Origin: Leisingera sp. M658
GTDB lineage: Bacteria > Pseudomonadota > Alphaproteobacteria > Rhodobacterales > Rhodobacteraceae
Direction: 5' to 3'
DNA: 64,000 bases
NCBI RefSeq assembly: GCF_025144145.1
Contig: NZ_CP083546.1
Span: 2,682,501-2,746,500, forward strand
Shown here piece after piece: positions 1-64,000 of the stretch. Under the pieces are notes generated by a model, which made no database searches, had not been told where the DNA came from, and worked only from the letters and a program-made list of their open reading frames with translations. Made by a program: the position numbers and the translations under genes. Position 1 is the first letter of the stretch. Each line of letters begins with the position of its first letter.

Positions 1-106
1 CCCGAAACTGGCGGGTTGGTTTGTCGGCCAGGTGATGAAAGCCACTGGCGGCAAAGCCAACCCGGCTGCCGTGAACAAGCTGGTGGCACAGAAACTGGGC
101 GGCTGA
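1..106 (+). CDS. gatB: GatB C-terminus (partial)
   Basis: This is the last 35 codons of a gene entering from the left edge and ending at the TGA at 104-106. The tail, with GWFVGQVMK then [12 protein letters not shown], matches the C-terminal tail domain of the Asp-tRNA(Asn)/Glu-tRNA(Gln) amidotransferase B subunit. GatB binds the mischarged tRNA and phosphorylates the acyl group before GatA-derived ammonia amidates it. A strong terminator follows within 30 nt, so gatB ends its transcript here. Only the tail is visible, so the assignment rests on this motif. Confidence 0.85.
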
Positions 107-131
107 TCCGTTCCGGACGCAGTTTTTAAAT

Positions 132-159
132 GGGGCGCCGCTGGCGCCCCTTTATTTTT
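132..159 (+). terminator. rho-independent terminator after gatB
   Basis: An 8-bp GC stem (ggggcgcc 132-139, ggcgcccc 143-150) with a 3-nt loop is followed by a T-rich tract at 151-159. It lies 25 nt after the gatB stop. Confidence 0.9.
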
Positions 160-324
160 GCCCCGAAGAGGTCTTAACAGAACCCACTGGGCGGCTTCAC
201 GACCTTCCGCTAGCACATCAAAGATTGCGTGCCGGCAGGCCGCCCCGCGTCATCAAGCCAATTACCTGTCTTGGCCCGCTCCAAATTGCTTGTTACAAGC
301 CCTCAAGCAGGAAGAGTAAAGCAA

Positions 325-822
325 ATGCAAGCCTACGAATACAAAGTTGTCCCCGCCCCGGCCAAGGGCACCAAGGCGAAAGGGGTCAAGACCCCGGAGG
401 CACGCTTTGCCAATTCGATCGAGAATCTGCTGAATGAAATGGCGGCCGGCGGCTGGGAATTCCAGCGCGCCGAACTGCTGCCAAGCGAGGAGCGGTCGGG
501 CCTCACCGGCTCCACCACCAACTGGCGCAATGTGATGGTGTTCCGCCGGGCGCTGGCCGCGGAACAGCCGGCAGAATCACCCGCACCAGGCCGCAAGGAA
601 CCCGCTGCCCCCTCAGTCGAGTTCCGCCATTCCGAGCCGCACACACCACCGCTCACCGCGGCGGCCGGCGATCCGGAAGCGCCGCCGGAGGCAACCCAGG
701 TGCCCGGTCCCGGCGCCGCCAGGATGCAGTCTGATGACGGTGTCGAGGAACTCAGCCCGGTTGCAGGCATGACTGCCGCGCTGAAGAAACGCGCCGAACA
801 GAAAGGCGACGGGGAGAACTGA
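325..822 (+). CDS. DUF4177 domain protein
   Basis: A 165-residue protein. The first 70 residues (MQAYEYKVVPAP, then ENLLNEMAAGGWEFQRAE, then NVMVFRR) match the small DUF4177 fold, whose function is unknown. The remaining 95 residues are low-complexity, rich in Pro, Ala and Glu, and probably disordered. The ATG at 325 is preferred over upstream in-frame codons because a purine-rich site (ggaagag) lies 8-13 nt before it and the domain begins directly there. It stands alone between the gatB terminator and the convergent bolA gene. Confidence 0.8.
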   Translation: MQAYEYKVVPAPAKGTKAKGVKTPEARFANSIENLLNEMAAGGWEFQRAELLPSEERSGLTGSTTNWRNVMVFRRALAAEQPAESPAPGRKEPAAPSVEFRHSEPHTPPLTAAAGDPEAPPEATQVPGPGAARMQSDDGVEELSPVAGMTAALKKRAEQKGDGEN

Positions 823-841
823 TCCTCCCGCGCCCTGGTGC

Positions 842-1096
842 CTAGACCCCGATATCCAGCGCCAGCGCGTGAATGCGCGGCACGATACCTCCCAGCGCCT
901 TATGCACCGCGCGGTGCTGCGCCACCCGGTTCATCCCCTCAAACGCGCCGGCGCGGATCATCACCGCAAAATGGCTCTCGCCCGAGCCATCGTCGCCGGC
1001 ATGGCCTGCATGTTTATGGCTTTCGTTCACCACCTCCAGCGCGCTGGGGGCAAAGGCCGCCTGCAGCGCTGCTTCCATCTCTTTCTTCACGTTCAT
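842..1096 (-). CDS. bolA: BolA family protein
   Basis: An 84-residue protein of typical BolA length. It carries the family core VVNESHKHAGH near residues 22-32, SHFAVMI near 41, and the C-terminal HRAVHKALGG...IHALAL helix-strand. BolA proteins pair with monothiol glutaredoxins through a bridging Fe-S cluster and act in iron homeostasis and stress morphology. Its neighbour is a divergently transcribed J-domain gene starting 109 nt away, an arrangement I recall as common in Rhodobacterales. The sequence does not settle whether it is the BolA1 or IbaG/BolA2 type. Confidence 0.88.
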   Translation of the reverse strand: MNVKKEMEAALQAAFAPSALEVVNESHKHAGHAGDDGSGESHFAVMIRAGAFEGMNRVAQHRAVHKALGGIVPRIHALALDIGV

Positions 1097-1204
1097 TTTC
1101 CGCTCATCCCCATAATTTTTTCGGCGCGCCCCCTTCTATCTGGCGCACCTTAGACTAAACTGCTGCCTCCGAGTCGAACAGATGCGTCTAGAAGGTGCGC
1201 CCCC

Positions 1205-1828
1205 ATGAGCAAGTCCGATCCCTTTGGCTTTGATATGTCCATCCGCTCAGCCAAAAAGAAGAATCCGCGCGGACGCCGGGCCGCCACCGGCGCGTCCGAA
1301 ACCTCCGTCCGCCAGTGCGACAAGGACGGTTGCGAAGAAGCCGGCAAGTTCCGCGCGCCCAAAGCGCCGGATGTGCTGGATGATTTCTACTGGTTCTGCC
1401 AGGAGCACGTGCGCGAATACAACAATGGCTGGAACTTCTTTGAAGGCACCACCGAGGCCGAGCTGAACGCGCAGCAGTCCAAGGACAAGGTCTGGGAGCG
1501 CGAGACCAAGCCGATAGGCGACCCCGAGGCCCGCGCCTGGGCCCGTCTCGGCATCGAGGACCCGCATCAGGTGCTTGGTGTCAACGCAACGCAGAACCCC
1601 GGCCGGGCTGCCAAGGCGGGCCGCCGCCTGCCGCCCACCGAGCGCCGCGCGATCGAGATCCTGGAAGCCAAGGACGACTGGACCAAGGCCGATATCCGCA
1701 AGTCCTATAAGAAGCTGATCAAGGTGCTGCACCCCGACATCAACGGCGGCGACCGCAGCCAGGAAGAGCAGCTGCAAGAAGTCATGTGGGCCTGGGACCA
1801 GATCAAGGACAGCAAAAGCTTTAAATAG
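1205..1828 (+). CDS. J-domain (DnaJ-like) protein
   Basis: A 207-residue protein with a short C-terminal J domain (about residues 150-205). The HPD tripeptide that stimulates the Hsp70 ATPase is present (KVLHPDINGGD, His near residue 176). The first 140 residues hold a Cys-containing segment (CDKDGCEEAGKFRAP, then YWFCQEHVREYN) that could bind metal. It lacks the Gly/Phe and zinc-finger regions of true DnaJ, so it is a dedicated co-chaperone rather than the general one. The start has ggtgcgcccccATG, with a weak Shine-Dalgarno. A terminator follows 22 nt after the stop. Confidence 0.85.
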   Translation: MSKSDPFGFDMSIRSAKKKNPRGRRAATGASETSVRQCDKDGCEEAGKFRAPKAPDVLDDFYWFCQEHVREYNNGWNFFEGTTEAELNAQQSKDKVWERETKPIGDPEARAWARLGIEDPHQVLGVNATQNPGRAAKAGRRLPPTERRAIEILEAKDDWTKADIRKSYKKLIKVLHPDINGGDRSQEEQLQEVMWAWDQIKDSKSFK

Positions 1829-1850
1829 GCAGCCGGAAAACGGATGCGCA

Positions 1851-1878
1851 AAGAGCGGCCTGGGGCCGCTCTTTTTTT
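1851..1878 (+). terminator. rho-independent terminator after J-domain gene
   Basis: A 10-bp stem (1851-1860 with 1864-1873), a 3-nt loop, and a T run through 1878. Confidence 0.92.
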
Positions 1879-2087
1879 GCCGAAGGCGGCCCCAAGCCGC
1901 GGCATGGCAGGCGCCAAGGGTCAGGCAGCTATCCTTTGGGTCAGGCGGCCGCGCTTTTGCGGCCGCCGCAGCGGGGTTTCTATCCTTCTGCAGGCAGGCG
2001 GAGCGGGCATTTCCTGCGTAAATTGATTTCACCAAATCCGCTTATGCCAGCAGCCTCAGCGGCACCCGCCCCAACAGGAGACAGCCA

Positions 2088-2456
2088 ATGCACCGCCTCA
2101 CACTCACCGCCCGGTTGACCGAAGGTTCCAGCCATCAGCAGATCGCCGAATTCATCAGCCGGAACCGCCCGGCCTTCCGCGATGCCGGCGCCACCGGCAT
2201 GATGATCCGCAGCGGTGAACAGGTGCATTTCATCCTGGAAGGACCACAAGCCGCCTTGCAGAACACCGTCGGCCAAGCCAAATCCAGCCCGCTGTTCGCA
2301 TCTGCCGGCGTCACCAGCACGATGCCAGCCAGCTGCCGCGCTTTCGACAAAATCTGCCTGGCCTATGCGAGGCCAGAAAACCTCGGCGACGGGATGCGGC
2401 GCGAAATCACCCTGCTGACCGGGCTGGAGTTCACCCCGCAGGCCCTGGCCGCCTGA
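2088..2456 (+). CDS. BLUF-like protein lacking photoreceptor residues
   Basis: A 122-residue protein. The segment ATGMMIRSGEQVHFILEG followed by PQAAL (about residues 37-60) matches the BLUF core, which is usually GITGLLLYxxGxFLQxLEGP. The residues that make BLUF proteins blue-light sensors are missing: the N-terminal Tyr position reads Leu (HRLTLTAR) and the flavin-contacting Gln position reads Phe. The fold is therefore probably kept without FAD photochemistry. ATG 2088 is preceded by caacaggag, a good ribosome site. The protein stands alone with no partner gene. I am sure of the ORF and moderately sure of the family. Confidence 0.6.
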   Translation: MHRLTLTARLTEGSSHQQIAEFISRNRPAFRDAGATGMMIRSGEQVHFILEGPQAALQNTVGQAKSSPLFASAGVTSTMPASCRAFDKICLAYARPENLGDGMRREITLLTGLEFTPQALAA

Positions 2457-2845
2457 CGCCCTGCACCGGCCGGCCCGCGGCCCCTGTCACGGGAAACCGC
2501 CTCAGGCCAGGCTGCTATGGGCGGTCTTTCGCCGAAACGTTAAGATAGACTCTTTATTTCTTTGACGTGTGCTGCCACGACCGGCTACCCAAAGATGTGC
2601 CGGCCGCAGCCTACCCCCCAAAGCTCAGCAAGAGCCGGCAAAACGCGCCCCCCGCTGCCCGGCTGGGGGCGCTGTGCGTCAGATGGGGCACTGCCCGCCC
2701 GCCCTTTGCCCCAGTCCAGATCCGGAACAATCGCAGTCTCAGCTGGTTTCTGGCGTTACTTTCCCTTGCCCTTGCCCGCCAGATCAGGCACCAATCCCGC
2801 GAATTGACCCCTGACAGCAGGGATGAGGGATAAGGATCGACTGCG
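2457..2845. other. intergenic region upstream of cobS
   Basis: 389 bases of GC-rich sequence with no convincing gene. Short frames here have no ribosome sites and no recognisable products. I looked for a cobalamin riboswitch because of cobS downstream and saw no B12-box-like element. Confidence 0.5.
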
Positions 2846-3832
2846 ATGACCGACGGCTTTGTGGATATGGATGCGAAACCGACCGAAACAGTTTCGGTGC
2901 GCGATGTGTTCGGGATCGACACCGACATGACCGTCAAGGGCTTTGCCGAGACCTCGGACCGGGTGCCGGCAGTGGACCCCACCTACAAGTTTGATCCGGA
3001 AACCACGCTGGCGATCCTGGCAGGTTTCAGCCACAACCGCCGCGTGATGATCCAGGGCTACCACGGCACCGGTAAATCGACCCACATCGAACAGGTCGCG
3101 GCGCGCCTGAACTGGCCCTCTGTTCGGGTGAACCTCGACAGCCACATCTCCCGGATCGACCTCATTGGCAAGGACGCGATCAAGCTGCGCGACGGCAAAC
3201 AGGTGACCGAATTCCACGAAGGCATCCTGCCCTGGGCGCTGCGCAACCCGGTTGCGATTGTGTTCGACGAATATGACGCGGGCCGCGCCGACGTGATGTT
3301 TGTGATCCAGCGGGTGCTGGAGCATGACGGCAAGCTGACCCTTTTGGACCAGAACGAGATCATCACTCCGAACCCGTTCTTCCGCCTGTTTGCCACCGCC
3401 AACACCGTTGGCCTGGGCGACACCACCGGGCTTTATCACGGCACCCAGCAGATCAACCAGGCCCAGATGGACCGCTGGTCGCTGGTCTCGACCCTGAACT
3501 ACCTGAGCCATGATGCCGAAGCTGCAATCATCCTGTCCAAGGCGCCGCATTACAACACCGCCGAAGGCCGCAAGACCATCAGCCAGATGGTCACCGTTGC
3601 CGACCTCACCCGCACCGCCTTCATGAACGGCGATCTGTCGACCGTGATGTCGCCGCGGACCGTGATCAACTGGGCCCAGAACGTCGAGATCTTCCGCAAC
3701 GTAGGCTATGCCTTCCGGCTGTCGTTCCTGAACAAATGCGACGAGCTGGAGCGCCAGACCGTGGCCGAGTTCTACCAGCGCTGCTTTGACGAAGAGCTGC
3801 CGGAAAGCGCCGCGAGCGTGAGCCTGGGGTGA
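2846..3832 (+). CDS. cobS: cobaltochelatase subunit CobS
   Basis: A 328-residue AAA+ ATPase of the aerobic cobaltochelatase, which drives Co2+ insertion into hydrogenobyrinic acid a,c-diamide together with CobT and the large subunit CobN. The Walker A motif GYHGTGKST is at residues 71-79, Walker B IVFDEYD at about 138-144, and the sensor region [19 protein letters not shown] is present. Length and N-terminus match the family. cobT follows after 180 nt on the same strand, while cobN is outside the window. No riboswitch is evident upstream. The assignment is firm because CobS and CobT occur together. Confidence 0.96.
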
Positions 3833-4012
3833 CGCCATTTTTCGTCACAGCAGCCATTTGGGTCGCGCTTGACGCAATCTGGTTGTTTGACAAAACTGGT
3901 TGGAAGAAGACTGCTCCGTCAGCTATGACGGGCAGTCACCACAGTCATTTGATACGGCTGCGTTGGGAATGCGCCCTTTTGTTCCTGACGGTGTCGATCT
4001 GGAGTGCGTTCA

Positions 4013-5893
4013 ATGGCTAAGAAGCCCAACGACAACCCCGCCGATCCGTTCAAGAAGGCCCTGGCCGAAGCAACCAAGGTTATGGCCAACGACCCGGAAC
4101 TGTCGGTCAGCTACACGGTGGACCCTTCGGGGCTGTCGGGCGATTCCATGCGGCTGCCGCAGGTCTCGCGCCGGATGAGCCGCGAGGAAGTGCTGCTGGC
4201 CCGCGGCACTGCCGATGCGCTGGCGCTGCGGCACAAATTCCACGACGATGCCACCCACGCCAAATATACCCCGCAGGGCGAAATGGCCCGCGATCTCTAT
4301 GAGGCGATGGAAACCGCCCGCTGCGAGGCGATGGGCGCACGCCACATGCCCGGCACCGCCTCCAACATCGACGTGAAGATCCGCAATGAGTCGATCCGCC
4401 GCGGCTATGACCAGATGAAATCCTCCTCCGAGGCGCCGCTGGCCGCCTCGGCCGGCTATCTGATCCGCCATCTGGCCACTGGCCGCCCGCTGCCCGAAGG
4501 CGCCTCCAACATCATGGAGCTGTGGCGCGGCTTCATCGAATCCCAGGCCGGCGGCACGCTGGAAAACCTGGACGAGACGATTGCCGACCAGGCAGCATTC
4601 GCCAAACTGGCGCGGCAGGTGATTTCCGACCTCGGCTATGGCGACCAGCTTGGCGATGACCCGGATGAGCTGGACGACGACGCCAACGACGAGGCCGAGG
4701 ATAACGCCGAAGAGCAGGACGATCCGGACAGCAGCGGCCAGGACGATAGCGAGGACGAGCAGGCCGACGCCAGCCCCGAGCAATCCCAGGAACAGCAGCA
4801 GGACGAGAGCCAGGCCCAGGTCTCAATGGACGAGATGGCGGATGATGAATTCGCCGAGGACACCGAAATGCCCGACGGCGAAGCGCCGCTGGAGCCGCCC
4901 GCCCCGCCGCCTGCGTCTGAGGCCGATCCGGACTACAAGGTGTTTCAGGACGCCAATGATGAGGAAATTGCCGCCGAAGATCTGGCGGAGCCTGCCGAAC
5001 TGGAGCGCCTGCGCGCCTATCTCGACCAGCAGCTGGAGCCGCTGAAGGGCGCGGTGTCCCGCCTTGCCAACAAGCTGCAGCGCCGTCTGCAGGCCCAGCA
5101 GAACCGGTCATGGGAGTTTGACCTGGAAGAGGGCACACTGGATGCCGGCCGCCTGGCCCGTGTTGTCGCCAACCCGACCACGCCGCTCAGCTTCAAGCGC
5201 GAAAAAGATACTGAGTTCCGCGATACAGTGGTGACGCTGCTGCTGGACAACTCCGGCTCGATGCGCGGGCGTCCGATTTCAATCGCGGCAATCTGCGCCG
5301 ATGTGCTGGCGCGCACGCTTGAACGCTGCAACGTTAAGGTCGAAGTCCTTGGCTTCACTACCCGCGCCTGGAAAGGCGGGCTGGCGCGCGAGGGCTGGCT
5401 GAACGAGGGCCGCCCGCAGCAGCCCGGGCGCCTTAACGATCTGCGCCACATCATCTACAAGGGCGCGGATGCGCCGATGCGCCGGACCCGCACCAATCTG
5501 GGGCTGATGATGAAAGAGGGCCTGCTGAAGGAAAACATCGACGGCGAGGCGCTGGAATGGGCGCACCGGCGGATGACGGCCCGGCAGGAAGCCCGCAAGA
5601 TCCTGATGGTGATCTCCGACGGCGCGCCGGTGGATGATTCGACGCTGTCGGTGAACCCGGCGAACTATCTGGAAAAACACCTGCGCGACGTGATCGCCAT
5701 GGTGGAGAAACGCAAACAGGTGGAGCTGCTGGCGATCGGCATCGGCCATGATGTGACCCGCTATTACGAACGCGCAGTCACGATCACCGATGTGGAACAG
5801 CTGGCCGGCGCGATGACCGAGCAGCTGGCCGCCCTGTTCGACAGCGACCCGCGCGCCCGCGCCCGGGTGATGGGCATCAAACGCGCCGGCTGA
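4013..5893 (+). CDS. cobT: cobaltochelatase subunit CobT
   Basis: A 626-residue CobT, the partner that forms the two-tiered AAA+/VWA motor with CobS. The N-terminal region ([17 protein letters not shown]) is typical. A long acidic linker of Asp, Glu and Gln spans about residues 215-300. The C-terminal von Willebrand A domain carries the MIDAS motif DNSGS at residues 412-416. The ATG at 4013 is chosen over the GTG at 4004 because GGAG at 4001-4004 sits 8 nt upstream and the family starts there. Confidence 0.96.
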
Positions 5894-5959
5894 CCTGCAC
5901 CGCAACGGCAGGGGCGCCCTCCCGCCCCTTTGGCCTGCATCAAGATGCCGTCAAAAGTT

Positions 5960-6003
5960 TTGGGCCAAGCACCGGATGCCCAGGCATCCGGTGCTTGGCC
6001 CAA
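5960..6003. repeat. perfect 21-bp inverted repeat
   Basis: Arms 5960-5980 and 5983-6003 are exact reverse complements separated by only two bases. A second, smaller hairpin (gggcatt 6013-6019, aatgccc 6024-6030) follows. No T tract follows, so this is not a classic terminator. It lies in the 322-base gap between cobT and the aminopeptidase gene, which otherwise holds nothing recognisable. Confidence 0.9.
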
Positions 6004-6215
6004 CGGGGTGAAGGGCATTCCAAAATGCCCTGAGACCGGGCGGGAGCCCTCCGCTTGCCCTGTGCCGCAAGGTCTGCAGCAAACCCATGCTGTCAGGCTT
6101 GCCAGCAGCAAGGCGATTTGGGACAAGAAGGGGCGCGCCGCTGCTGCGCCTTTTCATTTGCGCTGCCAGGGCCATCCGCCCCAATCCGCCCCGCCTTTCA
6201 GCAGGAGAGATACCC

Positions 6216-8006
6216 ATGTTCCAGACATTCGATGTGACCGCCCGCCCGGAACAGGGTCCGCCCCGGCTGGCGGCCCTGCGCAAGGAGCTGGCAGCCGAAG
6301 ATCTGGATGGTTTCCTGGTGCCCCGTGCCGACGCCCATCAGGGCGAATATGTTGCGCCCCGCGATGACCGGCTTGCCTGGCTCACCGGTTTTACCGGCTC
6401 GGCTGGTTTCTGTGCAGCCCTCACAAACATTGCCGGTGTCTTCATTGACGGCCGTTACCGCACCCAGGTGAAGCGCCAGGTCGCCGCGGATTTCACCCCG
6501 GTGCCCTGGCCCGAAGTGCAGCTGGCCGGCTGGCTGAAGGCGCAGCTTCCCGAAGGCGGCAAGATCGGGTTTGACCCCTGGCTGCATGCCGCGGGCCAGA
6601 TCACCGCGCTGACCCAGGACCTGAAGGGCAGCGGCATCACCCTGGCGCAATGCGAAAACCTGGTGGACCGGATCTGGCAGGACCAGCCCGCACCGCCGAT
6701 GCAGCCTGTGGCCGCGCACCCTCTTGATTACGCAGGCGAAAGCGCTGCTGAGAAATGCACCCGTCTCGCCAAGGACCTGCACGGTGCAGGCCAGGCGGCG
6801 GCGGTGATCACCCTGCCCGACAGCATCATGTGGCTGCTGAACATCCGCGGCGCCGATGTGGCCCGCAACCCGGTGGCGCATGGCTTTGCCATCCTGCACA
6901 GCGACGCGCGGGTGGATCTGTTCATGGCCGTGGACAAGCTGGCAGGACTGCAGGATCATTTTGACAGCGCCGTCACCCTGCACCCGCCCGAAGCGTTCCT
7001 CAAAGCCGCAGCGGCGCTCAACGGCTCCGTCGCCGCAGACGCCGGCACCGTGCCGCAGATCGTGGCGGACGCCTTAGGCAGCCGGATGGTGCCCGCAGGC
7101 GATCCCTGCGCCCTGCCCAAAGCGCGCAAAAACGCAGCCGAGATTGCAGGCAGCGCCGCCGCCCATCTGCGCGATGGCGCGGCAATTGTTGAAATGCTGG
7201 CCTGGCTCGACGCGCAGCCCCCTGGCACCATCACCGAAATTGACGCGGTGACGAAACTGGAGGCCCTGCGCCGCGAAGACCAAGCTCTGCGCGACATCAG
7301 TTTCGAGACCATTGCAGGCACCGGAGAGAACGGCGCGGTGATGCACTACCGGGTGACCGAGGAAACCGACACGCGGCTGGAGGACGGGCATCTATTGGTG
7401 CTGGACAGCGGCGGCCAGTATCTCGACGGCACCACCGACATCACCCGCACCATCGCCATCGGCACCCCCGGAGCCGAGGAACGCGACGCCTATACCCGCG
7501 TGTTGCAGGGCATGATCGCCATGTCCCGCCTGCGCTGGCCTAAAGGGCTGGCAGGCCGCGATATCGAATGCATCGGCCGGATGCCGCTGTGGCTGGCAGG
7601 CCAGGATTTCAACCACGGCCTTGGCCATGGCGTCGGCGCCTACCTCAGCGTGCACGAAGGCCCGCAGCGGCTGGCCCGCACCAGCCACGTGCCGCTGGAA
7701 CCCGGCATGATCCTGTCAAACGAGCCGGGGTATTACCGCGAAGGCGCCTTTGGCATCCGGATCGAGAACCTTCTGGTGGTTGAACAGGCCCCGGCCCTTG
7801 ACACCAGCGACGCCGAGCGCGAGATGCTGTGCTGGCGCACGCTCACCTTTGCCCCCATTGACCGGCGGCTGGTGAACACAGCGATGCTGTCAGCCGCCGA
7901 GAAAGACTGGCTCGACAGCTATCACCAAGAGGTTTCGGCAAAGACCGGACCGCTGCTCAACCCCGCCGCAAAGGCGTGGCTTGATGCCGCAACCGCCCCC
8001 TTGTGA
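6216..8006 (+). CDS. pepP: Xaa-Pro aminopeptidase (M24B)
   Basis: A 596-residue metallopeptidase with two creatinase-type N-terminal domains (about residues 1-310) and a C-terminal pita-bread catalytic domain. It cleaves the N-terminal residue ahead of proline. Dinuclear metal ligands are visible: Asp in LDSGG (about 397) and TDITRT (about 408), His in NHGLGHGVG, and Glu in NEPGYY and IRIENLL. The length matches the long eukaryote-like APP1 class rather than E. coli PepP. ATG 6216 has gcaggaga upstream, and the upstream in-frame extension is not conserved-looking sequence. The gene symbol follows family usage. Confidence 0.9.
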   Translation: MFQTFDVTARPEQGPPRLAALRKELAAEDLDGFLVPRADAHQGEYVAPRDDRLAWLTGFTGSAGFCAALTNIAGVFIDGRYRTQVKRQVAADFTPVPWPEVQLAGWLKAQLPEGGKIGFDPWLHAAGQITALTQDLKGSGITLAQCENLVDRIWQDQPAPPMQPVAAHPLDYAGESAAEKCTRLAKDLHGAGQAAAVITLPDSIMWLLNIRGADVARNPVAHGFAILHSDARVDLFMAVDKLAGLQDHFDSAVTLHPPEAFLKAAAALNGSVAADAGTVPQIVADALGSRMVPAGDPCALPKARKNAAEIAGSAAAHLRDGAAIVEMLAWLDAQPPGTITEIDAVTKLEALRREDQALRDISFETIAGTGENGAVMHYRVTEETDTRLEDGHLLVLDSGGQYLDGTTDITRTIAIGTPGAEERDAYTRVLQGMIAMSRLRWPKGLAGRDIECIGRMPLWLAGQDFNHGLGHGVGAYLSVHEGPQRLARTSHVPLEPGMILSNEPGYYREGAFGIRIENLLVVEQAPALDTSDAEREMLCWRTLTFAPIDRRLVNTAMLSAAEKDWLDSYHQEVSAKTGPLLNPAAKAWLDAATAPL

Positions 8007-8080
8007 CACTGAGGTGTTACATAGGCTGCTACATAGACTGAACCAACGACGACACGCACGAAGAGAATGGAAAAACACGC

Positions 8081-8422
8081 ATGACCACTATCCGTATCCG
8101 CAAGGCCGAAGGCACCTGGACCGTCCGCTCCGGCGGCGCTGTACTGGGAGAAAGCTCTAATGCTTTGGAGCTGACAGAGGGCGATATGGATCCGGTCATC
8201 TATTTCCCGCGCGAAGACATCGCCATGGCCTTCCTGGACCGCACCAGCAAGACCGCCCAGTGCCAGCACAAGGGCGAGGCCAGCTATTTTTCGATCGCCA
8301 ACAAGTCGTCTGTCACCGAAAACGCGGCGTGGAGCTATGAAGACCCAGAGGAAGCGGCGGCTGAAATCAAGGGCTGCCTGGCATTCGTGCTGAGCGATTC
8401 TGTCAAGGTTGAACAAGTCTAA
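8081..8422 (+). CDS. DUF427 domain protein
   Basis: A 113-residue single-domain DUF427 protein. Recognisable are the start TIRIRKAEGTWTVRSGG, DPVIYFPREDI in the middle, and the late WSYEDPEEAAAEIKGCLAF strand-helix. DUF427 proteins are small beta-rich proteins of unknown function, often monocistronic. ATG 8081 follows a purine-rich leader (gaagagaatgg). A bidirectional-looking terminator lies about 80 nt downstream. Confidence 0.88.
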   Translation: MTTIRIRKAEGTWTVRSGGAVLGESSNALELTEGDMDPVIYFPREDIAMAFLDRTSKTAQCQHKGEASYFSIANKSSVTENAAWSYEDPEEAAAEIKGCLAFVLSDSVKVEQV

Positions 8423-8494
8423 GCCGGTTATCCGGGTTGCGGGGCCGTTTCACTGAACGCGCCGCACCCGGGCCGCAGGAGCAGAACGCCCCCT

Positions 8495-8531
8495 AAAAAA
8501 TCCCCCACCGGTGCCCTGGCGCCGGTGTTTT
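8495..8531. terminator. probable bidirectional terminator
   Basis: The stem runs caccggtgcc 8506-8515 with ggcgccggtg 8518-8527, likely opening to a larger loop. It is flanked by an A run (8495-8500) and a T run (8528-8531), so it could serve DUF427 on the plus strand and the small gene on the minus strand. Confidence 0.7.
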
Positions 8532-8646
8532 ACGTTTGCGGGGAACCCGTTCCCGCGGCCAGATGCCCGTTGCAGCAACAGCCGGCCCGGTTTCGCAACA
8601 GGAGCCGGAGCCGCTGGGGCAGCTATTGTGCTGCAAACACCGAGGT

Positions 8647-8838
8647 TCAGGCCAAAACGGCGCGGCTGAGGTTCAGCCTGGCTTCCTCCAGCGCCTCACC
8701 TGCGCCAAGAATGTCCGTTTCGCGGGCGCATTGGATCGCATAGTTGATCACTGCTTCCAGCGCTGCCCGTTCGTTTGCCCGTTCGTCTGCCTTGTTGTTC
8801 GCACCAGCCTCTTGCGAGCCGATTTCGAAATTGCGCAT
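8647..8838 (-). CDS. small hypothetical protein (63 aa)
   Basis: A 63-residue, helix-prone, charged protein (MRNFEIGSQEAG...ALEAVINYAIQCARETD). I do not recognise the family. The case for a real gene is an aggg element about 6 nt before the ATG on the minus strand and host-like GC-rich codons. It has no signal peptide or membrane segment, with one Cys near residue 37. It lies alone between DUF427 and the CLC gene. Confidence 0.5.
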   Translation of the reverse strand: MRNFEIGSQEAGANNKADERANERAALEAVINYAIQCARETDILGAGEALEEARLNLSRAVLA

Positions 8839-9046
8839 GATTCCCTACCGTTTGAGTAAGCTAAGCAATAATCCGCTTACAGTGTTGGTTCAGGCGCCAT
8901 TGCAGGGCAATGGGGTTTTTAACTTTACCTTTACGTGTCACCGATATCGCACAGATTTGGGGACGGAATCTGTGTTTTTCCCCGTAACAGACGAGGGATG
9001 CACCGGTCGGGATGCGGTGATCAGAGACACAACAGCCCGGTCCCGC

Positions 9047-10729
9047 TTATCTGTGCTCCTCCGCTGCGGTTGCAGCCAAGGCACGGTTGTAGGCCTTTAA
9101 CGCATCTACATGGTACAGCGCGCCGATGATTTCCTCCGTCCCGCCCTCCTCCATCATCACTGGAAGAAAGGCCGCTTCCGCCCGGTCGAACACCGGCATA
9201 GCAGCCTCCAGAGACGCGGAGGCGCGGATGCACAGCCCTTCCTCAACCAGCGCCTGGCAGTCCTCCAGCGGCGCACAGCGGCCGTCGCCCATCGGACGCA
9301 TCACCGCACCGGCGCGGATCAGTGCCAGCAAATAGGCCTGCGGTCCGGCGGCGCAATGAATATTGCGCTTTTCAAGCTGGGTCAGGAAGAAAGAGCGGTC
9401 CACCAGCCGCGAGGCCAGTGCGGTGGACATCGACACCGACACCATCACCGCCAGGCCGATCTGCCAGTCGCCGGTCAGCTCAAACACAATCAAGGTGGTT
9501 GAAATCGGCGCCCCCAGCACTGCAGCGGCAACAGCGCCCATGCCGGCAAAGGCATAAAGGGTGTGGGTGCCTGACACATCCGGCAGCACCGCAGTTGCGA
9601 TCAAGCCAAAGGCCAGGCCGGTCAGCGCGCCGATCATCAGCGACGGCGAAAACACCCCGCCGCCCATACGTCCGCCCATGGTGATCGCCACGGCGGCGGT
9701 TTTGACTGCGGTGAAAATCACCGCCTGCCCCAGCAGCAGCCCGCCGGTCAGCGCCAGCACGGTGGTTTCATAACCGACACCGATGATATGCGGATACCAG
9801 ACAGCAATCACCCCCAGCATCGCGCCGGAGACCGCAGGCCGCAGCCAGCGCGGCAGATGCAGCCGCTCTTGCACAGTGTTGCCCACTTTGTCGGCAAAGA
9901 AGATCGCCCTCATCAGCGCCACCGCCACCAGGCCGCAAATCAGGCCCAGGATCAGAAAGGCCGGCAGCTCCACATAGAACTGCAGCGCACCGGGGGTGTT
10001 CAGGGTGAATTCGGTGACATCGCCGTACTCCAGCCGGTTGATCACTGTTCCGGCAACCGAGGCCACCACGATCGGCGCAAAGGCGTTGACCGAGAAATGC
10101 CGCAGCACCACCTCCATCGCAAACAGCGCACCAGCAATCGGCGCGTTGAAACTGGCAGAGACGCCCGCCGCCACAGCGCAACCGAGCAAATCGCGCCCGG
10201 TAATGCCATCAGCGTTGATCCGGTTGCTGACCCAGGTGGAGATCACCCCCGCCATATGCACCACCGGCCCTTCCCGGCCCGTGGATCCGCCAGTGGACAG
10301 CGTAATGAAAGACGCCAGCGCCGAGGCCAGCCCCTCTTTGTGCTCGACCCTGCCGTCATGCAGTGCGGCGCCTTCGATCACATCCGCAACCGAGCGCACC
10401 CGCCCGTCCGGCGTAAAACGGTCCAGGATCAGGCCGACCACCAGCCCGCCGCCGGCGGCAATGGCGACCAGCGCATACCAGGGAAGCTCTTGCGCATGGG
10501 AATGCAGATAATCAAGATCCGGCGCGCCATAGACCCAGGCCTGCAATGCCGAGATCCCCTTGCGGAAGAATAGCGCGGCAAAACCGGCAGCGACGCCGAT
10601 CAGCAGGGCGATCAGCCAGAACTGGAACTGGCTGGGGCCGCGATGGCGCAGCACCCGCCAGATGTCTTTCAGGCCAGCCAGCCATTGCACAGAAATTGAG
10701 GAAAGCGATGAACGGATTTCTTCTACCAT
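9047..10729 (-). CDS. CLC-family chloride channel/transporter
   Basis: A 560-residue polytopic membrane protein with the CLC signature: TGGSTGREGP around 146-155 with gating Glu153, FNAPIAGALF (194-203), and GGGVFSPSL late in the core. A soluble tail of about 100 residues resembles a CBS pair. At the position of the internal proton glutamate of E. coli ClcA (Glu203) there is Val207, with Glu206 before it. That substitution is known from CLC channels and argues against classic 2 Cl-/1 H+ exchange; function remains inference. The start codon on the minus strand follows a gacaggtt leader. It is monocistronic. Confidence 0.92.
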   Translation of the reverse strand: MVEEIRSSLSSISVQWLAGLKDIWRVLRHRGPSQFQFWLIALLIGVAAGFAALFFRKGISALQAWVYGAPDLDYLHSHAQELPWYALVAIAAGGGLVVGLILDRFTPDGRVRSVADVIEGAALHDGRVEHKEGLASALASFITLSTGGSTGREGPVVHMAGVISTWVSNRINADGITGRDLLGCAVAAGVSASFNAPIAGALFAMEVVLRHFSVNAFAPIVVASVAGTVINRLEYGDVTEFTLNTPGALQFYVELPAFLILGLICGLVAVALMRAIFFADKVGNTVQERLHLPRWLRPAVSGAMLGVIAVWYPHIIGVGYETTVLALTGGLLLGQAVIFTAVKTAAVAITMGGRMGGGVFSPSLMIGALTGLAFGLIATAVLPDVSGTHTLYAFAGMGAVAAAVLGAPISTTLIVFELTGDWQIGLAVMVSVSMSTALASRLVDRSFFLTQLEKRNIHCAAGPQAYLLALIRAGAVMRPMGDGRCAPLEDCQALVEEGLCIRASASLEAAMPVFDRAEAAFLPVMMEEGGTEEIIGALYHVDALKAYNRALAATAAEEHR

Positions 10730-10832
10730 AACCTGTCAGCGGGTCTTTTCTTATTTAATAGCCTACAACTGTCATAAGCCAGTTAAAGAACCCTCACCCG
10801 CAACAGTTTTCCGGCCGCAGTAATCCGGCTGG

Positions 10833-12482
10833 TCACCCGGCCAGCAATGCACGGGCGGCAGCGCGGGCTTCTTCGGTGATAGTATCACCCGACACCATAC
10901 GGGCAAGCTCATCCACCCGCGCAGTATCGGCCAGCGGCACCACCTGCGACAGGGTCATGCCGTCCACCACCTGTTTGCGCACCTGCCAGTGATGGCCGCC
11001 AAGCGCTGCCACTTGCGGCGAATGGGTCACCACCAGCACCTGGCCGCTGGCCGCCAGACTGCGCAGGCGGCGGCCCACGGCATCCGCAGTCGCACCGCCG
11101 ACACCGCGGTCAATTTCATCGAAAATCAAGGTCTTGCTGACATCCTCGCCGCGCAGGCAGACCTTCAATGCCAGCAAAAACCGGCTGAGTTCCCCGCCCG
11201 AGGCGATCTTGTTCAAGGCCCCTGCCGGGGCGCCCGGATTGGTGGCAACGGTAAAGGCCACCGCGTCAATGCCCTCGGGCCCCGGTGCGCAGCTGGAAAT
11301 GCGGGTTTCAAACACCGCCCGTTCCATCTTGAGCGGCGCCAGTTCCGCCATCACCGCCTGATCCAGCGCCGCAGCGCTTTCCCGGCGGGCGGCACTCAGT
11401 TGTTCTGCGGCTTGGGTATAGGCCGCCTCGGCGGCCTTCAATGCGGCCTCCTGATCGGCCAAGTCCTGATCGCCGGCATCCAGTGCCGCCAGCTTGCTGC
11501 GCAGGGTTTCGGCATAGCCGGCCAGCTCATCCGCCTGCACATCATGCTTGCGCGCCAGGCCGCGAATGGCAAAAAGCCGTTCTTCGCAGTCCTCCAGCTC
11601 ACCCGGATTGAATTCCAGATAGCCCAGCACCCGCTCAACCCCGTCCTGGGCATCGCCCAGCTCGATCATCGCGCGGCTAAGGGCCGCCAGCGGTTCCTCC
11701 AGCCCGGTATCGCTTTCCTGGCTGGCAACACCCTCAAGCCAGCGCTGTGCTTCACCCAAGGCCCCCTCGGCACCGTCGCTCAGCAGGGAATGGGCGCGGG
11801 TGATGTCACCGCGGATGCGCTCTGCCGCCTGCATCTGACGGCGGCGGGTGTCCAATGCATCGTCTTCGCCCGGTTGCGGGTCCAGCTTGTCCAGCTCGCC
11901 CACCGCATGGCGCAGGAACTCCTCCTCGGCCCGCACCGCATCTAATGCCGCCCGCGTGGCCCCGACGGTCTTGCGCGCCTTGGCCGCGCCGGTCCAGGCC
12001 GCCCGCACCGCGGCCAGCAGCCCCTGCACATTGGCATATTGATCCAGCAGCGCCATATGCCCGCGCGGATTCAGCAGCCCCCGGTCGTCATGCTGGCCGT
12101 GCAGCTCCACCAGGGTTTCAGACAGCGCCCGCAGCACCTCGCCCGAGCAGCGCCGGTCGTTGACCCAAGCGGTCTTGCGCCCCTCCGCCGTGTTCACCCG
12201 GCGCAGGATCAGCGTTTCGCCGCCGGGCAGGCCGGCCTCTTCCAGAATGGCATGCGCCGGGTGGCCCTTGGCCAGGTCGAACTCGGCCAGAACCTCGCCC
12301 TGCGCGGCGCCCTGGCGCACCAGCTCGGCCCGGCCCCGCCAGCCCAGCACAAACCCCAGACTGTCCAGAAGAATGGATTTGCCGGCGCCGGTCTCGCCGG
12401 TCAGCACATTGAGACCGGGCTGAAAGTTCAGCTCCAGATGATCAATGATCAGGATATCCCGGATATCAAGCGCGCGCAGCAT
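10833..12482 (-). CDS. recN: DNA repair protein RecN
   Basis: A 549-residue SMC-like ATPase acting early at double-strand breaks. Walker A GETGAGKS is at residues 29-36, the signature ASGGELSRF is near 425, and Walker B TLIFDEIDRGVGG follows about 30 residues later. Coiled-coil segments flank the middle. It starts 27 nt after bamD on the same strand, so it probably shares the lpxC-bamD transcript. No LexA box is evident in that short gap. Confidence 0.96.
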   Translation of the reverse strand: MLRALDIRDILIIDHLELNFQPGLNVLTGETGAGKSILLDSLGFVLGWRGRAELVRQGAAQGEVLAEFDLAKGHPAHAILEEAGLPGGETLILRRVNTAEGRKTAWVNDRRCSGEVLRALSETLVELHGQHDDRGLLNPRGHMALLDQYANVQGLLAAVRAAWTGAAKARKTVGATRAALDAVRAEEEFLRHAVGELDKLDPQPGEDDALDTRRRQMQAAERIRGDITRAHSLLSDGAEGALGEAQRWLEGVASQESDTGLEEPLAALSRAMIELGDAQDGVERVLGYLEFNPGELEDCEERLFAIRGLARKHDVQADELAGYAETLRSKLAALDAGDQDLADQEAALKAAEAAYTQAAEQLSAARRESAAALDQAVMAELAPLKMERAVFETRISSCAPGPEGIDAVAFTVATNPGAPAGALNKIASGGELSRFLLALKVCLRGEDVSKTLIFDEIDRGVGGATADAVGRRLRSLAASGQVLVVTHSPQVAALGGHHWQVRKQVVDGMTLSQVVPLADTARVDELARMVSGDTITEEARAAARALLAG

Positions 12483-12509
12483 AGCCCCGCCTCCGTGCAG
12501 CAGCAGCCG

Positions 12510-13358
12510 TTACAACCACTGCCCTTTGACCGTCTGACGGTAGATCTGGCTCAGCCAGTTATTGCCGCGGTCCCGCATTTTAAGCCCGTTTGCAGTCAGC
12601 AGCTTATAGCTGCTGTCATACCATTCGGTGGACTGGAAGTTATGGCCCAGAATGGCACCCGCAGTCTGCGCCTCGTCGGTCAGGCCCAGCGACAAATACC
12701 CCTCAACCAGCCGGTGCAGCGCTTCGGCTGTGTGGCTGGTGGTCTGGAAATCCTCGACCACCACCCGGAACCGGTTGATGGCCGACGTGTAATGGCCCCG
12801 GCGCAGATAATAGCGGCCGATCTCCATTTCCTTGCCCGCCAGATGGTCAAAGGCCAGGTCGAATTTCAGGATCGCCGAGGTGGCATATTCGCTGTCGGGA
12901 TAGACCTCGATCACCGTGCGCAGCGCCTGCAGCGCCTGGAAAGTCAGGCCCTGGTCGCGGCCGACTTCGTCGATCTGGTCATAATAGCTGAGGGCAAGCA
13001 GATACTGGGCATAAGCCGCATCTTCATCCGCCGGGTAGAAATCGATGAACCGCTGCGCGGCTGCGCGGCTGTTCTCGTAATCCTTGGTGCTGTGATAGGC
13101 AAAGGCCTGCATGATCACCGCCTGCTTGGCCCATTCAGAATAGGGGTACAGGCGTTCGATCTCGGAAAAGTAATAGGCCGCGTCCTTGGGCTGTTTCTGG
13201 GCCAGCTCAAACTCGCCGCGCCCATAGATCTGCTCGGGCGTGAAGGCTTCCAGCGACTCGCCTTTCTTGACCGCGCCGCCGTCTCCGCCGCAGCCCGCAA
13301 GGGCCGCCATCAGAAGGACCGCGCCGAGGGTTTTGGCTCCCGCCCTGATGCCGTTCAT
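12510..13358 (-). CDS. bamD: outer membrane assembly lipoprotein BamD
   Basis: A 282-residue lipoprotein of the BAM complex that inserts beta-barrel proteins. A signal peptide ends in the lipobox LAGC with Cys23. TPR-like repeats follow (PEQIYGRGEFELAQKQPKDA, then FERLYPYSEWAKQA-like repeats), ending at about residue 260. ATG 13358 is preferred to the GTG at 13373 because it gives a compact signal peptide and has gaggttagg just upstream. recN follows 27 nt later and lpxC lies 237 nt upstream. Confidence 0.94.
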   Translation of the reverse strand: MNGIRAGAKTLGAVLLMAALAGCGGDGGAVKKGESLEAFTPEQIYGRGEFELAQKQPKDAAYYFSEIERLYPYSEWAKQAVIMQAFAYHSTKDYENSRAAAQRFIDFYPADEDAAYAQYLLALSYYDQIDEVGRDQGLTFQALQALRTVIEVYPDSEYATSAILKFDLAFDHLAGKEMEIGRYYLRRGHYTSAINRFRVVVEDFQTTSHTAEALHRLVEGYLSLGLTDEAQTAGAILGHNFQSTEWYDSSYKLLTANGLKMRDRGNNWLSQIYRQTVKGQWL

Positions 13359-13595
13359 AGTGCCTAACCTCACCGTCTTTAACTTACGGGTGTCCGCCCC
13401 GGTTATGCCGTCTCTAGCACATTCAAATGGCGTGCAAAACGCCTTTCGCCACTTCCGCGTTCACATGGCAGAGAAAGCGGGCAATGGTCAAGTCCGCCCT
13501 GCTGTTCCTGCTCCCTTCTGCCGCCCTCAGCACAGGAAAAGACCCGGGACACTCACGCCCCGGGCCAGTCTGCCGCTCGTTCCTGGTTTTTTGCC

Positions 13596-14531
13596 TTATG
13601 CCACGCGCCGCTGTTCGGCCGGGATTTCCGACCAGATCAGACCCTGCCCCGGCAGCCGCGCGGTCATCGCTGCATCGCAGGCGACGGCCCGGACCGCGCC
13701 CGGCTCCGCAAACAGGGCACGCAGCAATGTGTTGGTCAGCGCATGCCCCGCGCGCTCGCCAACATACCGCCCCAAGATCGGCCCCCCAGCCAGTGCCAGA
13801 TCCCCAAGGGCATCCAGCATCTTGTGGCGCACAGGCTCATCCGAATGACGCAGGCCTGCGCCGCTCTCAACCCGTTCTCCGTCAAACACAACGGCGTTTT
13901 CGCCCGGCACACCGCCCAGGGCGAGACCATTGGCCTGCATCGCTTCCACGTCTGCCTGACGGCAGAAGGTGCGGCTGTCGCACAGCTCGCGTGCAAAGCT
14001 GCCGTTGCGCATATCCAGAACCTTGCTCTGACGGCCGATGGCGGCCTCGGCAAAGTCGATATGGAATTCAATGCTCAGCCGGTCGCTGGGCAGCAGAGTG
14101 GCACGGGCGCCGTCCTTCTCCACCGTCACCGGCTTCAGTACTTCATATGCCATGATCGGCACGCCCAGCCGGCGTACGCCGTATTGCATGATGCCGCGCA
14201 CAAACGGTGCCGAGGAGCCGTCAACGATCGGCACTTCCGGCCCGTCGATTTCGATCAGCGCGTTGTGCACGCCGCAACCGGCCAATGCGGCCATGATGTG
14301 TTCCACGGTGGAAACGCTGACGCCGGAGGTGTTGATCAGCCGGGTGCACAGCGGGCTGCGCTCAACCAGGTCCCAGAGCGCCGGAACCAGGGTGTTGCCC
14401 AATGCAATGTCGGTGCGCTTGAAGACGATGCCATGCCCTGCCGGAGCCGGGATCAGGACCATGCGTGCAGGCTGGCCGGAATGCAGGCCGGGCCCTTCAA
14501 ATGCTACCGATGCTTTGAGCGTATTCTGCAC
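13596..14531 (-). CDS. lpxC: UDP-3-O-acyl-GlcNAc deacetylase LpxC
   Basis: A 311-residue zinc amidase catalysing the first committed step of lipid A synthesis. The zinc ligands are His78 (TVEHIMAAL), His236 and Asp240 (VRHKMLDALGD), and His263 (GHALTN) is the catalytic histidine; the spacing matches the E. coli enzyme. It follows ftsZ on the same strand, as in many proteobacteria, but a strong terminator separates them, so lpxC likely has its own promoter in the 212-bp gap. Confidence 0.97.
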   Translation of the reverse strand: MQNTLKASVAFEGPGLHSGQPARMVLIPAPAGHGIVFKRTDIALGNTLVPALWDLVERSPLCTRLINTSGVSVSTVEHIMAALAGCGVHNALIEIDGPEVPIVDGSSAPFVRGIMQYGVRRLGVPIMAYEVLKPVTVEKDGARATLLPSDRLSIEFHIDFAEAAIGRQSKVLDMRNGSFARELCDSRTFCRQADVEAMQANGLALGGVPGENAVVFDGERVESGAGLRHSDEPVRHKMLDALGDLALAGGPILGRYVGERAGHALTNTLLRALFAEPGAVRAVACDAAMTARLPGQGLIWSEIPAEQRRVA

Positions 14532-14692
14532 GTTGCGCCTCGTTCCACTGTTTCCGGCCTCATGGGACCGTGTTGCGAACGAGAGTTAAGGTTTTGCAAA
14601 AAAACCTACAACTCAATCTTTGTAACGGATTGAAACATGGCTGTAACAGATAAGCAAAACACCGCTCAAAATCGCGCAATTGGCTGAAATGC

Positions 14693-14722
14693 AAAAATAA
14701 AAAGCCGCCCGAAGGCGGCTTT
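14693..14722 (-). terminator. rho-independent terminator after ftsZ
   Basis: On the minus strand, a 9-bp stem (aaagccgcc 14701-14709 with ggcggcttt 14714-14722) is followed by a T-rich tract (14693-14703). It lies 22 nt after the ftsZ stop. A-T symmetry makes it potentially bidirectional. Confidence 0.9.
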
Positions 14723-14743
14723 TGCAATCTGTTTTGTGATCCG

Positions 14744-16447
14744 TCAGTTTGCTTGGCGGCGCAGGAATGCGGGGATTTCGATGCGTTCCTGGTCCGGGTC
14801 ATGCTGCTGCGCCTGCACCGGTTGCTGCTGGGCTGCGGCGGCCGGAGCCTGCATGGCCGGCTGCTGGCGTGCGGCCTGCGGCGGCTGTTTGCCTGCCGGA
14901 GCGTCGGCTGTGCCGGTCATCCGGTGGATCAGGGAATTCAGCCCAAAGCGGCGCTGCCCGTCGGGCTGCTGCTGTGCATTCTGCTGCTGTTGCTGCTGCG
15001 GTGCCGGTGCGGCCGGGGCCGCCGCCGCACGCGGCTGCTGGACCCGCTGCGCTGCCGCCTGCAGACGCTCCAGCGCTTGCGGCGACGGGGTGCCCGGAGC
15101 CGGTGCCCGCGGCGCCACAAAAGCATCGGGCTGCGGCTCGGCTGCTGTTGCCTGCGGACGGAATTCCGGAACCTGCGGCTGATAGGCCGGCGGCGGCAGG
15201 CCGTCGTTGTCCACCAGTTCCGGCTCTTCAAAAATGTCTTCAGCCTGCTCCTGCGCGGCGGCCTGCTGCGCGTTCATCTCTTCGAACAGCGAAGGCTCTT
15301 CCAACTGCGGGGCAGCTTCGGGTTGAACAGGCTCCGGGGCTGCGGCTGCAACTGCGGGCTGGGCAACCGGGGTTTCCAGCTCCAACGGCGCCGGACGGGT
15401 GTCTTCGACACTGACAGTCTGGCGCAGCGGTGCCGACATCGGACGGCGCGGCACCGGCATTTCGGTGTTCACATCCACCGCGTCGATACCGGTGGCAACA
15501 ACGGAGACCCGCATCTTGCCTTCCATGCCGGTGTCCAGGGTCGAGCCGACAATGATGTTGGCATCCGGATCCACTTCCTCGCGGATACGGTTGGCGGCCT
15601 CGTCCAGTTCAAACAGGGTCAAATCGTGCGAGCCGGTGATGTTGATCAGCACGCCGCGCGCGCCGCGCAGGCTGATTTCGTCCAGCAGCGGGTTGGCAAT
15701 CGCCTTTTCGGCAGCCTGGACCGCGCGGTCCTCGCCCTCGCCCTCGCCGGTGCCCATCATCGCCTTGCCCATCTCGTCCATCACCGCGCGGACGTCGGCA
15801 AAGTCAAGGTTGATCAGGCCCGGGCGCACCATCAGGTCAGTCACGCCTTTGACACCCTGATACAGCACATCATCCGCCATCGAGAACGCCTCGGTGAAAG
15901 TGGTCTTCTCGTTGGCCAGGCGGAACAAGTTCTGGTTCGGAATGATGATCAGCGTATCGACAACCTTCTGCAGGCTTTCGACACCTGCCTCAGCCTGGCG
16001 CATCCGCTTAAGGCCTTCGAACTGGAACGGCTTGGTGACAACGCCGACGGTCAGAACGCCCAGTTCCCGCGCAGCCTGCGCAATGATCGGCGCCGCACCG
16101 GTGCCGGTGCCGCCGCCCATGCCGGCAGTGATAAAGCACATATGCGCGCCGGCCAGATGGTCGACGATCTGCTCAATGCTTTCCTCAGCCGCAGCCGAGC
16201 CCACCTGCGGACGGGCGCCTGCGCCCAGTCCTTCGGTCACCTTCACACCCAGCTGGATGCGGCTCTTGGCCGAGGCCTGCTGCAGCGCCTGCGCGTCGGT
16301 GTTGGCCACGACGAATTCAACGCCGTCCAATTCCTTGGCAATCATGTTGTTGACGGCGTTGCCGCCGGCCCCGCCGACACCAAATACCGTGATCTTCGGC
16401 TTTAACTCTTCTTGCCCGGGCATCGAAAGATTCAACGTCATGCTCAT
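14744..16447 (-). CDS. ftsZ: cell division GTPase FtsZ
   Basis: A 567-residue tubulin homologue that forms the Z ring. The tubulin signature GGGTGTG is at residues 111-117 and the T7 loop region ([11 protein letters not shown]) lies near 225. The conserved GTPase core ends at about 335. About 215 residues of Gln/Pro/Ala-rich linker follow, ending in the conserved C-terminal peptide ([11 protein letters not shown]) that binds FtsA and other partners. The linker is far longer than in E. coli but usual for alphaproteobacteria. The start has acaggcggt upstream; an internal ATG two codons later is also possible. Confidence 0.98.
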
Positions 16448-16816
16448 ACCGCCTGTGTTACCCGCCCTTCCCGCAAAGGGCTTTTTCCTGTGCTATTCAC
16501 CATAATCCTACCGCGCAGAGGGAGTTTCGTCATCCCAAAAAGCACAATGTGCCACAAAATACGGCCTCATTCTGAGGTCTAAACCGCGGTATTTCGCCGT
16601 CCCTAGCAGATATGGGGGATCCAGCACAAGCCACACACAACACAGCTGCAGCCTCCGCAAAATCACTTCTGCAGAAGACATCTTTCCTGATACGTGGCTG
16701 GCCACTGCCCGGCCTGCTGAATCGCCGCGTTTGCCGCGGACGTTAAGAACAACCTAACGGGTCCTGCCGGCGCTGTCACGCCCTGTTTGACCCGTCTGGC
16801 AGAATTGAAAAGCGGC
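16448..16816. other. ftsA-ftsZ intergenic region
   Basis: 369 bases with no convincing gene. The length suggests a dedicated ftsZ promoter. The only motif I can point to is a degenerate CtrA-like site at 16743-16757. Confidence 0.6.
16743..16757. promoter_or_regulatory. candidate CtrA-like half-degenerate site
   Basis: The sequence is TTAA, 7 bases, CTAA (on the minus strand TTAG-N7-TTAA), one mismatch from the CtrA consensus TTAA-N7-TTAA. It is about 300 bp upstream of ftsZ. CtrA control of division genes is known in alphaproteobacteria; here it is only a motif match. Confidence 0.25.
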
Positions 16817-18151
16817 TTACCAGTTGTCCCGGAACCAGCGCACAGCACGGCCCAAAGTGCCCGCCGGATGACGGCTGGCGGGCATCTCGAAGTCCCACCA
16901 TTCGTCCTGCGGATGGGCCGCAAACAGGCACAGCCCCACGGCTGAGGCAAAGCCCGGCCCGGTCGCCGATTGCGGCAGGCCGTGAACGCGCAAGGGCCGC
17001 CCCAGACGCACCTGCTGGCCCAGGATACGGCTGGCCAGCCCGTCCAGCCCCATGATCTGGCTGGAGCCGCCGGTCAGCACGATCTGCTGGCTGGGGAGAT
17101 ATTCGAAACCCGCCGCATCCAGCCGTGCCCGCACCTCTTCCAGGATTTCTTCGACGCGGGGCCGCATGATGCCGATCAGCTCGGCGCGGCTGACAGTGCG
17201 CCGGTCATGTTCCCAATCGCCGGTGTCACCGCCGATATCGATCATGTCGCGGTCGTCGGCTCCGGTGGCATGCACCCCGCCGCAAAAGGTCTTGATCCGC
17301 TCCGCGTTGGTCAGCGGCACCCCCAGCCCCATCGAAATGTCGCTGGTGATGTGATCGCCACCCAGACGCACCGCGTCGGCGTAGATCATATGCTTCTTCA
17401 TAAAGACCGAGATCGAAGTGGAACCGCCGCCCATGTCGATACAGGCAGCACCCAGCTCCTGCTCGTCCTCGACCAGTGCCGAAAACCCCGAGGCATAGGC
17501 CGACGACGCAATCCCCGCCAGTTCCAGATCGCAGCGCTGGATGCAGCGCACCAGGTTTTGCACCGCGATGGCATCCACCGTCAGCATATGCATGTCGACC
17601 GCCAGCGTCTGCCCCATCTGACCGCGCGGATCCCCCAGGCCGGACCGGTTATCCAGCGCAAAGTTCACCGGCTGCGCATGTATCACCTCGCGGCCCGCGC
17701 CGTATTCCGGCACCTCGCAGGAGGCCAGCACCTGTGCCACCTCATGCTCCGAGACCACCTGCCCCTCAAGATCCAGCTTGGCATCCAGCCCGTATGAGCG
17801 CGGATTGGCGCCCGAGAAACAGGCGATCACGTGATCGACCCGCACCTCTGCCATCTTCTGTGCGGCCTGCACTGCGGTGCGGATGGCGCGTTCGGTTTCC
17901 TGCATGGCGTTGATTTCGCCGAACTGCACCCCGCGCGACCGCGTGGTTGCCGCCCCGATCACCCGGAACCCCGACTGCCCGGCCAAGGCGCCGATGGATC
18001 CGTCCTCGCTCAGCCGTCCGCTGCCGTCGAACCGCAGCACCAGGCAAGCGATTTTAGAGCTGCCCACGTCCAGAATGGCCACCACGCCGCGCTGCATCGC
18101 CTGGCGCCGCATCTGCCGCATCGCCCGCTGCGATTGATAGAGATCTGTCAT
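16817..18151 (-). CDS. ftsA: cell division protein FtsA
   Basis: A 444-residue actin-family protein that anchors FtsZ to the membrane and recruits the late divisome. Visible are the phosphate-1 motif AILDVGSSKIACL near residue 28, ACIDMGGGSTSISVF in the second half, and VLTGGSSQIMGLDGLA near 370. The Trp-rich C-terminus (RAVRWFRDNW) fits the membrane-targeting helix. The ATG at 18151 is chosen because it lies one base after the ftsQ stop, with a G-rich ribosome site inside the end of ftsQ; an upstream ATG at 18169 would add six unconserved residues. Confidence 0.96.
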   Translation of the reverse strand: MTDLYQSQRAMRQMRRQAMQRGVVAILDVGSSKIACLVLRFDGSGRLSEDGSIGALAGQSGFRVIGAATTRSRGVQFGEINAMQETERAIRTAVQAAQKMAEVRVDHVIACFSGANPRSYGLDAKLDLEGQVVSEHEVAQVLASCEVPEYGAGREVIHAQPVNFALDNRSGLGDPRGQMGQTLAVDMHMLTVDAIAVQNLVRCIQRCDLELAGIASSAYASGFSALVEDEQELGAACIDMGGGSTSISVFMKKHMIYADAVRLGGDHITSDISMGLGVPLTNAERIKTFCGGVHATGADDRDMIDIGGDTGDWEHDRRTVSRAELIGIMRPRVEEILEEVRARLDAAGFEYLPSQQIVLTGGSSQIMGLDGLASRILGQQVRLGRPLRVHGLPQSATGPGFASAVGLCLFAAHPQDEWWDFEMPASRHPAGTLGRAVRWFRDNW

Positions 18152-18152
18152 G

Positions 18153-19055
18153 CTACTGCCCGCCCCCATTCAGCTGCCGGATCCGCCACCAGTTTTCCAC
18201 TGAGTTTTCGGTCATACGCACGGTCGGGCGCCCAGCCAGGCGCATATCCACCGCTGCCACATCGCGTTCCAGCAAATCCTGCACTTCACTTACCGCCAGC
18301 ACCCGCTCCAGCGCCCGCACCGGCTGCTCGGCCGGCAGCATGATCCGCTGCTTGCGGTCCAGCACCACGTCCCAGCGCCGCTCGCCCACCCGGACCAGCC
18401 CGCGCAGCCGCGGCCCCAGCGGCTTGGCCGCTGCAAACAGCCGCAGCGCCTGTGCCGCGTGTTGCCCGGCCCCCTTGCCCGCGATCAGCGGCAGGTCCGG
18501 GTGCAGGTTGCGGCGGCCCAGCTCGGCCACGTGAATGCCATTCTCATCCAGCAGCGCCAGCCCCTCGCGGCTGCGCCAGATCAGCGCCGGCGTGCGTTCC
18601 TCGACGTCCACCTGCAGGATGCCGCCGGGGCGGATCCGCACGCTTGCAGTCTTGACCGGGTCCAGCCCGGTGATCACATCGCGGATCTGCTCCAGATCCA
18701 GATCAAAGGAGCTGACGGGAAAATCCGCCGGCACCACCACGCGGATGTCCTGCGCCACGCTTAAGCCCGCCCCGTCCACCGCCATCACATTGACCATGAA
18801 CTCGGGCCGCTCCTCGATTGCGGCGCGGGCATCGCTGACCAGCCCCTGCAGCGCGGCCCGGCGGCTCTCATCCGCCAGATAGGCGCTGCCGGCTGCAAAA
18901 ATCAGGCAGAACGGCACCCCGACGCGCAGGCCGAACCGGATACCCGGCGTCAGCATCCAGCGTTGCAGCCGGTACTTCAGCCGCGACGGCGCCGGATCCG
19001 CCCGTCCCTCGCCGCCGCCGCCACTGCGGCGCAAGCGCCCCTTCAGCGGTTGCAT
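18153..19055 (-). CDS. ftsQ: cell division protein FtsQ
   Basis: A 300-residue bitopic divisome protein. A basic cytoplasmic N-terminus is followed by one transmembrane segment (about residues 40-60), a POTRA-like domain (about 75-150) and the FtsQ domain containing [17 protein letters not shown] and [11 protein letters not shown]. FtsQ links FtsL and FtsB to the early divisome. It overlaps ddl by 13 nt and abuts ftsA, so the three are translationally coupled. Confidence 0.93.
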
Positions 19056-19963
19056 GAGGCATCCTCCACCATCCAGGCGCAGAGTTCGCCGAAAGTCATG
19101 CCCAGATGTGCGGCCTGCTCTGGCACCAGCGAGGTCGGTGTCATACCGGGCTGGGTGTTGGTCTCCAACAGGATCAGCCCGCCGGCGCCGCGCGCCTCGT
19201 CCCAGCGGAAATCTGTGCGGCTCACACCGCGGCAGCCCAGCACCTCATGCGCCTTCAGCGCATATTCCAGGCACAGGTCATGGATTTCCCGCGGCAGATC
19301 CGCGGGCAGTACATGGCGTGATCCGCCCGGCTTGTATTTGGCGTCGTAATCATACCAGCCGTCGGTCAGGATATCGGTCACGGTCAGCGCCTTGTCCCCA
19401 ACCACGGTGGTGGTCAGCTCGCGCCCCGGCGCGTAGGTTTCAACCATCACTTCGGCAGGCATCTGCTCCGACAGCTGCGGCGGGCCGTTGGCGGCTTCAT
19501 GCACGATATAGATGCCGACGCTTGAGCCTTCATTATTGGGTTTCACCACATAGGGCGGCGCCATCACATGGCCCGCCATCACGTCGGCCTTTGCAAACAG
19601 CCCGCTTTCGACAACCGGCAGCCCGGCGGCGCGGTACACTTCCTTGGAGCGCTGCTTGTCCATTGCCAGCGCCGAGGCCAGCACCCCGGAATGGGTATAG
19701 GGCAGCCCCAGCCACTCCAGCACGCCCTGCACGCAGCCGTCCTCGCCCCAGCGCCCGTGCAACGCGTTGAACACCACATCCGGTTTGATATCCGCCAGAC
19801 GCGCGTGCAGGTCCCGGCCTGCATCAATCTCAATAACCTCGAACCCCTCACCGCGCAAAGCAACCGTGCATTCACGGCCGCTGGACAGCGATACGTCGCG
19901 TTCGGCTGACGGGCCACCCATCAGCACCGCGACTTTCGGGAGTGTCCTGCTCGACTTACTCAC
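19043..19963 (-). CDS. ddl: D-alanine--D-alanine ligase
   Basis: A 306-residue ATP-grasp enzyme that makes the D-Ala-D-Ala dipeptide used by MurF. Family motifs are [17 protein letters not shown] near the start, [11 protein letters not shown] in the ATP-binding domain, and [20 protein letters not shown] at the end. The GTG at 19963 gives [17 protein letters not shown], the expected N-terminus, with GAGG about 8 nt upstream. Starting at the TTG at 19978 would add five residues without a ribosome site. Confidence 0.95.
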
Positions 19964-20326
19964 CACGAAGCGCCTCAATACATGCGGGGCTTTGCGCCCC
20001 TGTTTCTTGGAGCCTGGAACAGGCCCGCATTATGTCTTTGCGCCGGTTAGATCCGGCTGATTTTTTGCGGGGCAGCCTGCCCCGGATTCTGCTGGGCATC
20101 CGCCCTGTATTCTGCCGGGCATCCGCCCCGGACTCTGCTGGGCATCCACCCTGTGCATCGGCATAGAATTGCCGCCTCTTCGGCACCCTACCGCCCAAAA
20201 TCTTACCGGGGCGTTAATGATGCTTTTACCACGTTTATCAATTGCCGCTGCCCGCGCCCCTCCGGAGCTTTATGGTCACCTCTAGCTGCGGCAAGCGAAG
20301 CCTTTGTCAGCACTCGGGTTTTCCAG
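19964..20326. other. murB-ddl intergenic region
   Basis: 363 bases without a recognisable gene. It contains a GC hairpin (about 20069-20083) beside a T run and three 23-nt tandem repeats at 20084-20152. A promoter for ddl-ftsQ-ftsA is plausible but I see no clear boxes. Confidence 0.6.
20084..20152. repeat. three 23-nt tandem repeats
   Basis: Three units begin at 20084, 20107 and 20130. Each carries TCTGCYGGGCATCCRCCC with 2-4 differences. 23 is not a multiple of three, so the repeat is not a coding one. Confidence 0.8.
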
Positions 20327-21280
20327 TTATTCGGACAGCTGTTCGGGAAGCGGATCACCAATCCGCATGATTTCCCACTCTAGCGTGATGCCGGAATCTT
20401 CGTAAACCTTTTTCCGCACATCTTCGCCCAGACCTTCCAAATCTGCGGCAGTTGCGCCACCCGTGTTGATAAGGAAGTTGGAATGTTTCCCGCTCATCTG
20501 CGCACCGCCGCGCCTTGCACCGCGCATGCCGGCGTTGTCGATCACCTTCCAGGCCTTCAGGTCATGCACGTCATCGGCGCGGCCCGTGGATGAAAACCCC
20601 GCCGGATTGCGGAAGGTAGAGCCGGCCGAACGGTCACGGGTCGGCTGGCTCTCATCGCGCTTTTGCAACTGTGCCTCCATCCGGGCATGCAAGTCCTCTG
20701 GATCGCCCTTGGGACCGCGCAAGGTGGCATGGACCAGCACCGCGCCCTCTGGGAAAGCGGTCTGGCGGTACTGGAAATCCAGCTCCTGCGCGGTAATCTC
20801 GCGGATCTCGCCCTCGCGGGTCACGATGGTGGCCGACACAAACACATCCGCAGTATAGCTGCCGTAACAGCCCGCGTTCATCCGCACCGCGCCGCCGATC
20901 GAACCGGGGATGGTGCGCAGGAAGGTCAGGTCAACACCTGCATCCGCCGCACGTTTTGCGACATGGGCATCCAGCGCCGCCGCACCGGCGGTGACGGTAT
21001 CCCCGTCAACCGAAATCCCGTTAAAGCCGCGGCCCAGCCGGATCACCACCGCGCGCATGCCGCCATCGCGCACAATCAGGTTAGACCCCACCCCTATCGG
21101 GAACACCGGCACAGCCGGGTCCAGCCGGCGCAGGAATTCTGCCAAATCGTCTATATCCGCAGGCTGGAATAGATGGTCCGCCGGGCCGCCCACCCGCAGC
21201 CAGGTCAGCTCCGCCAGCGGTTTCTGCCAGGAAAGGCGCCCGCGAACCGCCGGAAGGATGATTTCAGTTTGCTCCGCCAT
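20327..21280 (-). CDS. murB: UDP-N-acetylenolpyruvoylglucosamine reductase MurB
   Basis: A 317-residue flavoenzyme reducing UDP-GlcNAc-enolpyruvate to UDP-MurNAc. The FAD-binding PCMH motifs [11 protein letters not shown] and [12 protein letters not shown] are present, along with [13 protein letters not shown] and the catalytic-Ser region [11 protein letters not shown]. The final [20 protein letters not shown] matches the type I enzyme. ATG 21280 ([10 protein letters not shown]) is chosen; the longer frame from 21319 would run further into the upstream small gene, which already overlaps by 76 nt. Confidence 0.95.
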
Positions 21281-21534
21281 CGTTTTTGCCGCCCCAGCTT
21301 CCAGCCAATAAACGCGCACAGTCCGTATACAAGATGGCCATCGAAATAAAGGGTGAACGCGGCGCCATGGTCATGATTTTCGTGAAACCGGTCCCAAGAC
21401 AGCCAGATCAGCATAAGCCCCCAGAGCAACACCAAAGCTTGCGCCAGCCGGTACCACTTGAACCGGGCTAGATAATAGAAGCCAATCAGCCAAACGGCCC
21501 CAAAGGCCATCCAAATTGCAATTACAGCGGTCAC
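21205..21534 (-). CDS. small membrane protein (109 aa) upstream of murB
   Basis: A 109-residue protein with three hydrophobic segments (about residues 3-22, 32-50 and 66-84), an [10 protein letters not shown] motif between the second and third, and a basic tail. I do not recognise the family. The GTG at 21534 is strongly supported by GGAGG ending 6 nt upstream. The last 76 nt overlap the murB start, so translation is probably coupled. The position within the mur run suggests a role in the envelope, but this is context only. Confidence 0.65.
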
Positions 21535-21654
21535 TACCAACCTCCACGTCCGGCAACACGCACACCGGAGCAACAGCAGGAAACAAAAACAATCTTCCGT
21601 AGGTAGCACTTGCTGTGAAAACAATCCGTAAACGCGCGGTGATTTCCTGCCCGG

Positions 21655-21903
21655 TCAGCGGCTCAGCCTGCGCTTTACCCACCGCCCCAGATAGATCACC
21701 GGCCAGCGCAGTACCGACATGCCTGCCAGCAGCACCGCCAGCCCCCACCAGGGGCCGTTTTCATAGGTGACATAGCCAAGCAACGGAATGCCCAGTGCAA
21801 TCAGCACATAGGCGCGCCGCCAGTGATTGTCGCGGCTGGGGATCATCGCCAGGATATTGGCGGTCAGCGCCCAGACGGCGGCAAGCGTCAGGGACAGCGT
21901 CAT
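21655..21903 (-). CDS. DUF2484 family membrane protein
   Basis: An 82-residue protein starting MTLSLTLAAVWALTANILAM, then HWRRAYVLIALGIPLLGYV and a third hydrophobic stretch ending RWPVIYLGRWVKRR. This is the DUF2484 pattern, found in Rhodobacterales between murC and murB. Function is unknown. The ATG at 21903 has AGGGA upstream. The 100-nt gap to murC contains a GC-rich hairpin. Confidence 0.8.
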   Translation of the reverse strand: MTLSLTLAAVWALTANILAMIPSRDNHWRRAYVLIALGIPLLGYVTYENGPWWGLAVLLAGMSVLRWPVIYLGRWVKRRLSR

Positions 21904-22003
21904 GCCGCGCGTCCCTGGAGGGCATCTTCTTCTGGCCGGAAGTATCCCGGGGGACGCCGCCGCAGGCGGCGGGGGGCAGCGCACCCTGCTGCCCTTGCTG
22001 CTC

Positions 22004-23401
22004 TCATTGCTCCAGCCGTTCCGGCAGGCCGTTGGCCCAGGTGCTGATCGTACCCGCCCCCAGGCAGACAACCATATCACCGGGACGCGCCTGTTCGCGC
22101 ACCAGGCGCTCCAGATCTTCTTCGCTGAGGATGGCGCGGGCGTGGCGGTGGCCGTGGCGGATCAGCCCGGCAACCAGATCATCGCGGCCGGCGCCCTCGA
22201 TCGGGTCTTCGCCTGCTGCGAACACTTCGGCAATCGCCACCACATCCGCCTCGTTGAAACAGGCGCAGAAATCGTCGAACAGGTTCGACAGGCGCGAATA
22301 GCGGTGCGGCTGATGCACTGCGATCACCCGGCCCTCGCTGGCCTGGCGCGCCGCCTTCAGCACCGCGGCGATCTCCACCGGGTGATGGCCGTAGTCGTCG
22401 ATGATGGTGACGCCATTCACCTCGCCCACCTTGGTGAAACGCCGGTTCACGCCGCCAAAGGCCGCCAGCGCCTCACGGATTTCGGAACTGTTCATACCCA
22501 GATGCCGCGCGACCGCCACGGCGGACAGCGCGTTGGAGACATTGTGATCCCCCGGCATCGGCAGGGTGCAGCCCTCGATCACCCGGTCTTCGGCCTGCAG
22601 ATGCACGTCAAAATGCGCCACACCGCCCTTGTAGGTCAGGTTCTCGGCCCGCACATCGGCCTGGGCGTTGAAACCATAGGTCACAACCCGGCGGTCGGAA
22701 ATCCGCCCGATCAGCGCCTGCACCTCGGGATGGTCAGTGCAGCAAACGGCGATACCGTAGAACGGAATGTTTGACACAAACTCCAGGAAACCGTCGCGCA
22801 ACGTGTCAAAGTCGCCCCAATGCTCCATATGCTCGGGGTCGATATTGGTCACCACGGCGATGGTCGCAGGCAGCCGGTTGAACGAGCCGTCGCTCTCGTC
22901 GGCCTCGACCACCATCCATTCGCCCTGCCCCATCCGCGCGTTGGAGCCATAGGCGTGAATGATGCCGCCGTTGACGATGGTCGGGTCAAAGCCGCCGGCC
23001 ACCATCAGCTCTGCCATCATGGTGGTGGTGGTGGTCTTGCCATGAGTGCCGGCAATGGCGATGTTGGATTTGAGCCGCATCAGCTCCGCCAGCATATCGG
23101 CGCGGCGCACCACCGGCAGGCCGCGAAGACGGGCCTCGTCCAGCTCCGGATTGCCCGGTTTGATGGCGGAAGAGATCACCACAACCGCGGCGTTCTCCAG
23201 GTTTTCCGCCTTCTGGCCCACAAAAATACGCGCGCCCAGCTCTTCCAGCCGGCCGGTGATCTTGGAAGTTTTCAGGTCCGACCCCTGCACCATATAGCCG
23301 AGGTTCAGCAGCACCTCGGCGATGCCCGACATGCCGATGCCGCCGATCCCCACAAAATGGATCGGGCCGACGTCTCCGGGCAGTTTGGTTGCAGGGTTCA
23401 T
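22004..23401 (-). CDS. murC: UDP-N-acetylmuramate--L-alanine ligase MurC
   Basis: A 465-residue Mur ligase adding L-Ala to UDP-MurNAc. The N-terminal Rossmann motif [18 protein letters not shown] loop GTHGKTT (118-124), central EADESDGSF and C-terminal [14 protein letters not shown] are all present. It starts 5 nt after the murG stop on the same strand, so murG and murC are coupled. Confidence 0.98.
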
Positions 23402-23406
23402 GACAG

Positions 23407-24498
23407 TTATCCTTCTTCGGCCAGCTGCTCAACCAGTGCCGCCAATCGTTCGGTGGCATCGGGAACCCCGGCGCTCAGTGCGGCTGCCGACATTTGCGTG
23501 GCAGCCTGCGGGTTACTCAGAATTGCGCCCATATGCTCTGCCAGCACCGGGATATCAAGAGCGCTTTCCGGGATCACCACCGTGGCATTGGCGTCAACCA
23601 GCCCACGGGCATTGGCGCTTTGGTGGTCGCCCGCCGCAGCGGCAAAGGGGATCAGGACCGAGGGCCGCCCGATAATCGAAATATCGGCCACCGACGAGGC
23701 GCCCGAGCGCGAGATCACCAGCTGCGCTTCCGACATCCGCGCAGGCACGTCGGTAAAGAAGGTCTGCACATCGGCGTTGATGCCGTGTTCGGCATAGAAC
23801 GTATTGACCCGGTCCAAATCCTCCGCCCGCGCCTGATGCGACACCCGCAGATAGCGGCGGATTTGATCCGGCAGCGCAGCCACAGCCCCGGGCACCACGT
23901 CGGACAGGATCCGCGCGCCCTGGCTGCCGCCCATCACCAAGAGCGACATCGGATAGTCGCCCGGCGGGATATAGGCAGCCCCTGCCCGTTCCATTACCGC
24001 GCTGCGCACCGGGTTGCCCACATGCTCATGCGCGACACCTTCGGGCAGCGCGGTCGGCCAGGTGCCGCAGGCCACCCCTGCGACCCGCTTGGCAAACAAC
24101 TGGTTGACCCGGCCCAGCACACCGTTCTGTTCATGGATCATCCGCGGCAGCTTCAGCAGCGTTGCCGCCCCCAGCGCCGGGATCGACGGGTAGCCGCCAA
24201 AACCGATGACGGCATCGGGGCGTTCGCGGCGCATCTGCATCATCATCGACAGAACGCCGCCTGCAATTTTCGGACCCGCCAGCGCCTTGCCCAGCAGCCC
24301 GCCGCGGGCAAAGGTGGCCGAGGACACTTGCGAAATCTCAACCGCGCTTGGAAACGACGCGGTATAGCGCGCGCCCCGCGCGTCAGTCGACAGTTTCACC
24401 CGCCAGCCGCGCGCCAGCATCATCTCGGCCAGCGCCTGTGCCGGAAACATATGGCCGCCGGTTCCGCCAGCGGCCATCAAAAGCAGTTTTTGTGCCAT
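23407..24498 (-). CDS. murG: lipid II synthase MurG
   Basis: A 363-residue GT28 glycosyltransferase that transfers GlcNAc to lipid I on the inner membrane face. The G-loop [19 protein letters not shown] is at residues 5-23, [15 protein letters not shown] is near 115, and [12 protein letters not shown] and the UDP-binding [11 protein letters not shown] are in the C-terminal half. It lies 24 nt after ftsW. Confidence 0.97.
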
Positions 24499-24522
24499 CC
24501 CAGGGGGTCTCTTTCACATCTC

Positions 24523-25689
24523 TCAGCGGCCGCGGCCGTTCAGGTAATCCGCAATCCCGCCCTGCGGACGCGTGCGGGTAAAGGCCAAGAGCATACCCAC
24601 CGCAATCCCGGTGGCAATCAGCGAGGATCCGCCATAGCTGACAAACGGCAAAGTCATGCCTTTCGCAGGCAAGAGCCGCACCGCAACACCCATGTTGATC
24701 ATCGCCTGCACGCCGAACATGCAGACCAGACCGGTGCCTGCGAGACGGATGAAAATATCGCGCTCCCGCATCAGCCGGAACAGCGAACGCACCACGATCG
24801 AGGCGTAAAGCACAATCAGAACCGCGACCAGCACCAGCCCGTATTCCTCGGCCGCGACGGCAACGATGAAATCGGTATGGGCATCGGGCAGCGACCATTT
24901 CACCTGCCCCTCACCAACGCCAACCCCAAACAGCCCGCCCTCGCGGATCGCATTGGTGGCATAGCCCAGCTGGGTGGTCGGATCGACATCGGGGTTCAGG
25001 AAGCCGTCGATGCGGCGGGCAAAGTGTTCGGAGCTGTTGTAGGCAAAGACGCCCCCCATCACCACCACGGCGGCCATGCAAACCAGCAGCAGCATCGGCG
25101 CCCCAGCCACAAAATACATCACCCCCCAGCCGAACAGGATCAGGCTGGCCTGGCCGAAATCCGGCTGCAAAACCAGCATCATAACGACCATCATGCACAG
25201 CGCAAAGGACATCAGCGTGCCGGGTGGCCCGTTGATCTGCTGGCTGGCGGCAATCATCCAGGCCGCAACCACAATAAAGCCGGGCTTCAGGAACTCCGAC
25301 GGCTGCAGGGAGGCAAATCCCAGCGAGTACCAGCGCACCGCACCCTTGCCGAAATCGGTGCCGAAAATCGGCAAAAACGCCAAGGCGACAAAGGCCAGGG
25401 CAAAGCCCAGCACCGCCAGCCGCCGCACCAGCGTCGGCGACATCACGGATGTCACCAGCATCGCCGTCAGCGCCGTCAGGCCAAAAACCGCCTGCCGCTG
25501 CACATAGTGGAAATTGCCGAACCCGTTGCGCTCCGCCAGCGGCACCGAGGCCGCCAGCCCCAAGAGCAGCCCGATCACGAACAGCATCAGGATGCAGGAC
25601 ATTGTCCATTTATCCAGCGTCCGCCACCATTTCGGAAGAATCGGCTCACCTGCCTGCACGGGAACCGCGCCATAGACCATCTCAGTCAT
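24523..25689 (-). CDS. ftsW: SEDS glycosyltransferase FtsW
   Basis: A 388-residue SEDS protein with about ten membrane segments. It polymerises lipid II in the divisome together with FtsI. Family motifs are FGKGAVRWYSLGFASLQPSE, NPDVDPTTQLGY, EEYGLVLV with its conserved glutamate, and LLPAKGMTLPFVSYGGSS. The ATG at 25689 (MTEMVYGAVPVQAGEPILPKW) gives a normal length; the frame is open further upstream but without recognisable sequence. It is the first dcw gene after the interrupted stretch. Confidence 0.96.
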   Translation of the reverse strand: MTEMVYGAVPVQAGEPILPKWWRTLDKWTMSCILMLFVIGLLLGLAASVPLAERNGFGNFHYVQRQAVFGLTALTAMLVTSVMSPTLVRRLAVLGFALAFVALAFLPIFGTDFGKGAVRWYSLGFASLQPSEFLKPGFIVVAAWMIAASQQINGPPGTLMSFALCMMVVMMLVLQPDFGQASLILFGWGVMYFVAGAPMLLLVCMAAVVVMGGVFAYNSSEHFARRIDGFLNPDVDPTTQLGYATNAIREGGLFGVGVGEGQVKWSLPDAHTDFIVAVAAEEYGLVLVAVLIVLYASIVVRSLFRLMRERDIFIRLAGTGLVCMFGVQAMINMGVAVRLLPAKGMTLPFVSYGGSSLIATGIAVGMLLAFTRTRPQGGIADYLNGRGR

Positions 25690-26291
25690 GGGAATACCGC
25701 CACTATATGCCTCGTTCCGCCCCATTTTTCGGGGTCTCACAGAAACTGTAACGAAACGTGAGCCGCGGCGCCAGAAAAAGAACACAGTTCGGCGGAAAAC
25801 CACCGCACCGTCGACCGCCCATCTTGACAGGCAGGAAGCTGCCAGCGGATGCCGGCACTCCGCGGGAACCCGCCGTCTGAACAATACAGTTGCTAGGCAG
25901 AAAGCCTTTCAAGAACCGGAAAATCACGGCATTGCTCGCGAACATAGACCCAGGCACACACTGTCTTGGTCTGCTATTAAACGGGGGGCTGGCATCTTCA
26001 CCGGTGTACCGTCAGCCAAGAGGGCTGCGCTCCGGCCAAAGGTTCTGTCAGCTCGTGCCCGCAGTCGGCGGCTGGAATACACTACCCCGCCGCCTTGGCT
26101 GCCTGCAGGAAACACCGCGGCGCATCCTCATTGATCCGTTAGTGCGTGTCCCCGTGCTGTGCATGAGTTCATGCCCGGCGCAGCAAAAGCTGACTTATCT
26201 TAGACCGGCTGCGGGTGCCCGATCCGGTGAACTGGCAGTCTGAGCCCATGCACGAAACCGCTTTGTGGCCGCATGATCGCGGTTACAGCAT
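25690..26291. other. gene-free interval beside ftsW with IS66 remnant
   Basis: 602 bases without an intact gene. The only recognisable content is a decayed IS66 transposase fragment on the minus strand (see 25920-26080). The ftsW promoter should lie near 25690-25800. Confidence 0.55.
25920..26080 (-). pseudogene. IS66 TnpC fragment (degenerate)
   Basis: Two minus-strand pieces in different frames read LLADGTPVKMPAPR (near 26020-25975) and AWVYVREQ (near 25956-25933). Order and spacing match the IS66 TnpC stretch where a DDTPVKVLAP-like catalytic motif is followed by WxYVRDxRP. The first catalytic Asp reads Gly, and a frameshift separates the pieces. There are no visible terminal repeats. The match is from memory of the family. 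Confidence 0.5.
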
Positions 26292-27464
26292 TCAGCCTTC
26301 ACGCCGCTCAGCAATCGCTGTTCCCGCTGCCCAGCCCGAAGACCACGCCCATTGAAAATTATAGCCGCCAAGCCAGCCGGTGACATCGACAGCCTCGCCG
26401 ATGACATAAAGTCCGGGTAAGTTCTTCGCTTCCATTGTGCGCGAGGACAGCGCCTCCGTGGAAATTCCTCCTGCCGTCACCTCTGCCTTCGCATAGCCCT
26501 CGGTGCCAGTGGGGTGGAATGTCAGCTGCGACAGGTAACCGGCGGCGCGCTCAAGGTCTGCATCGGAACTGTTGCCCAATTCCTTTCCCAATCCGATACG
26601 CGCTGACAACACCTCGGCCAGGCGGTTCGGAAGATGCTCGCTCAATGCCGATCTCAGCCTTGAGCGGGGCGCCCGCCGCCGGGCCTCGCGCAGCACCTCC
26701 AGGGCATTGTCGACCAGCGTCAGGACAACCGGTTCACCGGGGGTCCAATAGGAGGACACCTGCAAGATAGCTGGCCCCGACAGCCCCCGGTGAGTAAACA
26801 GCCCCGCTTCGGTGAAACTGGCCGTTCCGACCCGCGCTGTGACCGGGCTGGAAACGCCGGAAATGTCCCGGAACGCCTGTGAGTCCGGACCCAGCGTCAA
26901 CGGCACGAGCGCGGGTCTCGGCGGCACCACCGTCAGGCCGAAGCGTTGCGCGATCTGGTAGGCGATGCCAGTAGCCCCCATCTTCGGAATCGAGGGGCCG
27001 CCGGTGGCGATGACCAGTTTCGCTGCTGTCGCTCCGGCAACGCGGAAAAGCCCGTCGCCATGGCCGATCTCGCCGATCTGCGTCGAAAGACGGATATCAA
27101 CGCCGCCACGGGCACACTCGTCAAGGAGCATCGCTACAATCTGCCGTGCGGAGCCGTCGCAGAAGAGCTGCCCCAAGGTCTTCTCGTGCCAGGCGATGCC
27201 GTAGCGTTCGACCAGCGCGAGGAAATCCCACTGGGTATACCGTGCGAGAGCGGACTTGGAGAAATGCGGATTCCCGGACAGAAAGCATTCCGGCCCGGTC
27301 CACATATTGGTGAAGTTGCACCGGCCTCCACCCGAAATCAGTATCTTCTTCCCTGCCTTGTCTGCATGATCCAGCAGGAGCACACGCGCACCTGCCTGCC
27401 CGGCAATCGCGGCTGCCATCAGGCCGGCAGCACCGGCACCAAGCACAATTACGTCATATTTCAT
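26292..27464 (-). CDS. HI0933-family flavoprotein (BaiN/YhiN-like)
   Basis: A 390-residue FAD-dependent oxidoreductase of unknown substrate. The dinucleotide fold VIVLGAGAAGLMAAAIAG is at residues 5-22, the HI0933 hallmark GKKILISGGGRCNFTN at 38-53, ATGGPSIPKMGATGIAY near 155, and the C-terminal EVTAGGISTEAL, GLYVIGEAVDVTGWLGGYNFQ closing motif. It is complete. It sits between decayed IS66 pieces inside the dcw cluster, so it may have arrived with mobile DNA; its codon use looks host-like. Confidence 0.9.
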   Translation of the reverse strand: MKYDVIVLGAGAAGLMAAAIAGQAGARVLLLDHADKAGKKILISGGGRCNFTNMWTGPECFLSGNPHFSKSALARYTQWDFLALVERYGIAWHEKTLGQLFCDGSARQIVAMLLDECARGGVDIRLSTQIGEIGHGDGLFRVAGATAAKLVIATGGPSIPKMGATGIAYQIAQRFGLTVVPPRPALVPLTLGPDSQAFRDISGVSSPVTARVGTASFTEAGLFTHRGLSGPAILQVSSYWTPGEPVVLTLVDNALEVLREARRRAPRSRLRSALSEHLPNRLAEVLSARIGLGKELGNSSDADLERAAGYLSQLTFHPTGTEGYAKAEVTAGGISTEALSSRTMEAKNLPGLYVIGEAVDVTGWLGGYNFQWAWSSGWAAGTAIAERREG

Positions 27465-27598
27465 GCACGTCCTCTACGTCTCTCAGACAGAGGAGAAAAG
27501 GGACAATCGCACCATGCGCCTCGCTCCAGACACAACGGAGAAGCAGGAAATCAGCTTCCTCGACCGTGTCAGCTCTCAGGCATTCGAAAACGGACAGA

Positions 27599-27776
27599 TT
27601 AATCATCCTTCCACGCCCGCCCGTTCTTGCGGATTGGAATGGCCGGGATGGCGTCACGCTCAAGGATGGCCGCGTGACAACGGCGTGTGGCCTTGGCCAG
27701 TTCTGACTTGCCCGGAATCCGTGCCAGCTGCGCGGCCAGCCGGACCTCCAGTACATCGAGCAAAGGCTTTGACGTA
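27599..27776 (-). pseudogene. IS66 TnpC / IS5 transposase fusion fragment
   Basis: One minus-strand frame ending at the TAA 27599-27601 reads SKPLLDVLEVRLAAQL, then RIPGKSELAKA, and continues without a break into TRRCHAAILERDAIPAIP and IRKNGRAWKDD. The first half matches the C-terminal region of IS66 TnpC. The second half matches the IS5-family pattern in which TRRCH is followed by a PxRKNxxxW motif. The junction lies at about KAT. The frame has no start codon, so it is a remnant of one element inserted in or recombined with another. Confidence 0.6.
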
Positions 27777-27929
27777 AGTGGCGCCAGGAGGGCACCGGAC
27801 TTTCAGCTTGGCGGCCGGAAGTTCCAGGGGAGGATTTCGCCGGCCTGTTGGCAGAGTGACCTGCAGCCCGTCCCATGGGCGTGGATGCAGGCCGGCTTCT
27901 CTCCGAGACGGGACTTTGAGGAGATCCGG

Positions 27930-28262
27930 CGGCGCTGGCTTTGCAACCATTCTCAGAATCCGGCGGCCAGCGGCGCGGTGCGGGCCTGCCGGGCACCAGC
28001 TTGATCCTGACAGCGCCCGAAACGATCCGGATCACCTCACCTGATACAACAAGGTCCGGTTCCGGCGGCACCTCTGGCACATCGCAGACCATCAGCGGGG
28101 CGAAAAAGGTTCTCAACCTTTGCCGTTGGCAATATCAACCTCCCATGCTCCGCCAGCCGGCGCTAGGCCGACGGCTGGTTTGGGAAGAACTCCATACCGC
28201 GCCGCCACAGCATTCACGCCGTGCCCGGCTCAAGCGTATCCGCCATCGCCGCCCGCGGCTGA
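27930..28262 (-). pseudogene. IS66 TnpA (OrfA) remnant
   Basis: Reading the minus strand with frame changes gives MADTLEPGT, GVNAVAARYGVLP, then NQPSA, a stop where Trp is expected, RRLAEHGRLILPTAKVENLF, APLMVCDVPEVPPEPDLVV and IRIVSGAVRIKLVPG. This follows the IS66 OrfA layout: a helix-turn-helix VNxVAARYGxxxNQLSxWRRxA, then LPxxxxxFAPLVV, then an IRIxxGxVxIxL tail. At least two frameshifts and one TGG-to-TAG change mean it is dead. No intact tnpB follows. Confidence 0.75.
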
Positions 28263-28299
28263 AGCCACCTTGACACTGCGCGCGGCGCCATCCATATAA

Positions 28300-28311
28300 T
28301 TATCATGATAA
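28300..28311. promoter_or_regulatory. 12-bp palindrome upstream of abm-marR
   Basis: TTATCATGATAA is a perfect palindrome in an AT-rich patch, 19 nt before the monooxygenase ATG. The position and symmetry suit an operator for the MarR protein encoded downstream; overlap with the promoter would give autorepression. Confidence 0.55.
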
Positions 28312-28329
28312 CATAAGTGGAGAAACACC

Positions 28330-28623
28330 ATGACCGCCCCCTTCCAACTGATCGCCAGGATCACTCCGAAACCGGAACACATGCAGGATGTGCGCCAAAG
28401 CCTGCTGGATATTCTGGAACCGACCCGCGCCGAACCCGGCTGCCTGAAGTTCCTGCTGGCCGAAGGCCGCGATGGCGATTGCTTCTTTCTCGACGAAGAA
28501 TGGGCCAGCGACGACGCCCTGGCGGCGCATTATGCAGCGGACTACATCACGCCGGTCTTCGCCAAATACGAGGCCTGGCTTGCAGCACCGGTGGAAATCC
28601 ACAAGATGACCCCGCTGGCCTGA
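28330..28623 (+). CDS. ABM-domain monooxygenase (putative quinol monooxygenase)
   Basis: A 97-residue dimeric alpha/beta-barrel of the antibiotic biosynthesis monooxygenase superfamily, resembling YgiN. Features are FQLIARITPKPEHMQDV, EPGCLKFLLAEG, CFFLDEEWASDDALAAHY and the terminal VEIHKMTPL. These cofactor-free enzymes act on quinols or hydroxylated aromatics; the substrate is unknown. The ATG follows gtggagaaacacc. A marR gene begins 5 nt after the stop, so the two form an operon under the palindrome at 28300. Confidence 0.88.
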   Translation: MTAPFQLIARITPKPEHMQDVRQSLLDILEPTRAEPGCLKFLLAEGRDGDCFFLDEEWASDDALAAHYAADYITPVFAKYEAWLAAPVEIHKMTPLA

Positions 28624-28628
28624 GCCTC

Positions 28629-29078
28629 ATGTTCTTCCTAAAGGATATGCCGTCGCAGCAGATGGTCGGCACCTACGCCAAGGCATACGGCGCCGACCCG
28701 GACCATATCACCAGCGCGCTTATGATGATGCGCCGCGCCAGCCTGCTGATCCGCAGCCTCGACGCCTATTTTGCCCTCCACGGGCTGTCCCAATTGCGGT
28801 TCCTAGTGCTGATCGTGATCGACCGCGAACCGGACCGCACCTCGCTGACCCCGAATGAGATCGCCCAGCGGATCGACGTGTCAAAACCGGTGATGACCCG
28901 CACCCTGCAATCGTTGCAGAAAGACGGGCTGATAACCCTTTCGAACAACCCATCCGACGGGCGCTCCAAAGAAGCCGCGCTGACACCCGACGGCCATCAG
29001 CGGCTGCAAGACACTCTTCCCGGCTATTTCAAACTCTTGTCAGAGGAGATCACCAAGCCGTCCACCGCCAACAGCTGA
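28629..29078 (+). CDS. MarR-family transcriptional regulator
   Basis: A 149-residue winged-helix regulator. The HTH lies at about residues 75-100 (TPNEIAQRIDVSKPVMTRTLQSL) and the wing DGLITLSNNPSDGRSKEAALTPDG has the DxRxxxxxLT pattern. MarR dimers usually repress their own operon and release DNA on binding phenolics or oxidants. A start at ATG 28647 is possible but its purine run is too close; 28629 has a weak site and may rely on coupling to the monooxygenase gene. Confidence 0.85.
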   Translation: MFFLKDMPSQQMVGTYAKAYGADPDHITSALMMMRRASLLIRSLDAYFALHGLSQLRFLVLIVIDREPDRTSLTPNEIAQRIDVSKPVMTRTLQSLQKDGLITLSNNPSDGRSKEAALTPDGHQRLQDTLPGYFKLLSEEITKPSTANS

Positions 29079-29147
29079 CCCTCACGGATTTTCCGCTTCG
29101 GAGCCGCCTTCGCTTGAGCTTGAACGGCCGGGGGTGACGGGCGGGGT

Positions 29148-29198
29148 CAAGAGAAATCGCGGAGGCTCCGCCGCAGGCGGATACCGCTATTTCTCTTG
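29148..29198. repeat. cruciform-type inverted repeat
   Basis: Arms caagagaaat (29148-29157) and atttctcttg (29189-29198) enclose smaller GC hairpins. It lies between the convergent marR and murD genes. Confidence 0.7.
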
Positions 29199-29285
29199 GG
29201 CGCGTGCGGCAGCTCTGGCAGGCAAAGATCAGGTGAAGGCGGGTTTGAGGCGGGTTTTCCGCTTGGGTGAGACCTGAAGCCCCTT

Positions 29286-30683
29286 TTACCCCAGCCGCGC
29301 CTTCACTTCGGCGATGAAATCCTCACCGCGCTGTTCGAAATTGTCATACTGATCGAAACTCGCGGCGGCCGGCGCCAGCAGCACGGTGTCACCCTCCTGC
29401 GAGTCCTGAATGGCCCGCTCCACTGCCGCCGCCATGGTGGTGCAAACTTCGGCCTGCACATCCAGCTGCAGCGCAAATCCCGCCGCCTCGCGCCCGATCA
29501 CATAGGCTTTCACCACATTGCCAGCCCGCCCTTTCAAGGCCTCCAGCCCGCCATCCTTCTCCAACCCGCCGCAGATCCAGCGGATGTTACTGAACGCACT
29601 CAGCGCCTTTGCCGCGCTGTCCACATTGGTGGCCTTGCTGTCATTCACATAACGCACGCCGCCAGCCTCAGCGATGGTCTGGCTGCGGTGCGGCAGGCCG
29701 GGGAAGGTGGCCATTGCGTCGCCGATCAGCCGCGGCGCCAGCCCCAAGGTACGCGCCGCCGCATAGGCCGCGCAGGCGTTCTGGTGGTTGTGTGCCCCCG
29801 GCAGCCCGGTCATGGCGCGCAGATCAATCGAGGCCGCCTGCCGCCCCTTGCGGTATTCCGACAGGAACCCCTTGCGGGCAAAGACCTGCCAGCCAGGCCC
29901 GGTCAGCTTGCGCGCGGCGGACACCCGGATCACCCGGTCATCGCCTGCCCCTTCCGACAGCTGGCCCGCCAGAAACAGCCCCTCATCCTCGTCAATGCCA
30001 ATCACCGCGCGGTCCGGCCCGCCCTCGGCAAACAGCCGCCGCTTGGCGGCGAAGTAACCGCCCATACCGCCATGCCTGTCCAGATGATCCGGGCTGAGGT
30101 TGGTGAACACCGCCACATCCGGTGTCAGTGCGCGCGCCAGCTCGGTCTGATAGCTCGACAGCTCCAGCACCACCACACCGCCATTTCCGGGCGCGTCGAT
30201 ATCCAGAACGCCGCGGCCTATATTGCCCGCCAGCTGGCTCTCGCGGCCCGCCTGCTGCAGGATGTGATGCAGCAGCGCCACCGTGGTTGATTTGCCGTTC
30301 GACCCCGTCACCGCCACCACCCGCGGCGGCTGATCATGCATTTGCCATTCGGCATCCGCAAAGGAGCGGAAGAACAGCCCGATATCATTGTCCACCGGCA
30401 CGCCAGCCTCCATCGCCGCCCGGATCACCGGATTGGGCTTGGGGTAAAGATGCGGAATACCGGGCGAGGTGATCAGCGCCGCAACCCCGTCAAAGGCACC
30501 GGCCTTATGCAGGTCGCGGCAGGTCAGGCCTTCCGCCTCCGCCGCCTCCCGCGCTGCCGGGTTGTCGTCCCAGCAGACAGGCTCCGCCCCGCCTGCCCGC
30601 AGGGCACGCGCCGTCGCCAGCCCCGAACGGCCCAGCCCCAGCACCGCCACCTTGGCACCCTCATATCCTTTGACCGGGATCAT
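29286..30683 (-). CDS. murD: UDP-MurNAc-L-Ala--D-Glu ligase MurD
   Basis: A 465-residue Mur ligase adding D-Glu. The N-terminal nucleotide fold [20 protein letters not shown] loop GSNGKST (127-133), LELSSYQTE, the central HLDRHGGM and C-terminal [15 protein letters not shown] motifs are visible. It is separated from mraY by 481 bp with a terminator and from ftsW by the 3.6-kb interruption, so it likely has its own promoter; in most relatives it is embedded in the mur run. Confidence 0.97.
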
Positions 30684-31164
30684 CGCCTGCCCTCATCTTG
30701 ATGAATTTGCTTCTGCGGAACATTGCACAGGTGCAAGCCGGGCTTCAAGCGCTGCCCCGGCACAGGCCGCGGGCATGGGCCGCAGGCCCGTGCCACGCCC
30801 AACAATTGGCAGGCAGGCATAGCCTGCCGAAATTGGCGGGAGCATCCCCCCGTTGCGCATCCACCGTACGCTGCCCACACCGCTTGTTCACCGCGCCGCG
30901 CTATTCTCCAGCCGTTGCAACACCAAGAACAGGACACCGGCCCCCTCAGTCCACCTCTTCATCGGGTGCAGGGCGGGTCCGCATAGGCCGCCAGACGGAC
31001 GTGGCCCCTGACACGGGCCATCCGATGCTCCGCCCCCCTTGGCGGCGCCGCCTTCCTATAAAAGAAAAACCGCGCGAAGACCTGAAGCCCCGCGCGGTTC
31101 ATATAGAGGAAGACTATGACCCCACCCGCCGCAAACCCCGGCGCGGCGGGCAAATCCGCGTGCC
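30684..31164. other. murD-mraY intergenic region
   Basis: 481 bases. It holds the mraY terminator at 31060-31099 and presumably the murD promoter; I see no gene. Confidence 0.65.
31060..31099 (-). terminator. rho-independent terminator after mraY
   Basis: On the minus strand, a 9-bp stem (aaccgcgcg 31068-31076 with cgcgcggtt 31091-31099), a 14-nt loop and a T-rich tract at 31060-31069. It ends the mraZ-to-mraY transcription unit 65 nt after the mraY stop. Confidence 0.88.
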
Positions 31165-32247
31165 TCAGCGCACTTTCAGCGTCGCCAGTCCGATCATCGC
31201 CAGGATCAGCGAGATGATCCAGAAGCGGATCACGATCTGCGGTTCCGCCCAGCCCTTCTTTTCATAGTGGTGATGGATCGGCGCCATCAGGAACACCCGG
31301 CGCCCGGTGCGCTTGAAGTACAGAACCTGAATGATCACCGACATCGCCTCAACCACAAACAGCCCGCCGACGATGGCCAGCACCAGCTCGTGCTTGGTGG
31401 CAACCGCAATGGCCCCCAGCGCGCCGCCCAGGGCCAGCGAGCCGGTATCGCCCATGAACACCGCCGCCGGCGGCGCGTTGTACCACAGAAACCCCAGGCC
31501 TGCGCCGAACAGCGCCGCGCTGAAAATCAGGATCTCACCGGTGCCGGGCACGTAATGCACGTCCAGATATTCGGTAAAGTCGACCCGCCCCACCGCATAG
31601 GCAATGACACCCAGGGTGCCCGCAGCAATCATCACCGGCATGATCGCAAGGCCATCCAGCCCGTCGGTCAGGTTCACCGCATTGGCAGCGCCGACAATAA
31701 CGCAGATCGAAAACGGCACATAGAACAGGCCAAGATTGATCAGCGTGTCCTTGAACACCGGCAGCGCCAGCTGGTTCTGCAGCGCTTCCGGGTGGAATCG
31801 CGCGGCCAGAACCGAACACAGCGCCGCAATCGCAATCCCCAAGGCCAGCCGCAGCTTGCCCGAAACACCTGCTGTGGTCTGTTTTGACACTTTGGCATAA
31901 TCATCAGCAAAGCCGATCAGCGCAAAGGCCAGCGTCACCAGCAGCACCATCCAGACAAAGGGATTATCCAGCCGCGCCCACAACAGCGTCGAGGACAGCA
32001 GCGCGCCGACAATCAGCAGCCCGCCCATTGTGGGTGTGCCCGCCTTGGAAAAATGCCCCTCCGGCCCGTCATCGCGGATCGGCTGGCCCTTGCCCTGCTT
32101 GCGGCGCAGCACATTGATCAGCGGCTTGCCGAACAGAAAGCCAAAGATCAGCGCAGTCATAAAGGCGCCGCCTGCGCGGAAGGTGATATAGCGGAAGAGG
32201 TTGAAAACATCCCCCCCGTCCGACAAAGCGGTCAGCCAATAGAGCAT
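31165..32247 (-). CDS. mraY: phospho-MurNAc-pentapeptide translocase MraY
   Basis: A 360-residue integral membrane enzyme with about ten helices that makes lipid I on undecaprenyl phosphate. Family motifs are [35 protein letters not shown], the [10 protein letters not shown] active-site loop near residue 190, [12 protein letters not shown], and [13 protein letters not shown] near the end. It follows murF by 21 nt. Confidence 0.97.
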
Positions 32248-32268
32248 CTGGGCCCTTCCCTCGTTCTT

Positions 32269-33669
32269 TTATGCGTTTTCTTGTGTGGGGGTGGATTGGC
32301 CCATTTCGCGGATGCCGTCAACGATCTTGGCCAGCCCCATGCTGTTGGAGCCTTTTGCCAGCACGATGTCGCCGCCTTTGATGGCGGTTTTCAGATCTGG
32401 CACCGCCTCGGAACTGGTACCGTACCAGCCGCCGCGTTTTGCTTCCGGCAGCGCCGCATAAAGCGACTTCATCAACGGCCCGACGCAATGGATTTTCTCA
32501 ATACCCGCAACGGCCTGCAGCGCGGCAAGACCGGCATGCAGGTCCTTTTCCTGCACCCCCAGCTCTCCCATATCGCCAAGATAGGCAATCCGCCGCCCCG
32601 CGCCGGGTGTCGCCGCCAGCACTGCCAGCGCCGCCGCCATTGAGGTCGGATTGGCGTTATAGCTGTCGTCCAGCAGGGTAACCTCGCCGCTGTCCAGCCG
32701 GATGGTTTCCCGCACGCCGCGGCCCTTGACCGGCGACCACAGGGCGAGGCTTTCAACAGCTTTCACCACATCCGCACCCAGCGCATCGACACAGGCCAGC
32801 GCGCCCAAAGCGTTCATCGCAAAATGCGCGCCAAGGGATTGGATGTGCATCTCAACCTCGCCGCCCCCTGCCGTGGCGCGGGCAACAAGCCCGTCGCCTT
32901 TGTTGTCAGCTGACAACAATTGGTAATCCCCGGCACTTTCGCCGAACCAGCGGGCAGTGATGCCTAGATCTTCCGCCACATCCCGCAGCACATGGGCCTC
33001 GGCAATATCCGCGTTCAGTACCGAAACACCGCCCGGCTCCAGCCCCTGAATGATCGCGGCCTTCTCACCGGCAATGCCCTCGACGTCCTCAAACGCCTCC
33101 AGATGCACCGCGGCCACCGTTGTGACCATCGCCACATGCGGGCGGGCCTGTTTGGCCAACGGCGCAATCTCACCCGGATGGTTCATGCCGATTTCGATCA
33201 CCGCAAATTCAGTCTCGCGCGGCATCCGCGCCAGCGTCAGCGGCACGCCCCAATGGTTGTTGTAGCTGGCCACTGCCGCATGTGTACGGCCCTGATCGGA
33301 CAGCATCCGCGCCAGCATTTCCTTGGTCGAGGTTTTGCCGACCGAACCGGTCACCGCAACGACCTTGGCCCCGGTGCGGGCACGGGACGCCCGGCCAAGG
33401 GCCTCAAGCCCCGCCTGCACGTCGTCCACGATCAGCAGCGGCGCATCGGCGGCAACCCCTTCGGGAATGCGGGAGACCAGCGCAGCGCCCGCTCCCTTCG
33501 CCAAAGCCTGGGCCACGAAATCATGACCGTCGCGCGCGGCCTTCAGGGCCACGAACATATCACCCGGCTCAATGGTGCGGGTGTCGATCGACAGGCCGGT
33601 GACAGCCCAATTCCCCTGCGCCTGCCCGCCGGTGGCTGCAGCGGCCTCGGTTGCGGTCCAAAGCGTCAT
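32269..33669 (-). CDS. murF: UDP-MurNAc-tripeptide--D-Ala-D-Ala ligase MurF
   Basis: A 466-residue Mur ligase adding the D-Ala-D-Ala made by Ddl. The ATP loop VTGSVGKTSTKEM is at about 107-118, EIGMNHPGEIAPL is central, and LLDDSYNANPTSMAAAL lies in the C-terminal half. The start overlaps the murE stop by 4 nt (ATGA), indicating coupled translation. Confidence 0.97.
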   Translation of the reverse strand: MTLWTATEAAAATGGQAQGNWAVTGLSIDTRTIEPGDMFVALKAARDGHDFVAQALAKGAGAALVSRIPEGVAADAPLLIVDDVQAGLEALGRASRARTGAKVVAVTGSVGKTSTKEMLARMLSDQGRTHAAVASYNNHWGVPLTLARMPRETEFAVIEIGMNHPGEIAPLAKQARPHVAMVTTVAAVHLEAFEDVEGIAGEKAAIIQGLEPGGVSVLNADIAEAHVLRDVAEDLGITARWFGESAGDYQLLSADNKGDGLVARATAGGGEVEMHIQSLGAHFAMNALGALACVDALGADVVKAVESLALWSPVKGRGVRETIRLDSGEVTLLDDSYNANPTSMAAALAVLAATPGAGRRIAYLGDMGELGVQEKDLHAGLAALQAVAGIEKIHCVGPLMKSLYAALPEAKRGGWYGTSSEAVPDLKTAIKGGDIVLAKGSNSMGLAKIVDGIREMGQSTPTQENA

Positions 33670-35153
33670 GCCAGCCTCCCGTCCAGTGCGGCTGCAGCAA
33701 TGCTGGCCTGCTCCACATCGTCAAACGGCAGAACCTGATCGCCCACGGTCTGGCCGGTCTCATGCCCCTTGCCGCAGACAATCAGCGCATCGCCCGCCTG
33801 CAGCATGTCGGCGCCGCGCAGGATCGCCTCGGCGCGGTCGCCGACCTCGATGCAATCGGGCGCACCGCCCTTGACCGCAGCACGGATCACCGCCGGATCC
33901 TCGCTGCGCGGGTTGTCATCCGTCACAATCACCACATCGGCGTTCTGATGCGCTGCCTGCCCCATCAAAGGCCGCTTGCTGGTGTCGCGGTCGCCGCCTG
34001 CGCCAACAATGGCAATCAGTCGCCCCAGCACATGCGGTCGCAGGGCCTTGATGGCGCTGGCAACGGCGGCAGGCGTATGGGCGTAGTCAACAAATACGGC
34101 TGAGCCATTGTCACGCGACGCCGCCAGCTGCATCCGCCCCCGTACCGTGGTCAGATGCGGCAAGGTTTCAAACACCCGCTCCGGATCCTCGCCGCCGGCA
34201 ATCACCAGCCCGCAGGCCAACAGAACGTTTTCCGCCTGAAAACCGCCGATCAGGTTCAGCCGTACCTGATACGGCTTGTCATGCCAGGAGAACCGCACAT
34301 CCTGGCCGGTGCCGTCATAGCGCAGCCCCATCAGGTTCAGATCGCCAAGCCCGCGTCCCACGCTGATCACCTCCTGCCCGCGGGCAGCGGCCACCGCGCG
34401 CATCTCAGCGCCGCGGGGGTCGTTCAGGTTGATAACGGCGACGCCTTCGTCCGGCAGCACCCGGCGGAACAGGCCCGCCTTGGCGTTGAAATAGGCCTCA
34501 AATGTCTCGTGATAGTCCAGATGGTCCTGGGTGAAATTGGTGAACCCCGCCGCCGCCAGCTGCACCCCGTCCAGACGGCGCTGGTCCAGCCCGTGCGAGG
34601 ACGCCTCCATCGCCGCATGGGTCACCCCTGCGGCGGCAGCCTCAGCCAGGGCGCGGTGCAGGGTGATCGGCTCCGGCGTGGTATGGGCCAGCGGATAGCT
34701 CCAGGCGCCCTCAATTCCGGTGGTGCCCATATTGACCGCCTCATGGCCCAGCTCAGCCCAGATCTGGCGCACAAAACTCGCCACCGATGTCTTGCCATTG
34801 GTGCCGGTCACCGCGACCACCGTCTGCGGCTGGCCGCCGGACCACAGCGCGGCGGCATAGGCCAGCGTCTGGCGCGGATCCTCGACCACCACAAGTGCTG
34901 CGTGGCTTTCGTCCAGCAGTTTGGCGGCGATGCCCGCGCCCGCTGCATCAGTCAGAATGGCGGTGGCGCCCTTATCCAGCGCGGCGGGGATGAATTTGGC
35001 GCCATGCACTTGGCTGCCCGGAAGGGCTGCAAACAGGAACCCCTCGCGCACGTCGCGGCTGTCTACCGCCAGGCCGCGGATCTGCGGGTCGGCGCCGCCG
35101 CGGGCGGTCAGCCCCAATTGGCTTAGCGGCTGGTCTGGTCTGCTGCTGCTCAT
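33666..35153 (-). CDS. murE: UDP-MurNAc-tripeptide synthetase MurE (meso-DAP)
   Basis: A 495-residue Mur ligase. The ATP loop is GTNGKTS (117-123); NFTQDHLDYHETFEAYF carries the conserved His-Leu-Asp-Tyr. The motif DDNPRSEDP near residue 412 is the DNPR signature of enzymes that add meso-diaminopimelate rather than lysine, so the peptidoglycan is the Gram-negative type. It follows ftsI by 19 nt and overlaps murF by 4 nt. Confidence 0.98.
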   Translation of the reverse strand: MSSSRPDQPLSQLGLTARGGADPQIRGLAVDSRDVREGFLFAALPGSQVHGAKFIPAALDKGATAILTDAAGAGIAAKLLDESHAALVVVEDPRQTLAYAAALWSGGQPQTVVAVTGTNGKTSVASFVRQIWAELGHEAVNMGTTGIEGAWSYPLAHTTPEPITLHRALAEAAAAGVTHAAMEASSHGLDQRRLDGVQLAAAGFTNFTQDHLDYHETFEAYFNAKAGLFRRVLPDEGVAVINLNDPRGAEMRAVAAARGQEVISVGRGLGDLNLMGLRYDGTGQDVRFSWHDKPYQVRLNLIGGFQAENVLLACGLVIAGGEDPERVFETLPHLTTVRGRMQLAASRDNGSAVFVDYAHTPAAVASAIKALRPHVLGRLIAIVGAGGDRDTSKRPLMGQAAHQNADVVIVTDDNPRSEDPAVIRAAVKGGAPDCIEVGDRAEAILRGADMLQAGDALIVCGKGHETGQTVGDQVLPFDDVEQASIAAAALDGRLA

Positions 35154-35172
35154 GGCGGCCCTCTGCCCTGGT

Positions 35173-36957
35173 TCAGTTCGAGGTGAGGGTTATACCAGTC
35201 ACCTCTGCGGGTTCAACTTGCGGACGCAAGCCCAACAGCGGCGCGACCCGCCCGATCATCTCAGCCGCCACCGGGGTGGCGGTCCAGCCTGCGGTGCGGC
35301 GCTCCTCGCCATGGGCAATGATAGAGGGTTCGTCCAGCGTCACGATTAGCACGTATTTCGGGTCATGTGCCGGGAAAATAGAGGCAAAAGTGGCAATTAC
35401 CTTATCCTCGTAATAGCCGCCCTGCGGCTTGGGCTTATCAGCCGTGCCGGTCTTGCCGCCCACTTGATAGCCCTCGACCTCGGCAAACGACGCGGTGCCT
35501 TCGCTGACCACCTTGCGCAACATCTTGCGCGCGGCGGCGGCGGTGCTTTCGCTCAGCACCCGTTCCCCAAGCTGCGGTGCCGCCTGTTTCAGAATCGTCG
35601 GCGCCACATAACGCCCGCCATTGGCAATCGCCGCATAACCCGCCGCCAGATGCATCGGCGTGGTGGAAATGCCGTGGCCGTAGGAAATGGTCATCGCCGA
35701 CAGTTCGGACCAGTTGGCGGGCAGCAGCGGCTTGCCGCCCTTGGCTTCGGAAATCTCAAACGGGGTCGGCTCCAGCATGCCCAGCGTATCAAGGAAGCTT
35801 TTCTGCCGCTCCACTCCGATTTGCTGCGCCAGCCGCGCGGTGCCGATGTTGGAGGATTTGACGATGATCTTGGTCACCGACATCTCATTGCCGTAGTTGC
35901 GGAAATCACGGATCGCAAAGCGGCCCCAGCGCAACGGGCCGCGGGTGTCGATCACGGTGTCAGCACCCACCAGCCCCAGCTCCATCGCTTGCGCTGCGGT
36001 GAAGATTTTGAAGGTGGAGCCAAGCTCGTACACCCCCTGCACCGCGCGGTTGAACAGCGGGCTGACCGAAGGGTCAAAACCGGAGGCCGGCGGGCGCGGC
36101 CGGTCATTGGGATCAAAATCCGGGAAGGACACAACCGAGATCACCTCGCCCGTGTGCGCATCCATCAGGATCGAAGTGGCGCCCTTGGCGTTCATCAGCT
36201 TCATGCCGCCATAAAGCACCTGCTCGGCTGCCGCCTGCACGGTGAGGTCCAGCGACAATTGCAGCGGCTTGCCCGCATTGGCCGGGTTGCGCAGGTAGGT
36301 GTCGAACTGGCGTTCAACACCCGCAACACCGATCACCTCGGCGGCGTTCACGCCCTCCTTGCCGAATCCGGCACCGCCCAGCACATGGGCAGCCAGACTG
36401 CCATTGGGATACAGACGCATCTCGCGCGGGCCGAACAACAGGCCGGGATCGCCGATGTCATGCACTGCCTGAAGCTGCTCGGGGCTGATTTTCTTCTTTA
36501 CCCACAGGAACTTGCGCTTGCCCGTAAAATCCCGGATCAAACGGTCGAGTTCAAGGTCCGGGAAGATCTGCACCAACTGCTCTGCCGCGCCGATGGGATC
36601 AATCATCTGCGGCGGCTGGGCATACAGCGAATGGGTTTCAAAATTGGTCGCCAGCAGGCTGCCGTTGCGGTCAACAATGTCTGCCCGCTGCGCGGCGATG
36701 ACGCTGCCGGCAACACTGGCGACGGGCTCGGACGGCTCCGACACCGCCGTCATGCCCATGCGCGCCGTGATGGCGCCAAAGGCACAGACAAAAAACAGCC
36801 CCAGCACCAACAGCCGCCCCTCGGCGCGCTGACGGGACTGCACCTGCATTTCCTGATGCCGCAGGCTGATGTTTTCCTCTTCGATCACATCCGGGTTTTC
36901 GCCGGTTGCGCGGGCATGAAGAACCCGCGCCAGCGGGCGGAGCGGAGTGCGGATCAT
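35173..36957 (-). CDS. ftsI: division transpeptidase FtsI (PBP3)
   Basis: A 594-residue class B penicillin-binding protein that crosslinks septal peptidoglycan with FtsW. One membrane anchor lies at about residues 48-68. The dimerisation/pedestal region runs to about 240. The transpeptidase has the active serine in STFK (314-317), the second motif SSN (368-370) and KTGT (502-505). It overlaps ftsL by 4 nt. Confidence 0.97.
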   Translation of the reverse strand: MIRTPLRPLARVLHARATGENPDVIEEENISLRHQEMQVQSRQRAEGRLLVLGLFFVCAFGAITARMGMTAVSEPSEPVASVAGSVIAAQRADIVDRNGSLLATNFETHSLYAQPPQMIDPIGAAEQLVQIFPDLELDRLIRDFTGKRKFLWVKKKISPEQLQAVHDIGDPGLLFGPREMRLYPNGSLAAHVLGGAGFGKEGVNAAEVIGVAGVERQFDTYLRNPANAGKPLQLSLDLTVQAAAEQVLYGGMKLMNAKGATSILMDAHTGEVISVVSFPDFDPNDRPRPPASGFDPSVSPLFNRAVQGVYELGSTFKIFTAAQAMELGLVGADTVIDTRGPLRWGRFAIRDFRNYGNEMSVTKIIVKSSNIGTARLAQQIGVERQKSFLDTLGMLEPTPFEISEAKGGKPLLPANWSELSAMTISYGHGISTTPMHLAAGYAAIANGGRYVAPTILKQAAPQLGERVLSESTAAAARKMLRKVVSEGTASFAEVEGYQVGGKTGTADKPKPQGGYYEDKVIATFASIFPAHDPKYVLIVTLDEPSIIAHGEERRTAGWTATPVAAEMIGRVAPLLGLRPQVEPAEVTGITLTSN

Positions 36958-37304
36958 GGCTGGCTCCTCCGGTTCAGGCCCGACACCTCAACTCCTTCGG
37001 TGATCACCAGCTCTTCGGGTTCGGGATATGACACCTCATCCACCCGGCCGAACTGATCCGGGCGCAGCGGCAACAGGCCCAGGCTGTCGAAATTGATATC
37101 CGCCAGCTCGCGCAGCCGCTGCGGGCGGTTGAGGTAAGCCCATTCAGCGCGCAACACGCTAAGCCGCACCTGCGCCGCGCCGATCTGGCCCTGTAGAGCG
37201 CGGGTATCCTTCAGCACCTGCTGGGTGGCGTAGTTTTCGCGGTAGGCCCAGAAGGCCAGGCCAAAGACGGCCAGGCAGGTTGCGGCATACAGCAGGGTCT
37301 TCAT
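36954..37304 (-). CDS. ftsL: cell division protein FtsL
   Basis: A 116-residue bitopic protein. The N-terminal membrane helix (about residues 3-20, [18 protein letters not shown]) is followed by a coiled-coil segment and then [18 protein letters not shown], the FtsL motif recognisable across proteobacteria. FtsL with FtsQ and FtsB regulates FtsWI. Four-nt overlaps at both ends (rsmH and ftsI) show tight coupling. Confidence 0.9.
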
Positions 37305-38293
37305 TTGCGCGCCTCTTTCAGCTGCGGCATTCCAAGGTCTTTGGCCGAGATCGGTCCGGGGTCTGCAGCCGTGCGGCGTCCGACCCGCAGGCGGGCAGAA
37401 CGGGAACGCGGGTTTTCCGCCAGTTCCTGATCGTCGGGGCCGACCGCCTTGCGGGTGACCAGTTCGAACTGGTTGGGCGTGTCTTCCTGCTCCGGCGCAT
37501 AGCGGTTAGCGCGGCCGGTCTTGCCTGCGCGGTGCTGAAAGAAGCGTTTGACCATCCGGTCCTCGACCGAGTGGAAGGTCACGACTGCCAGCAAGCCGCC
37601 GGGTTTCAGCGCGCGCTCGGCCGCCAGCATCCCCTCGAACAGCTCGTCATATTCGGCGTTCACCGCGATGCGCAGGCCCTGAAAGCTGCGGGTCGCCGGG
37701 TGCGACTGGTTGGGCTTGGGGCGCGGCAGGCAGGATTCAATGATCTTTGCGAGGCGCAGGGTGCTGGTGATCGGTTCAATCGTGCGTTCGCGGACAATCG
37801 CTTTGGCGATGCGGCGGCTGGCGCGCTCTTCGCCATAGTGGAACAGGATGTCAGCGATCTGCGCCTCATCCAGCTCGGCGATCAGATCGGCAGCTGAAGG
37901 CCCCGACTGCGACATCCGCATGTCCAGCGGCCCGTCCCGCATAAAGGAAAAGCCGCGTTCGGCCAGGTCCAGCTGCATCGAGGAGACACCAAGGTCCAGA
38001 ACCACGCCATCAAGGTCTTGCGCGTATTCATCCATGCGGGAGAACACACCCTGCTGCAGGATCAGGCGGTCACCGTAATCCGCGGCCCAGGGTTTGGCCA
38101 TTTCAAACGCCAGCGGGTCGCGGTCGACGCCGGTGACTTCGTCCGCGCCGGCCTCAAGCAGCCCGCGGGTATAGCCGCCCGCACCGAATGTGCCATCCAG
38201 CCAACGGCCCGTGACCGGGTCCACGGCCTGCAGCAGCGGGCGCAGAAGGACGGGGATGTGGGGACCATTGGCAGCGTTTTGGTCCTGGGTCAT
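37301..38293 (-). CDS. rsmH: 16S rRNA (cytosine1402-N4)-methyltransferase RsmH
   Basis: A 330-residue SAM-dependent methyltransferase (formerly MraW) methylating C1402 in the ribosomal P site. Motifs are [18 protein letters not shown] at the start, [17 protein letters not shown] for SAM binding, [13 protein letters not shown], and [16 protein letters not shown]. It lies 3 nt after mraZ in the standard mraZ-rsmH-ftsL order. Confidence 0.97.
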
Positions 38294-38296
38294 AAG

Positions 38297-38800
38297 TCAA
38301 ACGCCTCCGGCGCCATCTAGGAATTCCAGGGGATCGAAATCCTCGGGCAGGTCTTCCATCAGTTTCTCGGCTTCCGCCATTTCGACCTCTTCATAGGTCC
38401 CGGGGTTCCAGATCTGGAAGGTATCGCCGGACGCAATAAAGAAAGCCTCGCCATCCAGGCCGATCTTCTGGCGCAGCTTGGCAGGCAGCACAAGGCGGCC
38501 GGTCTCATCCACGTTGGTCGGCAAGGATTGGCCGTTGAACATGCGTTCCAGGATCTTGCGCGGTTTGGAGCCGCGCGGCAGGGCGGCGATCTTGGCGTCC
38601 ACCTCGTCGATGGCTTCCATTGTATAGCATTCCAGGAACGGGCGGCGGTGATTGCCGTAAACGATGACCAGTTCGGGGCTGTCGCCGGATTTCCAGTTGG
38701 GGTCGGCGGCCTCCAGTACACGGCGGAAAGAGGCCGGAATTGACACCCGCCCCTTGCTGTCCACCTTGTGGTGGCTTTCGCCTCTGAACCTGCGGCCCAA
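38297..38800 (-). CDS. mraZ: transcriptional regulator MraZ
   Basis: A 167-residue AbrB-like DNA-binding regulator of the dcw operon. Two SpoVT/AbrB halves are visible: FRGESHHKVDSKGRVSIPASFRR near the start, and NVDETGRLVLPAKLRQKIGL in the second. The TTG at 38800 is chosen because AGGA lies about 8 nt upstream and the protein then begins LGRRFRGE as usual; the ATG at 38878 would add 26 unrelated residues. MraZ proteins bind TGGG direct repeats upstream of their own gene, and the long leader here contains many GGG repeats. Confidence 0.93.
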   Translation of the reverse strand: MGRRFRGESHHKVDSKGRVSIPASFRRVLEAADPNWKSGDSPELVIVYGNHRRPFLECYTMEAIDEVDAKIAALPRGSKPRKILERMFNGQSLPTNVDETGRLVLPAKLRQKIGLDGEAFFIASGDTFQIWNPGTYEEVEMAEAEKLMEDLPEDFDPLEFLDGAGGV

Positions 38801-39064
38801 CTTACCGTTCCTTTTCCGCGCGTCCCTCGCGTAATTCCGATCCCCAGAATGAAAAGGGGCGGGTTGATCTGCTGCCACTGATCAACCCGCCGCCTTGGCC
38901 CGCTATGCGGGATGTCCGACTGCGCACGCCACCTGGGGGGATGTCTGCTCGCTCGCGCGCCGGATCTCTTGGTTCGATGAAAGCGAAGGCCTGTATGAAA
39001 CCTGCTCTTTTAGTTTGGCTTGGGGTCGTTTGGCGCCCCGTCCCTCGTCTCATTCGATGTAATA

Positions 39065-39086
39065 GGGATACTATGGGAAATGATGG
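39065..39086 (+). promoter_or_regulatory. candidate MraZ-type boxes (plus orientation)
   Basis: GGG at 39065 and 39075 and GG at 39085 form 10-bp direct repeats (gggatactatgggaaa, then tgatgg). This fits the TGGGN-N5 repeat bound by E. coli MraZ. They sit about 265 bp upstream of mraZ, in the orientation opposite to the gene. Confidence 0.4.
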
Positions 39087-39243
39087 TCCTGCAACTGTTT
39101 TCTGCCGGAAATCATCGAACGGCTGCCAACAGCAACAGAGATTCGCAAGAGATTCGTGGTGATATTGAGGTAAAATCGCGAACTTGTTGTGCATCACTCA
39201 ATCGCAAACACCAAATATAGAGGCGAGTTGCACCTGCAATTTT

Positions 39244-39259
39244 TTTCCCATAGTTTCCC
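39244..39259 (-). promoter_or_regulatory. candidate MraZ-type boxes (minus orientation)
   Basis: On the minus strand gggaaactatgggaaa, two GGG spaced 10 bp. It differs in one base from the plus-strand motif at 39065-39080, so the two form a widely spaced inverted pair. Confidence 0.4.
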
Positions 39260-39404
39260 GCGATTCGACATGAAGACTCACTTCAGCTGCGGATATTCCC
39301 CTTACGTTCGCATCTCTCCGCAAAGGAAGCGGCGGAATACTCCGGCATCAACGCCTCAAAACCGCGTGATTCGCATCTTCAAGAGAGGCGTGTGGCAATT
39401 CGGG

Positions 39405-39540
39405 CCATGATTTCCCATGACGCCCATGAATTCCCGCAAGTCCCGTGAATTCCCAAGCGTCCCATGCAATCCCGCCGGCCCCATCCTGTCCCATGCGGGG
39501 CCAGCTGTCCCGCAGGTTCCCGTACCGGGCGGGAAACCCC
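39405..39540 (-). repeat. GGG-motif array with 9/10-bp spacing
   Basis: On the minus strand, (T/C)GGG motifs recur with alternating 9- and 10-bp steps, making a 19-bp higher-order unit. The plus-strand CCC (or CC) triplets end at 39406, 39416, 39425, 39435, 39444, 39454, 39463, 39473, 39482, 39492, 39502, 39511, 39521 and 39540. About 13 copies are present. The sequence between the GGGs varies, while the spacing is kept. It lies between the mrp terminator and mraZ. Confidence 0.85.
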
Positions 39541-39571
39541 ATCCGCACCCAAAACAAAGCGAGCAAACAGC

Positions 39572-39596
39572 AAAAGGCCCGCCAATCAGGCGGGCC
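39572..39596 (-). terminator. rho-independent terminator after mrp
   Basis: Stem ggcccgcc 39576-39583 with ggcgggcc 39589-39596, a 5-nt loop, and a T run on the minus strand at 39572-39575. It is 45 nt after the mrp stop. Confidence 0.88.
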
Positions 39597-39640
39597 ATCC
39601 AGGACAGTATATATAGAGAGTGCGGGGAACCCGCCGGGAG

Positions 39641-40705
39641 TCAGGCCATGCCGCCGCCGATCAGACCCTCGGCAATCCGCGCATAGGCCTGCGCCATTGG
39701 CCCCTCGCCCGCCGCGATGGGTGTACCGCTGTCGCCGGCCAGCCGGGTTTCCAGGTCAATCGGCAGCGCGCCCAGCAGCGGCAGGCCAAGCGCCTCCGCC
39801 TCAGCCGCGACACCGCCATGACCAAAGATGTGATGCTCACCGCCGCAATCGGGGCAAGTGAAAAATGACATATTCTCGATCAGACCCAGCACAGGGGTTT
39901 TCAGCGTCTTGAACATATCCATTGCCTTGCGTGCATCCAGCAGTGCCACATCCTGCGGAGTGGAAACCACGATGGCGCCGGTCAGCTCTGTCTTGGTGCA
40001 AAGCGTCAGCTGCACGTCGCCGGTGCCGGGCGGCAGATCGACGATCAGCACGTCCAGCTCACCCCAGTTCACCTGCCCCAGCATCTGCTGCAGCGCGCCC
40101 ATCAGCATCGGGCCGCGCCAAACCACGGCCTTGCCCTCCTCCAGCATAAAGCCGATCGACATCAGGGTGACGCCATGGGCGTGCAGCGGTTCGATGATCT
40201 TGCCGTCGGGGCTGGCAGGGCGGCCCTTGGCGCCCATCATCCGCGGCTGGGAGGGGCCGTAGATATCCGCATCCAGCAACCCGACCTTGCGGCCCTGCCT
40301 GGCCAGCGCCACAGCGAGGTTCGACGACACGGTGGATTTCCCCACCCCGCCCTTGCCGGACCCAACCGCCAGAATGCGTTTTACGCCTGCGGGTTTCAGC
40401 GGCCCGGCCTGCGGTTTCGGATGGCCGCCGACCTTGAGGCTGGGCGCGGGCTGCTGCGCGGCATGGGCGGTGAGCGCGGCAGAGACGGTTTCAACCCCGT
40501 CCAGCGACAGCACCGCGGCCTCGGCAGCCTTGCGCAAAGGCTCCATCAGTTTGGCGATCTCGGGGCTGGGCGCCTCGATCACAAAGCTCACCTTGCTGCC
40601 GTCGATACGCAGGGCGCGCAGCATATCGCGCGATACCAGCGTGCCGCCGTCCGGCAAGGCCAGCCGCTCCAGTATTTCGCGAATCTGATCCTGAGTGACC
40701 GCCAT
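39641..40705 (-). CDS. mrp: Mrp/ApbC Fe-S cluster carrier ATPase
   Basis: A 354-residue P-loop protein that carries or transfers Fe-S clusters. An N-terminal MIP18-like domain (about 1-80) is followed by the NTPase with Walker A GKGGVGKST at 117-125, LLDADIYGPSQPRMMG, and VDLPPGTGDVQLTL. The cluster-binding CPDC lies near residue 283. It is monocistronic with its own terminator. Confidence 0.95.
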   Translation of the reverse strand: MAVTQDQIREILERLALPDGGTLVSRDMLRALRIDGSKVSFVIEAPSPEIAKLMEPLRKAAEAAVLSLDGVETVSAALTAHAAQQPAPSLKVGGHPKPQAGPLKPAGVKRILAVGSGKGGVGKSTVSSNLAVALARQGRKVGLLDADIYGPSQPRMMGAKGRPASPDGKIIEPLHAHGVTLMSIGFMLEEGKAVVWRGPMLMGALQQMLGQVNWGELDVLIVDLPPGTGDVQLTLCTKTELTGAIVVSTPQDVALLDARKAMDMFKTLKTPVLGLIENMSFFTCPDCGGEHHIFGHGGVAAEAEALGLPLLGALPIDLETRLAGDSGTPIAAGEGPMAQAYARIAEGLIGGGMA

Positions 40706-41067
40706 GACTGCTCTCCTGCGTGTTGTCCGGCCCTATATATGTGTCCGCCATACGCCTTGGAACCCGTGTTGCGTGATTGCCGCGGCCCCGGCTGCGGGGC
40801 CAAGGGCTGCATCCGTCAACAGACCGTGCCGCCAGCCATGCGCAAATTGCAGCCCCGCGCCCGAGAATTATACAGCTGCGCAACGGCACGCTGAAATTAG
40901 TGATCCCTTACAAAGGCATACCCTGGGTCACCCATGCAAATGCTGCATAGCAGCATTGACGACGCACGGGATTGCGACTCCGCACAAGATCCCTAAATTA
41001 CCCCTCAAGCGGCGCCGGGATGGTGCCAGACGGATACGACGATACGGTCAGACGAAGGAACAGAACG
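40706..41067. other. divergent mrp / DUF1127 intergenic region
   Basis: 362 bases carrying both promoters. It holds a 19-bp palindrome at 40939-40957 and no gene I can recognise. Confidence 0.6.
40939..40957. promoter_or_regulatory. 19-bp palindrome (CTGC-N3-GCAG)
   Basis: AATGCTGC, ATA, GCAGCATT: a perfect 8-bp inverted repeat. The TGC-rich CTGC-N3-GCAG core resembles PhaR operators of Paracoccus and rhizobia. It lies about 110 bp before the DUF1127 gene and 235 bp from mrp. Function is inferred from the motif only. Confidence 0.35.
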
Positions 41068-41277
41068 ATGGCAGCAGCACAACAGATCTCCGCGGTGAAC
41101 ATTGCATCCCCGGTTGGCTTCCTGGACGCGCTGATGGTGAAATTTGTTCGCTACCGGCTGTACCGCAAAACCGTCAATGAGCTGTCCGCGCTGACGGCCC
41201 GCGATCTGGCGGATCTGGGTCTGAACCGGTCTGAGATCCAGCGTGTTGCCTATCAGGCCGCTTACGAGAACAACTAA
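41068..41277 (+). CDS. DUF1127 small protein (CcaF1-like)
   Basis: A 69-residue protein ending in the DUF1127 motif: YRLYRKTVNELSALTARDLADLGLNRSEIQRVAY. Such arginine-rich small proteins can bind RNA; the Rhodobacter sphaeroides homologue CcaF1 (RSP_6037) is cotranscribed with the stress-induced CcsR1-4 RNAs. Here too the stop is followed at once by four hairpins with CCUCCUCCC loops. The ATG at 41068 has gaaggaac upstream. By analogy an RpoH-type promoter would drive it, but I could not identify one. Confidence 0.9.
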   Translation: MAAAQQISAVNIASPVGFLDALMVKFVRYRLYRKTVNELSALTARDLADLGLNRSEIQRVAYQAAYENN

Positions 41278-41284
41278 TAGAGAT

Positions 41285-41317
41285 CAGGCCTTTTCTCCTC
41301 CTCCCTTGAAGGGCCTG
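41285..41317 (+). ncRNA. CcsR-like sRNA hairpin 1
   Basis: Stem caggcc (41285-41290) with ggcctg (41312-41317); the loop presents CCTCCTCCC at 41297-41305. This is the weakest of the four stems. It starts 7 nt after the DUF1127 stop, as in the cuckoo/CcsR family of Rhodobacterales. The loop is complementary to Shine-Dalgarno sequences. Confidence 0.8.
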
Positions 41318-41323
41318 GCTTTG

Positions 41324-41357
41324 GCGGCGGCATCCTCCTCCTCCCTGATGCCGCCGC
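41324..41357 (+). ncRNA. CcsR-like sRNA hairpin 2
   Basis: Perfect 11-bp stem (41324-41334 with 41347-41357) and a 12-nt loop ctcctcctccct containing CCTCCTCCC at 41337-41345. Confidence 0.88.
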
Positions 41358-41388
41358 ACCTTATACCGGTTAACAGCCGGATTTGAAT

Positions 41389-41420
41389 CACCGGGATCTC
41401 CTCCTCCCTGAATTCCGGTG
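41389..41420 (+). ncRNA. CcsR-like sRNA hairpin 3
   Basis: A 9-bp stem with one G-U pair (41389-41397 with 41412-41420); CCTCCTCCC in the loop at 41400-41408. Confidence 0.86.
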
Positions 41421-41430
41421 TTTGACAGAA

Positions 41431-41476
41431 CGGCGGCACCCCTCCTCCTCCCTGGGTGCCGCCGTTTCTTGTTTTC
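41431..41476 (+). ncRNA. CcsR-like sRNA hairpin 4 with terminator tail
   Basis: Perfect 11-bp stem (41431-41441 with 41454-41464), 12-nt loop with CCTCCTCCC at 41444-41452, then a T-rich tract (41465-41475) that likely ends the transcript of the DUF1127-sRNA unit. Confidence 0.88.
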
Positions 41477-41568
41477 CGCATAGCAATACCGCCCCCCCTC
41501 CGAAGACAGACAGCTGCAGCCAAGCTCTTACGGCCTAGCCGTTTCGCGCAAACCTCAAAGGATGGGGT

Positions 41569-41657
41569 GGCGCAGGCGCGGCGGGCAGCTTTGCTGTCCG
41601 CCGCGCCTGCGCCCGGGTCGGATCGCTGCGCGATCAGACCCGCCGGTCAAACCGGCG
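41569..41657. repeat. three adjacent large hairpins
   Basis: Hairpin A: a 21-bp stem with one G-T pair (41569-41589 with 41593-41613, loop ttt). Hairpin B: a 12-bp stem with one mismatch (41614-41625 with 41631-41642). Hairpin C: 7 bp (41641-41647 with 41651-41657). They fill the space between the sRNA array and the end of the convergent helicase gene. No T tract is present. Confidence 0.85.
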
Positions 41658-41669
41658 TAATGGGAGCCG

Positions 41670-44051
41670 TCAGAACGGCACGTCGTCGGTAGCGGAAACA
41701 AACCGGGCAACAACTTTCTTGGTGCCGGCCTTCTCGAAGTCCACTTCCAGCTTGTCCCCCTCGATACCGGTAATCGAGCCGTAGCCGAATTTCTGGTGGA
41801 ACACGCGTTCGCCCAGAGTGAAGCTGGACGTAGCGGTGAGGTCGATCACCTGATGCTTGCTCTCCTTGGGCTGCGACATCCCGCGCTCGCCTGCCCGCGC
41901 TTGCATCCGCTTCCAGCCGGGGGAGTTGTAGCCATCGGCCTGGGCCATTTTCTCTTCGATAGTGGAGCGCACCTGCCCCCCGCCCATGGACCCGCCCATA
42001 GTACCACCCGGTGCTGCCGCACCATAGCCGCCGCCGTAAAGGCCCGGCGGGGTCAGCACCTCGACATGTTCCTCTGGCAGCTCGTCAATGAAGCGCGAGG
42101 GCAGCTGCGATTGCCATTGACCGAACACCCGGCGGTTGCCGGCAAAGGAGATGGTGCAGATCTGCTCAGCCCGTGTGATGCCGACATAGGCCAGCCTGCG
42201 TTCTTCCTCGAGCCCCTTCTGGCCGCTTTCATCCATTGAGCGCTGCGAGGGGAACAGGCCGTCCTCCCAGCCCGGCAGGAAGACGGCGGGGAACTCCAGG
42301 CCCTTGGCGGCGTGCAGGGTCATGATCGACACCTTTTCGTCGGCATCCTGCTTATCATTGTCCATCACCAGGCTGACGTGTTCGAGGAAGCCCTGCAGGT
42401 TCTCGAAGTTTTCCAGCGCCTTCACCAGTTCCTTGAGGTTTTCCAGACGGCCGGGCGAATCCGGGTTCTTGTCGTTCTGCCACATGGCGGTGTAGCCGCT
42501 CTCATCCAGGATGATTTCAGCCAGCTCCATATGGGTGATGTCGGCGTCGCCGGCCATGCGGCCCCAGCGGATGATACCCTCAACCAGCTGGCGCAGGGCG
42601 CCGCCGCCTTTGCCCTTGATATGACCGCCTTCAACCGCCAGCCGCGCCCCTTCGACCAAGGATACACCGTTTTCACGGGCAAGCCCCTGAATGGTCTGCT
42701 GCGCCTTGTCGCCCAGGCCGCGTTTCGGCGTATTGACGATGCGTTCAAACGCGAGGTCGTCGTCGGGTGAGACCACGACGCGGAAATAAGCCATCGCATC
42801 GCGGATTTCGAGCCGTTCGTAGAAACGCGGGCCGCCGATGACGCGGTATGGCAGGCCGATGGTCAGAAACCGGTCCTCGAACGCGCGCATCTGGTGCGAG
42901 GCGCGCACGAGAATGGCCATGCTGTTGAGGCCGATGGGCGACTGGCCGCGGGTGCCGCGCTGCATTGCCTCGATTTCTTCACCGATCCAGCGGGCTTCTT
43001 CCTCGCCGTCCCAATGGCCGATCAGGCGGAGTTTTTCGCCGTCGCCGGCAGCCGTCCACAGCTCTTTGCCCAGGCGGCCCTGATTGCCGCGGATCACGTT
43101 TGAGGCGGCAGCAAGGATATGCCCAGTGGAGCGGTAGTTCTGTTCCAGCCGCACCACCATGGCGCCAGGAAAATCCTTTTCAAACCGCAGGATATTACCG
43201 ACCTCGGCGCCGCGCCAGCCATAGATCGACTGGTCATCGTCACCAACGCAGCAGACGTTCTTGTGCCTGCCCGCCAGCAGCCGCAGCCACAGGTACTGGG
43301 CGACGTTGGTATCCTGGTATTCGTCCACCATGATGTAGCGGAACCAGCGCTGGTACTGCTCCAGCACGTCCGGATGGTTCTGAAAAATCGTCACCATGTG
43401 CAGCAGCAGGTCGCCGAAATCGACCGCGTTCAGCTCGCGCAGGCGGGTCTGGTACTGGGCATAAAATTCGGTGCCGCGGTTGTTATAGGCGCTGGCGTCG
43501 CCGGCCGGCACTTTATCCGGTGTCAGCGCCCGGTTTTTCCAGTCGTCGATGATGTTTGCCAGCATCCGCGCGGGCCAGCGCTTGTCGTCGATGCCTTCCG
43601 CCTTGATCAGCTGTTTCAAAAGCCGGATCTGGTCGTCGGTATCCAGAATAGTGAAGTTCGACTTCAGGCCTGCCAGTTCGGCATGGCGGCGCAGCAGTTT
43701 CACGCAGACCGAATGGAAGGTGCCAAGCCAGGGCATGCCTTCGACCGCCTGACCCAGCATGCCGCTCACCCGTTCCTTCATCTCGCGCGCGGCCTTGTTG
43801 GTGAAGGTCACCGACAGGATTTCGTTCGGGCGCACCCGGCCGGTGCTGAGAAGATGCACAATCCGCGTCGTCAGCGCCTTGGTTTTGCCAGTGCCGGCCC
43901 CCGCCAGCATCAGCACGGGGCCATCCAGGCACTCCACCGCCTCGCGCTGCGCCGGGTTAAGGCTGTCCAGATAGGGCATCGGCCGCGCCTGCATGGCACG
44001 GGCCGACAATGATGCGCCCTCAAAGGCGTCCATTTCGTCAAAACTGCTCAT
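41670..44051 (-). CDS. uvrD: UvrD/PcrA-type DNA helicase
   Basis: A 793-residue SF1 3'-5' helicase. Walker A GAGTGKT is at residues 51-57; SVTFTNKAAREMKERV (motif Ia), VDEYQDTN (II), GDDDQSIYGWRGA (III), LEQNYRST (IV), TLHAAKGLEFPAVFL (V) and RLAYVGITRAEQ (VI) follow in order. The Gly-rich linker and C-terminal VFHQKFGYGSITGIEG Tudor-like segment are PcrA/UvrD features that contact RNA polymerase. The ATG at 44051 is preferred over 44099, which adds unrelated residues. UvrD versus PcrA naming is a matter of convention. Confidence 0.94.
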   Translation of the reverse strand: MSSFDEMDAFEGASLSARAMQARPMPYLDSLNPAQREAVECLDGPVLMLAGAGTGKTKALTTRIVHLLSTGRVRPNEILSVTFTNKAAREMKERVSGMLGQAVEGMPWLGTFHSVCVKLLRRHAELAGLKSNFTILDTDDQIRLLKQLIKAEGIDDKRWPARMLANIIDDWKNRALTPDKVPAGDASAYNNRGTEFYAQYQTRLRELNAVDFGDLLLHMVTIFQNHPDVLEQYQRWFRYIMVDEYQDTNVAQYLWLRLLAGRHKNVCCVGDDDQSIYGWRGAEVGNILRFEKDFPGAMVVRLEQNYRSTGHILAAASNVIRGNQGRLGKELWTAAGDGEKLRLIGHWDGEEEARWIGEEIEAMQRGTRGQSPIGLNSMAILVRASHQMRAFEDRFLTIGLPYRVIGGPRFYERLEIRDAMAYFRVVVSPDDDLAFERIVNTPKRGLGDKAQQTIQGLARENGVSLVEGARLAVEGGHIKGKGGGALRQLVEGIIRWGRMAGDADITHMELAEIILDESGYTAMWQNDKNPDSPGRLENLKELVKALENFENLQGFLEHVSLVMDNDKQDADEKVSIMTLHAAKGLEFPAVFLPGWEDGLFPSQRSMDESGQKGLEEERRLAYVGITRAEQICTISFAGNRRVFGQWQSQLPSRFIDELPEEHVEVLTPPGLYGGGYGAAAPGGTMGGSMGGGQVRSTIEEKMAQADGYNSPGWKRMQARAGERGMSQPKESKHQVIDLTATSSFTLGERVFHQKFGYGSITGIEGDKLEVDFEKAGTKKVVARFVSATDDVPF

Positions 44052-44277
44052 GCGGGTGATCCTAGCCTGATTCAGCCGCGGCGGAAAGAGGACGTTCACA
44101 CTCTGTTCACGGGTAAATTGCGGCCCCGGCCAGACCCGTTTTCAATCCCCGCCCAAGGATGCCGCCGCAGAAAAATTCTTTAACGCTTACGGCTGATTAA
44201 CGGTACCGCAATCAATCCCGCCTACCCTCGCAGAGGCGCACAGCCGCATTAATACAAACTACTTTTGGCACCGGAAT

Positions 44278-46071
44278 ATGAAAAATAAATTGAGATCCAG
44301 CCTTGCTGAAAAGATCCGCAGCATGTCGCTGATCCTTGTCCTGATCGCGGCGGCGGCGGCTTCGGCATGGGCCGTTATTGCAGTGCCCGCCCCCATCGTG
44401 GACCGGATGATCGAAAACGATTTACGCAAGCAATCAGGACATTGGCAGCGCCGGGTTGTTCTGCATATGACCAATGTCGAGGAAGCCTTTGAAAAGGGGC
44501 AGATTCTGCCTGGCGACGCCCGCAACCTGTCATTGCTTCCCGAGGAGACCGATGTGTTCCGGTTCCGGCTGCTGACCAGCGAGGGGGAGATTTTCTGGTC
44601 CACCCGCAGCGATGAAATCGGCGAGTATGAGTCCAATGCCTTTTTCAGCACCCAGGTGGCCCGCGGCGAGGTCTATTACATGCATGACCCGCTGCCCGCG
44701 TATGAGGTCGACGGGTTTCCGCTGCAGTCCAGCGGTTTTGACAGCAGCATCACGCGGGAAGTTGCACAGATTTATGTGCCTTTGATGCACAATGGCCATT
44801 TTGATGGCGCCATCGACTTTTACACCGACATCACCGACCTGCGGCAGACCTTCATCCGCCGCGCCCAGCTGTCGCTGATCGTGCTGACCTCGGTTGCACT
44901 GCTGGCGATGACCATTGCGGTCTATGTGGTGTTCAAGACCAACCGGGTCAGCATGAACCAGCTGCGCCAGCGCAATGAAACCGAGCGCAGCATTCTGGAT
45001 GAGCAGCTGCGGCTGGCGCGCGAGGTGCAGCTGCTGGGAGAGCTGAACGAATGGCTGCAATCCAGCCGCTCCCTGGATGAGCTGTTTGATATGGTCGCCC
45101 GCTTCATGACCCATATCCTGCCGACCGCCGAGGGCAGCGTCTATGTCTACTCCAATTCGCGCGACGTGCTGGACGGCTGTGCCAGCTGGAACGGCGGCAG
45201 CCACAGGGAGCACATCCACCCCGAGGAATGCTGGGGCCTGCGCCGGGGCCGGACCTATGAATTCGGCTCCTCGGAGATTGATTTCGTCTGCGAGCATGCC
45301 GAGCCGCACGATGGCCGCAGCTATTACTGCTTCCCGATCCTGGCCCATGGCGAAACTGTCGGCCTGATGCATCTGCAGGCAATCAAGGACGAGTGCCCGG
45401 AGTTCATCAGCAGCAAGAAATTGGCCCAGATGTGCGCCGAGCAGATCTCGATGGCGATTGCCAATGTGCGGATGCGCGACCAGCTGCACGACCAGTCGGT
45501 GCGCGATCCGCTCACCGGGCTGTTCAACCGCCGCCATATGACGGAGACCTTGCGCAAAAGCATCAATGCCAGCCAAAGCAGCGGAAAGCGGCTGAGCATT
45601 GTGTCGATCGACGTGGATCACTTCAAGAAATTCAACGACAACCACGGCCATGACGCCGGCGATATGGTGCTGCGTGCGGTGGGATCGGTGCTGGAACAGG
45701 CCTGCGACGGCGACGAGGTGGCCTGCCGCCCGGGCGGCGAGGAGTTCACCCTGATCCTGCCCGGCCTGAGCCAGGAAGATGTGATGACCAAGGCCGAACT
45801 GCTGCGCCAAGGCGTGGAGGACGTGGTGGTGCGCTATGGCGAAAAGGCGCTGCCGCGGATCACCATATCGCTGGGAGTGGCGCATTATCCGGCCCATGGC
45901 ACCATGCCGCAGGACCTGCTGCGCGCCTCGGATGACGCGCTGTATGACGCCAAGGCAAAGGGACGCAATCAGGTCTGTGTTGCCGCAAGCGCAGCGCCGG
46001 CGCCCCGCAATCCAGCTGCCCGCGCTGATACCGGCAGCGCGCAGGACAACGCCAAGGGCGCGGCTGCATAG
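44278..46071 (+). CDS. membrane GAF-GGDEF diguanylate cyclase
   Basis: A 597-residue sensor enzyme predicted to make c-di-GMP. There are membrane segments at about 14-38 and 198-222 with a periplasmic sensor domain between, a cytoplasmic coiled coil (about 225-260), a GAF domain (about 265-410; includes CWGLRRGRTYEF and YCFPILAHGETVGLMHL), then GGDEF (about 425-575). The signature reads GGEEF near 486-490, compatible with activity. The RxxD inhibitory site is not seen at its usual place. DPLTGLFNRRHM opens the domain. It is divergent from uvrD. Confidence 0.93.
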   Translation: MKNKLRSSLAEKIRSMSLILVLIAAAAASAWAVIAVPAPIVDRMIENDLRKQSGHWQRRVVLHMTNVEEAFEKGQILPGDARNLSLLPEETDVFRFRLLTSEGEIFWSTRSDEIGEYESNAFFSTQVARGEVYYMHDPLPAYEVDGFPLQSSGFDSSITREVAQIYVPLMHNGHFDGAIDFYTDITDLRQTFIRRAQLSLIVLTSVALLAMTIAVYVVFKTNRVSMNQLRQRNETERSILDEQLRLAREVQLLGELNEWLQSSRSLDELFDMVARFMTHILPTAEGSVYVYSNSRDVLDGCASWNGGSHREHIHPEECWGLRRGRTYEFGSSEIDFVCEHAEPHDGRSYYCFPILAHGETVGLMHLQAIKDECPEFISSKKLAQMCAEQISMAIANVRMRDQLHDQSVRDPLTGLFNRRHMTETLRKSINASQSSGKRLSIVSIDVDHFKKFNDNHGHDAGDMVLRAVGSVLEQACDGDEVACRPGGEEFTLILPGLSQEDVMTKAELLRQGVEDVVVRYGEKALPRITISLGVAHYPAHGTMPQDLLRASDDALYDAKAKGRNQVCVAASAAPAPRNPAARADTGSAQDNAKGAAA

Positions 46072-46143
46072 GACGTGGCCCGGCACCATCGGGCGGCGGC
46101 GCTTTTCCTTGCGGAATCCGCACCGCCGCGTACCAATGCCCGC

Positions 46144-47304
46144 ATGGATCTGCATCAGCGATACCCCGGCCTCGACGACCTGAAGCGCCGCGCCAAGCGG
46201 CGGCTGCCCCGGTTTGTCTGGGACTACCTGGACAGCGGCACCGGGGCTGAGGCGGCGCGGGCCCGGAACCGGACGGGCCTGGACCGCGTGGGATTTTTGC
46301 CCTCGGTGCTGCATGGGCCGATGGAGCCGGGCCTTTCCACCCCGTTTCTGGGCAGCGCCTATGCACTGCCTTTCGGGATTGCCCCGGTGGGCATGTCCGG
46401 TCTGATCTGGCCCGATGCCGAGGGCATCCTGGCCCGCAGCGCCGCTGCCGCCGGTATTCCCTATTGCCTTTCCACGGTTGCCAGCCAATCGCCCGAGGAT
46501 CTGGCGCCGCATCTGGCCGGGGACGGCTGGTTCCAGCTGTACCCGCCCAAGGACGAAGCGATCCGAAGCGATCTGCTGGCGCGGGCGCGGGATGCCGGGT
46601 TCAAGACCCTGGTTCTGACGGTGGATGTGCCCGCCGCCTCGCGCCGCGAACGGCAGACCCGCTCCGGCCTGACCCAGCCGCCGAAACTGACACCGCGGCT
46701 GATGGCGCAGATTGCACAGCGTCCGGCCTGGGCGCTGGGAATGGCGCGCAGGCGTCTTGAAGGGCGGGGCATGCCGCGGATGCGCACGCTGGACAAATAC
46801 ATCTCCGCGCCGCAGGCCAACCTGCCGCCGACCGCCCATATCGGCTACTTGCTGCGCACCTCGCCGGACTGGGATTATGTGCATTGGCTGCGCCGCAACT
46901 GGGACGGGCCCTTTGTCATCAAGGGCGTGCTGCGCGCCGAAGATGCTGTGCGCCTGCAGGAGGCAGGCGCCGATGCGGTCTGGATTTCCAACCACGGCGG
47001 CCGCCAGTTCGACGGCTGCCCTGCTGCCATTGATCTGCTGCCGGAAATCCGCGCCGCGGTGGAGCTGCCATTGATCTTTGACAGCGGTATCGAAGGCGGG
47101 CTGGATATCCTGCGGGCGCTGGCACTGGGGGCGGATTTTGTCATGCTGGGCCGCGCCTTCCATTATGCGCTGGCCGCGCTTGGCACTGTGGGACCGGACC
47201 ACCTGATTGATATGCTGGCCAAGGACATGCAGGCAAATATGAGCCAGCTTGGCCTGCCCGGTCTTGGTGAAATCCGCAACCTCCAGCAGCGTGAACTGGA
47301 CTGA
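46144..47304 (+). CDS. FMN-dependent alpha-hydroxy-acid dehydrogenase (LldD-like)
   Basis: A 386-residue TIM-barrel flavoenzyme of the L-lactate dehydrogenase/glycolate oxidase family. It has FVWDYLDSGTGAE at the start, PFGIAPVGMSGL, WFQLYPPKD, TVDVPAASRRERQTRSGL, and the catalytic-His motif WISNHGGRQFDG, then FDSGIEGGLDILRALALGADFVMLGR binding the FMN phosphate. Substrate may be lactate, mandelate or another 2-hydroxy acid. The ATG at 46144 gives the family N-terminus MDLHQRYPGLDDL; it starts 72 nt after the cyclase gene. Confidence 0.9.
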   Translation: MDLHQRYPGLDDLKRRAKRRLPRFVWDYLDSGTGAEAARARNRTGLDRVGFLPSVLHGPMEPGLSTPFLGSAYALPFGIAPVGMSGLIWPDAEGILARSAAAAGIPYCLSTVASQSPEDLAPHLAGDGWFQLYPPKDEAIRSDLLARARDAGFKTLVLTVDVPAASRRERQTRSGLTQPPKLTPRLMAQIAQRPAWALGMARRRLEGRGMPRMRTLDKYISAPQANLPPTAHIGYLLRTSPDWDYVHWLRRNWDGPFVIKGVLRAEDAVRLQEAGADAVWISNHGGRQFDGCPAAIDLLPEIRAAVELPLIFDSGIEGGLDILRALALGADFVMLGRAFHYALAALGTVGPDHLIDMLAKDMQANMSQLGLPGLGEIRNLQQRELD

Positions 47305-47628
47305 TTGCACGCAGATTTGGCGCAATTCGGGCAAAATCCGGGGAATTGCGCCGAAATGACGCAGCACCCGCTCCCTTTCACCCGCTGCGGTGCAGAAAAA
47401 TAGTTACAAAATCATGCTGCAAGTGCAGAATTCCGGCAGAATCTGCAACTGTTAGCGCCATGCCTCCAAACCCCCGATTGGCCAGTGCGGCCGGCAAGCA
47501 GCAGACGAGGAATGACAAAACAGGCCGCTTGAGAGCGCAATCATGCCGGAAATACCCAGAACTACGGTTGTGCGGATTGATAGTATCCGCCTAACACTGC
47601 ACCAACTTGCACGGACCCCGAGGGTGAA
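47305..47628. other. intergenic region upstream of pyc
   Basis: 324 bases with no gene. An inverted repeat (ggcgcaattc 47319-47328, gaattgcgcc 47343-47352) lies just after the dehydrogenase stop without a T tract. The pyc promoter should be in the AT-richer 47400-47600 part. Confidence 0.6.
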
Positions 47629-50600
47629 ATGACCGACTTCAAAAAGATCCTGATTGCCAACCGTGGTGAGATCGCCATCCGCGTGATGCGCGCCGCCAAC
47701 GAAATGGGCAAACGCACCGTCGCCGTCTATGCCGAGGAAGACAAGCTCGGCCTGCACCGGTTCAAGGCGGATGAAGCCTACCGGATCGGCGAGGGCATGG
47801 GCCCGGTGGCCGCCTATCTGTCGATCGACGAGATCATCCGCGTTGCCAAGGAATGCGGCGCCGATGCGATCCACCCCGGATACGGCTTGCTGTCGGAAAA
47901 CCCGGACTTTGTCGACGCCTGTGCGCGCAACGGCATCACCTTCATCGGCCCCAAGGCGGAAACCATGCGCGCGCTGGGTGACAAGGCCAGTGCCCGCCGT
48001 GTCGCGGTTGAGGCCGGCGTGCCGGTCATTCCGGCCACCGAGGTGCTGGGCAACGACATGGACGCGATCCGCAAGGAAGCGGCTGAGGTCGGATATCCCT
48101 TGATGCTGAAAGCTTCCTGGGGCGGCGGCGGCCGCGGCATGCGGCCGATCCACAGCGAGGATGAGCTGGAAGAGAAAGTGCTGGAAGGCCGCCGCGAGGC
48201 GGAAGCCGCATTCGGCAACGGCGAGGGTTATCTGGAAAAGATGATCATTCGCGCCCGCCACGTCGAGGTGCAGATCCTGGGCGACAAGCATGGTGAGATC
48301 TATCACCTGTTTGAGCGCGACTGTTCGGTGCAACGCCGTAACCAGAAAGTGGTTGAGCGCGCCCCTGCCCCCTATCTGACCGATGAGCAACGCACCGAGA
48401 TCTGCGATCTGGGCCGCAAGATCTGCCAGCATGTGAACTATGAATGCGCCGGCACCGTCGAATTCCTGATGGATATGAACGACGGCAAGTTCTACTTCAT
48501 CGAGGTAAACCCGCGGGTGCAGGTGGAACACACCGTCACCGAAGAGGTCACCGGCATCGACATCGTGCAGGCGCAGATCCTGATCGCCGAAGGCAAAACC
48601 CTGGCCGAGGCCACCGGCAAAGCCAGCCAGGATGATATCCGCCTGAACGGCCACGCGCTGCAGACCCGGGTGACCACCGAGGATCCGCTGAACAACTTCA
48701 TCCCCGACTATGGCCGCATCACCGCCTACCGGTCCGCGACCGGCATGGGCATCCGCCTGGATGGCGGCACCGCCTATGCGGGCGGCGTGATCACCCGCTA
48801 TTATGACTCGCTCTTGACCAAGGTCACCGCCTCGGCGCAGACCCCGGAAAAGGCGATTGCCCGCATGGACCGCGCGCTGCGCGAATTCCGGGTGCGCGGT
48901 GTGTCGACCAATATCGCCTTTGTCGAGAACCTGCTGAAGCACCCGACCTTCCTCGACAACACTTATACCACCAAGTTCATCGACGAGACGCCGGAGCTGT
49001 TCCAGTTCAAGCGCCGCCGCGACCGCGGCACCAAGGTGCTGACGTATATTGCCGACATCTCGGTGAACGGCCACCCGGAGACCGAAGGCCGCGCCGCCCC
49101 CGCTGCCGACCTGAAAGAGCCGCGCGCACCGCATGCGGAGCCGGGCAACCAGCCCTATGGCACCCGCAACCTGCTGGAGCAGAAGGGCGCCCAGGCCGTT
49201 GCCGACTGGATGAAGGCACAGCGCCAGCTGCTGCTGACCGACACCACCATGCGCGACGGGCATCAGTCGCTGCTGGCAACCCGGATGCGCTCGATCGATA
49301 TGATCAAGGTGGCGCCGGCCTATGCGCAGAACCTCAGCCAGCTGTTCTCGGTTGAATGCTGGGGCGGCGCGACGTTTGATGTGGCTTACCGCTTCCTGCA
49401 GGAATGCCCCTGGCAGCGCCTGCGCGATCTGCGCGAGCGGATGCCGAACGTGATGACCCAGATGCTGCTGCGCGCCTCCAACGGCGTCGGCTACACCAAC
49501 TATCCGGACAATGTGGTGCAGGAATTCGTGCGCCAGGCTGCAAAGACCGGCGTCGATGTGTTCCGCGTCTTCGACAGCTTGAACTGGGTTGAAAACATGC
49601 GCGTCGCCATGGATGCGGTGGTCGAGAGCGGCAAGGTCTGCGAAGGCACCATCTGCTATACCGGCGATATCCTGGACCCGAACCGCGCCAAATACGACCT
49701 GAAGTATTATGTCGGCATGGCCAAGGAACTGGAAGCCGCAGGCGCCCATGTTCTGGGCCTGAAAGACATGGCAGGCCTGCTGAAACCCGCCGCGGCCCGC
49801 CAGCTGGTCAAGGCGCTGAAGGAAGAGGTCGGCCTGCCGGTCCACTTCCACACCCATGACACCTCGGGCATTGCCGGCGCCACTATTCTGGCTGCTGCCG
49901 ATGCGGGAGTTGATGCAGTGGACGCGGCAATGGACGCGTTTTCCGGCGGCACCTCGCAGCCCTGCCTCGGCTCCATCGTCGAAGGCCTGCGCAACACCGA
50001 CCGCGATACCGGGCTGGACATCGCCAAGATCCGCGAAATCTCGGGTTACTGGGAGCAGGTGCGGGCGCAGTATGCGGCCTTTGAATCGGGCCTCGCGGCG
50101 CCGGCCTCGGAAGTGTACCTGCATGAGATGCCGGGCGGCCAGTTCACCAACCTCAAGGCGCAGGCACGCAGCTTGGGTCTGGAGGAAAAATGGGCTGATG
50201 TGGCGCAGACCTATGCTGACGTGAACCAGATGTTCGGCGATATCGTCAAGGTGACGCCGTCGTCCAAGGTGGTTGGCGACATGGCGCTGATGATGGTCAG
50301 CCAGGGCCTGACCCGCGATGAGGTTGAAAACCCGGAGACAGACGTGGCTTTCCCCGACTCGGTTGTCGATATGATGCGCGGCAACCTGGGCCAGCCTCCG
50401 GGCGGCTTCCCTGCGGGCATCGTCTCCAAGGTGCTGAAAGGCGACGCGCCGAATGTGGAGCGCCCCGGCGCACATCTGGACGCGGTGGACCTAGAAGCGG
50501 TCCGCGCCGAACTGTCGAAAGAGCTGGAAGGCTTCACCGTCGATGACGAGGATCTGAACGGCTACCTGATGTATCCGAAGGTGTTCCTGGACTACATGGG

Positions 50601-51072
50601 CCGCCACCGCCAGTACGGTCCGGTGCGCAGCCTGCCGACCCGCACGTTCTTTTACGGCATGGAACCAGGCGAAGAGATCACCGCCGAGATCGATCCGGGC
50701 AAGACCCTGGAGATCCGCCTGCAGGCGATTTCCGAAACCGACGTGAAGGGCGAAGTGAAGGTCTTCTTTGAACTGAACGGCCAGCCCCGGGTGATCCGGG
50801 TGCCGAACCGTCTGGTCAAAGCCTCGACCGAACAGCGCGCCAAGGCCGAAGTCGGTAATGCCAACCACGTCGGCGCGCCAATGCCGGGGGTTGTCGCATC
50901 GGTCGCGGTGCAGGTCGGCCAGCAGGTCCACGAGGGCGACATGCTGCTGACGATTGAGGCGATGAAGATGGAAACCGGCATCCACGCCGAACGCGACGCG
51001 GTGGTCAAGGCCGTGCACGTCCAGGCCGGCACCCAGATCGACGCCAAGGACCTTTTGGTCGAGCTGGAGTAA
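47629..51072 (+). CDS. pyc: pyruvate carboxylase
   Basis: A 1147-residue biotin enzyme that makes oxaloacetate from pyruvate, the main anaplerotic step. Domains run in order: biotin carboxylase (about 1-455; KILIANRGEIAIRVMRA, glycine-rich SWGGGGRGMR, VNPRVQVEHTVTEEVTG), carboxyltransferase (about 530-800; TDTTMRDGHQSLLATR with metal-binding His, HTHDTSG), an allosteric linker region, and the C-terminal biotinyl domain with EAMKMET and Lys1113. Length is normal. ATG 47629 follows gagggtgaa. A strong terminator lies 27 nt after the stop. Confidence 0.98.
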   Translation: MTDFKKILIANRGEIAIRVMRAANEMGKRTVAVYAEEDKLGLHRFKADEAYRIGEGMGPVAAYLSIDEIIRVAKECGADAIHPGYGLLSENPDFVDACARNGITFIGPKAETMRALGDKASARRVAVEAGVPVIPATEVLGNDMDAIRKEAAEVGYPLMLKASWGGGGRGMRPIHSEDELEEKVLEGRREAEAAFGNGEGYLEKMIIRARHVEVQILGDKHGEIYHLFERDCSVQRRNQKVVERAPAPYLTDEQRTEICDLGRKICQHVNYECAGTVEFLMDMNDGKFYFIEVNPRVQVEHTVTEEVTGIDIVQAQILIAEGKTLAEATGKASQDDIRLNGHALQTRVTTEDPLNNFIPDYGRITAYRSATGMGIRLDGGTAYAGGVITRYYDSLLTKVTASAQTPEKAIARMDRALREFRVRGVSTNIAFVENLLKHPTFLDNTYTTKFIDETPELFQFKRRRDRGTKVLTYIADISVNGHPETEGRAAPAADLKEPRAPHAEPGNQPYGTRNLLEQKGAQAVADWMKAQRQLLLTDTTMRDGHQSLLATRMRSIDMIKVAPAYAQNLSQLFSVECWGGATFDVAYRFLQECPWQRLRDLRERMPNVMTQMLLRASNGVGYTNYPDNVVQEFVRQAAKTGVDVFRVFDSLNWVENMRVAMDAVVESGKVCEGTICYTGDILDPNRAKYDLKYYVGMAKELEAAGAHVLGLKDMAGLLKPAAARQLVKALKEEVGLPVHFHTHDTSGIAGATILAAADAGVDAVDAAMDAFSGGTSQPCLGSIVEGLRNTDRDTGLDIAKIREISGYWEQVRAQYAAFESGLAAPASEVYLHEMPGGQFTNLKAQARSLGLEEKWADVAQTYADVNQMFGDIVKVTPSSKVVGDMALMMVSQGLTRDEVENPETDVAFPDSVVDMMRGNLGQPPGGFPAGIVSKVLKGDAPNVERPGAHLDAVDLEAVRAELSKELEGFTVDDEDLNGYLMYPKVFLDYMGRHRQYGPVRSLPTRTFFYGMEPGEEITAEIDPGKTLEIRLQAISETDVKGEVKVFFELNGQPRVIRVPNRLVKASTEQRAKAEVGNANHVGAPMPGVVASVAVQVGQQVHEGDMLLTIEAMKMETGIHAERDAVVKAVHVQAGTQIDAKDLLVELE

Positions 51073-51099
51073 ACTTCTCAGCTGGCATAAAGAAACAAG

Positions 51100-51132
51100 G
51101 GGCGCCCTGCCGGTTGGAGGGGCGCCCTTTTT
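51100..51132 (+). terminator. rho-independent terminator after pyc
   Basis: Stem gggcgccc 51100-51107 with gggcgccc 51120-51127, a 12-nt loop and T run 51128-51132. Confidence 0.9.
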
Positions 51133-51164
51133 CTATTGCGCGCCAATGCGGAATTACGCGGAAA

Positions 51165-51200
51165 TTCCGGCCAGTTTTCCGGCCAGCTTTCCGGCCCGGA
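51165..51200. repeat. three 12-nt tandem repeats
   Basis: ttccggccagtt, ttccggccagct, ttccggcccgga: three units starting at 51165, 51177 and 51189, directly downstream of the pyc terminator. Confidence 0.75.
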
Positions 51201-51232
51201 AAACCGGGGCGGTCCGCAACTGTGGTCACCCG

Positions 51233-51252
51233 AAAATCCTCGCAGGATTTTT
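51233..51252. terminator. hairpin, possible terminator of the 61-aa gene
   Basis: aaaatcct 51233-51240, loop cgc, aggatttt 51244-51251. A on one side and T on the other make it potentially bidirectional; it is 38 nt beyond the small minus-strand gene. Confidence 0.5.
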
Positions 51253-51289
51253 AGCCGTTTCCCGCGCCGGAAAACGGTTTGCCTCAATG

Positions 51290-51475
51290 TCAGGCGCTGA
51301 ATGCTTCAGGGTCCGGCAAGGTCACGGTTTCAACCTGCACTGGCTTTATCCCGTCAATCTGGCCGGCCCAGCTGTCCGCTTGCGGTGTGCTGTGGTGCTG
51401 TACGCCATGCGCAAGCAAACCCAAGGCAATTGCCGCACCCAGGCCAGTGATCCGCAGGCAGTCCTTCCAAAGCAT
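51290..51475 (-). CDS. small exported or membrane-anchored protein (61 aa)
   Basis: A 61-residue protein with a short basic start and one hydrophobic helix (about residues 10-24, ITGLGAAIALGLLAHG), then a polar tail ending TLPDPEAFSA. I do not recognise it. AGGAGG located 9 nt before the ATG on the minus strand is close to ideal and supports translation. It could be a signal-anchored periplasmic peptide. It lies alone between pyc and the first tRNA gene. Confidence 0.65.
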   Translation of the reverse strand: MLWKDCLRITGLGAAIALGLLAHGVQHHSTPQADSWAGQIDGIKPVQVETVTLPDPEAFSA

Positions 51476-51632
51476 GATCCAATCCCTCCTGAAAAGTTCC
51501 GCTTGTTTGTGAGTGAAACGCACAGCCTGGCCGCTTCCGTCGCGGCGGGTGCATATTTTTTTCAACTGCCGCCGGTTTTCCTCTTGCAGCGCGGACGGCG
51601 ACGCCCTAAATCACCGCTCACCGGATGGCAGC

Positions 51633-51707
51633 GCGGGCGTAGCTCAGGGGTAGAGCATAACCTTGCCAAGGTTAGGGTCGGGCGTTCGAATCGCCTCGCC
51701 CGCTCCA
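51633..51707 (+). tRNA. tRNA-Gly(GCC), copy 1
   Basis: 75 nt with CCA encoded. Acceptor GCGGGCG pairs with CGCCCGC, the D-arm is AGCTCAGGGGTAGAGC, the anticodon loop TTGCCAA has GCC, and the T-arm has GTTCGAATC. It is identical to copies 2 and 3. A terminator hairpin follows. Confidence 0.98.
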
Positions 51708-51720
51708 TCGGAAAACGAAC

Positions 51721-51746
51721 AGGCCGTCCCTCGGGGCGGCCTTTCG
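51721..51746 (+). terminator. terminator after tRNA-Gly copy 1
   Basis: aggccgtccc with ggggcggcct, then ttt. The same hairpin type follows all three copies. Confidence 0.85.
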
Positions 51747-51849
51747 CTTTTAAGGATTTGCGCGTACCCTGCCCCGAGCAGAAATCCTTGTGCGGAATCA
51801 CCTTTGCGCATAGGAACAGAGCAAGAACACGAACACACAGGCAGGCAGA

Positions 51850-52809
51850 ATGCTGACATCGGTAGAACTATGCGCAGGCGCGGGCGGCCAGGCCTTGGGG
51901 CTGGAAGCGGCCGGCTTTGACCACACGGCGCTGGTTGAGATCGACAAGCATTGCTGCGCCACCCTGCGCCACAACCGCCCCGCCTGGAATGTGCTGGAAG
52001 AGGACGTGCGCAAATTCAAGGATGTGGCGGGCGGCTATAAAGGTATCGATCTGCTGGCAGGCGGTTTGCCCTGCCCGCCGTTTTCAGTTGCGGGCAAGCA
52101 GCTGGGCGAAAAGGACGAGCGCAACCTGTTTGACGACGCGATCGAGATTGTCGATGCCACCCGCCCCCGCGCGGTGATGATCGAAAATGTGCGCGGCTTT
52201 CTGGATGCGGTGTTCCATGACTACCGCGAAAAGCTGAAGAAGCAGCTGTCGAAACTGGGGTATGTGACCGACTGGCGGCTGCTGAATGCCTCGGATTACG
52301 GCGTGCCGCAGCTGCGGCCGCGGGTGGCGATTGTTGCCCTGCGAAAAGAGTTTTCAAGCCAGTTCAACTGGCCTGAGCCGCTGCCGCACAACCCGCCGAC
52401 GGTGGGTGCGACCCTTGTTGACCTGATGAAGGAACGCGGCTGGCGCGGTGCCGAGGATTGGGCCGCCAAAGCGGATGAGATTGCGCCCACCATTGTCGGC
52501 GGCTCCAAGAAACACGGCGGGCCGGATCTGGGTCCGACACGCGCGCGGCGCGCTTGGGCTGCCTTGGGGGTTGAAGGGCGCACCATCGCCTATGAGGCGC
52601 CGGACCCGTTCCACAACGACATGCCGCGCCTCACGGTGCGGATGGTGGCGCGTATTCAGGGTTTCCCGGACGCGTGGCATTTCACTGGCGCCAAAACCAA
52701 TGCCTACCGCCAGGTCGGCAACGCCTTTCCGCCGCCGGTGGCCGAAGCTGTTGCGCGGGAGCTGAGGGCGGCGATTGCCAAGCCGAAGCTGCATGCTGTG
52801 CGGGCCTAA
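51850..52809 (+). CDS. type II DNA (cytosine-5)-methyltransferase
   Basis: A 319-residue m5C methyltransferase. Conserved motifs in order: I (LCAGAGGQALGLEAAGF, residues 7-23), IV with catalytic Cys75 (PCPPFS), VI (ENV, 112-114), VIII (PQLRPRVAIVAL), and X (YRQVGNAFPPPVAEAV) at the end. The target recognition region lies between VIII and X (about 175-260). It heads a run of methyltransferase, NaeI-like nuclease and Vsr genes, so it should protect the nuclease's site; GCCGGC is the prediction. ATG 51850 is preceded by aggcaggcaga. Confidence 0.95.
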   Translation: MLTSVELCAGAGGQALGLEAAGFDHTALVEIDKHCCATLRHNRPAWNVLEEDVRKFKDVAGGYKGIDLLAGGLPCPPFSVAGKQLGEKDERNLFDDAIEIVDATRPRAVMIENVRGFLDAVFHDYREKLKKQLSKLGYVTDWRLLNASDYGVPQLRPRVAIVALRKEFSSQFNWPEPLPHNPPTVGATLVDLMKERGWRGAEDWAAKADEIAPTIVGGSKKHGGPDLGPTRARRAWAALGVEGRTIAYEAPDPFHNDMPRLTVRMVARIQGFPDAWHFTGAKTNAYRQVGNAFPPPVAEAVARELRAAIAKPKLHAVRA

Positions 52810-52834
52810 AGCCTCCCCGTCATTCCAGAGCCAA

Positions 52835-52897
52835 GGGCAGCGCCCGGCCCTGGGCGGGTGCGAAGCGCCTTCCCGTGGGGAGGGTCGGGCGCTGCCC
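52835..52897. repeat. inverted repeat before the endonuclease gene
   Basis: gggcagcgcccg (52835-52846) and cgggcgctgccc (52886-52897) are exact reverse complements 39 nt apart, in the leader between the methyltransferase stop and the nuclease ATG. Confidence 0.85.
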
Positions 52898-52923
52898 GGC
52901 CTATCGTCCGGGCGGAACGCGAA

Positions 52924-53826
52924 ATGAAACAAAAACTTCCCGACAGTCTTGTTCTTCCCGGCCATCCGGATTTCGCTGTCCTTTGCGAATTGGCGGAGGA
53001 GATCACCACCCGCGCCGGCGGCCATTTGGCGCTGGAACACGACGTGCCGCAGATGCTGCGCCAGTGCATTGACGATGTGATCATGACGCCCAAGACCGGG
53101 CGGCGCGCCTATGAAGAGCTGGAGAAGACCGAGAAGACCTATATCGGCACAAGGGTCGAGATTGAGCTGCGGGCGCTGCTGCGCTTGCGCAAGGGGCGGT
53201 TGGATACCGAGATCCTGGGCCGGGATGTGGACATCAAACACACCATGGGCAGCAATTGGATGATCCCGACCGAGGCGCTGGATTGCGCCTGCCTGCTGGT
53301 CGCGGCGGATGAGGTGCGGGCGCGCTGCTATCTGGGGCTGATCATCGCCCGGCGTGAATACCTGACAGCTGGTCAGAACAAAGACGCCAAGCGCAGCATT
53401 TCGGCGGAAGGCTTCCGCCATATCCTGTGGCTGCTGAAGGATCAGCCTTACCCCGCCAATTTCTGGCGCACCGCCGATGAAGCCGCGGTAGACAGGATCT
53501 TTACGGGCGCAACGGGCAATGAACGGATGGCGCAGCTGTTCCGGCTGATCCAAGGGCGCCCGATTCCGCGCGACGTGGTGGAGGCGGTGGCGCAGCAGAA
53601 GGACTTCATGCGCCGGATCCGGGCTGATGGCGGCCACGGCACCCGCGATATTCTGGCCCGCGAGCAGATCGTGCTGCTGGAGGGTCAGAAAGATGCCCAG
53701 CTGATCAAGGCGCTGGAGCTGCCGCCCTGCCCGGCCAGTGCTTTTGTTTCCTGCCGGATTGAAAGCAGCTACCATGCCCGGATGGTGGAACAATCCAGGC
53801 ATCACGTGGAATGGCCGACACCCTGA
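52924..53826 (+). CDS. NaeI-like type II restriction endonuclease
   Basis: A 300-residue protein. The catalytic domain (about 70-190) shows the NaeI arrangement: GTRVE with Glu79, LDTEI with Asp94, then DVDIK with Asp103 and Lys105. The Asp-Asp-Lys spacing (9 and 2) equals that of NaeI. NWMIPTEALDCACLL and GQNKDAKRS also match. The C-terminal part (about 195-295) corresponds to NaeI's second, CAP-like DNA-binding domain, so it may need two sites. NaeI cuts GCCGGC. ATG 52924 is chosen; a GTG at 52858 would add 22 residues encoded by the inverted-repeat leader. It overlaps vsr. Confidence 0.85.
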   Translation: MKQKLPDSLVLPGHPDFAVLCELAEEITTRAGGHLALEHDVPQMLRQCIDDVIMTPKTGRRAYEELEKTEKTYIGTRVEIELRALLRLRKGRLDTEILGRDVDIKHTMGSNWMIPTEALDCACLLVAADEVRARCYLGLIIARREYLTAGQNKDAKRSISAEGFRHILWLLKDQPYPANFWRTADEAAVDRIFTGATGNERMAQLFRLIQGRPIPRDVVEAVAQQKDFMRRIRADGGHGTRDILAREQIVLLEGQKDAQLIKALELPPCPASAFVSCRIESSYHARMVEQSRHHVEWPTP

Positions 53827-54224
53827 CACCCGAGCGGCGCAGTGCCAATATGGCAAAGATCCGCGCCAAGCACACCAAGCCGGAGATGCTGGTGCGGCGG
53901 ATGGTGCACGGGCTTGGCTTTCGCTACCGGCTGCACCGCAAGGACCTGCCCGGCAAACCCGATCTGGTGTTCGGCCCGCGCCGCAAAGTGATCTTTGTGC
54001 ATGGCTGTTTCTGGCATTTGCACAGCTGCCGCGACGGGCGCATTCCCGCCAGCCGCCGCGACTATTGGGAACCCAAACTGCTGCGCAACACGCTGCGCGA
54101 CGCGGAGCAACTGGCCGCGCTGCAGGCCGCGGGCTGGCAGGTGCTGACCGTCTGGGAATGCGAAACCAAGGATCAGGATGCCTTGCGGATCCGGCTCAGG
54201 GCATTTCTGGAAAATGAAGAATAA
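53811..54224 (+). CDS. vsr: very short patch repair endonuclease Vsr
   Basis: A 137-residue T:G mismatch endonuclease that repairs deaminated 5-methylcytosine, the typical partner of an m5C methyltransferase. It has MAKIRAKHTKPEMLVRRMVH, LPGKPDLVF with the catalytic Asp, and FVHGCFWHLHSC with the essential histidines, then DYWEPKL. The first 16 nt overlap the nuclease stop, so the two are translationally coupled. Complete. Confidence 0.95.
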   Translation: MADTLTPERRSANMAKIRAKHTKPEMLVRRMVHGLGFRYRLHRKDLPGKPDLVFGPRRKVIFVHGCFWHLHSCRDGRIPASRRDYWEPKLLRNTLRDAEQLAALQAAGWQVLTVWECETKDQDALRIRLRAFLENEE

Positions 54225-54315
54225 CGCTTATCCACAGATACCTGCGCAACTCTTCAAATTTCCTCTTGCGGCCCGTTTGGGAACGCCCTAAACACCGGCT
54301 CATCGAATGGCAGCG

Positions 54316-54390
54316 CGGGCGTAGCTCAGGGGTAGAGCATAACCTTGCCAAGGTTAGGGTCGGGCGTTCGAATCGCCTCGCCCGCTCCAT
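54316..54390 (+). tRNA. tRNA-Gly(GCC), copy 2
   Basis: 75 nt, identical to copy 1 including CCA. Some 30 nt of upstream flank (acgccctaaa, then ctcatcgaatggcagc) also resemble the flank of copy 1. It follows vsr by 91 nt. Confidence 0.98.
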
Positions 54391-54404
54391 TCGACAGCCG
54401 AAAA

Positions 54405-54428
54405 GGCCGCCCTCCGGGGCGGCCTTTC
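54405..54428 (+). terminator. terminator after tRNA-Gly copy 2
   Basis: aggccgccc with ggggcggcct, then ttt. Confidence 0.85.
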
Positions 54429-54533
54429 GCGTTTTACAGCCCCTCGGCCTGCAGCACTTTCTTTACCGTTCCGTCATTTTCCGCTTGCAGCAACCTCGCG
54501 GATTTCCTATTCACCGCTTCACCGAATGGCAGC

Positions 54534-54608
54534 GCGGGCGTAGCTCAGGGGTAGAGCATAACCTTGCCAAGGTTAGGGTCGGGCGTTCGAATCGCCTCGC
54601 CCGCTCCA
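54534..54608 (+). tRNA. tRNA-Gly(GCC), copy 3
   Basis: 75 nt, identical to copies 1 and 2. The gap of 143 nt to copy 2 contains only the copy 2 terminator. Confidence 0.98.
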
Positions 54609-54621
54609 TTTGGAACCGAAC

Positions 54622-54652
54622 AGGCCGTCCCTTGGGGCGGCCTTTCGCTTTT
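54622..54652 (+). terminator. terminator after tRNA-Gly copy 3
   Basis: aggccgtccc with ggggcggcct, then a T-rich tail. Confidence 0.85.
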
Positions 54653-54771
54653 CTGCCATTTGCCGCTTTAATTTGATCAAATTCCTTTGACGCGACTCGT
54701 GAAACGCGCCAATTCTATCGGCAATAGGCCCCATGGGACGTTCATGGGTGTTTCGCGCAAGGAGTTTGGCC

Positions 54772-56124
54772 ATGGCCCCTGTCATCTATCCCACCACCAA
54801 TTTCACCGCGACCGAGCAGCTGTGCCTGGAGCGCGGCGAAGGTATTTATGTCTACGACACGGACGGCAACAAATATATCGAAGGGCTGGCGGGCCTGTGG
54901 TGCACCTCGCTGGGCTACAGCAACACCGAAGTGGTGGATGCGATCACCGAACAGCTGCACAAGCTGCCGTTTTCGCACACTTTCGGCGGCAAGACCCATG
55001 CGCCGATCATGCAGCTGGCCGAGAAGTTGCGCGCGATGGTGCCGGTGGAGGATGCTTATATCTTCTTTGGCAACTCCGGGTCGGACGCCAACGACACCCA
55101 CGTGAAGATGCTGCGCTATTACTTCAACGCCATCGGCAAGCCGGAAAAGCGCAAGATCATCACCCGCGAGCGCGGCTATCACGGGGTGACGGTGGCGGCC
55201 GGCGCGCTGACCTCCCTGCCCGCCAACCTGGCGCATTTCGATGCACCACTGGAGGCGCTGTCGATCCTGCGCTCGGATTCGCCGCATTATTATACCGGCC
55301 GTCAAGGCAATGAGACTGAAGAACAGTTCGTTGACCGGATCATCGGCAATCTGGAACAGCAGATCCTGGCGGAAGGCCCCGACACCATCGCCGCGATGAT
55401 TGTGGAGCCGATCACCGGCGCGTCGGGCGTAATCGTGCCGCCGGAAGGGTATTACGAGAAGCTGCAGGCGCTGCTGCGCAAACATGGCATTCTGGTTTGG
55501 GCGGATGAGGTGATCTGCGGCTTCGGGCGCACCGGTGCTGACTTTGGCTGCACCACCATGGGCATCAAGCCGGACCTGATGACCTTTGCCAAACAGCTCA
55601 GCTCAGCCTACTTCCCAATCTCGGCCTCGGTCATCCCCGGCTGGATGTATAAGGCGATGATTGATCAGACCAACGAGGTGGGCGTGTTCGGCCACGGCTA
55701 CACCTACTCCGGCCACCCGGCGGCCTGTGCGGCGGCGCTGAAGACGCTGGAGATCTATGAGCGCGACAACCTGTTTGAACACGCCGCCGACGTCGGCGCC
55801 TATATGCAGGCGCAGCTGCGCGAGATTTTCACCGATCATCCGCTGGTCGGCGAGGTGCGCGGCAAGGGGTTGATTGCCGCGCTGGAGCTGGTGTCGAACA
55901 AGACCACAGGCGCCAGTTTTGACAAGGGCGCGGCCGGTGCCGCCGCGCAGAAGGCCTGCGAGGAAAACGGGCTGATCATCCGGGCAGTTGCTGGCAATGC
56001 GGTGGCGCTGTGCCCGCCGATCATCATCACCAAGACGGAAGTGGACGACATGCTGGCCCGGATGAAGACCGCCATCGACACAGCCTATGACCAGCTGAAG
56101 GACAAAGGGCTGATCACCGCCTGA
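54772..56124 (+). CDS. class III omega-aminotransferase
   Basis: A 450-residue PLP enzyme of the ornithine/omega-amino-acid transaminase group. Visible are GNKYIEGLAGLWCTSLGY, FGNSGSDANDTHVKMLRYY for the phosphate site, ERGYHGVTVAAGALTSLP, WADEVICGFGRTG with the cofactor Asp, and the Schiff-base Lys274 in FAKQLSSAYFPISA. Substrate (putrescine, taurine, beta-alanine or chiral amines) cannot be told from sequence. ATG 54772 has AAGGAG 8 nt upstream; a start at 54733 would include that site in the coding region. Confidence 0.93.
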   Translation: MAPVIYPTTNFTATEQLCLERGEGIYVYDTDGNKYIEGLAGLWCTSLGYSNTEVVDAITEQLHKLPFSHTFGGKTHAPIMQLAEKLRAMVPVEDAYIFFGNSGSDANDTHVKMLRYYFNAIGKPEKRKIITRERGYHGVTVAAGALTSLPANLAHFDAPLEALSILRSDSPHYYTGRQGNETEEQFVDRIIGNLEQQILAEGPDTIAAMIVEPITGASGVIVPPEGYYEKLQALLRKHGILVWADEVICGFGRTGADFGCTTMGIKPDLMTFAKQLSSAYFPISASVIPGWMYKAMIDQTNEVGVFGHGYTYSGHPAACAAALKTLEIYERDNLFEHAADVGAYMQAQLREIFTDHPLVGEVRGKGLIAALELVSNKTTGASFDKGAAGAAAQKACEENGLIIRAVAGNAVALCPPIIITKTEVDDMLARMKTAIDTAYDQLKDKGLITA

Positions 56125-56134
56125 GCCAATAATA

Positions 56135-56159
56135 AACGCCCCGGCTGCCGGGGCGTTTT
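56135..56159. terminator. bidirectional terminator between convergent genes
   Basis: A 10-bp stem (56135-56144 with 56148-56157), loop ctg, T run to the right and A-rich sequence to the left. It serves the aminotransferase and the Lrp-type gene. Confidence 0.9.
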
Positions 56160-56164
56160 CTGTT

Positions 56165-56404
56165 TCAGAACACCTTGTAAGTCATCGTCGTCAGCGAGCG
56201 TTCGATCCCGTCGATCTGCAGCAGCTGGTCGTTGATGTATTTACCGACATCCTCGCCCGAAGGGATGTACAGCTTCATCATGAGGTCGAAATTGCCGCTG
56301 GTGGAGTAAAGTTCGGAGTGGATTTCCCGCAGGGCAATCTCCTCGGCCACCTTGTAGGTGGTGCCGGGTTTGCAGCGGATCTGGACAAAGACGCAGGTGG
56401 ACAT
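56165..56404 (-). CDS. stand-alone Lrp/AsnC ligand-binding (RAM) domain protein
   Basis: A 79-residue protein made only of the Lrp/AsnC effector domain: TCVFVQIRCKPGTTYKVAEEI, STSGNFDLMMKLYI, then VGKYINDQLLQIDGIERSLTTMTYKVF. There is no helix-turn-helix, so it cannot be a classical regulator by itself; such proteins form ring oligomers that bind amino acids. The ATG at 56404 has aaaaggg upstream. Confidence 0.88.
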   Translation of the reverse strand: MSTCVFVQIRCKPGTTYKVAEEIALREIHSELYSTSGNFDLMMKLYIPSGEDVGKYINDQLLQIDGIERSLTTMTYKVF

Positions 56405-56595
56405 GGGCGGCCCTTTTGGATGGTCAGGAATTTGCGCCCAAGCTCGCATGCGGTGCAACCGGGCGCAATAGGCCGGGATTGCTGCAACAGGTTGGCCCCG
56501 ACCACAATGCCGCACTTGAGCCAGCCGCCCTGCCCGCCCTATAAGCGCCCAGGCAGACTTAAAGTTCTTGCAGCATGACGAAGGATAAGCCGCTG

Positions 56596-57183
56596 ATGCG
56601 TACCGCCAAAGTGACCCGCAAAACCGCGGAAACCGATATCTCGGTCGAGATCAACCTCGACGGCAGCGGGGTTTACGACAACCAGACCGGGGTCGGCTTT
56701 TTCGACCACATGCTGGACCAGCTGGCGCGGCATTCGCTGATTGACATGACCATCCGCGCCAAGGGCGATTACCACATCGACGACCACCACACGGTGGAAG
56801 ACACCGGCATCGCGCTGGGTCAGGCGCTGGTGCAGGCGCTGGGGGACAAGAAGGGCATCCGCCGTTACGGCGAATGCCACCTGCCGATGGATGACGCCCA
56901 GGTGCGCTGCGCGCTGGACCTGTCGGCACGCCCGTTCCTGATCTGGAACGTGGAGCTGCCGACCCAGAAGATCGGCGCCTTTGACACCGAACTGGTACGG
57001 GAGTTCTTTCAGGCGCTCAGCACCCATGGCGGCATCACCCTGCACATTGACCAGCTGCACGGGTTCAACAGCCACCACATCGCCGAGGCGGCGTTCAAGG
57101 CTGTCGCCCGTGCGCTGCGGCTGGCGGTAGAGACCGACCCGCGCAAGGCGGATGCGATTCCCTCGACCAAGGGCGCGTTGTAA
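56596..57183 (+). CDS. hisB: imidazoleglycerol-phosphate dehydratase HisB
   Basis: A 195-residue monofunctional enzyme for step 6 of histidine synthesis. Metal-binding motifs are [33 protein letters not shown], then HGGITLHI and [15 protein letters not shown] 56596 ([13 protein letters not shown]) gives the standard length; ATG 56575 would add seven residues. The stop directly abuts the hisH start. Confidence 0.97.
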
Positions 57184-57822
57184 ATGCTGACTGCCATCAT
57201 TGATTACGAGTCTGGTAATCTGCACTCTGCCGAAAAGGCGTTCCAGCGCATGGCGCGGGAGCTGGATGCGGGCGAGGTTGTGGTGACCTCTGATGCCGAT
57301 GTTGTGGCGCGGGCGGACCGGTTGGTGCTGCCCGGCGACGGCGCCTTTCCGGCTTGCGCGGCAGAGCTGCGCGGCCACAAGGGCATTTATGACGCCATGG
57401 TCGAGGCGGTGGAGCAGAAGGGCCGCCCGTTCCTGGGCATCTGCGTCGGCATGCAGCTGATGGCCACCACCGGGCATGAATACACAGAAACGCCAGGCCT
57501 TGGCTGGGTCGGCGGCGATGTGGTGAAGATCACGCCGGCGGATGCGGCGCTGAAGGTGCCGCATATGGGCTGGAACGATCTGGTGATCGATCATGCGCAT
57601 CCGGTGTTTGACGGCATCCAGAGCGGTGACCATGTGTATTTTGTGCATTCCTACCACTTCCGCGTTGACAATCCGGCGGAACGGCTGGCGCATGTGGATT
57701 ATGCCGGCGACGTGACGGCCGTCATTGGCCGGGACACGATGCTTGGCATGCAGTTCCATCCGGAGAAAAGCCAGGCGACGGGGTTGCGGATGATCGGCAA
57801 CTTCCTGACCTGGAAACCGTAA
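57184..57822 (+). CDS. hisH: imidazole glycerol phosphate synthase subunit HisH
   Basis: A 212-residue class I glutamine amidotransferase that supplies ammonia to HisF. The nucleophile Cys87 lies in FLGICVGMQLM and the catalytic His-Glu in MQFHPEKSQ near the end. It is immediately after hisB, and its partner hisF is 4.6 kb downstream. Confidence 0.97.
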   Translation: MLTAIIDYESGNLHSAEKAFQRMARELDAGEVVVTSDADVVARADRLVLPGDGAFPACAAELRGHKGIYDAMVEAVEQKGRPFLGICVGMQLMATTGHEYTETPGLGWVGGDVVKITPADAALKVPHMGWNDLVIDHAHPVFDGIQSGDHVYFVHSYHFRVDNPAERLAHVDYAGDVTAVIGRDTMLGMQFHPEKSQATGLRMIGNFLTWKP

Positions 57823-57887
57823 GGGGACGGCGCTGCGCGCCGTTGCCTCCGGCGGGAGTATTTGGGCAAAGGTGAAGCTTGGGGCGT

Positions 57888-58619
57888 TCAGGCCGCAACG
57901 GTGCGTAGCGACACCGGAGCAACGCCGTAAGCCTTGCGGAAGGCGCGGGTGAAGCCTTCGGGGGAGCCATAGGCATAGCGGCGCGCCACCGCCTCGACCC
58001 GGTCGCCCCGGATGAGGTCCTGATGCGCCAGGATCAGCCGCCAGCGGCGCAGATAGCCCATCGGGGTTTCGCCAACTTCTGCCGAAAACAACTCGGCAAA
58101 GCGGGACAGCGACAGGCCCGCTTCCTGCGCCAGATCGGCGTTGGCCCAAAGCCTGCCGGGGTGGTCATGCATTGCCACAATCGCCCGGCTGAGACGCGGG
58201 TCCGCAAGGCCGGCCAGCAGCCCCGGCTCCGTCGCACCTTTCTGGATCTGGTTGCGCAACAAGCGCACCATCAGCACTTCGCCCAGCCGGTTGACCACCG
58301 ATTGCGCGCCGCAATGCCGGCCCTCTGCCTCGTCCCGCATCAGACGCACCAGCCCCTGTGCTTCGGCATTGCTGCCGATGCCGTAGTCCACCACCGATGG
58401 CAGGGCCGCCAGGAAAGGGTTGCTGTTGCCCGACCAATCCACCCGCGCCGCCCACATGATCGCACCGGGGTCCGGATCCGCCAGCGGACCGCGCGTGCGA
58501 TAGAGGATCCGCACCGGCTGCCCCGCCGCATCTGCCAGTGCAATCAGATTGGCCTCGCCAGGCCCGGCGGCCTGCACGGCGAGCTGAAAGCGGTCCATCA
58601 GGGTGGTAAGGCGGTCCAT
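57888..58619 (-). CDS. AraC-family regulator with cupin domain
   Basis: A 243-residue regulator. The N-terminal half resembles the cupin_6 sensor domain (LIALADAAGQPVRILYRTRGPL, YGIGSNAEAQGLVRLMRDEA). The C-terminal part (about 140-240) has two helix-turn-helix units: ADLAQEAGLSLSRFAELFSAEVGETP and VEAVARRYAYGSPEGFTRAFRKAYGVAP. The peroxiredoxin-like gene starts 104 bp away on the other strand and is its likely target. Confidence 0.9.
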   Translation of the reverse strand: MDRLTTLMDRFQLAVQAAGPGEANLIALADAAGQPVRILYRTRGPLADPDPGAIMWAARVDWSGNSNPFLAALPSVVDYGIGSNAEAQGLVRLMRDEAEGRHCGAQSVVNRLGEVLMVRLLRNQIQKGATEPGLLAGLADPRLSRAIVAMHDHPGRLWANADLAQEAGLSLSRFAELFSAEVGETPMGYLRRWRLILAHQDLIRGDRVEAVARRYAYGSPEGFTRAFRKAYGVAPVSLRTVAA

Positions 58620-58722
58620 ATTCCGGTGTTCCAGTCAGATTTTTCGGATTTATGAGATGGTAACCTGCGCGATACACTTGATCAACCACCACTCGCACCA
58701 CTACTCACGAAGGACCAATGCC

Positions 58723-59259
58723 ATGCTGATCCCCCGCCAGAAGACCCCGGAGCTGACCCTGCCGACGCTGGACCACGGCCCGTTCGACCTGTCTGCGGAG
58801 GCCTCCGAACGCGGCACCGTGATCTGCTTTTACCGCGGCCTGCATTGCCCGATCTGCGCCACTTATCTGAAGGAGTTCGAAAAGAAGGTCTCAGCCTTCG
58901 CTGAGCGCGGTGTCAATTGCATTGCCATCAGCTCGGACGGTGAGGAGCGCACCCGCGCGATGGCCGACAAGATCGAGGCTAAGGATCTGCGGTTCGGTTA
59001 CGATCTGCCGCTGTCCGTGGCCAAGGACTGGGGGCTGTATATCTCCACCTCGCGCGGCAAGACCTCGATCGGGATCGAAGAACCGGCGCTGTTCTCGGAA
59101 CCCGGCCTGTTCCTGGTGACGCCGGAACAGACACTGTATTATGGCGCGGTGCAGACCATGCCGTTTGTGCGGCCGCATTTCGCAGAACTGGTGGCGGCGC
59201 TGGATTTTGCGATCCCCAACAACTACCCGGCGCGCGGCGAATACACTGGTGAGGTGTAA
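58723..59259 (+). CDS. peroxiredoxin-like (AhpC/TSA-related) protein
   Basis: A 178-residue thioredoxin-fold protein. TVICFYRGLHCPICATYLKEFEK carries Cys42 and Cys45 as CPIC, different from the single peroxidatic Cys of typical peroxiredoxins and closer to a thioredoxin CxxC. GVNCIAISSDGEERTRAMADK and SEPGLFLVTPEQTLYYGAVQTMPFVRPHF follow the family. Divergent from the AraC gene, with a shared promoter region of 103 bp. A role in redox or aldehyde stress is plausible but unproven. Confidence 0.88.
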   Translation: MLIPRQKTPELTLPTLDHGPFDLSAEASERGTVICFYRGLHCPICATYLKEFEKKVSAFAERGVNCIAISSDGEERTRAMADKIEAKDLRFGYDLPLSVAKDWGLYISTSRGKTSIGIEEPALFSEPGLFLVTPEQTLYYGAVQTMPFVRPHFAELVAALDFAIPNNYPARGEYTGEV

Positions 59260-59305
59260 CGCCAGCACCAGCCCGTAAAATCGGCTGCGTCCGGTAATGG
59301 ACAAA

Positions 59306-59341
59306 GGGTCCGCTTCCATGCATACGGGGCGGACCTTTTTT
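59306..59341 (+). terminator. rho-independent terminator after the peroxiredoxin-like gene
   Basis: ggtccgc 59307-59313 with gcggacc 59329-59335 and a run of six T. Confidence 0.82.
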
Positions 59342-59359
59342 CGCGCTTCAGGTCCCCCA

Positions 59360-59611
59360 TTGCACATCCGTTTCGAGAAATACGACCACACTGAAGGCAA
59401 GCACCGCTATTGCCAGCTGAGCCTGACTCCGACGCTGTTCGGCGACTGGTGTGTTGAGCGTATCTCGGGACCGCTGAATGCGCCGGGCGGGGTGCAGAAG
59501 CGGACCTATTTTGCCGCCCAAGGTGAGGCGATGGCGATTTTCGAACGCTTCCGGGACCGGCAGATGAAGCGCGGTTATGCGCCGATCCCGGTGCAGCTGG
59601 GGCTGCTGTAA
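59360..59611 (+). CDS. WGR-domain-like protein
   Basis: An 83-residue protein covering one WGR domain: IRFEKYDHTEGKHRYCQLSL, LFGDWCVERISGP, GGVQKRTYFAAQGEAMAIFERF and KRGYAPI. The namesake Trp-Gly-Arg is not kept (RISG at that position). WGR domains bind nucleic acid in PARPs and are fused to MolR-type proteins. The TTG at 59360 is suggested because homologous proteins start near HIRFEK and AGG lies 8 nt upstream; starting at an ATG at 59318 would make the gene overlap the terminator hairpin. Confidence 0.65.
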   Translation: MHIRFEKYDHTEGKHRYCQLSLTPTLFGDWCVERISGPLNAPGGVQKRTYFAAQGEAMAIFERFRDRQMKRGYAPIPVQLGLL

Positions 59612-59629
59612 AGACAGCCCGTCAGCGGC

Positions 59630-60016
59630 TTACTTGATCCGGGTCCAGCGCTGTTTTGAGCAGATCAGCCCGCCCGCCACACAGCCGCGCAGGGCAAGGC
59701 TGTCCCCGGACATGTCCATCTTGCCGATGTAGATCTTATCATTGGAGGGCCGCCAGACTTTGCCCTCGTAAGAGCCATCGCCGTTCGGCACCATGTCGAT
59801 CACCAGCGTCTTGCCGATATTCGGGGATTTGTATTCGCCCTCACTGTTGAAGGTGCGGGCAATCTTGCCGCAGACGGCAGCGCCGCATTTATCCATCTGG
59901 ATATGCGCATAAGAGCCGTCATCCGCTTGCGTCTTCCAGACGCCCAGAACCGGGTCCGCCGCAGCAGCACCCGCCAGCCCCAATGCAACGGCCAAGCCGG
60001 CCAGTAGATGTTTCAT
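59630..60016 (-). CDS. DUF2147 exported protein
   Basis: A 128-residue protein with a signal peptide (about residues 1-20, ending [12 protein letters not shown]). The mature part is the DUF2147 lipocalin-like domain: [51 protein letters not shown] and [20 protein letters not shown]. Four cysteines could form disulfides in the periplasm. GGGAGG lies 9 nt before the ATG. Function is unknown. Confidence 0.9.
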
Positions 60017-60151
60017 TCCATGTCCTCCCTGTTTTTCAAGCAGCCTGTCCCTGATGCGCCGCTTCTGGCAAGGTTGACTTCGGGTCGCGTTGCAATTCAG
60101 GCCGGGCTTGTGCAAAACACCGCCAGCTTGATTTCACGAAGGACCGCCCGG

Positions 60152-60874
60152 ATGATCCTCTACCCCGCGATTGACCTCAAAGACGGCCAGGCCGTGCGCC
60201 TGCTGCATGGCGAGATGGACAAGACCACCGTGTTCAACGACAACCCCGCCGCCCAGGCGCTGGAGTTTGTCGCGGCGGGTTGCGAATGGCTGCATCTGGT
60301 GGACCTTAATGGCGCCTTTGCCGGTGAGCCGGTGAATGCCGCCCCGGTGGAGGAGATCCTGAAACAGACCAAAGTGCCCGCACAGCTGGGCGGCGGCATC
60401 CGCGATATGGCCACCATTGCGCGCTGGATCGACAAGGGCCTGGCGCGGGTCATTCTGGGCACCGTGGCGGTTGAGAACCCGGAGCTGGTGCGCGAGGCGG
60501 CGCGGGAGTTCCCGGGCAAGGTTGCGGTTGGCATTGACGCCCGCAATGGCCGCGTTGCCACCAAAGGCTGGGCCGAGGAGACCGACGTGATGGTCACCGA
60601 TCTGGCCAAATCGTTCGAGGACGCTGGAGTGGCCGCGATCATCTACACCGATATTCTGCGCGACGGCGCAATGAAGGGGCCGAATGTGGAGGCCACCACT
60701 GATCTGGCAAATGCGGTCAGCATTCCGGTGATTGCCTCGGGCGGCGTGTCCTCGCTGGACGATCTCAGGGCGCTGAAATCCTGCGGTGCGCCGCTGAACG
60801 GTGCCATTTCGGGCCGCGCACTGTATGATGGGGCGATTGATCTGAAAGAGGCGCTGGCGGTTCTGAAAGCCTGA
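60152..60874 (+). CDS. hisA: phosphoribosylformimino-AICAR ribotide isomerase HisA
   Basis: A 240-residue TIM barrel catalysing the Amadori isomerisation in histidine synthesis. The catalytic Asp is in [14 protein letters not shown] and the second in VGIDARNG; phosphate-binding loops are QLGGGIRD and [12 protein letters not shown] 60152 follows gaaggaccgcccgg. It is divergent from the DUF2147 gene and separated from hisBH by about 2.3 kb of unrelated genes. Confidence 0.97.
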
Positions 60875-60899
60875 CGCGCCAACAGAACCGGGAGGCCAA

Positions 60900-61190
60900 A
60901 TGCGCCTGATCCGCCGCATCCTTGCCATTCTGGCGCTGGGACCCATTGCCCTGTGGCTGCTATGCATTGCCTTTGTAATGCTGCTGGGGTTCGGTTTTGG
61001 CTGCGAAATCAACGAAGGGTTTGCCAACCCTTGCGTGGTGCTGGGCCGCGACCTGAGCGAGACCGCCTATTCCATGGGCATCCTTGCCGCATGGGGGCCG
61101 CTTATCTTCGGCCCGGTCTCAATGGGGGCCGGGTTTCTATGGGCGATTGCTGTTGCGATTGACCGCCACCGGTCCCGCCCGCGCCAATAA
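60900..61190 (+). CDS. small membrane protein (96 aa)
   Basis: A 96-residue protein with two hydrophobic segments (about 7-33 and 58-87) and a Cys-containing loop (CEINEGFANPCVVLGRD). I do not recognise the family. The ATG at 60900 has gggagg 5-10 nt upstream and lies 25 nt after hisA on the same strand, so it is probably cotranscribed with it. Confidence 0.7.
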   Translation: MRLIRRILAILALGPIALWLLCIAFVMLLGFGFGCEINEGFANPCVVLGRDLSETAYSMGILAAWGPLIFGPVSMGAGFLWAIAVAIDRHRSRPRQ

Positions 61191-61220
61191 GGCACGGGAC
61201 GGCCGGTCCGGCTCCTTGGC

Positions 61221-61667
61221 TTACTGCGCAGCGGCAGCCGTCAGCTTGCCCAGGGCGCCCTGCATCTTGGTGACGAACCCGGCATCCGCAGGGATATCGA
61301 GGGTGGAGAGCATCTCTGCCGGGTCCTCATAGGTCAGCCAGACCTGGCCGTCCGCATCCTCATAGGCCAGAACCTTGAGCGGCAGATAGAGCCCCGCGCG
61401 CGGGTCCGCCTGCATTGCCGGGGTGCCCAGCTTGGGGTTGCCGAAGATCAACAGCTGCGCGGCCCCCAGCTCCAGCTCTGCCTTCTGCGCGCCTGCAGCG
61501 TGGTCGACGCGGGCAAAAACGGTGGCGCCTGCGCCCTCAACCGCGGCCTGCAGCGCATCCATGGTCTCAGCCACGGGTTTCTGGCTGGGTAATTTCATCA
61601 GTTCGGCGGCGGCGGGCAATGCGGACATAAGGGCGATGGCTCCGGCAAGGATAAGAGATTTTGTCAT
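61221..61667 (-). CDS. DUF302 domain exported protein
   Basis: A 148-residue protein with a signal peptide (about 1-22, MTKSLILAGAIALMSALPAAA) and a DUF302 domain: VAETMDALQAAVEGAGATVFARVDHAAGA, then LLIFGNPKLGTPAMQADPRAGLYLPLKVLAYEDADGQVWLTYEDP. DUF302 proteins are dimeric with a TBP-like fold and unknown role. It is convergent with the preceding small membrane gene. Confidence 0.9.
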   Translation of the reverse strand: MTKSLILAGAIALMSALPAAAELMKLPSQKPVAETMDALQAAVEGAGATVFARVDHAAGAQKAELELGAAQLLIFGNPKLGTPAMQADPRAGLYLPLKVLAYEDADGQVWLTYEDPAEMLSTLDIPADAGFVTKMQGALGKLTAAAAQ

Positions 61668-61921
61668 AACGGCTGCTCCGAAACTGTGCTGTGATGGGAT
61701 GAAAACAAGGCAACAGGCCCTGGCTGGCAATTCACGTCTTCGGCATCGGCAGTTCTTTGCTGCCAGTCTGCGGCCGCACAAGCCGCAACGTGTGATTGCA
61801 GCACCAGTCAATTTGAAGCACTAACTCAAAAGCAGCCCGGAGAATTGGTTTCTTCGACCGGATGGCCGGCACGGTAGTGCCGAGAAATTACTTAAAACCA
61901 ATTTGAAAGAAAGCTTATTCC

Positions 61922-62329
61922 ATGGATGCCGAAAACTTCACGGTGGTCGCACACTTCACGGTTGCTACCCTTCCTCTCCTGATCGGTTTCATTCTTGCAA
62001 TGCGCGACATAGTCCTTAGGGCGCCCAGCAATGCCACGTTCCCACCGTTTGCAAACCGCTGGACCGGATACTGCGGCGCTTGGATTGTTGTGCTTTTGAT
62101 CGCCTATTGCTGCGCTTGGATCACCTTTACATATGGCGGCTGTTCAGGAGGTATCAAACACAGCGCCGCGCGCTGCTACCACATTCCCAATGCGGCGGGA
62201 CAATACGCGTCATTCATAATGTTTTTTGGCTTCATCTACCTGGTCTCGACCCTGATGCCAGCTTTCGTCATTCTTACCGCGACAGAAGCGGCTTACAGGC
62301 TGCGTAAAAAACGGGTAACCGGTCCCTGA
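61922..62329 (+). CDS. hypothetical membrane protein (135 aa)
   Basis: A 135-residue protein with three membrane segments (about 9-27, 53-71 and 98-122). The periplasmic or cytoplasmic loop between the second and third is Cys-rich ([18 protein letters not shown]). I do not recognise it. Base composition is lower in GC than its neighbours and the ribosome site is weak (aaagaaagc), which suggests acquired DNA. It lies before hisF on the same strand. Confidence 0.55.
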
Positions 62330-62433
62330 AACCGCCGCCCTCCCGGACCAAAACGCGCATCCACCGCCATATCTGTTGCGATTCCAGCGTCCATTGCGTA
62401 CCCACGGGCCAAGCAGTCCGAAAGGCCCGATCC

Positions 62434-63195
62434 ATGCTGAAGACCCGTATCATTCCCTGTCTCGACGTCGCCGACGGGCGCGTGGTCAAGGGTGTCAATT
62501 TTGTCGGCCTGCGCGATGCGGGCGACCCGGTGGAATCGGCCAAGGCCTATGATGCGGCCGGCGCGGATGAGATCTGCTTTCTCGATATTCACGCCACCCA
62601 TGAGAACCGCGGCACCATGTTCGATGTGGTGCGCCGCACCGCCGAGCAGTGCTTTGTGCCGCTGACCGTGGGCGGCGGGGTGCGGACCAAGGATGATGTG
62701 CGTGCGCTCTTGCTGGCCGGGGCTGACAAGGTCTCGTTCAACTCGGCTGCCGTGGCCAACCCGGATGTGATTGCCGAGGCCGCGGATCAATTCGGCAGCC
62801 AATGCATCGTCTGCGCCATCGACGCCAAGACGGTGGAGCCTGGCCGCTGGGAGATCTTCACCCATGGCGGGCGCAAGGAAACCGGCATCGACGCGGTAGA
62901 GTTCGCGCGCACGGTTGTGGCAAAGGGCGCCGGGGAGATCCTGCTGACCTCAATGGACCGGGACGGCACCAAATCGGGTTTTAACCTGCCGCTGACCCGG
63001 GCAATTTCCGATGCGGTGGACGTGCCGGTGATTGCCTCGGGCGGCGTCGGCAACCTGGACCACCTGGTGGAAGGCGTGACCAAGGGCGGTGCCTCAGCGG
63101 TGCTGGCGGCCTCGATCTTCCATTTCGGGGAATACACCATCCAGGAAGCCAAGAACCACATGGCTGCCGCCGGCATCCCGATGCGGCTGAACTGA
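62434..63195 (+). CDS. hisF: imidazole glycerol phosphate synthase subunit HisF
   Basis: A 253-residue TIM barrel cyclase that receives ammonia from HisH. Catalytic Asp11 is in [19 protein letters not shown], and CAIDAKT carries the second Asp near 130. Phosphate loops [11 protein letters not shown] and [13 protein letters not shown] are present. hisE follows after 11 nt. Confidence 0.98.
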
Positions 63196-63206
63196 GGGGG
63201 CATGTG

Positions 63207-63524
63207 ATGAGCCTGCTGCACGATCTCGAAACCACAATCCTGTCCCGCAAAGGCTCAGATCCGGAGGCCAGCTGGACCGCCAGGCTGCTCGCCAAAGGTC
63301 CGGAGAAATGCGCCGAGAAATTCGGCGAGGAAGCCATTGAGGCCATCATCGAAGCGGTGAAGGGCGACAGCGGCAAGCTCGCCTCGGAAGGCGCCGATGT
63401 GCTCTATCATTTCCTGGTGATGCTAGCCGCGCGTGACGTGGCGCTGGACGATGTGCTGCAGGTGCTGGCGGAACGCCAGGGCCTGAGCGGTATCACCGAG
63501 AAGGCCAGCCGCCCCAAGGGCTGA
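63207..63524 (+). CDS. hisE: phosphoribosyl-ATP pyrophosphatase HisE
   Basis: A 105-residue alpha-helical MazG-like enzyme for step 2 of histidine synthesis. [29 protein letters not shown] contains the metal-binding EExxE pattern and [14 protein letters not shown] the final helix. A GTG sits directly before the ATG at 63207; ATG with gaggggg upstream is preferred. It is separate from any hisI domain. Confidence 0.95.
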
Positions 63525-63556
63525 TCCCGGACTCGGACGGCCCCTTTTGGAGGCGG

Positions 63557-63603
63557 GTCAAGGGAGGCGCAGCCTCCGCGCGGCAGCGCGGCTTGCCCTT
63601 GAC
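63557..63603. repeat. cruciform-type inverted repeat
   Basis: Outer arms gtcaaggg (63557-63564) and cccttgac (63596-63603) enclose two smaller hairpins (ggaggc/gcctcc and ccgcgc/gcgcgg). It lies 33 nt after hisE. Confidence 0.75.
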
Positions 63604-63655
63604 GCGCGAAAGAAAAGTACAATCAGAAAGGCCCTGAAGGGCACACCTGCACCTT

Positions 63656-63680
63656 AAGGGCTTTTCAGCCCTTTCTTCTT
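63656..63680 (+). terminator. terminator after hisF-hisE
   Basis: aagggct 63656-63662 with agccctt 63667-63673, loop tttc, then a pyrimidine-rich tail with several T. Confidence 0.7.
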
Positions 63681-63767
63681 GCGCCGCGCAGCGGCGCTAC
63701 GCCCAACCGTGGAGGCCGTCCAAAGGACGGCCGGAACGGGCGGGAGCGCCTCCGCCCCGCCGCCGCC

Positions 63768-64000
63768 TCAAAGCTTCGAGGATATGATTCCGGTGGCGAA
63801 ACCGCCGAAACGCAACTCTCCGAACAGGCGCTGGTATTCGATCTTGGGACAGCGGTTCTGGATCACCGTGACACCGCGTGCTTCGGCCTTTGCGGCGGCT
63901 TCGGCATGCTCCACCCCGATCTGCATCCAGATGGTCTGAAGGTCAGGAAACGCCTCCAGCGCCTCGTCCGCAATGGGCGGCACCGCCTCTGAGCGGCGGA
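63768..64000 (-). CDS. CoA-binding domain protein, C-terminal part (partial)
   Basis: The frame runs off the right edge; 77 residues are visible on the minus strand, ending at about 63768. The stretch RRSEAVPPIADEALEAF, TIWMQIGVEHAEAAAKAEARGVTVIQNRCPKIEY matches the second half of YccU-type CoA-binding (Rossmann) proteins. The N-terminal glycine-rich loop is outside the window. Confidence 0.85.
   Translation of the reverse strand, partial: RRSEAVPPIADEALEAFPDLQTIWMQIGVEHAEAAAKAEARGVTVIQNRCPKIEYQRLFGELRFGGFATGIISSKL

Follow-up and report, generated by a model that had tools for sequence, protein, structure and literature searches.

The mraZ upstream region and its GGG array

In the window, by which we mean the whole stretch of 64,000 nucleotides analysed, mraZ lies on the minus strand and is preceded by an mrp/apbC-like gene. 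The features at this locus are as follows, with positions counted in the window.

38297..38800, minus strand: mraZ (NCBIfam NF001476, 224.6 bits with the cut-off at 162), with an inferred TTG start
38860..38889, minus strand: UpsM-type leader terminator hairpin, with arms CGGGTTGATC / GATCAACCCG followed by CCCCTTTTC
39065..39080, plus strand: candidate promoter operator GGGATACTATGGGAAA, its boxes facing the other way from those of the array, located where the UpsM/mraZ start is expected
39208..39220, minus strand: conserved CTATATTTGGTGT / CTATATnTnGTG element, often near-palindromic and tentatively NrdR-box-like
39246..39259, minus strand: middle pair of MraZ-type boxes GGGAAACTATGGGA, in array orientation, located with the class matrix and a genome pattern search
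39295..39309, minus strand: LexA-like site GAAC-N7-GAAT, its start 50 bp ahead of the middle pair
39404..39550, minus strand: distal array of 13 GGG boxes with a degenerate ATGGCC box at its 3' end
39576..39596, minus strand: likely terminator of the upstream mrp/apbC-like gene (39641-40705), from a terminator scan

The last of these places the array between transcription units. MraZ heads the division/cell-wall (dcw) cluster in many bacteria, and its loss in E. coli has no apparent phenotype (PMC8475190). In R. sphaeroides, mraZ is transcribed from the UpsM promoter, 268 nt upstream of the gene, and approximately 1 in 100 transcription events passes the UpsM terminator, the role of which in the leader RNA is described in the same work (PMC5089854). 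Since a sigma-70 scan of 38700-39700 found no promoter, the position of the UpsM/mraZ promoter is taken here from R. sphaeroides. Within the genus, the UpsM-type leader and its terminator (38860-39060) show strong conservation, which agrees with the sRNA of R. sphaeroides; at gathering score, Rfam 15 gave nothing across 38860-39060, and a simple terminator scan did not report the hairpin at 38860..38889.

On the minus strand, the GGG motifs of the array start at 39550, 39540, 39521, 39511, 39492, 39482, 39473, 39463, 39454, 39444, 39435, 39425 and 39416, that is, in successive steps of 10, 19, 10, 19, 10, 9, 10, 9, 10, 9, 10 and 9 bp. Two ATGGGA-type boxes with a 10-bp step between them form the repeating unit; as read from the genus alignment, this pair returns at 19-bp intervals towards the 3' end of the array and at 29-bp intervals towards its 5' end. 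Two places on this ladder, at approximately 39531 and 39501, hold no GGG in the focal genome, and the matching columns have GGG in 0/20 and 1/20 genomes of the genus, respectively (0.0 and 0.05). The array had originally been described as about 13 GGG motifs in alternating 9- and 10-bp steps across 39405-39540; the number and the location stand, while strict alternation is confined to the 3' half and the 5' edge lies about 10 bp earlier, at 39550. The accompanying estimate was about 600 bp to the start codon; 616-750 bp separate the array from the likely mraZ start (TTG at 38800, inferred).

The 13-GGG array is real and beyond chance. Its longest strict 9/10-bp run comprises nine boxes, whereas 20,000 Markov-1 resamples of the 236-bp intergenic piece gave runs of seven at most, reached in four resamples, and 40 resamples of the entire window (one strand) gave a maximum of four. 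When the 171-bp array region was compared with the 4.89-Mb genome, the sole match was the array itself, and a four-GGG pattern occurs at 10 places genome-wide, three of them inside the array, against five for its reversed control. Read as a simple tandem repeat, the array is weak, because Tandem Repeats Finder gives a single row there (39405-39435, score 30). A coding reading was rejected, as boxes 9 and 10 bp apart do not follow the period of codons, and the short ORFs there overlap in several frames. An RNA element was likewise set aside: the array strand together with the mrp terminator folds with a z-score of -2.09, yet the array lies behind that terminator. No Rfam match was found at the array.

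Conservation and age of the array units

A search of 21 Leisingera genomes, including the focal one, found mraZ in 20, and the array lies upstream of the gene at all 20 loci, in chains of 7-13 GGG. Within this set of 20, divergence per genome pair over the last nine boxes is 0.065 in the GGG columns and 0.381 in the filler; filler identity between genomes averages about 62%, while the spacing of the boxes is fixed. When the mask is shifted circularly, the contrast between GGG and filler columns never exceeds 0.248, against the observed 0.315. The array had been proposed as a target for a protein with multiple sites, on the expectation that relatives would keep the GGG spacing and let the filler diverge, and the alignment bears this out.

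The main alternative at this level is a functionless 19-bp minisatellite. A 19-bp period does prevail, and there is the weak tandem-repeat row at 39405-39435. The history of the units speaks otherwise. The filler of 19-bp units at the same position is 0.638 identical across genomes, as against 0.458 between different units within one genome and 0.459 between different units across genomes; because same-position units across genomes are more alike than different units within a genome, the units have not been recopied. Copies within a genome are no more alike than copies between genomes, the GGG columns are nearly invariant, and the array is present in all 20 genomes. We therefore reject a recent minisatellite, as the copies do not owe their likeness to duplication, and regard a functionless one as scarcely credible. 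Among the outcomes that the original prediction had named as speaking against it were absence from close relatives and whole-unit copying with identical filler; neither of these is seen. The alignment indicates that the units are old and are kept for their GGG and their spacing.

Box sequence, probable binder and three site clusters

E. coli MraZ is known for TGGGN repeats upstream of its own operon. B. cenocepacia MraZ binds a fragment with four 7-nt repeats and 3-nt spacers that lies over the start site (PMC7761207), and mycoplasma mraZ is preceded by AAAGTG[T/G] direct repeats (PMC8475190). The Leisingera sites resemble the MraZ operators of all three in being short direct repeats upstream of mraZ. 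To place the array box in a broader context, we compared it with the mraZ upstream regions of 29 further Alphaproteobacteria, in most cases a single genome for each family; these were the 29 with the best scores among 100 other matching genomes. A CCC chain with a score of at least 3 was found upstream of mraZ in 20 of the 29, and the matrix built from 80 boxes of these 20 genomes reads ATGGGAt...ATG. Steps in these class operators are 10 bp in 57/60 cases and 20 bp in 3/60, with 9 bp in 0/60, and strict 10-bp ladders in the 29 genomes have five boxes at most; the array steps in the 20 Leisingera genomes comprise 78 of 10 bp, 74 of 9, 11 of 19 and one of 18. The array units tGGGAa.tCATGGG and CATGGGa agree with the class box, and when the 1500 bp upstream of the focal mraZ are scored with the class matrix, nothing passes 5 bits except the middle pair (-459/-449), the promoter pair (-275/-265) and five boxes of the array. 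Many of the outer array boxes score poorly on this matrix.

The presence of the box largely follows that of the gene. A pair score of at least 21.8 was obtained in 27 of the 29 class genomes with mraZ, 20 of which had trained the matrix. Fourteen class genomes had no mraZ match, of which 13 could be scored before rsmH (the fragmented G364 was left out), and 11 of these 13 have no good pair there (at most 11.7 bits); in one of the 11, G423, Pfam MraZ matches weakly (E 0.065). Of the two that do have a good pair, L152 carries a divergent mraZ ORF at 941-1495 (Pfam MraZ, E 8.7e-8) that is missed by TIGR00242, a model whose cut-off was reached by no genome in the class search, the focal genome included, and L155 is an exception with no visible mraZ. 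As the box equals the class-wide sites upstream of mraZ and is mostly missing where mraZ is missing, MraZ is the most likely binder of the array. MraZ is a ring-forming AbrB-like protein, and solved structures are available (1n0e, 9qlr, 9qlg and 9sx6).

A different regulator, such as NtrX or CenR, is improbable as the occupant of the array. ChIP-seq places an NtrX site upstream of R. sphaeroides mraZ (PMC7240162) and a CenR signal at the mraZ promoter of that species (PMC9275681); their reported motifs, however, are GCA-N9-TGC for NtrX (PMC7240162) and TGA-N8-TGA for CenR (PMC9275681) rather than GGG at 10 bp, and neither fits the array. The CenR paper itself states that the motif is lacking near the start site of these promoters (PMC9275681), and the array box matches sites found upstream of mraZ across the class and absent from most genomes that have no mraZ.

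Across the family, the MraZ-type boxes fall into three clusters: the distal array (approximately -750 to -610), the middle pair (-459) and the inverted promoter operator (-275). Upstream regions were sampled from 88 other genera, and then from 40 more, out of 295 genomes of the family with mraZ (two of which belong to the focal genus). All three clusters are present in 20/20 Leisingera genomes and in 36/88 other genera, where the far, middle and promoter clusters were detected in 59, 56 and 74, respectively, the far pair being below the detection threshold in 29/88. Pairs in the opposite orientation occur at the far, middle and promoter positions in 0, 3 and 2 of the 88 genera, and a control stretch (-1400..-900) has a pair in 0 (plus) and 2 (minus) of them. 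In the whole genome, the patterns GGGANNNTATGGGA and GGGAWWTCAYGGGM occur twice each, always at the mraZ locus, and their reversed controls do not occur (0). The array does not overlap the promoter: it lies approximately 340-475 bp upstream of the promoter operator, and only the operator at -275 stands at the expected start.

A three-box array pattern retrieved 23 records from the GTDB genome collection, 22 of which carry Rhodobacteraceae names or labels; all 21 records whose fetched stretch includes mraZ have it on the same strand, 617-724 bp downstream, and in the remaining two the stretch ends before mraZ. One record, JAHVJD010000007.1, is labelled Nocardioides marinus DP1N28-1 and has mraZ and an array like those of Leisingera; it seems to be mislabelled.

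Runs of GGG might also fold into a four-stranded G-quadruplex that controls mraZ. By the usual rule, a quadruplex requires G3-N1-7, and the 6-7-nt gaps in the 3' half of the array satisfy it at the level of sequence, which makes folding there a candidate. The S. aureus mraZ promoter provides a precedent (PMC11796246). A quadruplex would, however, need neither an ATGGGA consensus nor base-exact spacing nor helical phasing to another site (see below), and in most other genera the far region has chains of just 2-3 GGG (range 1-6 in the 88 genera). We consider this explanation very improbable.

Helical register and a looping model

Measured between the last far box and the last middle box, the distance is 176-178 bp in 19/20 Leisingera genomes (in L004, also of the genus, it reads 291 because the last pair falls below the threshold), and in other genera it falls into groups near 115, 124, 135, 145, 156, 167 and 189 bp. 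For this distance we obtained R(10.5)=0.788 (n=35 genera) with a best period of 10.70, against a null maximum of 0.660. The control distance from the promoter box to mraZ gave R=0.044 (n=74 genera), and that from the mrp stop to the first far box gave R=0.168 (n=48), its best period lying below the null 95% level and thus not periodic. The far-to-middle distance therefore changes by whole helical turns of approximately 10.5 bp, whereas the promoter-mraZ and mrp-array distances do not. Of the 88 genera, 35, 47 and 53 enter the distance counts D1, D2 and D3, respectively; the others lack one of the pairs (far, middle or promoter), and three family genomes are also outside these counts because their middle boxes number more than two.

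Whether the quantisation reflects a choice among boxes 10 bp apart was checked in three ways. Genomes with a single pair give a slope of 10.74 ± 0.15 bp per turn (n=27), above the 9.5 or 10 that would result if the distance groups were only a matter of which ladder box has survived. When all GGGA sites 95-205 bp before the middle pair are taken with no choice of box (53 genomes, 128 sites), R(10.5)=0.594, a value reached by 0/5000 block-shifted nulls; GGGA positions measured from mraZ show some periodicity (R=0.230). Finally, the phase was fixed beforehand and applied to two held-out sets, a second genus with 29 genomes, 28 of which have all three clusters, and 40 further genera, 13 of which have all three, in which the GGGA sites gave mean cosines of 0.526 and 0.620, respectively, with 0/5000 nulls reaching either value. 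Usable genomes numbered 24 in the second genus, where five of the 29 have three middle boxes and one has no far pair, and 20 in the 40 further genera, of which 23 have exactly two middle boxes and 20 of those have sites to test. The second genus is not a fully independent hold-out because one member, L025, sits in the first set. Promoter-to-mraZ distances in the held-out sets gave R=0.076 (second genus) and 0.284 (40 further genera, n=30). Off-phase distances do occur, for example 100 in one held-out set and 83 and 160 in the other. On a tree of the leader, a minimum of 22 changes in turn class is counted over 40 labelled rows; the tree used 5/20 Leisingera genomes, distances above 200 were dropped and 2/55 inner branches are starred, and the independence of these changes is uncertain because this phasing tree is weakly resolved.

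The distance from the middle pair to the promoter operator is approximately 183 bp in most genomes, approximately 172 in seven genera and 193 in one, with degenerate boxes allowed for by eye; part of this quantisation is an artefact of which box was found, because in 8/47 genomes (by eye) the promoter operator ends in a degenerate box. Within the array, only the 3' part is in phase with the middle pair, because a period of 19 bp is about 2 bp short of two turns (21 bp).

LacI, GalR and AraC are known for multi-operator looping, in which operators up to hundreds of bp apart lie in helical register. The inter-operator distance in whole helical turns that marks such systems is found here, with off-phase exceptions, and the distant sites at mraZ are likewise kept in register; unlike the systems of LacI, GalR and AraC, Leisingera has a long array in place of a single distal operator. 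We therefore suggest, with a probability of roughly 0.6, that the array is a distal MraZ operator which, by looping to those closer to the gene, makes autorepression stronger. What the locus itself provides is the same box in three clusters with fixed orientations, conservation and helical register, from which we infer MraZ as the binder, the formation of a loop and its repressive effect. Register between sites 115-190 bp apart, with an inverted third site approximately 183 bp further on, is what looping by an oligomer predicts, and the inverted operator at 39065-39080, where the expected start would be, suits autorepression.

In this model, MraZ would act as an autorepressor produced from the first gene of the dcw cluster. 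One subunit of oligomeric MraZ would contact each ATGGGA-type box, the working unit being the pair 10 bp apart, and MraZ bound to the array would meet MraZ on the middle pair and the inverted promoter operator, with the DNA between them looped out. The loop would raise the local amount of MraZ at the UpsM/mraZ promoter and thereby tighten autorepression. The box pair appears to have been multiplied about sevenfold in Leisingera. Thirteen or more boxes are not needed for a loop, and looping does not explain their retention; the high number may raise occupancy or buffer MraZ.

It is in the number of boxes that a sponge has its appeal. Were the array to bind MraZ without looping and titrate the free protein, dcw repression would respond sharply to MraZ level or dosage, and both the high and variable number of boxes (7-13 GGG in the genus, 1-6 in the far region of the 88 genera) and the drift of the outer boxes out of helical phase would be explained. 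A sponge needs no fixed place, single orientation or helical register with the middle pair, however, and we consider it unlikely.

The Leisingera promoter operator resembles the MraZ site of B. cenocepacia in being placed at the expected start (PMC7761207). The Leisingera array differs from known MraZ operators in its far greater size, in its orientation, which is opposite to that of the promoter operator approximately 340-475 bp downstream, and in its 9-bp steps between pairs and its helical phasing to the middle pair. The locus is the same as that of the Rhodobacteraceae UpsM leader, with a long mraZ leader and an intrinsic terminator (PMC5089854); MraZ sites and the DNA upstream of the UpsM promoter are not discussed in the portions of that paper available to us. 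Neither a distal MraZ array nor MraZ looping was found among the matches listed in a search of titles and abstracts in the openly licensed PubMed Central literature. The array would add distal control to the dcw cluster, where control as described in the cited text ends at the UpsM promoter region. An expanded and phased array makes the action of MraZ testable, namely whether the oligomer bridges or wraps DNA, and it also opens the question of why there are 13 boxes here and ladders of at most five in other Alphaproteobacteria (29 genomes).

Further elements around the middle pair

The site at 39295-39309 is LexA-like in its resemblance to the LexA motif GAAC-N7-GAAC. The strict motif is present in 16/20 Leisingera genomes, and in 20/20 if GAAT is allowed (the relaxed form); it was found in 10/88 other genera, and other spacers gave 0-2. 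Its start precedes the middle pair by 50 bp in 20/20 genomes of the genus and by 49-50 bp in 8/9 other matches. This site suggests a possible SOS input at the dcw region.

The element at 39208-39220 resembles an NrdR box. It lies 29 bp after the last middle box in 20/20 Leisingera genomes and 20-40 bp after it in 25/53 other genera, compared with 1/20 and 0/53, respectively, in a 600-bp control. In some genera a second copy seemingly follows about 31 bp further on (by eye).

A more elaborate model, which we put forward tentatively and as probably going too far, would make MraZ an architectural looping repressor, with an array of 13 or more boxes that would nucleate a large MraZ nucleoprotein, which would dock over whole turns onto a fixed control block and the UpsM/dcw promoter. 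The block would consist of the LexA-like site, 50 bp, the MraZ pair, 29 bp and the NrdR-like site, and the division genes would respond jointly to the level of MraZ, to DNA damage, to the supply of nucleotides and to methylation by CcrM.

GANTC, presumably the CcrM-type site, is clustered at 39140-39372, with raw counts of 5.35 per 370 bp in the 20 Leisingera genomes and 2.4 in the 88 other genera; on the mrp side, the raw counts are 0.15 (genus) and 0.36 (88 genera) per 500 bp. Elsewhere in the window, the strongest tandem repeat lies at 20066-20154 (23 or 46 bp, score 114-143), and three tRNA genes at 51633-51704, 54315-54386 and 54534-54605 have identical Rfam scores (65.4 bits) and are presumably copies.
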